IMG/VR virus record: IMGVR_UViG_3300037488_001310 | Coordinates: 1-28,676 of that record | Source of the DNA: a virus | Direction: 5' to 3' (one strand) | Length of the DNA: 28,676 nucleotides | Shown: positions 1-28,676 of the stretch, piece by piece | Layout of the letters: each line of letters begins with the position of its first letter | How positions within the stretch are numbered: the stretch's first letter is position 1 | Translations under genes and position numbers: made by a program | Notes under the pieces: model-generated | Told to the model about the DNA's origin: nothing | Databases searched by the model: none | The model's input: only the letters and a program-made list of their open reading frames with translations

Positions 1-1
1 T

Positions 2-70
2 GTCACCGCAACCGATATCTCCAACCAACAACAATTCGATAGAACAATTAAATCTCGTTCACTTATCTAA
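2..70 (+). CDS. 3' end of an upstream gene (partial)
   Basis: An open frame enters from the left edge and ends at TAA 68-70, giving 22 residues that finish IKSRSLI. The other forward frame checked closes at a TAG near position 40. The residues are too few to identify, but the position directly before the protease gene makes another head or tail gene the likely owner. It may equally be chance open frame, so confidence is limited. Confidence 0.4.
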   Translation, partial: VTATDISNQQQFDRTIKSRSLI

Positions 71-94
71 AAAGTGGTATAAATTAATAAAAGT

Positions 95-102
95 AATATT
101 TA
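95..102 (+). promoter_or_regulatory. Class II-like promoter box (AATATTTA), six bases before ATG
   Basis: AATATTTA lies six bases before the ATG at 109. It is a one-base variant of the TATATTTA box found at other operon heads in this window, and the spacing is one base longer than theirs. No TTTG is seen at the -33 position. It heads the protease-scaffold-capsid operon. Confidence 0.4.
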
Positions 103-108
103 GTAGTA

Positions 109-1758
109 ATGGACAATACCCGTATCATAGAGTTATTTATTGACGATGAGTATGAAGAGGCAGGAATTGAAGCAATATCCTTAGTTTCAAAACCAGCACA
201 CGATGAAGAGTGGATGGCATTCAATTCACAAAAAGTGGAAGGTGATGAAGAATTTAATCCATACAATATTGTATCGGATGACTTCTGTTCTCATAACCCA
301 AAATTAGACCAATTGGGAGAGCCTTATTCTCAGTTGATAGAAGAGGGTTGGGAGATAATTAAGATGGAAAAAATCACCCCACAAATGGTTCACAAGATGA
401 ATCAGGAAAGGTTCTCATCTCCAAACGACACATCATTTTTAGATAACGACAAATACAGAATCAGATTCAAGTATGTTGGACCAAGAGACAACAAGAACAG
501 ACAATTCTGTGCTGATATGTTAGCAAAGAATAGAGTGTATAGACAAGAGGATATTGACAATTTGACAGACAATGTAGCCAACGAACAATTTGGTTTCTAC
601 AATATATTTTTATGGAGGGGTTCATTTAACTGCCGTCACACATGGGTTAAACTTTGGTATGCTCCAACAGGACAAATCAGAAACTCAGGTAACTCAACAA
701 AAGGATTGGAGAAAGGTCCTGAATCACAATCAACAGGATTACAACCTGATACAAGAAACGATGCTACGGTAGCAAATCCAGGTAAAGGTTCTTGGAAACC
801 TGGTATGCCGAGAACAGGTCCAAACTTATTCTCAAAGAAATTTGAAGACGAAAAAGGTTTGGAAGATGCATGTTGGGAAGGGTACGAACCAATAGGATTA
901 AAACCTAATGGTGACCCCAATTGTGTTCCAATTAAAATGACACAGGATGATTTCGCAGATACAATATCTGACTATCCAGAAGGTGTAAAGAACGCAGCAA
1001 AAAAGGCTGTTGATTACGCTGAGAAAAATGGATGGGGTTCTTGTGGAACTCAGGTTGGAAAAACAAGAGCATCACAACTTGCAAAGGGAGGACCGATATC
1101 TGTTGATACCATCAAGAGAATGTATTCTTATTTATCAAGACACAAATCTGATTTAACATCTTCAAAGAGTTATGATGATGGTTGTGGTAAATTGATGTAT
1201 GATTCTTGGGGTGGAGAACCAGCACTTAAATGGGCTGAAAGAAAATTAGAATCCTTACAAAAACAAATGAGTTTTAATAGACAACATATGATGTTTGGCT
1301 TTGATGAAGATAAGAAGATTGTGGTGGGAGCAGCAATGGTGCCAAATAAGATGATACACAGATACGATGACTTAGGTAATATGTATTATGTATTTTTCAG
1401 TGCAGCATCAATCAAAAAGATGGCTGACAAATTTATGAAACAAGGTCGTACTGATGAAACATCTATCGAACACGATGGAAAGAAATTAGGTAGTGACAAA
1501 GTTTACATAGCAGAATCTTGGGTTAGTGATAATCCAATTTACGATAAATCACATCAATACGGATTCTCCCTACCAGCGGGAACATGGTTTGTTTCAATGA
1601 AGGTAGAAGATGAAAAAGTATGGAAGATGATTAAAGAAAAATCTCTAACAGGATTCTCCGTTGAAGGATTATTCGCAGAGAAATCTATATTCTCAAAAGA
1701 GGATAAAAAAATAAACCAGATAAGAAAAATACTTAAATCAATTACAGATGAACAGTAA
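109..1758 (+). CDS. XkdF-type head protease fused to a minor-head-like domain
   Basis: The product, 549 residues, is probably a head-maturation protease that also carries a head-morphogenesis region. Residues 1-40 (IELFIDDEYEEAGIEAISLV...KPAHDEEWMAF) match the N-terminus of PBSX XkdF-like proteins. Residues about 395-549 (GAAMVPNKMIHRYDD, then SIEHDGKKLGSDKVYIAESW and TGFSVEGLF) match the protease half of that family. Between them, residues 120-185 contain GPRDNKNRQFC and RGSFNCRHTWVKL, resembling the C-terminal part of Mu gpF-like minor head proteins. A second conserved stretch lies at 320-380 (VDTIKRMYSYLSRHK, GCGKLMYDSWGGEPALKWAE). It is much longer than simple XkdF proteins. The scaffold gene starts 11 bases before its stop, so the two are coupled. 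The family call is firm; which residues are catalytic cannot be told from sequence alone. Confidence 0.75.
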   Translation: MDNTRIIELFIDDEYEEAGIEAISLVSKPAHDEEWMAFNSQKVEGDEEFNPYNIVSDDFCSHNPKLDQLGEPYSQLIEEGWEIIKMEKITPQMVHKMNQERFSSPNDTSFLDNDKYRIRFKYVGPRDNKNRQFCADMLAKNRVYRQEDIDNLTDNVANEQFGFYNIFLWRGSFNCRHTWVKLWYAPTGQIRNSGNSTKGLEKGPESQSTGLQPDTRNDATVANPGKGSWKPGMPRTGPNLFSKKFEDEKGLEDACWEGYEPIGLKPNGDPNCVPIKMTQDDFADTISDYPEGVKNAAKKAVDYAEKNGWGSCGTQVGKTRASQLAKGGPISVDTIKRMYSYLSRHKSDLTSSKSYDDGCGKLMYDSWGGEPALKWAERKLESLQKQMSFNRQHMMFGFDEDKKIVVGAAMVPNKMIHRYDDLGNMYYVFFSAASIKKMADKFMKQGRTDETSIEHDGKKLGSDKVYIAESWVSDNPIYDKSHQYGFSLPAGTWFVSMKVEDEKVWKMIKEKSLTGFSVEGLFAEKSIFSKEDKKINQIRKILKSITDEQ

Positions 1759-2782
1759 AGACGCAATCAAAAAAATAATGACGATTCTTAATCTTACAGA
1801 GAACAAATTCTATGACGCTAAGACCGACCAAGGCATTACCGTTAAAATGGAAGGTGAATCAATGGAAGTAGGAAAGACATTATATGTTGCTACAGATGAA
1901 GGAATGATTCCAGCACCAATGGGAACGCACAAAATGGAAGATGGTTCTGAAGTTGAAGTTGACGAAATGGGCAAAGTATCTAAAATCAAAATGACTGACT
2001 TAAACTACGGTGAAGAGACAGACGATGCGAAGAAAGAGAAAGAACAAAAGAAGGCAACTGCAAACACACCAGAAATGATGGCAGAATCAGAAGAAACCAA
2101 AGTTGAGATGGAAGATGGTGATATCAAACTTAAAGACGGTGGTGTTCTTAGAATTGGGGGTGAATCTCCTGAGACTGGAACCAGAGTTAAAAAAGTTGGA
2201 TATGATGGTCAACTATCAGCAATCGCTGACGGTGCTTACGAAACAGCAGACGGAAAAGTTATGCAAATCGTAGGTGGAGAAATCAAAGGAATTCAATCAA
2301 AAGCAGCAGAAGACGCAAGAGGTGGAATGTTTGTTGAAGCAAAATCAGGTGACATTAAATTGGAATCCCCGACATTCGATGTTGGTGAGAAAATTGATGT
2401 TGTTAAAGAAGATGGTTCAATGGAAAAAGCACCAGATGGCGAACACCAAATTATGTTGAAGGATGAATCAGGAAACGAAGTTAAGATTAGAGTAATGGTA
2501 AAAGACGGTATGATTACCGAAAGAGAAAATGTTGAAGAAATGACATCTGACTCAGAAGATGAGATGGGTGGATTTATCGAAGCATTCGCATCTGCTATGA
2601 AAAGATTGGAAACAAAGATAGATTCATTATCAGCAAAACAGGAATTACTTGACAGTAAATTCCAAAAGTTCTCTAAAGAACCAGCAGGTTCAAGAGTTAC
2701 AAAAAACCAAATAAACCAAGAAAGTTTTTCATCTCCAAGATTGGAAGGATGGAAAAAACTTAGAGAGACTCTCTCAAACTAA
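1748..2782 (+). CDS. Scaffold-like head protein with three repeated beta units and a C-terminal coiled coil
   Basis: The 344-residue product is very acidic and lies between the protease and the capsid gene, the usual place for a scaffolding protein. It contains three related units of about 55-70 residues, each built as E-x-G-D/x-I-K...G, then a 'PAPxGxHxxEDG'-like hairpin and a closing V/I-x-G-x-I-x-x-I strand: about 20-77, 115-180 and 205-260. The second is more diverged (GAYETADGKVMQIV). The C-terminal 75 residues (FIEAFASAMKRLETKIDSL and on) form a predicted coiled coil, typical of scaffolds that bind capsid subunits. The ATG overlaps the end of the protease gene by 11 bases. It could instead be a decoration protein precursor, but the coiled coil and position favour a scaffold. 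Confidence 0.6.
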   Translation: MNSKDAIKKIMTILNLTENKFYDAKTDQGITVKMEGESMEVGKTLYVATDEGMIPAPMGTHKMEDGSEVEVDEMGKVSKIKMTDLNYGEETDDAKKEKEQKKATANTPEMMAESEETKVEMEDGDIKLKDGGVLRIGGESPETGTRVKKVGYDGQLSAIADGAYETADGKVMQIVGGEIKGIQSKAAEDARGGMFVEAKSGDIKLESPTFDVGEKIDVVKEDGSMEKAPDGEHQIMLKDESGNEVKIRVMVKDGMITERENVEEMTSDSEDEMGGFIEAFASAMKRLETKIDSLSAKQELLDSKFQKFSKEPAGSRVTKNQINQESFSSPRLEGWKKLRETLSN

Positions 2783-2806
2783 ATAAAATAAAATCAAATA
2801 AATAAG

Positions 2807-3811
2807 ATGAAAAAAAATCTTTCAAAATTGAATTTTTCATATGACTTAGGTGGTCTTGCTTCATACACAGATGCGTTAAATAGCGACATCGTAAGCGAAG
2901 CAGTGTTGACTCCAGTTACTATGGAATATGTTAACGTAATTCCTGGTATTAAAGGAACTCAAAACGTAAACTTACTTTCTGAATCATTAGTTGTTCAGAC
3001 AGGTACAAACTGTGGTTGGTCTAATTCAGGCGAAACTACATTCACTGTTGCTCCAGTAACAGTACAAGCATTAAAGGTTAACCAATCTTTATGTTTACAA
3101 CAATTAAACACACTTTGGTTAGGTCAATACTTAAATGCAGGTTCATATAATGAAAATGCACCATTTGAACAAGCGATAATCGACTTACAAACAAAGCAAA
3201 TCAAGAGATACAATGAAGATTTGTTATGGAACGCAACAACAGCGGCTTCAGTTAACACATTCTCTGGTTACAAAGAATTGATTGTAGATAACGCAAATAC
3301 TTCAACAGGTTCAACAGCACCAAATGGTGTTGTTACATTAACAGGTCAAACTGCTTTATGTTCTGTGACTGGTTCAACAGCACAAGAAAAAGCAAACAAT
3401 GTTCTTGCTCAAATTGATAATTTAATCAATGCTATGGATAGAAATATCTACGACAGAGACGATATCATTATCTTCATGAGTCAGGCTCAGTTTAAGTGTT
3501 ACATCACTGCAATCAGAAACGTAAACAATTTCTATATTGATTCGAGTGAAAATAAATTAGGTTCAGTTTATTCTGTTTACCATCCACAAACTAACTTCAG
3601 AGTTGTTGGTGTTCCAGGTTTAGCAGGTTCAAACTTAATCGTATTAGGACCACAACAATACTTCCTTGCAGGTGTTGACCTTGCTTCAGATGAAGATTCA
3701 TTCAGAGCATGGTGGTCTCAAGATTTCCAAGAGGTAAGAATTATGGTTAGTTGGAAATTAGGAACTCAAATTGCGTTCCCTCAGTTCTTCGTATCTAACG
3801 GTTTATCTTAA
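2807..3811 (+). CDS. Major capsid protein, HK97 fold
   Basis: The 334-residue product is the main shell protein. An N-terminal arm is followed by a region with TPVTMEYVNVIPGIKGTQNV, a feature of HK97-fold capsids (the E-loop precursor strand), and a mixed alpha/beta P-domain (FEQAIIDLQTKQIKRYNEDL). The C-terminal part holds AMDRNIYDRDDIIIFMS and FRVVGVPGLAGSN, then the closing strands DFQEVRIMVSWKLG, as in Bacteroidota phage capsids. The start is separated from the scaffold stop by 24 AT-rich bases without a promoter-like box. A strong terminator follows directly. Its place after protease and scaffold is classical. Confidence 0.85.
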   Translation: MKKNLSKLNFSYDLGGLASYTDALNSDIVSEAVLTPVTMEYVNVIPGIKGTQNVNLLSESLVVQTGTNCGWSNSGETTFTVAPVTVQALKVNQSLCLQQLNTLWLGQYLNAGSYNENAPFEQAIIDLQTKQIKRYNEDLLWNATTAASVNTFSGYKELIVDNANTSTGSTAPNGVVTLTGQTALCSVTGSTAQEKANNVLAQIDNLINAMDRNIYDRDDIIIFMSQAQFKCYITAIRNVNNFYIDSSENKLGSVYSVYHPQTNFRVVGVPGLAGSNLIVLGPQQYFLAGVDLASDEDSFRAWWSQDFQEVRIMVSWKLGTQIAFPQFFVSNGLS

Positions 3812-3827
3812 TCGATACAAAAAATAT

Positions 3828-3855
3828 AAAGGTCGGGGCGAAAGCCCCACCTTTT
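3828..3855 (+). terminator. Intrinsic terminator after the capsid gene
   Basis: AAAGGT and GGGGC pair with GCCCC and ACCTTT around a GAAA tetraloop, with a single bulged C, and TTTT lies at 3852-3855. This is a compact, stable hairpin 17 bases after the capsid stop. It may set the capsid message level apart from that of the next gene. Confidence 0.85.
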
Positions 3856-3889
3856 AAAAAAATAAACTAAAACAATAAATCAATATAAT

Positions 3890-4414
3890 ATGGCTTGTAA
3901 TTTAACAGCAGGTATTCAATTGAGTTGTAGAGATAACGTGGGTGGTATTGCGACAGCATACATCACTGACTTTACAAATATCGCATCTATCACAAAGAAT
4001 TCTGGTGACACAATCACTGCAATTTCTGGCTCAGGAACTTTTTATGAATTTCAATTAATTAGAACGAGTTCTCAATACACAGAAACTGTAAATGCATCTT
4101 TAGAGAATGGTACTGTATTCTACACTCAGGAATTGGTTACATATTTTGCTAAGTTATCACAAGATAAAAGAAACATCTTAAAAACTTTGGCTCAATCTCC
4201 AAGATTGGCTGTAGTAATCGTTGACAACAACGGAGATTCTTTTTACTTAGGTGAGACTTATGGAATGTTTGTAAGTGCGGGTACATCGGTTACAGGAAAA
4301 GCATTAGGTGATGCGAACGGATACAATATCACGTTCCAAGCACTTGAACAAAATCCTATGAACGAATTGGCAGGAACTCTAAGTTCTGTTGCTACTGGTA
4401 TCACAGTTCAATAA
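3890..4414 (+). CDS. Probable tail tube (major tail) protein
   Basis: The 174-residue product has alternating beta strands with a central helix (LSQDKRNILKTLAQS), ending in a Gly-rich strand pair and 'GYNITFQALEQNPMNEL'. This layout resembles small tube proteins of Bacteroidota phages, which typically open with a short Cys-containing N-terminus like MACNLTAGIQLSC. It is flanked on both sides by hairpin terminators and so forms its own transcription unit, fitting a highly made structural protein. No promoter box is clear in the AT-rich leader 3856-3889. A decoration protein is the main alternative. Confidence 0.5.
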   Translation: MACNLTAGIQLSCRDNVGGIATAYITDFTNIASITKNSGDTITAISGSGTFYEFQLIRTSSQYTETVNASLENGTVFYTQELVTYFAKLSQDKRNILKTLAQSPRLAVVIVDNNGDSFYLGETYGMFVSAGTSVTGKALGDANGYNITFQALEQNPMNELAGTLSSVATGITVQ

Positions 4415-4427
4415 TCTTTTTTTAATT

Positions 4428-4459
4428 AACATGGGGGAGCATTGTGTTCCCCCAATGTT
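4428..4459 (+). terminator. Hairpin after the tube-like gene
   Basis: AACAT-GGGGGA pairs with TCCCCC-A-ATGTT around a nine-base loop. It is followed by an AT-rich stretch rather than a pure T-run, so it is a weaker terminator than the one after the capsid gene. Its 3' arm reaches the first base of the next promoter box, so hairpin and promoter are packed together. Confidence 0.6.
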
Positions 4460-4466
4460 ATATTTA
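4459..4466 (+). promoter_or_regulatory. Class II promoter box TATATTTA, five bases before ATG
   Basis: TATATTTA is followed by TTATT and then ATG at 4472. The eight-base box plus five-base spacing is shared exactly with the heads of the genes at 6633, 16641 and the reverse-strand gene starting at 16130. No -33 TTTG is present; a G-run lies there instead. Confidence 0.55.
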
Positions 4467-4471
4467 TTATT

Positions 4472-6364
4472 ATGATATTACTTAAAACAAATCAGGTAAA
4501 TACAATGGTTGTAACTGTTTCACAGAACGCAACAATTGCCAATCCTGAATGGTTATTTTCTTTTACTCATATCTTTTCAAAACAACAAGTTAGATTTATT
4601 CCAACAGATATCTCATCACACAAGGTGAGGTACGATGAATTTATTTTTACTGAAGGACAAGGTGTTGGTGAAATTGCATTTCCTTATGAGGGTCAATATA
4701 CCTATGGTATTTATCAACAGCCAACTGGTTCTGGTAATCTTAATCCAGCGCTATCTGAGGGTTTAATTGAAACAGGTGTCGCTACATTAATGGCACAAAC
4801 TGGAATGACCACAAATGATTTCTATTTTGAGTATGTATCCAACGATGAGTTTAATTCCAATTATATCTTTGCACCAAATGAATTAAATCCACCACCACCA
4901 TCACCAACAACAACTCCTACTAATACACCAACTCCTACTAATACTCCAACAAATACCGCCACTCCAACACAAACTCCTACTAATACTCCAACAAATACCG
5001 CCACTCCAACACAAACAAAAACTCCAACACAAACTCCTACTAATACACAAACATCAACTCCAACTAATACTGCGACTAAAACGCAAACTCCTACGCCTAC
5101 CACAACAACAACCTTAACTGCTACTCCAACACAAACAGCCACTCAGACAAAAACACCTACGCAAACTCCTACTAATACTAAAACACAAACTCCTACGCCT
5201 ACCACAACAACAACTTTGACTGCAACTCCAACTCAAACCTCATCCAATACTCCTACACCTACTAACACTAAAACCCCTACACAAACACCAACTCCGAGTA
5301 TTACTGCATCACAAACTAATACCCCAACTCCAAGTATTACTGCAAGTCAAACACCAACTCCTACTAACACTTCAACACCTACTAACACTCCAACACCGAG
5401 TATTACAGCGTCTCAAACAATGACTCCAACTAATACATCTACGCCTACTAATACATCAACACCCACTACAACAACAACTTTAACATCTACTCCTACTAAT
5501 ACATCAACACCTACTAATACATCAACATCTACGCCTACTAACACACCAACACCTTCTACAACAACACCAGCAAGTGGAACAACTGAAGCACAAGTATATC
5601 TTGCAGCAGTTTTAGCATCAGGAGGAACATTTGGTGCATCAGGTTCAACAATATCTGCCGCAACAATAACTTTATTTACATCACTTGTATCAAATAATTT
5701 ATGGGATAGTTTAAATGCCATCTACCCTTATTTGGGTGGAACATCTGGTGGTTGTGCTATAAATGGTAAAACACCAGGAACTTATAATATAACTTGGAAT
5801 GGTGGAATGACCTTTGATAGCAATGGTCCAAAAGGTAATGGAACAAATGGTTATGGTAATACAAACTTAAATGATAATGCGGTTCTTTCCCTGAATAGCA
5901 CCCACTTATCAATTTATTCTAATACAAACTCACAAGACCCTGGTGCTGAATTTGGTGTGTTAAACTCAGGAAATACAAGTTCATTCCAAGGATTTTTAAG
6001 ACAACCAAGTCCTGACGATAATATTTTTAATACCAAAATACACGACAATACTTATGCATCATTTACTGTTGCTAATTCAACAGGTTATTTTGTATTTACA
6101 AGAACAGCAGCAAGTGAGAGAGCGTATTATAGAAATGGAACATCTTTATCAACAAATACAACTGGAACAACATCGGTATCAAAAGTGAATGCTGATATGT
6201 TTTTATTCGCAAGAAATGGTAATGGGGCTGGAACTGCTGAAGCGTTTAGTTCAAGACAACAAACTTTCGCAACAATTGGTTTAGGTTTAACTTCGGCACA
6301 GGTATCAACATTATCAACAATAATAAACACTTTCCAAACATCATTATCAAGAAACAAATATTAA
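4472..6364 (+). CDS. Modular fibre/adhesin: virion-anchor domain, Thr/Pro linker, LamG-like tip
   Basis: The 630-residue product is probably a receptor-binding fibre. Residues 1-140 ([47 protein letters not shown]) resemble the N-terminal virion-attachment domain common in Bacteroidota phage fibres. Residues about 143-370 are a low-complexity TPTNTPTQTPT linker. The C-terminal 250 residues form a LamG/concanavalin-like domain with [20 protein letters not shown] and the closing [24 protein letters not shown] at 4442 would extend the frame by ten residues, but ATG 4472 is chosen because it sits five bases after TATATTTA. The gene directly downstream may be an accessory of this fibre. Confidence 0.7.
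4896..5578 (+). repeat. Low-complexity Thr/Pro/Asn-coding repeat
   Basis: About 680 bases encode tandem TPTNTPT, TPTQTPT and TPSITASQT units. On the + strand the DNA is almost free of G and rich in A, C and T. Units recur imperfectly: a segment encoding [17 protein letters not shown] occurs near 5090 and again near 5190. The reverse strand gives long VGVLVGV-type open frames that are artefacts of this composition. Confidence 0.85.
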
Positions 6365-6366
6365 AT

Positions 6367-6594
6367 ATGGAATTAGTAGCACCTTTAACAATCAATCAAA
6401 AAAATAGTTTAATAGACCAATTGGTTCAACCTGATTGGTATTTTAACCCAATTTTAAGTGGGGGAACTGACCCTTGGGTTATATCAGAACAAGAAATTAA
6501 TGGTTCAATATATCCAGACCACATATGGATTAAAGATTTACCATTGGTTGAATATAATCCAATAATTACACCATCAGGTTCAACAATTAATTAA
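6367..6594 (+). CDS. Small protein following the fibre, unknown
   Basis: The 75-residue product starts two bases after the fibre stop and is surely co-transcribed with it. It is Trp- and Pro-rich (PDWYFNPILSGGTDPWVISEQE, then WIKDLPLVEYNPI), with a compact beta pattern and no signal or membrane segment. Small proteins with a similar YFNP...WxISxxE...LPLxxYNP pattern often follow fibre genes in Bacteroidota phages, from memory of such genomes. A fibre-bound subunit or assembly helper is a guess from position only. Confidence 0.65.
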   Translation: MELVAPLTINQKNSLIDQLVQPDWYFNPILSGGTDPWVISEQEINGSIYPDHIWIKDLPLVEYNPIITPSGSTIN

Positions 6595-6619
6595 CCCTAT
6601 GATTAAGATGATTAAAACT

Positions 6620-6627
6620 TATATTTA
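6620..6627 (+). promoter_or_regulatory. Class II promoter box TATATTTA before the portal gene
   Basis: TATATTTA is followed by ATAGT and the ATG at 6633. The same 13 bases, TATATTTAATAGT, occur at 10084-10096, where the candidate structured RNA follows instead of a start codon. No TTTG is seen at -33. Confidence 0.6.
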
Positions 6628-6632
6628 ATAGT

Positions 6633-7808
6633 ATGGAAGAACAAAAAAATAATTTATACATTCACAATTTTCAGGTTGCTCGTGTTCCAATCATCGAAGA
6701 ACAAACAGGACTGAATCATAGAACGCCATGGGTTTTCTATGGTATTTCAAATTTGGCACCTCAGGAATTAATTCGATTATACAATAGTTCTCCTACTCAT
6801 AGAGCCGCTATTATGTCTAAGTGGTATGCAACAAGAGGTGAAGAGATATCATTAAAGGATGGTGACAATGGAAGGTTACAAATGGCTAACTCACTTGGAG
6901 ATAGTGTTTATGATATTTGGAATAAGGCTTGTTTGGATTTTATTTTATACGGAGCATTTTCACTTAACATAGTTTATAGAAGAGATAGAGAACAAGGGTT
7001 CGAAATGTATTCAATGGATACATCAAAACTTAGAGCCGAAAGGAGTGACATCAATGACCATGTAAACAATTATTATTATTGTTCTGATTGGGCATTTTAT
7101 AGAAAGTTCACACCAAGAAAATTGCCAGCATTTAATGTTATGGCTGAAGAACCATCACAAGTTTTTTATTACACAACACATAGTCCAGGAAATGAATATT
7201 ATGCCACACCGACATATTGGGGAGGTTCAACAGCCATCGCAACAGAAGTAGAGGTATACAATTTTTGGCATTCAAATATTATCAACGGATTAAATCCATC
7301 TTTATTTGTTTCACTTAATTCAGGAATTCCCGCTCCTGAAGAAAGAGAACAAATCTATAACACATTAACTGCGAAATATTCTTCAAGTAATAATCCAGGA
7401 AAGTTGATGCTGACATTTGCGAATAACAAAGAAGAGGCACCAGAGATTACAACCATCTCACCAAATGGTTCAGACAAAATGTGGATTGAAATGAATGCAT
7501 CAGTACAAAGTGCCATCTTAACATCGCATCAAATTTCCTCACCTGAATTATTGGGTATTCAAACACCTGGTGCTCTCGGTAGTTCAGACCACTTAGAGGC
7601 TCAAGACCACTTCCAACATTTAGTAATCCAACCGATTCAAGAAGAAATCAAAAAAGTATTCGAGAAGTTATTAAATCTTAGAGATGGAAAACCAGCAGAG
7701 ATTGATATTAAGCAATTCGAAATGGTTACAATCCCTGATGAAGCACCAATTGAAACTGTTGATGTAAATAAAGATGTGACAGATAAAACAAACGAAACTA
7801 TAATATAA
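6633..7808 (+). CDS. Portal protein, PBSX-like family
   Basis: The 391-residue product forms the ring at the capsid vertex through which DNA passes. Near the N-terminus GISNLAPQELIRLYNSSPTH matches the portal pattern of Bacteroidota phages (YGxxNLxPxxLIxLYNxSxTH). The middle carries the wing and stem region (LDFILYGAFSLNIVYRRD). The C-terminal helical region contains ISSPELLGIQTPGALGSSDH and LVIQPIQEEIKKVFEKL, usual for the clip and crown of this family. It heads an operon of five genes, each joined to the next by an overlap or a gap of at most two bases. The portal lies after the capsid gene rather than next to the large terminase, which is about 11 kb away. Confidence 0.8.
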   Translation: MEEQKNNLYIHNFQVARVPIIEEQTGLNHRTPWVFYGISNLAPQELIRLYNSSPTHRAAIMSKWYATRGEEISLKDGDNGRLQMANSLGDSVYDIWNKACLDFILYGAFSLNIVYRRDREQGFEMYSMDTSKLRAERSDINDHVNNYYYCSDWAFYRKFTPRKLPAFNVMAEEPSQVFYYTTHSPGNEYYATPTYWGGSTAIATEVEVYNFWHSNIINGLNPSLFVSLNSGIPAPEEREQIYNTLTAKYSSSNNPGKLMLTFANNKEEAPEITTISPNGSDKMWIEMNASVQSAILTSHQISSPELLGIQTPGALGSSDHLEAQDHFQHLVIQPIQEEIKKVFEKLLNLRDGKPAEIDIKQFEMVTIPDEAPIETVDVNKDVTDKTNETII

Positions 7809-8434
7809 TGAGTCAAGCAATCGTACAACAAAATGTCTTATTGATATCAGAAACAAAGTTAAAAAACTTTACTGACATAGACCCAAATGTAACATCAAGT
7901 GTGTTACTTCCATTTATTGGTGTGGTCCAACAAACAGTTCTTGAATATATCATAGGTCGTCCTTATTATACTCAGTTGTTACAACAAGTAACTGATAATA
8001 CAATTTCAGCCGATACAACCAATTATAATTTCTTAAATTATTTTGTGTCTCCTTTATTAATATGGGCAGCGTATAGTGAGGCACTTCCATCAATTTTTAT
8101 GAGGATAAAGAATAACGGAATTGTGAATGGTGCTGATAAAACCGTATCAATATCTGAGATGCAGTATATGCAAACTGCCGCATCAAGTAGAAGTCAATTC
8201 TTTCAAGAGAGAATGAGACAGGAGATTATTTTTAACTCACAGTTTTATCCTTTATGTTTCAACTATACAAGTTCACAAGGTTTATTCCCACATCTTACAA
8301 AGAATTATTTTGCTGGTATTCATTTAAACAATGGTCATGGAGATAACGCTGGTATGTTATATGGTTGGGCTAAATCTGGTATTGGATATTATTCTGGTCC
8401 TGAATATGCATGTGTAAATGGAGGATGTTTCTAA
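7808..8434 (+). CDS. Head-tail connector-like protein
   Basis: The 208-residue product is probably a connector or adaptor. The N-terminal half (LLISETKLKNFTDIDPNVTS, then VLEYIIGRPYYTQLLQQV) has the form 'L-I-S...L-K...T-x-I-D-x-N...L...Q...G...Y..L', a helix-rich pattern of the DUF6712-like connectors found after portals in Bacteroidota phages. The ATG shares its A with the portal stop (TAATG), so translation is coupled. The Gly/Tyr-rich C-terminus (GWAKSGIGYYSGPEY) looks flexible. The family name is from memory and would need a profile search. Confidence 0.55.
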   Translation: MSQAIVQQNVLLISETKLKNFTDIDPNVTSSVLLPFIGVVQQTVLEYIIGRPYYTQLLQQVTDNTISADTTNYNFLNYFVSPLLIWAAYSEALPSIFMRIKNNGIVNGADKTVSISEMQYMQTAASSRSQFFQERMRQEIIFNSQFYPLCFNYTSSQGLFPHLTKNYFAGIHLNNGHGDNAGMLYGWAKSGIGYYSGPEYACVNGGCF

Positions 8435-8694
8435 TGAGTAACGAATTATTATTATTGATATCAAACACTTTAACTGGTGTTGCTGCGTGGTTTGTAGGTC
8501 GTAGAAAGGTAAATGCAGATACTGATAATCTTATATTGAAAAATTTGGAATTAAGTATAAGTTTATATCAGGAAATTATTCAAGACCTTAAAAAAGAAAT
8601 TGAATCATTGAATATCAAGATTCAACATTTGGAAACAAAGATGGATGATTTGTATAAAGAAAACAAAGAGTTGAAATACGGTAAATCAATTTAA
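8434..8694 (+). CDS. Membrane-anchored coiled-coil protein
   Basis: The 86-residue product has one N-terminal membrane segment (ELLLLISNTLTGVAAWFVG) followed by a basic stop (RRK) and a long coiled coil (LKKEIESLNIKIQHLETKM). The frame is open from 8410, but ATG 8434 is chosen because it overlaps the previous stop as TAATG, as at other junctions here. The shape, short anchor plus long coiled coil, is that of small phage inner-membrane proteins such as spanin i-subunits, but no lysis gene is near. A head-tail accessory role or a membrane role in injection are both open. Confidence 0.65.
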   Translation: MSNELLLLISNTLTGVAAWFVGRRKVNADTDNLILKNLELSISLYQEIIQDLKKEIESLNIKIQHLETKMDDLYKENKELKYGKSI

Positions 8695-8696
8695 TT

Positions 8697-9074
8697 ATGA
8701 AAGAAGAAATAATATTACATTTTATACACGCTCAAACACAGGTTAGATTCAACCATTGGGTAACAATGGGAGACGCACAACACAGAGCACTTGGGGAGTT
8801 GTACGGACTATTAGATGAACACATTGATGAGTTCGTTGAAACTATGATAGGCAAGCCTGAATACGGTAGACCTGAGTTTGATTCAACATTCTCAATTGAG
8901 TTTGATAATCCAAAGACATTGGATATTAAAGTTTATTTATCTCAATTCAAAGATTTTTTATTTCAATTAACACAAGCCTTAGACCCTGTTAAAGATACAG
9001 ACCTTTTAAATATGAGAGATGAAATCTTGGGTCACGTTAACCATACATTATATCTTTTAACCCTTCAATACTAA
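8697..9074 (+). CDS. Dps/ferritin-like four-helix protein (DUF5856-like)
   Basis: The 125-residue product is helical throughout. It carries FNHW (His20), then H29, D44 and E48: the spacing H-x14-D-x3-E is the same as that of the ferroxidase site of Dps proteins (in E. coli His63, Asp78, Glu82), and His20 stands where the first Dps His would be, at nine rather than twelve residues. The C-terminal helices end DEILGHVNHTLYLLTLQY. Related proteins annotated DUF5856 occur in marine phages, from memory. It starts two bases after the coiled-coil gene and its stop overlaps the next start. Iron binding is inferred, not shown; it could be a structural relative that has lost catalysis. Confidence 0.55.
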   Translation: MKEEIILHFIHAQTQVRFNHWVTMGDAQHRALGELYGLLDEHIDEFVETMIGKPEYGRPEFDSTFSIEFDNPKTLDIKVYLSQFKDFLFQLTQALDPVKDTDLLNMRDEILGHVNHTLYLLTLQY

Positions 9075-10054
9075 TGCCAATTCCAAAACCTGAAAAAGGA
9101 GAGAGAACAGATGAGTTCTTACCAAGATGTATGAAAGCAATCTCAGGAGAATATCCGAGTGAACAAGCATACGCCATATGTCAAAATCAATTAAGCAAAG
9201 AAGAAATGTCCAAAGAAACAGAAGAAGTATTTGTATTGACTCCAAAGAAAGCAGAGAACAGAGGTGCCTATCTTTCAAGATGTCAATCTAATTCAAAGAT
9301 GAAAGCACAATACCCAAACATGAAAGAAAGGATGGGTACTTGTTTAAACGCATTTAACGCCTATTACAAGTATTGGGCTCGTCTTGAAGAGTTTGGTTCA
9401 GAAGAACATCCTGATGTCAAATTTGAGGGTTGTATGTCCAAACACAAGGCTTCTGGTAAAGATTACAAGGAAGCATATTCAATGTGTATGTCTGAACTAA
9501 TTGTTGAGCCAGTTGCTATGGAAGAAATGGATACAAACATTGGTGATTGTATTGCCAAAAGAATGAAAGAAGATTCATCTTTAACACAGGAAGAGGCGAG
9601 AAAAAGATGTGCGGCATCTGTTGTAGTTCAACCATCAGGTGGTAGTAATCCACAAGTTGTTGGTGCTCCTGTTGCTGTTGTGATGGCTGAAGATTGTCCA
9701 CCAGCAACACTTGATATTCCATTAAATATTGAGAACAGACAAAAATGTATTGACCAAGCGAACTATGGTCCATTAGACCCTAATCTTCCAAACGAAGATT
9801 ATTGGAAAAAAAAAGCAAATCAATTTAACACAACCCCTGATGAGGCAAAGAAAGCACTCTGTGGAAATTGTTCCTTCTTCATTCAAACAAAAGAAATTTT
9901 AGATTGTATTGCTCAAGGATTGGGTGATGTGGGTAATGACCCATATGATTCAATTCAAGCAGGTGATTTAGGTTATTGTGAAGCATATGATTTTAAGTGT
10001 GCTGCGAGTCGTACCTGTGACGCTTGGGTTGTAGGTGGTCCAATAATTAATTAA
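9074..10054 (+). CDS. Cys-rich protein: four Cys-pair helical units plus a HiPIP-like C-terminal domain
   Basis: The 326-residue product has four repeated units, each with two cysteines 16-19 residues apart: C19/C36, C71/C91, C121/C139 and C160/C180. The pattern resembles disulfide- or metal-linked helical hairpins (C-M-x...E-A-Y-x-x-C). The C-terminal 120 residues hold CGNCSFF, LDCIAQGLGD and GYCEAYDFKCAASRTCDAW ending VVGGPI, a pattern seen in phage proteins resembling high-potential iron-sulfur domains. It is the last gene of the portal operon and overlaps the Dps-like gene by one base (TAATG). An iron-sulfur cluster is plausible but unproven. No signal peptide is present. Confidence 0.55.
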   Translation: MPIPKPEKGERTDEFLPRCMKAISGEYPSEQAYAICQNQLSKEEMSKETEEVFVLTPKKAENRGAYLSRCQSNSKMKAQYPNMKERMGTCLNAFNAYYKYWARLEEFGSEEHPDVKFEGCMSKHKASGKDYKEAYSMCMSELIVEPVAMEEMDTNIGDCIAKRMKEDSSLTQEEARKRCAASVVVQPSGGSNPQVVGAPVAVVMAEDCPPATLDIPLNIENRQKCIDQANYGPLDPNLPNEDYWKKKANQFNTTPDEAKKALCGNCSFFIQTKEILDCIAQGLGDVGNDPYDSIQAGDLGYCEAYDFKCAASRTCDAWVVGGPIIN

Positions 10055-10083
10055 TTATATCTTTACCAAGATACTATTAATTG

Positions 10084-10091
10084 TATATTTA
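10084..10091 (+). promoter_or_regulatory. Class II promoter box before the candidate structured RNA
   Basis: TATATTTA followed by ATAGT, identical over 13 bases to the portal promoter, but leading into GGGGACAGG rather than ATG. The five-base spacing puts the predicted first transcribed base at 10097. Confidence 0.5.
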
Positions 10092-10096
10092 ATAGT

Positions 10097-10170
10097 GGGG
10101 ACAGGTTCGGGTTCTTTGCATTTCGCATCTATTGTTACATCCATTATTTTTTTCCCGCCTGTCCCTTTTT
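10097..10170 (+). ncRNA. Candidate small structured RNA
   Basis: GGGACAGG (10098-10105) pairs with CCTGTCCC (10158-10165), and CGGG (10108-10111) with CCCG (10154-10157). The result is a 12-base-pair helix with one TT bulge that closes a 42-base T-rich loop, followed by TTTTT. A class II box lies five bases upstream, so the whole 74-base unit looks like promoter, RNA and terminator. No open frame of useful length is present. It could instead be a terminator or attenuator of the Cys-rich gene, but the large loop and own promoter favour a separate RNA. No known RNA family was recognised. Confidence 0.45.
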
Positions 10171-10204
10171 AAAAGATTTGATTTACCCATCAAATCTTTT
10201 TTTT
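10171..10204 (+). terminator. Strong intrinsic terminator
   Basis: AAAAGATTTGAT pairs perfectly with ATCAAATCTTTT around a six-base loop (TTACCC), with four further T after the arm. It closes the head module and lies just after the candidate structured RNA, so read-through from either would stop here. Confidence 0.85.
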
Positions 10205-10212
10205 ATTTACTA

Positions 10213-10243
10213 TTGATACTTTAACCCCCTTATGGTATATTTA
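10213..10243 (+). promoter_or_regulatory. Promoter with TTG at -33 and TATATTTA
   Basis: TTG at 10213 is followed after 20 bases by TATATTTA (10236-10243). The upstream part reads TTGATACTTT, which also occurs with the same spacing before the box at 16172. The start codon of the 51-residue gene is 15 bases further on, so this message has a short leader, unlike the N5-ATG genes. Confidence 0.5.
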
Positions 10244-10258
10244 TAAAAAACAAATACT

Positions 10259-10414
10259 ATGGGACAAATGAAACAATTATTAGATAATCTATTCGAATTA
10301 GAATTAGATGAATCACAATATCCTGATGACTTACAGATGGATTATGAAATTTGGTTATTACAAAAGGAGGCTGAGAAAGCAGCATACGAAGAATTATTGG
10401 CAGATACAAAATAA
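10259..10414 (+). CDS. Small acidic protein, 51 residues, unknown
   Basis: ATG 10259 opens a frame of 51 codons ending TAA 10412-10414 (MGQMKQLLDNLFELELDESQ, then YPDDLQMDYEIWLLQKEAEK). It is highly acidic and helical, with no Cys and no membrane segment. A promoter with TTG and TATATTTA lies directly upstream, and the IbrA-like gene starts 17 bases after its stop, so it is probably co-transcribed with the IbrA/IbrB pair. Function unknown. Confidence 0.6.
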   Translation: MGQMKQLLDNLFELELDESQYPDDLQMDYEIWLLQKEAEKAAYEELLADTK

Positions 10415-10431
10415 ATTTATAGTTTAGCAAT

Positions 10432-11652
10432 ATGAAGAATTATAATTTAGATATTAATGTTAACGATGCATCGGTAGAGAGAATCTCTTGGACCTTCGAT
10501 AATTTTGAGAAGATTTATTTATCGTTTTCTGCGGGTAAAGATTCGACCGTTATGCTTCATTTGGTTATGGATGAGGCAAAGAAAAGAAACCGTAAAATTG
10601 GGATATTACTTGTCGATTTAGAGGGACAATACAACCTCACCATTAAACATGCTCAATCTTGTTTTGAGATGTATAAAGATTACATAGATTTATATTGGGT
10701 ATGTCTTCCAATTCATTTAAGAAATGCTGTGAGTGTTTATGAAACATTTTGGGTTTGTTGGGATGATGATAGACAACAAGATTGGATTAGACCGTTACCA
10801 ACAAATGCAATTCACGATGAAACTTATTTTCCGTTCTTTAAAAAAGGAATGGAGTTCGAAGAGTTCGTACCAAAGTTTGGTGAGTGGTATTCACAAGGAC
10901 AGGAGTGTGCTTGTTTTGTTGGTATTCGTTCTGATGAAAGTTTAAATCGTTATAGAACCATCGCATCAAAATCAAAGGTTACAAAAGATAATAAGATATA
11001 CACCACATCTGTTAGTCAAAATGTTTTTAATGTTTATCCAATTTATGATTGGAAGACATCAGACATTTGGATTTACCACGCAAAGAATCAAGACAGACCG
11101 TATAACAAACTTTATGACCTAATGCATAAAGCAGGATTGACCCCATCTCAAATGAGAATCTGTCAACCTTATGGTGATGACCAAAGAAGAGGTTTATGGT
11201 TATTCCATTTGATTGAACCTGAGACATGGTCCAAAGTTGTTGCCAGAGTTAATGGAGCAAATAGTGGAGCGTTGTATGTTAATGAAAATGGAAACATTAG
11301 TGGGTATAATAAAATCTCAAAACCTGAGGGACACACTTGGCAAAGTTTTGCAAACCTTTTAATCAACTCAATGCCACCAAAATTAAAAACACATTATGAA
11401 AATAAAATTACTATCTTTGTAAAGTGGTGGATGGATAAAGGAAATTATCCTGATGGTATTCCTGACTTTGCTGACCCTAAATTGGAATCAGATAAAAAGG
11501 TAGGGACTTGGAGAAGAATATGTAAATCATTATTAAGAAATGATTATTGGTGTAAAGGATTAAGTTTCGCTCAGAATAAAAGTGACGCTTATAACAGGTA
11601 TCTTAAATTAATGGAGAAAAGAAAATCAGATTGGAAATTAGAAATATTTTAA
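10432..11652 (+). CDS. ibrA: IbrA-like PAPS-reductase-family protein (DUF3440 type)
   Basis: The 406-residue product belongs to the PP-loop ATP pyrophosphatase/PAPS reductase superfamily. The PP-loop is SAGKDS at residues 33-38 (canonical SGGKDS), followed by VDLEGQYNL. GIRSDES at 164-170 and the C-terminal segment VGTWRRICKSLLRNDYWCKG match the IbrA/DUF3440 subfamily, not CysH: the CysH C-terminal active-site Cys motif is not seen. IbrA of E. coli is known with IbrB as a phage-borne activator of eib surface genes; its biochemical reaction is not settled. Here too the partner follows directly, two bases after the stop. A role in nucleic-acid modification or gene control is inferred; sulfate assimilation is unlikely. 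The possible promoter is a weak TAAATTTA at 10412. Confidence 0.8.
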   Translation: MKNYNLDINVNDASVERISWTFDNFEKIYLSFSAGKDSTVMLHLVMDEAKKRNRKIGILLVDLEGQYNLTIKHAQSCFEMYKDYIDLYWVCLPIHLRNAVSVYETFWVCWDDDRQQDWIRPLPTNAIHDETYFPFFKKGMEFEEFVPKFGEWYSQGQECACFVGIRSDESLNRYRTIASKSKVTKDNKIYTTSVSQNVFNVYPIYDWKTSDIWIYHAKNQDRPYNKLYDLMHKAGLTPSQMRICQPYGDDQRRGLWLFHLIEPETWSKVVARVNGANSGALYVNENGNISGYNKISKPEGHTWQSFANLLINSMPPKLKTHYENKITIFVKWWMDKGNYPDGIPDFADPKLESDKKVGTWRRICKSLLRNDYWCKGLSFAQNKSDAYNRYLKLMEKRKSDWKLEIF

Positions 11653-11654
11653 CT

Positions 11655-12281
11655 ATGGAAGAATTATTAAAACAACTCGCTGAGTATATCTCAACAAAAA
11701 GTATTGATGAACAAGTTGAACTTATCAATCAATGTAAATTGGAATTACATAACATTTCACCAATGAAGTTTGAACCTGTGGATTGTGTTCTATGGGTAAA
11801 GAATGAAACGGTTGAAGCGAATGACTATAACCCTAATAGTGTTGCCCCTCCAGAGATGAAATTATTGGAGATATCTATTATGGAGGATGGTTATACCCAA
11901 CCAGTAGTTACCTTCCAAAAAGAGGGTGTTAGAGAGGTTGTAGATGGATTCCACAGAACGAGGGTATCCAAAGAATCTGGTCTTGTTAAAGATAGGGTTC
12001 ATGGGTTTGTACCTGTGGTGACTATCAATCAACACAAAGAAGATAAAGGGGATAGAATTGCATCCACCATTAGACACAACAGAGCGAGAGGTAAACACAA
12101 GATTGATTCAATGTCAGATATTGTTGTCGACCTTAAAAGAAGAAATTGGTCTGATGAGAAGATTGCAAAACAATTGGGTATGGATGCTGATGAGGTATTA
12201 AGATTATCACAAATCAGTGGACTAATAGAAATGTTTGAGGACCAAGAATTTTCTCAAGCATGGGATTTGGAAGTAGAATAA
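11655..12281 (+). CDS. ibrB: IbrB-like ParB/Srx-family protein
   Basis: The 208-residue product has a ParB/sulfiredoxin-type N-terminal domain with NDYNPNSVAPPEMKLLE, DGYTQPVV and VVDGFHRTRV. The 'DGFHR' segment is the ParB GxxRxxA-like nucleotide-binding motif. It continues with IASTIRHNRARGKHKID and an HTH-like C-terminal part (WSDEKIAKQLGMDADEVLRL). This order matches IbrB, the partner of IbrA. A TTG at 11631 would overlap the IbrA-like gene, but ATG 11655, two bases after its stop, is the natural start. The 3' end contains the -33 element of the next promoter. Together the pair most likely acts as one unit; target and reaction are unknown. Confidence 0.8.
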   Translation: MEELLKQLAEYISTKSIDEQVELINQCKLELHNISPMKFEPVDCVLWVKNETVEANDYNPNSVAPPEMKLLEISIMEDGYTQPVVTFQKEGVREVVDGFHRTRVSKESGLVKDRVHGFVPVVTINQHKEDKGDRIASTIRHNRARGKHKIDSMSDIVVDLKRRNWSDEKIAKQLGMDADEVLRLSQISGLIEMFEDQEFSQAWDLEVE

Positions 12282-12297
12282 ATAAATATTAAATTTG
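12266..12297 (+). promoter_or_regulatory. Class I Bacteroidota promoter inside the IbrB-like gene end
   Basis: TTTG (12266-12269), 20 bases, then TAAATTTG (12290-12297): a full match to the Bacteroidota consensus. The -33 element lies inside the last codons of the IbrB-like gene. ATG of the next gene is 12 bases after the box. Confidence 0.75.
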
Positions 12298-12309
12298 TAA
12301 AAAAATATT

Positions 12310-12627
12310 ATGGAACAGTCAAACGCAATGGAGCCACAGAACAGAGTTAGATTAACTCAGGAAAAAGAGTACGAAAAGAAACCTTATGGTTTTGATAGGA
12401 CTCAAATGTATAAGGAACATATCGACCCTCAAATGAGAAGACAATCAGCATTAAAGTCATCCATCGCTTTAATGGAGGCACACGAATTAAAACTATCTAT
12501 TAGTGATTTAATGTTGTTATCCAAGAGGATAGAACAGTATATCGAAACAGGTAATTTCAGTTGGGCATCCCAATTCGATTCATATGTTAAAATTAAATCA
12601 GATGAGAAATTAAACTTTCTAAAATAG
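12310..12627 (+). CDS. Helical protein, 105 residues, unknown
   Basis: The product has a charged N-terminus (NRVRLTQEKEYEKKPYGFDR) and a helical body (ALKSSIALMEAHELKLSISD, then LMLLSKRIEQYIETGNFSWA). The second half ends in a short helical tail with several lysines. It is transcribed from its own class I promoter and stopped by a strong terminator 21 bases after its end, so it forms a single-gene unit. No family recognised. A DNA-binding or adaptor role would fit the helical, Lys-rich form, but nothing in the sequence decides it. Confidence 0.65.
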   Translation: MEQSNAMEPQNRVRLTQEKEYEKKPYGFDRTQMYKEHIDPQMRRQSALKSSIALMEAHELKLSISDLMLLSKRIEQYIETGNFSWASQFDSYVKIKSDEKLNFLK

Positions 12628-12648
12628 AGTTACGACTCCCATCTCTAT

Positions 12649-12679
12649 CCCTCACCTTAAAAAAGTGGGGGTTTTTTTT
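12649..12679 (+). terminator. Intrinsic terminator before the small-gene block
   Basis: CCCTCAC pairs with GTGGGGG (one T.G pair) around a nine-base A-rich loop, followed by eight T. It separates the IbrA/IbrB region from the small-gene block. Confidence 0.8.
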
Positions 12680-12699
12680 AAAATGTGGATAACTTTTAT

Positions 12700-12730
12700 T
12701 TTGCCAGTAATTTACTAATGCCTATCTTTG
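12700..12730 (+). promoter_or_regulatory. Class I promoter, full consensus, before the small-gene block
   Basis: TTTG (12700-12703), 19 bases, then TATCTTTG (12723-12730) and the ATG 19 bases after the box. This is the cleanest host-type promoter in the window and reads into the genes at 12750-13494. Confidence 0.8.
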
Positions 12731-12749
12731 TGTAACAAAACCGATAGAT

Positions 12750-12890
12750 ATGACAAAGATTACAAAATGTAGATTGATTCTTGAAGGAATGACTTTCTTG
12801 GGTATCCCTTCAGAAAATTTCTTAACTCTTAAAAATGAGTTAGGTGGTACAGATAAATTATATTCTTGGATTGAATCAAAATTAAATTAA
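12750..12890 (+). CDS. Small protein, 46 residues, unknown
   Basis: ATG 12750 to TAA 12890 gives MTKITKCRLILEGMTFLGIP and 26 more residues ending WIESKLN. It is the first gene after a consensus class I promoter, so it is very probably translated. It contains a hydrophobic stretch (LILEGMTFLGI) too short and too interrupted to be a membrane segment. The next gene starts one base after its stop, indicating coupling. Function unknown. Confidence 0.6.
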   Translation: MTKITKCRLILEGMTFLGIPSENFLTLKNELGGTDKLYSWIESKLN

Positions 12891-12891
12891 T

Positions 12892-13113
12892 ATGACAACT
12901 AAATTTTACGGTATTAACGAAATCCACAGAACTCAATTCACTTACAACGATACGATGGATGAGGACATTATGTATGTTGGTGTGGAAGCACAATCAAACA
13001 CAAGAAAGACATCAGAAGATTTGATGTTGTTGTTCACAAGAGAACAAATTGTTGAGATGTACGAATCAATGTTATCAATGGAAGTATCTAATTCTAAATT
13101 CTTAAAAAAATAA
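12892..13113 (+). CDS. Small protein, 73 residues, unknown
   Basis: Read one base after the preceding stop, in the same small operon. The product has a mixed N-terminal half (FYGINEIHRTQFTYNDTMDE, then DIMYVGVEAQSN) and a C-terminal helix (TREQIVEMYESMLSMEVSNS). It ends in a short Lys cluster. No motif recognised. The gene for a tiny membrane peptide follows after one base. Confidence 0.65.
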   Translation: MTTKFYGINEIHRTQFTYNDTMDEDIMYVGVEAQSNTRKTSEDLMLLFTREQIVEMYESMLSMEVSNSKFLKK

Positions 13114-13114
13114 T

Positions 13115-13192
13115 ATGATACAAAGTATAATATTAATAATTTTTGGATTATCACTTTTCATAATATTCAGAGAAAAACAAATTAAAAAATAA
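13115..13192 (+). CDS. Tiny membrane peptide, 25 residues
   Basis: ATG 13115 to TAA 13192 encodes a single membrane-spanning stretch (IQSIILIIFGLSLFIIF) followed by a basic tail REKQIKK. It sits one base after the preceding stop and five bases before the next gene, so it fits the operon exactly. The hydrophobic segment plus basic tail is typical of small phage membrane peptides that act on the host envelope, but no specific role can be assigned. Such short frames can also be chance; spacing is the main support. Confidence 0.5.
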   Translation: MIQSIILIIFGLSLFIIFREKQIKK

Positions 13193-13197
13193 ACACT

Positions 13198-13494
13198 ATG
13201 GAAAAAATTAAAGCAATCTATGTAACCAATGATAAATCATGGTTCTTAACAAAAAAATATAATGGTTCTTGGCATCCCATTGTAATGGACACAACAGATG
13301 ATTTAGATTATTCAATCTTTGTTTATGAAAGTTGGTATGAGTTCATTGATATTATGGAAGAAGGAAATGAAAACACTTCTGATGAATTAACCAATGAACA
13401 AGTTAAAGAATATTTCACTGAATTCATTGACCACATGGAAGGTTGGGGTTGGGAAGTAAAAGTTTTAGAAAATAATTTGTTCGTATCAATTTAA
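13198..13494 (+). CDS. Acidic protein, 98 residues, unknown
   Basis: The product is acidic, with FVYESWYEFIDIMEEGNENT and TNEQVKEYFTEFIDHMEGWG, then WEVKVLENNLFVSI. The N-terminus (KIKAIYVTNDKSWFLTKKYN) looks like a beta hairpin. Its leader AAAAAATAAACACTATG is shared with the following genes, though no -7 box stands at the usual distance, so it probably relies on the promoter at 12700. The -33 TTTG of the next promoter lies inside its last codons. Candidate early protein; function unknown. Confidence 0.7.
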   Translation: MEKIKAIYVTNDKSWFLTKKYNGSWHPIVMDTTDDLDYSIFVYESWYEFIDIMEEGNENTSDELTNEQVKEYFTEFIDHMEGWGWEVKVLENNLFVSI

Positions 13495-13507
13495 TTCCTT
13501 AACTTCG
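13476..13507 (+). promoter_or_regulatory. Class I promoter for the 91-residue gene
   Basis: TTTG (13476-13479), 20 bases, then TAACTTCG (13500-13507), a TAnnTTTG variant with C for the third T. Leader: TAAAAAATAAACACACTATG. The -33 element is in the end of the preceding gene. Confidence 0.7.
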
Positions 13508-13524
13508 TAAAAAATAAACACACT

Positions 13525-13800
13525 ATGAAAACACCGAACATCAACATCGTTACAGGATTTACAATAATAACTCCTGATTTAGTTCTAACTTATTGTAAAA
13601 ATTCTCAATCTAAATTATGTGCACAATTTTCAAGTCCACATACATTAAAAGTTATCAGAGAAATTCCAATGAAAGATTGGGGAAATATTATATCTGCTCT
13701 TTGTACCCTATTACATTTGAATGGTGAACCCAAAGAGGAAATTAGAAAAAAAGCAGAAAAAATAATTGCTGGTATTCAAAATAATTTAGTAACTTCGTAA
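13525..13800 (+). CDS. Small protein, 91 residues, unknown
   Basis: The N-terminal half is beta-like (NINIVTGFTIITPDLVLTYC), the second half helical (MKDWGNIISALCTLLHLNGE, then EEIRKKAEKIIAGIQ). It has three cysteines at spread positions and no signal peptide. Its last codons, GTA ACT TCG TAA, are at the same time the -7 box of the next promoter, with the stop codon just beyond the box. Transcribed from its own class I promoter. No family recognised. Confidence 0.7.
   Translation: MKTPNINIVTGFTIITPDLVLTYCKNSQSKLCAQFSSPHTLKVIREIPMKDWGNIISALCTLLHLNGEPKEEIRKKAEKIIAGIQNNLVTS
13766..13797 (+). promoter_or_regulatory. Class I promoter overlapping a gene end and stop codon
   Basis: TTG (13766-13768), 21 bases, then TAACTTCG (13790-13797), directly followed by TAA (13798-13800), the stop codon of the 91-residue gene. 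Leader TAAAAATAAACACTATG, one repeat unit shorter than its neighbours. Confidence 0.65.
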
Positions 13801-13811
13801 AAATAAACACT

Positions 13812-14084
13812 ATGGAAAATAAGATTTTAACTTTAACTAACGGTCAACACATTATTTTTGGTTTAGCATTATCAAAAATTGTAAATGAAAAGAATTGGGA
13901 TGTATCTCCTGATAACAGAATTAAATTAGCATCGACTATTCAATGGTTAGATGACCCAAAAAATAATACTACTGAACTTACACCATCAGAAGCCATGGAA
14001 GAGTATCCAACAAAATGTTATGATATCTTCTGTGATTTTTGGAACGAGCACGAAGAATCTTTAATTTTAACAGCAATTCAATAA
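13812..14084 (+). CDS. Acidic protein, 90 residues, unknown
   Basis: The product starts with a strand (KILTLTNGQHIIFGLALSKI) and has a strongly acidic second half (TTELTPSEAMEEYPTKCYDI, then FCDFWNEHEESLIL). Two cysteines are five residues apart near the end. The overall form resembles other small acidic proteins of this block, at 13198, 14365 and 15365, which share the ELTxxEAxExY-like phrase loosely (DELTNEQVKEYF, ELSPDEIIELY). That hints at a common origin, as far as can be judged by eye. Function unknown. Confidence 0.7.
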   Translation: MENKILTLTNGQHIIFGLALSKIVNEKNWDVSPDNRIKLASTIQWLDDPKNNTTELTPSEAMEEYPTKCYDIFCDFWNEHEESLILTAIQ

Positions 14085-14091
14085 TTTTCCT

Positions 14092-14099
14092 TACCTTTG
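14092..14099 (+). promoter_or_regulatory. Class I -7 box TACCTTTG
   Basis: TACCTTTG matches TAnnTTTG fully, and the leader TAAAAAATAACACACTATG follows. No TTTG is seen at the expected -33 position, so this promoter looks incomplete or needs help. Confidence 0.55.
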
Positions 14100-14115
14100 T
14101 AAAAAATAACACACT

Positions 14116-14307
14116 ATGACCTTAAATATCACCACGAAAGAATTATTAGAAGAATTTCAAAAAATAAAAAAATTTTGTAACGAAGAAATCAATGACCAAA
14201 ATGTAAAAGACCAATATTATGTTGGTCTTGAACATGGCGCTGAATTATTGTATAAAACAATTCTGAATATTGATAAATATAAAAATTTGGTAGAATCAGA
14301 AGATTAA
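14116..14307 (+). CDS. Small helical protein, 63 residues, unknown
   Basis: The product is helical and charged (TTKELLEEFQKIKKFCNEEI, then QYYVGLEHGAELLYKTIL). Its last residues, NLVESED, correspond to FLVESEN of the 180-residue protein at 14365, and the DNA there matches almost base for base over about 30 positions, including the stop and the promoter beyond. No motif recognised. Confidence 0.65.
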   Translation: MTLNITTKELLEEFQKIKKFCNEEINDQNVKDQYYVGLEHGAELLYKTILNIDKYKNLVESED

Positions 14308-14317
14308 TATAACTTTA
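14286..14317 (+). promoter_or_regulatory. Class I promoter inside the 63-residue gene end
   Basis: TTTG (14286-14289), 20 bases, then TAACTTTA (14310-14317). The stop codon of the 63-residue gene lies in the spacer. The region parallels 14886-14917 closely. A 47-base leader with GGGGACAGGG follows before ATG 14365. Confidence 0.65.
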
Positions 14318-14364
14318 CACTTTAATAATCAAATCGGGGACAGGGTTACTGAACACAACACACT

Positions 14365-14907
14365 ATGTCACATTCATCACAAATTTATCCAGGAGTTTCA
14401 GTTAAAACATTAGAAAAATATGGTTTTACAATGGAAAATCATCCTGAACATAACACACCTTTATTAAAAATATGGGTAACAAGAAAACAACTTCACGAAC
14501 ATTATAAGGGTAGTCCGTTTGAAAAATTAATGACTGATGGTATTGAAGATGGTTTTCAATATCTACACGCTGACGATATGGAGGAAGTAGGATACTATAC
14601 ACGATACGGTGGTAACGCATATGCTTGTGATTTAATGTGGCATATCTGTAAAGAACAAAATATTCATATCATTGGTGAAGATGGTGTATCTGAAATATAC
14701 GATGAGTTTAGATGTGCTGTCCTTGAATATTGGGGTGTTGAAAATGACTATGATAATGACGATTTACAGGACGCAATTCTTGAGATGGATATTGATTGGG
14801 GTGAAATGATTGAGTGGTATTTTGAGGAGAATAAGAACCCTAAATCACCTGTTTTTATTCAGTATGAAGATTTCACAAAAGAATTTTTGGTGGAATCAGA
14901 AAATTAA
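14365..14907 (+). CDS. Highly acidic protein, 180 residues, unknown
   Basis: The largest protein of the small-gene block. It has a run of acidic residues at the centre and end (GVENDYDNDDLQDAILEMDI, then DWGEMIEWYFEENKNPK) and several aromatic residues. The N-terminal half carries HSSQIYPGVSVKTLEKYGFT and a His-rich segment. The high negative charge and high Tyr/Trp content are seen in DNA-mimic anti-defence proteins, but this is only a general resemblance. Its leader is longer than the others and holds GGGGACAGG, complementary to the 3' arm of the candidate RNA at 10158-10165. No homologous family recognised. Confidence 0.7.
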   Translation: MSHSSQIYPGVSVKTLEKYGFTMENHPEHNTPLLKIWVTRKQLHEHYKGSPFEKLMTDGIEDGFQYLHADDMEEVGYYTRYGGNAYACDLMWHICKEQNIHIIGEDGVSEIYDEFRCAVLEYWGVENDYDNDDLQDAILEMDIDWGEMIEWYFEENKNPKSPVFIQYEDFTKEFLVESEN

Positions 14908-14917
14908 TATACCTTCG
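14886..14917 (+). promoter_or_regulatory. Class I promoter inside the 180-residue gene end
   Basis: TTTG (14886-14889), 20 bases, then TACCTTCG (14910-14917). Again the -33 element is in coding sequence and the stop codon in the spacer. The leader ends AAAAAATAAACACACTATG. Confidence 0.7.
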
Positions 14918-14943
14918 TACAACAATTAAAAAATAAACACACT

Positions 14944-15111
14944 ATGAATTCACCTAATGAATTTACCTACGGTAGTATTTTAGTTCCGATGGACTCGGAC
15001 GAAATAAATGAGTTTCAAAATAGAAAATGTATTATACCATACACGATTGATGATAATGGTATTTGGTTTTTTATTTCTGATTTAATTGAAAAAATTTCCT
15101 TATCTTCGTAA
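14944..15111 (+). CDS. Small protein, 55 residues, unknown
   Basis: ATG 14944 to TAA 15111 encodes MNSPNEFTYGSILVPMDSDE and 35 more residues with WFFISDLIEKISLSS at the end. It has the full class I promoter and A-rich leader of its neighbours, so it is very probably expressed. The last codons TTA TCT TCG TAA hold the -7 box TATCTTCG of the next gene. The short length and lack of motifs leave the function open. Confidence 0.65.
   Translation: MNSPNEFTYGSILVPMDSDEINEFQNRKCIIPYTIDDNGIWFFISDLIEKISLSS
15101..15108 (+). promoter_or_regulatory. Class I -7 box TATCTTCG overlapping a gene end
   Basis: TATCTTCG lies in the last codons of the 55-residue gene, directly before its TAA, with leader TAAAAAATAAACACACTATG. 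At the -33 position only a partial match (TTCTG) is seen. Same arrangement as at 13790. Confidence 0.6.
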
Positions 15112-15125
15112 AAAATAAACACACT

Positions 15126-15341
15126 ATGAAAAAAATCTTAATGGTCGCAATCACCTCAATTGCAATGGTATTACAGTCTTGTTCAAAAGATGTTACAACT
15201 CCAAGTAGTAACACACCTTCAACAACAAAGGTTAGTACGACATCGGTTCAATGTTCAGCAACAGCAGTATCAACAGGTAAAAGATGTTTGAACATGACCA
15301 AGAGTTCAAATGGTAAGTGTTACTTACACGGTGGAAATTAA
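15126..15341 (+). CDS. Small lipoprotein with a Cys3-His motif
   Basis: The 71-residue product has a lipoprotein signal peptide (MKKILMVAITSIAMVLQSC) with the lipobox LQSC, Cys19 as the lipid-bearing residue. SKD follows directly, resembling the acidic lipoprotein export signals that send Bacteroidota lipoproteins to the cell surface. A Ser/Thr-rich spacer then leads to a motif C43-x10-C54-x10-C65-x2-H68, similar to small CxxxTxxGxxC...CxxH zinc-binding modules. Phage lipoproteins with this form often block entry of other phages or change the host surface; that is inference here. It has its own class I -7 box. Confidence 0.7.
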   Translation: MKKILMVAITSIAMVLQSCSKDVTTPSSNTPSTTKVSTTSVQCSATAVSTGKRCLNMTKSSNGKCYLHGGN

Positions 15342-15364
15342 TTCATTATTAAAAAAATTATACG

Positions 15365-15700
15365 ATGGGATACGATTTATTTATTTGTAGAAAAATCTTT
15401 ATAAAAGATAGTAGTGTTAACTTGTCAGAATACCTTAAAACCAAAGGTAAAACTTTAATTGTAAGTGAAAACTTTTTGGAATTCAGAGGTTGGGATGTTT
15501 CAGAAATAGTTAACCAATATATTACAGAAGACACACAGGAATTAAGTCCTGATGAAATTATTGAATTATACAATAAAATATGTGAGGTTAAAAATGAAGA
15601 AGCCGATAAATCAATTATTGATATTTTGGCAACTGATTACGAAGAACATTCACATTATGAAGACGGTGGTGTTTTCTATGAATTACAACAATCTTATTAA
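15365..15700 (+). CDS. Acidic protein, 111 residues, unknown
   Basis: The product opens GYDLFICRKIFIKDSSVN and contains a phrase TEDTQELSPDEIIELYNKIC like that of the 90-residue protein at 13812 (TELTPSEAMEEYPTKCYDI). The C-terminal part (DYEEHSHYEDGGVFYELQQS) is acidic and aromatic. It follows the lipoprotein gene by 23 bases, with no clear promoter, and ends at a strong terminator. Function unknown. Confidence 0.7.
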   Translation: MGYDLFICRKIFIKDSSVNLSEYLKTKGKTLIVSENFLEFRGWDVSEIVNQYITEDTQELSPDEIIELYNKICEVKNEEADKSIIDILATDYEEHSHYEDGGVFYELQQSY

Positions 15701-15726
15701 TTCTTAGTGTGGCTCATATATTCGGT

Positions 15727-15757
15727 AAAACCTCATCAGAAATGGTGGGGTTTTTTT
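15727..15757 (+). terminator. Intrinsic terminator between convergent genes
   Basis: AAAACCTCATC pairs with GGTGGGGTTTT (two T.G pairs) around AGAAAT, and seven T follow at 15751-15757. The last T's belong to the stop codon of the reverse-strand gene (15756-15758). On the reverse strand the hairpin is followed by TTTT only, so it may stop that gene's message less well. Confidence 0.8.
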
Positions 15758-16130
15758 ATTCCTGACAATCCTGATAACTGAATTGGTTCTTAGGTCCTTT
15801 TCTTGGGGATTTAGAGACCTTTAAACCCCACTTCTTACAGAATTGGATATGTATATCCATCTCAGGATTATAACCCAAATTATCCATAGCAGAATACATA
15901 GAACAATAATCTCGTTTAGTAGTTCCAACCAAACTTAATTGCTTTGGGTCACTCTTAGTTTTTTTAATTTTAACAGGAGGGTTTTCCATCTTTCTTTTTT
16001 CTTTATAGTAGTTGAACATAATAGTCGTACAGATTTTACACACAGCCTGCAATCCATCAGGTGATGCTTTTTTCTTATGAAAAGATGTTATATCTTTTTC
16101 GTTACCACAATTTTTACAAATTTTTTTCAT
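15756..16130 (-). CDS. Zinc-ribbon protein, endonuclease VII-like N-terminus
   Basis: The only reverse-strand gene seen. The 124-residue product starts MKKICKNCGNEKDITSFHKK and continues to VCKICTT, giving C-x2-C and C-x2-C pairs about 30 residues apart. This zinc finger is common in phage HNH and recombination-endonuclease-VII-like proteins. The rest is basic and has no clear HNH catalytic motif (CSMYSAMDNLGYNPEMDIHI, then FCKKWGLKVSKSP). The frame is open six codons upstream, but ATG 16130 is chosen because it follows a class II box at the standard five-base spacing. Likely a DNA- or RNA-binding regulator or a degenerate nuclease. Confidence 0.65.
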   Translation of the reverse strand: MKKICKNCGNEKDITSFHKKKASPDGLQAVCKICTTIMFNYYKEKRKMENPPVKIKKTKSDPKQLSLVGTTKRDYCSMYSAMDNLGYNPEMDIHIQFCKKWGLKVSKSPRKGPKNQFSYQDCQE

Positions 16131-16135
16131 AACAA

Positions 16136-16143
16136 TAAATATA
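16136..16143 (-). promoter_or_regulatory. Class II promoter box for the reverse-strand gene
   Basis: On the reverse strand TATATTTA is followed by TTGTT and ATG at 16130: the standard five-base spacing. It forms the left half of an inverted repeat with the forward box at 16172. Confidence 0.6.
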
Positions 16144-16148
16144 ATCAC

Positions 16149-16179
16149 TTGATACTTTTTTTAAAGTGTGATATATTTA
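16149..16179 (+). promoter_or_regulatory. Forward half of a symmetrical divergent promoter
   Basis: TTG (16149-16151), 20 bases, then TATATTTA (16172-16179), with TTGATACTTT at the upstream end as at 10213. The flank AAGTGTGATATATTTAT mirrors ATAAATATAATCACTT on the left, so one factor could bind both sides. It reads towards the G-rich leader and the gene at 16327. Confidence 0.55.
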
Positions 16180-16184
16180 TCGTT

Positions 16185-16326
16185 AAGGTATTGAGTAATC
16201 AAATCCCTGCACTGAAGGATAATAGGGGGGTAAACCATTCAACAGTGTGTCCAAAATACTCCCTTTCACTTCTCATTTCTTTAATGGGGGGGAAAGGGGG
16301 GGTAAACTCTCTAACCAAAATTTAGA
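16185..16326 (+). other. G-rich leader with a quadruplex-capable motif and repeated GGGGGGTAAAC
   Basis: This 142-base untranslated stretch holds a run of six G (16225-16230) and GGGGGGGAAAGGGGGGG (16286-16302), which meets the four-run G3 quadruplex rule, in an otherwise AT-rich genome. GGGGGGTAAAC occurs twice, at 16225-16235 and 16297-16307. A 13-codon frame (ATG 16284 to TAG 16325) passes through the G-run and stops one base before the next gene. Function unknown: an attenuating leader, replication origin element or protein-binding site are all possible. Confidence 0.55.
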
Positions 16327-16602
16327 ATGAATAGAATAGATTATGAAATACAATTACTACTGGATAACAAATATGATATAGAACTGGAAGAATACTGGAA
16401 ATTAACAGAAGAAGAAAAAGATTCACTAACAGAATTAATTGTAAAAGTTTTAATTAAAAATAATAAGGTAGATGCAAACTACTTTGAATACTATTGTTCT
16501 TTAATGGATGATAGAAGAATGGAAGCAGAGCATCAGAATGAATTTGAAAGAGCAGATATCATTTCAAGAATAAGAGAAAGATTAATGACATATATTCATT
16601 AA
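16327..16602 (+). CDS. Helical protein, 91 residues, unknown
   Basis: A charged, helix-rich product (EELEEYWKLTEEEKDSLTEL-like stretch, then ANYFEYYCSLMDDRRMEAEH and ERADIISRIRERL). There is no membrane segment or signal. ATG 16327 begins one base after the stop of the 13-codon leader frame. A class II box opens a new unit 25 bases after its end. Nothing decides its role; the position suggests a regulator of the following packaging and tail units. Confidence 0.65.
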   Translation: MNRIDYEIQLLLDNKYDIELEEYWKLTEEEKDSLTELIVKVLIKNNKVDANYFEYYCSLMDDRRMEAEHQNEFERADIISRIRERLMTYIH

Positions 16603-16627
16603 CTATTTACACTTATGGTAGGTAAGG

Positions 16628-16635
16628 TATATTTA
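16628..16635 (+). promoter_or_regulatory. Class II promoter box before the regulatory and packaging operon
   Basis: TATATTTA followed by TTTAT and ATG at 16641, the standard five-base spacing. No TTTG at -33. It heads the operon that runs to the large terminase. Confidence 0.6.
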
Positions 16636-16640
16636 TTTAT

Positions 16641-16883
16641 ATGAAATTTAAAAATCCAATAACCCAAAGAATCTATGATATCATTATGGATGATATTATT
16701 AGGAACAAAAACAAATCAGTTATAACCAATGCCGAAGTTTGGAAATGTCTTGGAACAAACTATTCAATTAATAGTGTTAGAGATAAAGTACAAATCTTAA
16801 TTAAACAGGGTGCATTCAATGCAAGATATGAATTCCATGACGGAGAGAAATATCATAACAGAATGTTATATCCTGGAAAGTAA
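16641..16883 (+). CDS. Winged-helix-like small protein
   Basis: The 80-residue product has a helix-turn-helix shape: an N-terminal helix (PITQRIYDIIMDDIIRNKNK), a recognition-like segment (ITNAEVWKCLGTNYSINSVR) and a beta wing (FNARYEFHDGEKYHNRMLYP). This is the layout of winged-helix regulators and of some phage accessory DNA-binding proteins. The next gene starts 11 bases on. A class II box lies at the standard distance upstream. DNA binding is inferred from fold pattern only. Confidence 0.55.
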   Translation: MKFKNPITQRIYDIIMDDIIRNKNKSVITNAEVWKCLGTNYSINSVRDKVQILIKQGAFNARYEFHDGEKYHNRMLYPGK

Positions 16884-16894
16884 TTTAATTTATA

Positions 16895-17377
16895 TTGAAG
16901 CACTGGATAAGTGAAAACTATTCTGAACTGAAAAACATATGTAGCAAGTTCTCAACAACAGAAGAAGTTGATGACTTGTTACATCTGTGCTTGGAAGAAT
17001 TCATGAAGAACAAAAGGGTAACAGAAATACCTGATAACCAAAAGATATATTTCTTTACAAAGATAGTTCGCAACCAATACAATTCAGAATCCTCTAAATA
17101 TCATTATACTTATAGAAAGTATAAGTTCAATGATATGGTTGATGTTGATATACCAGAAGTGGAATATGAAGAAGACCAGTTCAACATGGAGTGGGTTCAA
17201 GAACAATTAAAAAAGATAGATTGGTATTACGCAAGATTATTCCAACTATACATTGATGAAGGCTGTAGTGTAACCAAACTATCAAAGAGAACAACAATAC
17301 CAATTAACTCTGTGAGCAGAGATATAAATAAAGTCAGAAGACAATTAAAACAATTAAGAAATGGGATGCGGCTGTAA
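16895..17377 (+). CDS. Sigma-70-family-like factor
   Basis: The 160-residue product has two halves. The first (TEEVDDLLHLCLEEFMKNKR, IYFFTKIVRNQYNSESSKYH) resembles sigma region 2, with the aromatic/basic stretch used in -10 recognition. The second (YARLFQLYIDEGCSVTKLSK, then TTIPINSVSRDINKVRRQL) is a region 4-type helix-turn-helix. Size and order fit the small sigma-like proteins of Bacteroidota phages. The only sensible start is TTG 16895; the first ATG would lose about 35 residues of region 2. It overlaps the next gene by 17 bases. It is a candidate for reading the class II box TATATTTA. It could also be a terminase-linked DNA-binding protein. Confidence 0.6.
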   Translation: MKHWISENYSELKNICSKFSTTEEVDDLLHLCLEEFMKNKRVTEIPDNQKIYFFTKIVRNQYNSESSKYHYTYRKYKFNDMVDVDIPEVEYEEDQFNMEWVQEQLKKIDWYYARLFQLYIDEGCSVTKLSKRTTIPINSVSRDINKVRRQLKQLRNGMRL

Positions 17378-17648
17378 AGGTAATCAACCACAAGAAAAGA
17401 TAGTTCCAAAAGGAATAACACCAATACAAGTTCAGGCAGTACAACCTGAACCAGTAACATATACAATAGAAGAATTAATCAGAATAAAAGATTATATTTC
17501 TTCAACAAATAAAACAGAAACTGAAAGACAATTCGTTGAAACTTTTATGATAAATAAAGCAGGATTAGTAATACCATCGTATTGCGACCAGATATGTTTA
17601 AGTAATTTAAGGGATAAGGTTTCTCAATTGGAATCAAGATTAAAATAA
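17361..17648 (+). CDS. MGCGCKG-type small phage protein
   Basis: The 95-residue product starts MGCGCKGNQPQEK, an N-terminal phrase recurrent in Bacteroidota phages, followed by a Pro/Gln linker and a helical body (EELIRIKDYISSTNKTETER). The C-terminal part has two further cysteines (SYCDQICLSNL) and a short coiled coil. The four Cys suggest metal binding. It overlaps the sigma-like gene by 17 bases and precedes the small terminase by 11, so it is part of the packaging operon. Function unknown. Confidence 0.65.
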   Translation: MGCGCKGNQPQEKIVPKGITPIQVQAVQPEPVTYTIEELIRIKDYISSTNKTETERQFVETFMINKAGLVIPSYCDQICLSNLRDKVSQLESRLK

Positions 17649-17659
17649 ATGAGAACAAA

Positions 17660-18028
17660 ATGAGTTCAGAAGAAGAAAAACCAAAGAAGAGTAACAAGAA
17701 CACAAGTGGTCTTATACCCTTCAAGAAAGGACACAAAGGAGGACCAGGAAGACCCAAACTACCAGACCTAAAAGAGATAATGGCAAAGGTGTTGGGAGCA
17801 GAAACAGCAGAGGGAAGAACAGAAGCAGAAGAGATAATAAACGCATTGAAGAGACAGGCAAAGGCGGGGAATGTAAAAGCATCTCAACTATTACTTGATA
17901 GAGGATTTGGTAAAGTAAAAGAATCATTGGATATAACAACCGATGGTGAGAAGATAAATAATAAACCTTCAATACAAATTGAAATCATAACCAATGGCGA
18001 AACCAAGTCAGGACTCAAGGAAGATTAA
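17660..18028 (+). CDS. Probable small terminase subunit
   Basis: The 122-residue product has a basic, AT-hook-like N-terminus (FKKGHKGGPGRPKLPDLKEI), typical of DUF5681-like proteins found before large terminases, then helices (EGRTEAEEIINALKRQAKAG, then NVKASQLLLDRGFGKVKESL). In this family the N-terminal part binds DNA and the rest forms the ring. A small basic gene overlaps its last 35 bases, and the large terminase lies 0.7 kb on. The call rests on pattern and position. Confidence 0.65.
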   Translation: MSSEEEKPKKSNKNTSGLIPFKKGHKGGPGRPKLPDLKEIMAKVLGAETAEGRTEAEEIINALKRQAKAGNVKASQLLLDRGFGKVKESLDITTDGEKINNKPSIQIEIITNGETKSGLKED

Positions 18029-18119
18029 TTTCGGGTCAAGAAAAAGAGGGAAGGCAAAGAAGACACATAACAAACATTCAAGCAAAAGTACCTACCACAA
18101 ATTAAACGCAAGCAGATAA
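17994..18119 (+). CDS. Very small basic protein, 41 residues
   Basis: ATG 17994 opens a frame of 41 codons in another frame than the small terminase, overlapping its end by 35 bases and ending TAA 18119. The product is strongly basic (SRKINFGSRKRGKAKKTHNK, then HSSKSTYHKL). Its stop shares an A with the next ATG (TAATG), the junction type used throughout the window. That exact fit and the extreme charge support it as a real gene. Small RGKAKK-type basic proteins beside terminases are known in Bacteroidota phages, from memory. DNA or RNA binding is likely. Confidence 0.55.
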   Translation: MAKPSQDSRKINFGSRKRGKAKKTHNKHSSKSTYHKLNASR

Positions 18120-18577
18120 TGGTAAAAGGAGATAGGAAAGTGAAAAAAGTAGCAATAGGATTCAAAGTTAATCAATACCCCGACATTCAATTCGAAGCGG
18201 GGTCAGAAGATAGAAACTCATTAAAGGGTTGTTATCTCGTTGTTAAAGGATGTATTGAGAGTTTGGATGATAACCATAAGACAAACATATTCAGGTTCAA
18301 GAAGGGAATGAATGGAGTTGTATCAAGGTTTCTAAACAACAATCAGTTCTCAACAAACTATCTTCAAACAGAATCCATCTCTGATTCATTTCAAGTGACA
18401 GGATTTTCATTCAGTACATTTGAGTTTACATTCTTTCCAAAGAAGAAACTATCTGTGGATGAGATAACAACCAACCTCAATGTTTTAATTGAAGATATCT
18501 ATAACGAACAAATCAAAGAGAACAAATCATTAAAGTTCCATAAGAATTTAAAAACAAAAAAGAATGGGAAAATCTAA
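18119..18577 (+). CDS. Protein of 152 residues in the packaging operon, unknown
   Basis: The product has a beta-rich N-terminal half (KVAIGFKVNQYPDIQFEAGS, then GCYLVVKGCIESLDD) and a C-terminal helix with a Lys-rich tail (KSLKFHKNLKTKKNGKI). Its start overlaps the preceding stop by one base, and the next gene overlaps its end by 14 bases. Such tight packing with the terminase genes suggests a packaging or DNA-binding accessory, but no motif settles it. Confidence 0.65.
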   Translation: MVKGDRKVKKVAIGFKVNQYPDIQFEAGSEDRNSLKGCYLVVKGCIESLDDNHKTNIFRFKKGMNGVVSRFLNNNQFSTNYLQTESISDSFQVTGFSFSTFEFTFFPKKKLSVDEITTNLNVLIEDIYNEQIKENKSLKFHKNLKTKKNGKI

Positions 18578-18773
18578 AAGAAGAGGTGGGGATAAAGAAC
18601 ACCGTAAAAGAGTAGCCGCAAGAAACCAAGAGATGAAAGGTCTCTGGCAGAAACAAGTCAATCTCGCTTATGAAAAGCATGAAGAGTGGAAGAAACAAAA
18701 AGAATTAGATGCCAATCAAAATACAAACGACCAGAGTATTCCAAGATTTAATATCACAGGACAAAAGGATTAA
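18564..18773 (+). CDS. Small basic protein before the large terminase
   Basis: The 69-residue product starts MGKSKRRGGDKEHRKRVAAR, a strongly basic phrase seen in small proteins beside terminase genes of Bacteroidota phages. A charged helix (LAYEKHEEWKKQKELDANQN) follows. It overlaps the previous gene by 14 bases and the large terminase by 65 bases. Probably binds DNA or RNA; a direct link to packaging is inferred from position. Confidence 0.65.
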   Translation: MGKSKRRGGDKEHRKRVAARNQEMKGLWQKQVNLAYEKHEEWKKQKELDANQNTNDQSIPRFNITGQKD

Positions 18774-19854
18774 TGTATTTCAAGGCTCATCAAGAGCATC
18801 AAAGACTTACAACATCTTAATCTATTGGGTATACATATTACTCCAAGAAGATAACAAAGTGTTATCCATTGTCCGTAAAACATTACCAGCACTTAAAGGT
18901 TCAGTCCTTCGTGACTTAAAACAAATCCTTATCGACTTTGGAGTATTCAACCCTGAGGACTGGCACTCCGTTGATGGTTACTACCAACTCGGAACTAACT
19001 TAATAGAATGGTTCTCTGTGGATGATGAAACAAAGTTGAGAGGTAGAAAAAGAGATTACCTATTTATCAACGAAGCAACAGAAGTTACTTATGATGAATA
19101 CATTCAGTTAGCACTTAGAACATCAGGTCGTATTGTAATTGATTTAAACCCCTCCCTTTGGAATAGTTGGATATATGATTTGGAGAATGAGCCAGATGTA
19201 TTCTATACGGTTGTAACATACAAAGACAATCCATTCCTATCACAATCACTAATAGATGAAATTGAAAAACTTAAACATAGAGACCAGAATTTATGGAGAG
19301 TATTTGGTGAAGGTCAGAAGGGTGTACCGACAAGGGTTGTATTCAATCATCAACAATACTATTCTGAATTACCACCATCCGCTAAGTTATTGGGTTATGG
19401 AGTTGACTTCGGCTATAATGACCCTACCACTCTTGTAAAAGTTTATAGAGACAAAGACAACATTTATTGTGAAGAGTTATTGTATTTAAAAAACACAACC
19501 ATCCCTGATTTAGTTTATAAGATAAAGGACTTAGGAATCAATTTAACGGATGATTTTATATGTGATAGTGCTAACCCCCAAGCAATATCAGAGATGTCGA
19601 GGGCGGGGATAAATGCAAAGCCAGTAAAGAAGGATACCATCTTATCAGGTATCGACCAAATCAAAAGGTCAAACTTTTTTATACATTCCAATTCACAAAA
19701 CCTTATTCAAGAATTAAATTCTTATGTGTGGAAAAATGATAAGAACGGAAATAACTTGGATGAACCAGAAGATAGAAACAACCACTTGATTGACGCCATA
19801 AGATATGTCCTCCAAATGAAGATGATGAGGAACACCGGTGTCTATGTATATTAA
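18709..19854 (+). CDS. terL: Large terminase subunit (DNA-packaging ATPase and nuclease)
   Basis: The 381-residue product drives phage DNA into the head and cuts it. Walker A: QGSSRASKT at 25-33 (Ser before Lys, where many have Gly). Walker B: RDYLFINEA near 115-125. The nuclease domain carries the RNase H-like acids in GVDFGYNDPTTLVK, FICDSANPQAISEM and NHLIDAIRYVL. The PBSX/Terminase_3-like type fits Bacteroidota phages. It is somewhat shorter than usual but all motifs are present. The start ATG 18709 gives the normal short lead before Walker A, despite a 65-base overlap with the preceding gene. It ends the packaging operon; the tail operon starts with a class II-like box. Confidence 0.9.
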   Translation: MPIKIQTTRVFQDLISQDKRINVFQGSSRASKTYNILIYWVYILLQEDNKVLSIVRKTLPALKGSVLRDLKQILIDFGVFNPEDWHSVDGYYQLGTNLIEWFSVDDETKLRGRKRDYLFINEATEVTYDEYIQLALRTSGRIVIDLNPSLWNSWIYDLENEPDVFYTVVTYKDNPFLSQSLIDEIEKLKHRDQNLWRVFGEGQKGVPTRVVFNHQQYYSELPPSAKLLGYGVDFGYNDPTTLVKVYRDKDNIYCEELLYLKNTTIPDLVYKIKDLGINLTDDFICDSANPQAISEMSRAGINAKPVKKDTILSGIDQIKRSNFFIHSNSQNLIQELNSYVWKNDKNGNNLDEPEDRNNHLIDAIRYVLQMKMMRNTGVYVY

Positions 19855-19874
19855 AGTGGGGACATAAAAGAAAA

Positions 19875-19882
19875 GATATTTA
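19875..19882 (+). promoter_or_regulatory. Class II-like box GATATTTA before the tail module
   Basis: GATATTTA lies seven bases before the ATG at 19890, one base and two positions away from the class II standard. GGGGACA just upstream (19858-19864) is shared with the starts at 10097 and 14336. Confidence 0.4.
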
Positions 19883-19889
19883 TTATAGT

Positions 19890-20609
19890 ATGAAAGTAAC
19901 AAGCAAATCAAAAACATTTGAAGTAAACGAACCAACCATCAGAGAGTTTTGTGATGTAATGAAACTCAAAGATATTTTATCAGAAGATGAATTAAATGTG
20001 AGATTGATTGAGAAGGTTACAGGTATGTCACACGAAGATGTAATGGAGATGGATGCATACACCATACAAAAGATTGGTTCAGTATTATTCGCACACTACA
20101 ACAAAGAGTCAAAGAAACTAACTCAATCATTTGAGTTGAACGGAATCACATATAAGTTTATGGATGTTAACACCATATCGTTTGGTCAGTTTGTAGATAT
20201 AGACACATTCTTAAAGAAGGATGAAGGATATAGAATATCAAACCTAAATGAGTTGATGGCATATATGTATTGTGAAGACGGAACAAAGTATTCTGATTCC
20301 AATTTTAAAAAGAGAATAGAAGATATGTTGGACGCCCCATCTCACATTGTTGAGGGAGCCCTTTTTTTTTTATTAAATTTAGAGAGGGGGTTGTACGAAC
20401 TTATGGAACTCTCTTCAAAGAGTCCGATAATGTTTCAGATGATGAGACTGAGAATGGCTTTTCAAAGTTTTGGGGATACTACCAAACTATCTCGTTTCTT
20501 GCTGAAGACAAAGTTTGGCAGATTGACTTTGTTACTTCTTTGGGTCTTACTTCTGCCCTTAATCATTTGTCATACCTTACTGACCTCAATACTGAGAAAG
20601 AAAGGATAA
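19890..20609 (+). CDS. Tail-assembly chaperone candidate, frame-0 product (frameshifts to 20638)
   Basis: The 239-residue frame-0 product starts MKVTSKSKTFEVNEPTIREF and has a helical N-terminal half of the tail-chaperone kind. From the T10 run at 20362-20371 on, frame 0 turns into a hydrophobic, Leu-rich tail ending ICHTLLTSILRKKG, unlike a real domain. The -1 frame stays open from 20372 to TGA 20636-20638 and encodes a sensible helical domain (FSKFWGYYQTISFLAEDKVW, then ALNHLSYLTDLNTEKERIMK). A frameshifted product of 249 residues results. Its stop overlaps the next start as ATGA. Its position at the head of the tail module is the classical place for a frameshifted chaperone. Confidence 0.7.
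   Translation: MKVTSKSKTFEVNEPTIREFCDVMKLKDILSEDELNVRLIEKVTGMSHEDVMEMDAYTIQKIGSVLFAHYNKESKKLTQSFELNGITYKFMDVNTISFGQFVDIDTFLKKDEGYRISNLNELMAYMYCEDGTKYSDSNFKKRIEDMLDAPSHIVEGALFFLLNLERGLYELMELSSKSPIMFQMMRLRMAFQSFGDTTKLSRFLLKTKFGRLTLLLLWVLLLPLIICHTLLTSILRKKG
20366..20372 (+). promoter_or_regulatory. -1 ribosomal frameshift site TTTTTTA with downstream stem
   Basis: In frame 0 the heptamer reads T TTT TTA, a known type of -1 slippery site. Eight bases after it, AGAGAG (20381-20386) can pair with CTCTCT (20409-20414). Spacing and order are those of programmed -1 sites. Slippage of the polymerase on the ten T's, or a base miscounted in the run, would explain the open -1 frame equally. Confidence 0.6.
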
Positions 20610-20634
20610 TGAAAGAACAACAACGAAATAATAG

Positions 20635-23019
20635 ATGAGTGTAATAAGTTTTTTAGTATCATCAGGTTCAACATCAAATAATGCGTGTGAGATAGGTCCA
20701 TACTATTATGTTTACGCAAATTTAGCAGATGAAGCAACACAATGTGGTGGATGTTATTCAGGTGGATTAACTTGTTGGCCATGTCTACAAGCGAATGTAG
20801 ATACTCTCTTTATTGATAGTGGTTGCACCATACCAGTTCAAACAGGATACTATTCTAATCAATATGGTGCAGGTATTTATGCTACAGTTTTTACTATAAA
20901 TGGTTTATTACAATCAGGAGGTTTCCAAGGTTGTTCTGTATTTCCAACCCCAACTCCAACAGGAACATCACAAGCAGTTACTCCAACACAGACACCCACC
21001 AATACAGAAACTCCTACCAACACTCCAACCGTAACACAAACACCAAGTGTTACTCCAACGAATACTCCTACTCCATCTATAACACCATCTGTATCAGTTT
21101 CAAGTTTACCGAGTAGTGGGGTTAACTTTAAGAAGATTATTCAGGACTATCAAAAGTTAGCAGACTCACACAAACAAATTAACTCATTCGGTTCAGGTAA
21201 TTCTGACCAGTTATCTTATAAGACACAGACAAGAGATAAAGAGTTAAACACAACATTCAATCCTCCAATCTATCCATTGTTATTTGTTATCCCATCAAAG
21301 GTTGAGAATGATTTGGAATATAAGACATGGGACTTTAATACAATTGTTGCTGATGTTCTTGAAAGAGATTTGGCTAACCAAGTTGATATCACATCAGACA
21401 CCTTACAAATATTACAAGACGTTATATCTCAATGGAGATTATCTGTTAGTGCAAAATTTGGAAACTATTATACGGATTACTTTGTTGATGAAGAAGTAAA
21501 CTGCACACCCTTCTTAGAGAAAGAAGATGATATGTTAAATGGTTGGAATGGTTATATCAGAATCAAAACAATGACCCCACTTAATAGATGTGCTGCGGCG
21601 TATCTACCATTCACAGGAACACCAATACAACATGTAAACGGAATCAACCTTAAAACATTCTATGAAGACTTTAAGTTATTAGCAGACCACCACAAACAAT
21701 TAAACTCATTTGGGTTTGGTGCTGTTGGGGATTTCCAATACTTAAATCAATCAAGAGACAAAGAAGAGAATCCAACATTCAACCCACCGATATATCCACT
21801 GTTATATGTCGTACCAAATGATGTTAGGCAGAAGTTTAACTACATGGAATATAGTTTTGATATTATTGTTGCTGATGTTGTTGAAAGAAGTTTATTTAAC
21901 CAAACAGATTTATTAAGTGATACCAATCAAATACTTGATGATATCATTTCTCAGTTTAGATTATCTGTTACTCAATCATTGGGGAACTTTAATGCTCTAT
22001 ATTATTTAGATAACCCAATTGTTTGCACACCGTTCTTGGAACAGTACGATGATATGTTGGGAGGATGGACTGCGACATTGAATATACAAGTAATGACACC
22101 ACTTGATAGATGTGATGCTGCGTTTGATTCATTCATTACTCCGACACCAACGGTTACTCCAACTAATACTCCATCACCAACAAGTAGTGAGACACCGACC
22201 CCTACACCAACAAATACTGAAACTCCAACACAAACGCCAACGAATACACAGACTCCAACAACTACAACAACATTAACGGCAACAGTAACTGAGACACCAA
22301 CTCAAACACAAACTCAAACACAAACTCCAACAACTACTCAGACACCAACTACAACATTAACATCTACGCCAACAAATACATCAACACCAACTAATACAAC
22401 TACGCCAACAAATACATCAACACCAACTAATACAACTACTCCAACAAATACATCAACACCAACTAATACACCAAGCGCAACACCACTTTCTTGTTGTGAT
22501 GAATTAATTTTTAGTGGTAAAAATTCATCATTCTCAGCATTCACTGGAACATATTATAAACAACCAATGGATGGCGGATATTATGGATATCTTGATGACT
22601 CACCAGCATTTACAGTTAAATGCACACAATTTAATGGATTATATTGGTCTGTTTGGAAAAGTATAAATAATGATGTGATTATTTTCTCTGAACAAAGTGT
22701 TACATGGAGAATAGTTGATAATCAATCTTCATTGATTAATTGTGGTACATTCCTTTCAGGATTCACATATCAAAATATAACAAATCAATCTGTTACAGAT
22801 TGTAATGGATTACAAGTTCCTGTTGATGTTAATGACTCAAACTATTCGTTATCATACTCAAATTGTAATTTTCCAATACCAACACAAACAACAACACCGA
22901 CAATTACATCCACACCAACCCCTTCTATTACCCCAAGTGGTGGTCTTCCATTACATTCAATTTGGAACACAAATGATAAACATTGGAATAGTGAAAATGA
23001 TACTTGGGATACAGTATAA
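20635..23019 (+). CDS. Multidomain tail protein: Cys-rich head, duplicated domain, Thr/Pro linkers, C-terminal adhesin-like part
   Basis: The 794-residue product begins ATGA over the preceding stop. Residues 1-100 form a Cys-rich domain ([20 protein letters not shown]). After a short TPT linker, two copies of a 160-residue domain follow: about 162-325 and 335-500. They share LADxHKQxNSFG, [10 protein letters not shown], IVADVxERxLxNQ, SDTxQILxDxISQ and CTPFLExxDDML. This unit resembles the tail-completion-like proteins of Bacteroidota phages. A 120-residue TPT linker leads to a Cys-containing beta domain (about 620-755), a third linker, and a Trp-rich end ([20 protein letters not shown]). A tail-tip or fibre protein that carries a doubled structural domain is the best guess. 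Confidence 0.65.
20944..21087 (+). repeat. Thr/Pro-coding linker 1 of the 794-residue gene
   Basis: Encodes TPTPTGTS and [16 protein letters not shown] units. It joins the Cys-rich head to the duplicated domain and shares unit types with the fibre gene at 4472. Confidence 0.75.
21118..22135 (+). repeat. Tandem domain duplication inside the 794-residue gene
   Basis: Two copies of a 160-residue domain (21118-21612 and 21640-22135). The proteins match well but the DNA has diverged at many third positions, so this is an old duplication within the gene. Confidence 0.8.
22139..22485 (+). repeat. Thr/Pro-coding linker 2 of the 794-residue gene
   Basis: About 350 bases of [15 protein letters not shown]-type units, almost G-free in places. 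The unit encoding [11 protein letters not shown] recurs at DNA level several times near 22380-22460. The reverse-strand frame here is an artefact. Confidence 0.8.
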
Positions 23020-23043
23020 AATTATAAAAACAAAAACTTAATA

Positions 23044-23826
23044 ATGAGCACATTAACAGGGCAAGCAATCAAAGATACCTACGAAGGATTACTAAAACTT
23101 GCAGATTCAACGACTGGTATAACTACTACCCCACAACAAATCCAAGATGGATTGGGGAATAACACAGGAATAAAAATAGCAACCAATTTTCTTACAGCAC
23201 CTAATGTATTAGGAGTACAAGATTACAAAGCCGATTACTATGGACTTGGTTTTAGTCCCGCAGGTACTCCGGGTGTTGCAAATACACAGAATATTATCAT
23301 AGCATCAATGTTTTATGATAATGGAACTTATGATTATTCTGCGATAACTTATAATATAGTAAGTGCAACAACATCAAGTGATGTTATAACTTGTGGATTT
23401 TATACTGGTCAATATGTCGACGGTGCTGGATTTGCTCCATATCAACTTATTCAATCAGGTATAACATTAACTACCAATTCAACAGGAATTAAAGTGACAA
23501 CACTACCATCAACATTATCTTTTAGCGGTTATGGACCTGGTTATTATTTTTGGGTGTTTAAAATATCGAATGGAGGTGTGACCCCAACAGTAAGAATGAC
23601 AGTAGGTACTTCCCAAGTAAACTCAATATCATCATCAAAACTTGGATATGTATTAAATGTAGCGGGAAACGGAGTTCAACTATCAGTTAAAGGAACAAAT
23701 AACCCTGTCATTGCTTACTCAGGTTTAACTAATTTTCAAACAAGTTATTCTTCATCAGATGTTAGAACATTCTCAACAACTGTCACACCACCATCATACG
23801 GGTTTGCATTAAACACAATTAAATAA
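23044..23826 (+). CDS. Tail appendage protein with conserved phage N-terminus
   Basis: The 260-residue product starts TGQAIKDTYEGLLKLADSTT, then PQQIQDGLGNNTGIKIATNF: the I-K-D-T-Y-x-x-L-L...Q-x-x-D-G-x-G phrase opens many Bacteroidota phage fibre or baseplate proteins. The rest is Ser/Thr/Gly-rich beta structure (SGYGPGYYFWVFKISNGGV), which looks like a trimeric or jelly-roll appendage. A helical phrase is absent. It lies 24 bases after the 794-residue gene, in the same direction. A minor tail or host-recognition role is likely. Confidence 0.6.
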   Translation: MSTLTGQAIKDTYEGLLKLADSTTGITTTPQQIQDGLGNNTGIKIATNFLTAPNVLGVQDYKADYYGLGFSPAGTPGVANTQNIIIASMFYDNGTYDYSAITYNIVSATTSSDVITCGFYTGQYVDGAGFAPYQLIQSGITLTTNSTGIKVTTLPSTLSFSGYGPGYYFWVFKISNGGVTPTVRMTVGTSQVNSISSSKLGYVLNVAGNGVQLSVKGTNNPVIAYSGLTNFQTSYSSSDVRTFSTTVTPPSYGFALNTIK

Positions 23827-23827
23827 G

Positions 23828-24400
23828 ATGTACGAATTAACTGAGGAAGCATTACAGAAACTTGGAACTCTGTTCGTCAAAATGATGAAAGAGAAAATTA
23901 AGGAAAAGATTTATCCTTATGGTAATCCTGAAAGGGATAGAGGGGATAAGTATGCATCAGGTAATTTATACAACTCATTGACTGCTACGGTAATGCCGAA
24001 TGGGGATGACTTTGAACTTGTTATAACATACGCAGATTATTTCAAGTATGTTAATGAAGGTAGAAGACCTGAAAGGAAAAAAGTTCCATTAACTGCACTT
24101 CTTGAATGGATTAAGATTAGAGGGATAAAACCAAAGGGTTACAAAGGTCGTGGAAGACCAAGTAAATCAGGACAATTAAGTATGGCGTTTGCAATTCAAA
24201 CAAACATATACAAGTATGGTATTCGTCCTGCTAATATTTATGATAAAGGATTAGATTCTTTGGAAGCAATTTTTCAGAATCCACCACCTGAATTACAACA
24301 AGCATACACGGATTTATATGCCGCAATTGAAAACGATATTGTAAACTTTGTTGACGCAAACATCGTGAGTAAAGAAATAGAAAAAATAACATTCGACTAA
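23828..24400 (+). CDS. HK97-gp10-like tail completion protein
   Basis: The 190-residue product has a long N-terminal helix (EALQKLGTLFVKMMKEKIKE), then NLYNSLTATVMPNGDDFELV, a beta hairpin typical of HK97-gp10/tail-completion proteins, followed by YADYFKYVNEGRRPERKKVP: the 'Y-x-x-x-V-x-x-G' phrase marks the family. A helical domain with a Lys/Arg loop and a C-terminal helix follows. Coupled to its neighbours: it starts one base after the preceding stop, and the next ATG overlaps its stop as TAATG. Works at the head-tail joint. Confidence 0.7.
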   Translation: MYELTEEALQKLGTLFVKMMKEKIKEKIYPYGNPERDRGDKYASGNLYNSLTATVMPNGDDFELVITYADYFKYVNEGRRPERKKVPLTALLEWIKIRGIKPKGYKGRGRPSKSGQLSMAFAIQTNIYKYGIRPANIYDKGLDSLEAIFQNPPPELQQAYTDLYAAIENDIVNFVDANIVSKEIEKITFD

Positions 24401-26052
24401 TGAGTTTAAATTTAACGATAAGACAGATGCCATTGGAGGTGACTCCAACTCACTCGGACCACACATGGAATGTGGTGATGGGTGATTATAGTGCATACAC
24501 AGATATTAGATTGGTGGTAGATATCTATTCCAATCCATACTTGAATGATTCAGGTTCAACACAAACATCAGGAAGAGTTGCGAGACTATTAGTCCCACCA
24601 AATCAGTTTGGTAATTGTATCTTCAATGTGGAGACAATCATCTATAACTTGGTTGAAGCCAATCCAAGAAACTTGAATATGAATCCTGGTGCTACATCAG
24701 GAACAGCAACAACAAATCCTTATAATGTTTTAGTTGCGAACTCACAAACAACTGAGGTAACACTCAACACAAACCAAGCAACAATCAATAATGATAGGAT
24801 ATCCACAATAGCGTTTTCTAACGGATTTAACGGAGGGTACGAAGGTTTTGAAAACATATATCACATCAACGAATATCGTTGTATTTTCGGGGTGCAATAC
24901 ACTACTACGGGGACATCATCAACTTGTTTATCAGCACAATCTGAAACTGTTGTAATAATCCCCACAAATTACTCAGCATACACATCTTACACAGGTGGGA
25001 CATTATCATTAACGGATGCGTCAAACCAACCGTATGGTGTAATGATTTATCCTGGTGTTCAAGAGAACAAATTCTTATCAAACAAATATTATTATTCAGG
25101 TAATAACTTGAATGGACAATACAACTATCTTAATACTCAGGTTTATGGTTACCAAATGTCTCTATCACAACCTGGTGAATTCATGGGAACATTTGGAGTA
25201 GAGACAATACCAATGACCATATTTAATTCACAGGTATATCAAACAAGATTTAGAACACACTATTACAAATGTCCAATCGTTCTTCCATTTATGTATGGAA
25301 AGAATCCTATGTATGACAACTCACAAATTGTTAAAGGTGTGAACTACTTACAAAAGTCACAAGGTAACGGACAATACAATTACGATACGGTTCAAACTCA
25401 AACAATAGATTTCACATCGAGAGGTGGACAGAATTCTTATCTATCACAAAGGATAGCATACTCAGTATTCAAACAGAATCCTGTAATCAGAACACAGAGT
25501 GATGTAGCAATATTCTTAACAAACAATTGTAATTCAATTGACTATGATACAAATGGTGTATCAGAAATCGTTCAGTATAAAATGGTTGGGGAAGAATGCT
25601 TTAATGACCCTGTATCGTTTCTGTTTTTAAATCGTAATGGCGTATGGGATACATTCACGTTCACAAAGAAATACGAAAAGAGATACAACGTAAATAAGAA
25701 AACTTATTCAAGTCAAAAGTCATTGAATGTTCAATGGTGGAATAGACAATCATACGACCAAGGCGAACAAACATTCTATGGTGACGCACAGGAATTAGTT
25801 ACAGTTGATTCAGGATTCGTTCAACAAAATGATGCGGGTATCATTGAAGAATTATTGATGTCCCCTTATGTTTATATGATGATGAACAACTGGTTACCAG
25901 AAGGTAACGAACCTTTAATCTATCCATACCTAATACCTTGTACCGTTGAAAATAAAGAAGTGAAACAATACATTCAAAAGTATGTTAGAATATTCCAATA
26001 TACAATTGAGTTAAAACAAGTTCCTTACAGACAATTTATATTACCATTCTAA
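24400..26052 (+). CDS. Large tail structural protein, unknown
   Basis: The 550-residue product is beta-rich and Asn/Tyr/Gln-rich (TIRQMPLEVTPTHSDHTWNV, then YNLVEANPRNLNMNPGATSG). The C-terminal part has VQWWNRQSYDQGEQTFYGDA and the closing IQKYVRIFQYTIELKQVPYR. No signal or membrane segment. Similar proteins stand before the large tail protein in Bacteroidota phages, from memory, but no function is fixed. A distal tail or baseplate hub role is inferred from place. Start overlaps the preceding stop by one base (TAATG); stop lies one base before the next ATG. Confidence 0.6.
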   Translation: MSLNLTIRQMPLEVTPTHSDHTWNVVMGDYSAYTDIRLVVDIYSNPYLNDSGSTQTSGRVARLLVPPNQFGNCIFNVETIIYNLVEANPRNLNMNPGATSGTATTNPYNVLVANSQTTEVTLNTNQATINNDRISTIAFSNGFNGGYEGFENIYHINEYRCIFGVQYTTTGTSSTCLSAQSETVVIIPTNYSAYTSYTGGTLSLTDASNQPYGVMIYPGVQENKFLSNKYYYSGNNLNGQYNYLNTQVYGYQMSLSQPGEFMGTFGVETIPMTIFNSQVYQTRFRTHYYKCPIVLPFMYGKNPMYDNSQIVKGVNYLQKSQGNGQYNYDTVQTQTIDFTSRGGQNSYLSQRIAYSVFKQNPVIRTQSDVAIFLTNNCNSIDYDTNGVSEIVQYKMVGEECFNDPVSFLFLNRNGVWDTFTFTKKYEKRYNVNKKTYSSQKSLNVQWWNRQSYDQGEQTFYGDAQELVTVDSGFVQQNDAGIIEELLMSPYVYMMMNNWLPEGNEPLIYPYLIPCTVENKEVKQYIQKYVRIFQYTIELKQVPYRQFILPF

Positions 26053-26053
26053 T

Positions 26054-28676
26054 ATGCTGAGAATTCTTACAATCGTTAATAACGAAAACATATTTCTTGA
26101 TTTATACAAGAACGAACCGGTGTTGTTATCACTATCGTTCGCAGAGTTACAAGACATCACAAAAAAGAATTCTAACTATTCTAAAGCATTCTCATTACCT
26201 GGTTCAAAGAAAAACAACCTCGTATTTAATTTCTTCTATGAGTTAAATTCTATCCCTACAACCTTTGACCCCAACAGTAAATTTGAAGCATCTCTATTAT
26301 GGGATGGTTATGAGATTATGACGGGTTACATTAGATTAAATGGTGTAACAATTGCTGATGGTGAAATTATCTATCAGGTTACATTCTACAATCAGGTGGG
26401 AGATTTGATGGCAAACATTGGTGACAAGTTCTTATATGACTTGGACCTATCTTGTTTATCACATCCTTATTCTTTGGATGTTATTTTAGAATCACAAGTT
26501 GACCCCAACTTATTTCCATTGACCGGTTCAACAAACTATTCTTATCAGAACGGAAAGACAATGTGGGGTTTATACAATATCGGTTATCAGTATTCAGGAA
26601 CGAATACAACCACAGTTCAATCAGACATAACACCTTTGGTTCAATTCTCACCAACCTTCTCAGGAACGGTTTATAACCCTGTTCCAGGAAACTTTGATTT
26701 CTCAGGAACACCTGTTCATGACTACTACTTTAAACCATCTATTCAGATTAAAGAATTATACGAACAAATTGTTAATCAAGCAGGTTATAATCTACAATCT
26801 GATTTCTTTGATACAGCCTATTTTAAAAGATATTATCTACCATTAAAGTTTGTGGATGAAACAATCTATTCAAGGAACGCAATCCCTGCCTGTTTCGCAT
26901 TTATAAACGATTTTATTGATGTTGTTGGTGGAGGTGGAACAGGATATGTTAATCCATCAGAGAATGTTCAATGTAATGCGTTAGGTTGGGCAACTGATGG
27001 TAGTTCATTTACAATCCCATCAGGTAATACAGGAATATACACATTCAACTTTAATTTTACATTACAACCATTCACCGCTTGTGACCCTGACACTTATGGT
27101 GACGCAAACAATATAGCCTTTTATTTATATGATGGAACAAACACAATAGAATTATACCAAACAAGATATTGTGATACAGTTCCACAACAAGTTTCATTTG
27201 TTCAAAGAATTAATGTTACAGGGAATACTCAACTTGAATTTTATTTTTCAGGATTAAACATTGATATATCAAGTTACAATCAGTCCATCGTTAATGGTCC
27301 AAGATTTATTCCTGATGGAGCAATCATTGACTACAATATTGAGTTCCCACCAAACGATTACAAACAATTAGATTTCATTACATCAATTAATAAGATGTTT
27401 AATTTAATTGTTGTTCCAAATCCAGACAAACCAAACAATTTAATTGTTGAACCCATCGTTGATTACATAGGTACAGGTGAGTTATTAGATTGGACAACCA
27501 AAGTAGATTTTAATCAGAACCAAAACTTATATCCAACATCATCATTATTAAATGGAACATTGGAATATGAATTTAAGTTGGACCAAGATTATGCCAACCA
27601 AGATTTCAAGGGACAAGTAAACAGAGTATTCGGAACAGACAAGTTCCAATTGGGATTACAATACAAAGACACAACAACAAAGTTTGATTTTATATTCTCA
27701 TCTCCAATTGATATTACGATTGATAACTCTGTGGTATCTCTATTAACTTTAAACTCCATGTCTAAGTTAAAACAGATTGATATTTCGGGGGTTACACAAC
27801 AAACCTTCGTACCATTCAAGATACTACCGAAAGTCGTTTTTAGAGGTCTTACATTACCAAATGATAACTATGGATTCTTAGCCAACGCATCGGTAACAAC
27901 AGCAATAACAAATTGTAATAGTGGTTATACAATTAACGTAACCACAGCAGGTTATATCAAGTATAATGATTGTAATGGAAACACATCATACCAATATGTT
28001 AATACAGGTTCTCAATCAGTTGGAGGTGGGACTTGTATAAATCCAACCACAGTCAACGCAGGTTTTCCATTAGCAAACATTGCCAGTTTTACAACAACAT
28101 CATCAGGAACGGCTTGTACGAGTATCGTAAATCAATCAGCATTCCAACAATGGTATTTAAATGGTGGTTCACAAGATAGATTCCAAAACATTAATAGATT
28201 CACAACCTATCCGTTTAACTACAATAACTTTTCACACTACATAAATTACAGAGGTGAGGACCAATCAAATGTAACCCCACAGGAATATGTGTTTGACTCA
28301 GAAGATTTATACAACATCTATTACGAACCTTATGTAAATGATATTACAAGTGAAGAGAACAAAATCTATTCCGCAAAGGTTTATCTATACCCACAAGATA
28401 TTCAAAGATTAAATTGGAATGAGAAAATTATTATTGCTAACACACCATTTAGAATTAATAAGATAACAAACTTTAACGCACTTGAACCAACACTATGTGA
28501 TGTTGAATTCGTTAAGTTAACAAAAGATTATACCCCACATAGAAAATTTTATTATGAATTACTTTCTTGTGGTAGTGGTGCGACAAAACATTCCAATTCA
28601 GATTTGATGTATAACTTATACGCATACATTGGAAACTATGTTACATTATACGAAGATGATTTAACTCCTTTGGGTT
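26054..28676 (+). CDS. Large tail protein, 3' end beyond the window (partial)
   Basis: ATG 26054 opens a frame without stop to the right edge: 874 codons are visible. The N-terminal part (FAELQDITKKNSNYSKAFSL, then PGSKKNNLVFNFFYE, YNQVGDLMANIGDKF) is the mark of a large tail protein widespread in Bacteroidota phages, with the K-x-x-x-Y-S-K-x-F-x-L-P-G-x-K-K-N-N phrase. From about residue 610 a separate module appears with a YNDCNGNTSYQYV segment and paired cysteines, a fold inserted into many tail proteins of this group. The final part (YLYPQDIQRLNWNEKI) resumes the main body. Role: tail tip or baseplate, by position. Confidence 0.7.
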   Translation, partial: MLRILTIVNNENIFLDLYKNEPVLLSLSFAELQDITKKNSNYSKAFSLPGSKKNNLVFNFFYELNSIPTTFDPNSKFEASLLWDGYEIMTGYIRLNGVTIADGEIIYQVTFYNQVGDLMANIGDKFLYDLDLSCLSHPYSLDVILESQVDPNLFPLTGSTNYSYQNGKTMWGLYNIGYQYSGTNTTTVQSDITPLVQFSPTFSGTVYNPVPGNFDFSGTPVHDYYFKPSIQIKELYEQIVNQAGYNLQSDFFDTAYFKRYYLPLKFVDETIYSRNAIPACFAFINDFIDVVGGGGTGYVNPSENVQCNALGWATDGSSFTIPSGNTGIYTFNFNFTLQPFTACDPDTYGDANNIAFYLYDGTNTIELYQTRYCDTVPQQVSFVQRINVTGNTQLEFYFSGLNIDISSYNQSIVNGPRFIPDGAIIDYNIEFPPNDYKQLDFITSINKMFNLIVVPNPDKPNNLIVEPIVDYIGTGELLDWTTKVDFNQNQNLYPTSSLLNGTLEYEFKLDQDYANQDFKGQVNRVFGTDKFQLGLQYKDTTTKFDFIFSSPIDITIDNSVVSLLTLNSMSKLKQIDISGVTQQTFVPFKILPKVVFRGLTLPNDNYGFLANASVTTAITNCNSGYTINVTTAGYIKYNDCNGNTSYQYVNTGSQSVGGGTCINPTTVNAGFPLANIASFTTTSSGTACTSIVNQSAFQQWYLNGGSQDRFQNINRFTTYPFNYNNFSHYINYRGEDQSNVTPQEYVFDSEDLYNIYYEPYVNDITSEENKIYSAKVYLYPQDIQRLNWNEKIIIANTPFRINKITNFNALEPTLCDVEFVKLTKDYTPHRKFYYELLSCGSGATKHSNSDLMYNLYAYIGNYVTLYEDDLTPLG

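Follow-up and report, generated by a model that had tools for sequence, protein, structure and literature searches.

A predicted small RNA family with a covarying helix and a U-rich loop in phages of probable Flavobacteriales hosts

Introduction

The viral DNA analysed here, a stretch of 28,676 nt referred to as the window (IMG/VR record IMGVR_UViG_3300037488_001310), carries a long G-rich helix whose first base follows the same 13 bases that precede the start codon of the portal gene. This raises the question whether the phage makes a separate small RNA at this position, where such an RNA would begin and end, and what it might act on. A covarying, promoter-anchored RNA family would be a testable regulator in the little-described field of small RNAs of Bacteroidota phages; a literature search returned no study on small RNAs of phages infecting Bacteroidota. 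Nonlabens phages P12024S/L have the nearest portal protein (27.6% identity) and Flavobacterium phages the nearest terminase (35.5% identity), which makes a host within the Flavobacteriales probable.

The Element in the Window

The features on which the argument is built are the following:

6620..6635, plus strand: 13-base box directly 5' of the portal ATG, identical to the one at the RNA (leaderless reading)
10064..10077, plus strand: spacer motif TACCAAGATACTAT, flanked by the presumed -33 and -7 elements of the promoter of the RNA; occurs once in the window
10084..10091, plus strand: -7 box TATATTTA of the RNA promoter; the following 10092-10096 are identical to that portion of the portal box
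10097..10204, plus strand: predicted small RNA of about 107 nt with +1 at 10096 or 10097, from folding, box-to-helix register and relatives
10097..10111, plus strand: 5' arm of the closing helix (GGGGACAGG, TT bulge, CGGG)
10112..10153, plus strand: exposed U-rich loop of 42 nt, with UCCAU at 10140-10144
10154..10166, plus strand: 3' arm of the closing helix (CCCG, CCTGTCCC, outer U)
10171..10204, plus strand: intrinsic terminator (12-bp hairpin, UUACCC loop, T8)
10259..10414, plus strand: adjacent early gene of 51 aa (MGQMKQLLDNLFELELDESQYPDD...), the proposed target, with its own promoter (TATATTTA at 10236-10243)

The sequence-only reading had described a 12-pair helix, a 42-base T-rich loop, a T-run and a second, perfect terminator, and folding confirms all of their coordinates. 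The closing helix is formed by GGGACAGG/CCTGTCCC and CGGG/CCCG around a TT bulge, with 12 Watson-Crick pairs, or 13 including an outer G-U pair. Together with its loop it reaches a minimum free energy of -20.1 kcal/mol (z -3.4 against shuffles), and a T-run follows at 10166-10170. The second hairpin (10171-10200) is a perfect 12-bp stem followed by eight T (z -6.5), and for the entire 10097-10204 the z-score is -5.4, with none of 200 shuffles folding equally well. These folding energies, like the duplex energies below, were computed without cofactors, and the duplex energies also ignore accessibility and chaperones. The 13-base identity holds as well: the window has exactly two copies of TATATTTAATAGT, one at 6620-6632, followed by the portal ATG, and one at 10084-10096, followed by GGGGACAGG.

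A Family of Related Elements

Relatives were collected through similarity to the protein encoded upstream (9074-10054), which gave 47 loci with the element past the stop codon in the near ones, and through a pattern search with the spacer motif. After removal of duplicates, the IMG/VR phage contigs yielded at least 32 distinct homologues of the element, the window's own included, together with one diverged copy; the 32 are related to each other and do not represent independent trials. Each has a -7 box, a G-rich helix that usually begins 13 nt later, a U-rich loop of 38-51 nt and a second hairpin with a T-run, so that the predicted RNA measures 101-145 nt from its predicted +1. Where the genomic position can be read, the element lies 3' of the structural gene block and 5' of early genes, and an additional gene sometimes intervenes. 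A scan for a -7 box followed by such a helix, performed without the spacer motif, gave 54 matches, nearly all of them copies of the RNA element, across 1.16 Mb of loci from relatives, versus 5 in 0.65 Mb of control DNA, which exceeds what chance would give. The same motif-independent scan recovered the diverged copy (L133:4067-4140), a homologous helix with a UUCCAUUUC loop that lacks the invariant spacer motif.

Bacterial genome contigs contained 32 exact matches to the spacer motif; these had the look of chance matches, and no comparable helix was seen beside them by eye. No similar element was recognised in Nonlabens phage P12024L or Flavobacterium phage Fpv5. Another 14-mer, GGGACAGGTTCGGG, was discarded as a search key: it retrieved 119 stretches, apparently by chance, and the helix was in none of those examined.

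The Helix Is Maintained by Compensatory Change

The two arms differ almost wholly between subgroups and are complementary within each, as in GGGACAGG/CCTGTCCC (window group), TGAGGGGtGCTAC/GTAGCCCCCTCA (L123), AGAGGGGAAG/CTTCCCCTCT (L128) and, with G-U pairs included, GTGTGGGTGA/TCATCCGCAC (L232). A member's own arms pair at -22.1 kcal/mol compared with -13.1 kcal/mol after swapping, i.e., a swap between unlike members costs about 9 kcal/mol. Among 13 arm-cluster representatives, the cognate mean is -22.5 and the permuted mean -15.6, and none of 20,000 permutations reaches the cognate value (p < 5e-5). The arm swap bears on the outcome that had been named as speaking against the RNA, arms that change without compensation; across the 13 clusters, the changes are compensated. 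Maintenance of the helix by selection is thus well supported by the sequence comparison. The covariation argument depends on the wider family and is thin within the nine closest sequences, where double changes affect two pairs and 68 of 500 shuffles do equally well.

Promoter and Start of Transcription

The 14-mer TACCAAGATACTAT is invariant in 32/32 members and absent from the diverged L133. Its invariance is partly by construction, because most loci were fetched with it; the members fetched by protein similarity alone are independent of this choice and carry it too. TTGA is often found 5' of it, at the distance expected of a -33 element. From the beginning of the -7 box to the base of the helix, 30 of the 32 members measure 11-15 nt, with a mode of 13. 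In Flavobacterium johnsoniae, the -7 element (TAHHTTTG) spans -12 to -5 (PMC6847099), and the same placement predicts a +1 at 10096/10097 for the RNA and at 6632/6633 for the portal gene. Of the TATATTTA sites, 28 of 121 in relatives and 4 of 8 in the window have an ATG at exactly +13, versus 1 of 76 in control DNA. Most portal orthologues show TATATTTA, 5-7 nt and then ATG.

Hence, the register of the helix and the ATG at +13 point to the same start, in line with the claim that the first base of the helix fixes the start point. Since the first base of the RNA would be fixed by its helix, the element makes it possible to gauge the transcription start point from sequence alone, and this in turn supports leaderless late messages across the phage group. 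The excess of ATG at +13, many portal orthologues included, likewise supports such messages, as had been proposed; in F. psychrophilum, 5.5% of mRNAs are leaderless (PMC9723704). Compared with the sigma-A promoters of Flavobacterium (TTTG / TANNTTTG; PMC6847099; PMC9723704), the form of the -7 box and its spacing to +1 are the same, and some mRNAs are leaderless there as is predicted here; the 14-base spacer is unusually conserved here and leaderless starts look commoner than in the host.

The assignment of RNA and portal gene to one shared box (class II) holds in part. The 13 bases are common to both in the window, but full identity is limited to the window, with near relatives diverging in the last five bases, and in several relatives (L143-type phages) the RNA has the box TATAATAG instead of TATATTTA, the portal type. 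The shared 13-mer is therefore weakened as proof of a single promoter class, and the RNA promoter, with its own extra motif, is not simply class II. A hairpin formed around the -7 box by the near-palindrome ACTATTAA...TTAATAGT was dismissed as a conserved element because its 3' half is lost in L128, L129 and L136.

In the window, TATATTTA-like boxes stand 13-15 nt 5' of start codons at 95, 4459, 6620, 16628 (+), 16143 (-) and 19875. This phage seems to have many leaderless starts, one of them in a minus-strand gene near 16130; for the ORF listed at 4442, ATG 4472 (box at 4459) is a better start. In other phages, a 16-mer, ATTACCAAGATACTAT, occurs without the helix inside a conserved block, AGTAAATTACCAAGATACTATC, 5' of MRGYFGLGQLS-like genes (L223, L229-L236, L238, L256, L273 and others), which may be a coincidence of a large search.

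The 3' End and the Kind of RNA

The second hairpin and its T-run are present in 32/32 members, while a T-run directly after the first helix is not conserved. For this reason, the first T-run is probably not the RNA 3' end, and from the proposed range of about 74-110 bases the form of about 107 nt is better supported and a 74-nt form is less likely. The terminator hairpin loop is UUACCC in the window and CUAAAAAA in many of L121-L189, more conserved than a terminator needs.

The position directly 3' of the last structural-block gene and the quality of the second hairpin would also suit a plain double terminator that ends the structural operon, in which case the box upstream would resemble a promoter by accident and there would be no separate regulator. 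We consider this very improbable, as the first helix lacks a T-run in most relatives and a terminator needs neither the 14-base conserved upstream motif, nor the fixed 13-nt register from the -7 box, nor a loop of 38-51 nt. Read-through into the early gene, with loop and helix controlling translation or termination as a cis-acting 5' leader (riboswitch or attenuator), appears still less probable. The element does lie directly 5' of a gene in the same orientation, and in many relatives its loop is complementary to the start of that gene; however, a strong T8 hairpin and a separate promoter (TTGAT / TATATTTA) intervene in the window, comparable ones do so in relatives, and several members have another gene between the element and the AUGGGA gene.

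In Rfam 15, no family matched at the curated (gathering) threshold, and the best sub-threshold matches were scattered and far below the cut-off; a tRNA search of the stretch found none. A short ORF inside the RNA (GTG 10095, 25 codons in the window) was rejected as a coding sequence, for its start codon, position and frame vary across members and L135 has none. On sequence, the marks of an independently transcribed small RNA are thus found together, i.e., a promoter at fixed distance, an intrinsic terminator, compensatory structure and no conserved frame. The proposal of a small independent RNA is borne out to the extent that predicted promoter, covarying helix and terminator are common to at least 32 relatives. 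By these predictions, the element is a conserved RNA family absent from Rfam, new as a family within a known kind, the phage small RNAs.

What the Loop Might Pair With

Three steps of the proposed mechanism are well supported by the sequence. RNA polymerase would start at 10096/10097 from the TATATTTA -7 box and the specific spacer motif, so that the first bases form the base of the helix. The selected helix would then present a largely unstructured U-rich loop of about 40 nt with a (C)CCAU core. Transcription would stop at the second hairpin, just 5' of the promoter of the next early gene. As a fourth step, the loop might pair with mRNA at a start codon, in most cases the one of the small early gene next to the RNA (AUGGGACAAA..., AUGGGAAUGAC..., UAGAAAUGGAAAG...), and block initiation; an RNA from a late-type promoter would in consequence switch off the head of the early region. 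The product of this 51-aa early gene has no match in Pfam or NCBIfam.

Several observations argue for such pairing. In 30 of the 32 members the RNA contains CCCAU in a largely unpaired state, and the other two have UCCAU; where the loop lacks CCCAU (window, L187, L174/L178/L189) it sits elsewhere in the RNA, again largely unpaired. AUGGGA is the start of a nearby small gene in most members; if CCCAU were kept for another reason, conserved Gly2 codons (AUGGGA) could yield this match by chance. Against dinucleotide-shuffled loops, the loop scores a mean z of -1.28 with the first downstream gene start (n=32) and -0.07 with other starts (n=466), with the strongest complementarity in L262, L266, L292, L264, L270, L136 and L170. 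At cluster level, loops pair better with their own targets than with swapped ones, whichever of three target stretches is taken (p 0.006-0.02). In L144, L264 and L270 the first gene is a different one (UAGAAAUGG), and once more the loop matches this start better than any other in the contig.

Across the family there is a signal of complementarity to the start, but it is weak or absent in most of the window's own subgroup. No preference for the neighbour is seen in the window (z +0.94), L121, L126 or L181. For this reason, and because two other readings are serious rivals, pairing at the start codon is put forward tentatively. In one rival, the RNA binds a phage or host protein with its U-rich CCAU loop as the ligand site, the helix serves as a handle, and the start complementarity is incidental. 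The near-constant loop length (38-51 nt) while the arms drift freely fits this, as does the retention of U-rich and (C)CCAU content in the window group, where complementarity to the neighbour is lost; the family-wide excess of complementarity and the advantage of cognate over swapped pairs do not, and we hold protein binding to be somewhat unlikely. The other rival keeps base pairing and moves the target to a host mRNA or another phage mRNA. Several window-group loops without neighbour preference are in accord with it, and some starts elsewhere in the window outscore the neighbour's; the one at 17361, for example, reaches -16.1 kcal/mol, and its orthologue ranks second in L170. Since the neighbour gives the strongest signal among phage genes with at least three orthologues and no other such gene comes near it, this alternative seems unlikely.

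Overall, we prefer the reading of an independent untranslated phage small RNA that uses its loop to pair with mRNA, the start of the neighbouring early gene being the likeliest site, with a confidence that falls short of an even balance. Bacteroidota hosts start translation without Shine-Dalgarno pairing. A more elaborate version is a late-to-early off switch for such hosts, in which a phage factor reads the invariant spacer, the RNA fires together with leaderless late genes, and the loop covers the first early start codon and co-evolves with it. We regard this as rather improbable in its entirety; a candidate for the factor would be the phage's own ECF-like sigma factor (16895-17377).

Known Phage RNAs and Neighbouring Genes

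The closest known parallel for the proposed role is the sar RNA of phage P22, which represses ant by pairing at its translation start (PMC12197685). Both are small phage RNAs, with a block of translation initiation of a neighbouring phage gene proposed here; sar is antisense to its target, whereas the RNA described here lies on the same strand beside its putative target, has a long closing helix and is complementary to that target only in part. OOP RNA of lambda and aQ RNA are likewise small, untranslated and transcribed from their own promoters, and lower the expression of a phage regulator, but both are antisense transcripts of the target gene (PMC12197685). VpdS of phage VP882 and PreS of lambda resemble the predicted role in acting on other transcripts in trans; they work together with Hfq, in gammaproteobacteria (PMC12197685), while the RNA here matches no Rfam family.

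The product of 16895-17377 (+) is likely an ECF-like sigma factor, matching NCBIfam TIGR02937 with an E-value of 8.9e-8, below the curated cut-off. It is conserved in element-bearing relatives, and seven of nine orthologues match TIGR02937 (best 2.7e-9); pairwise BLAST found no similarity between this protein and gp35 of P12024L. It is a candidate reader of the TATATTTA late promoters. Downstream of the RNA, 10432-12281 holds a PAPS-reductase-like (PF01507/DUF3440) and ParB-like gene pair, the first of which resembles IbrA of streptococcal phages.
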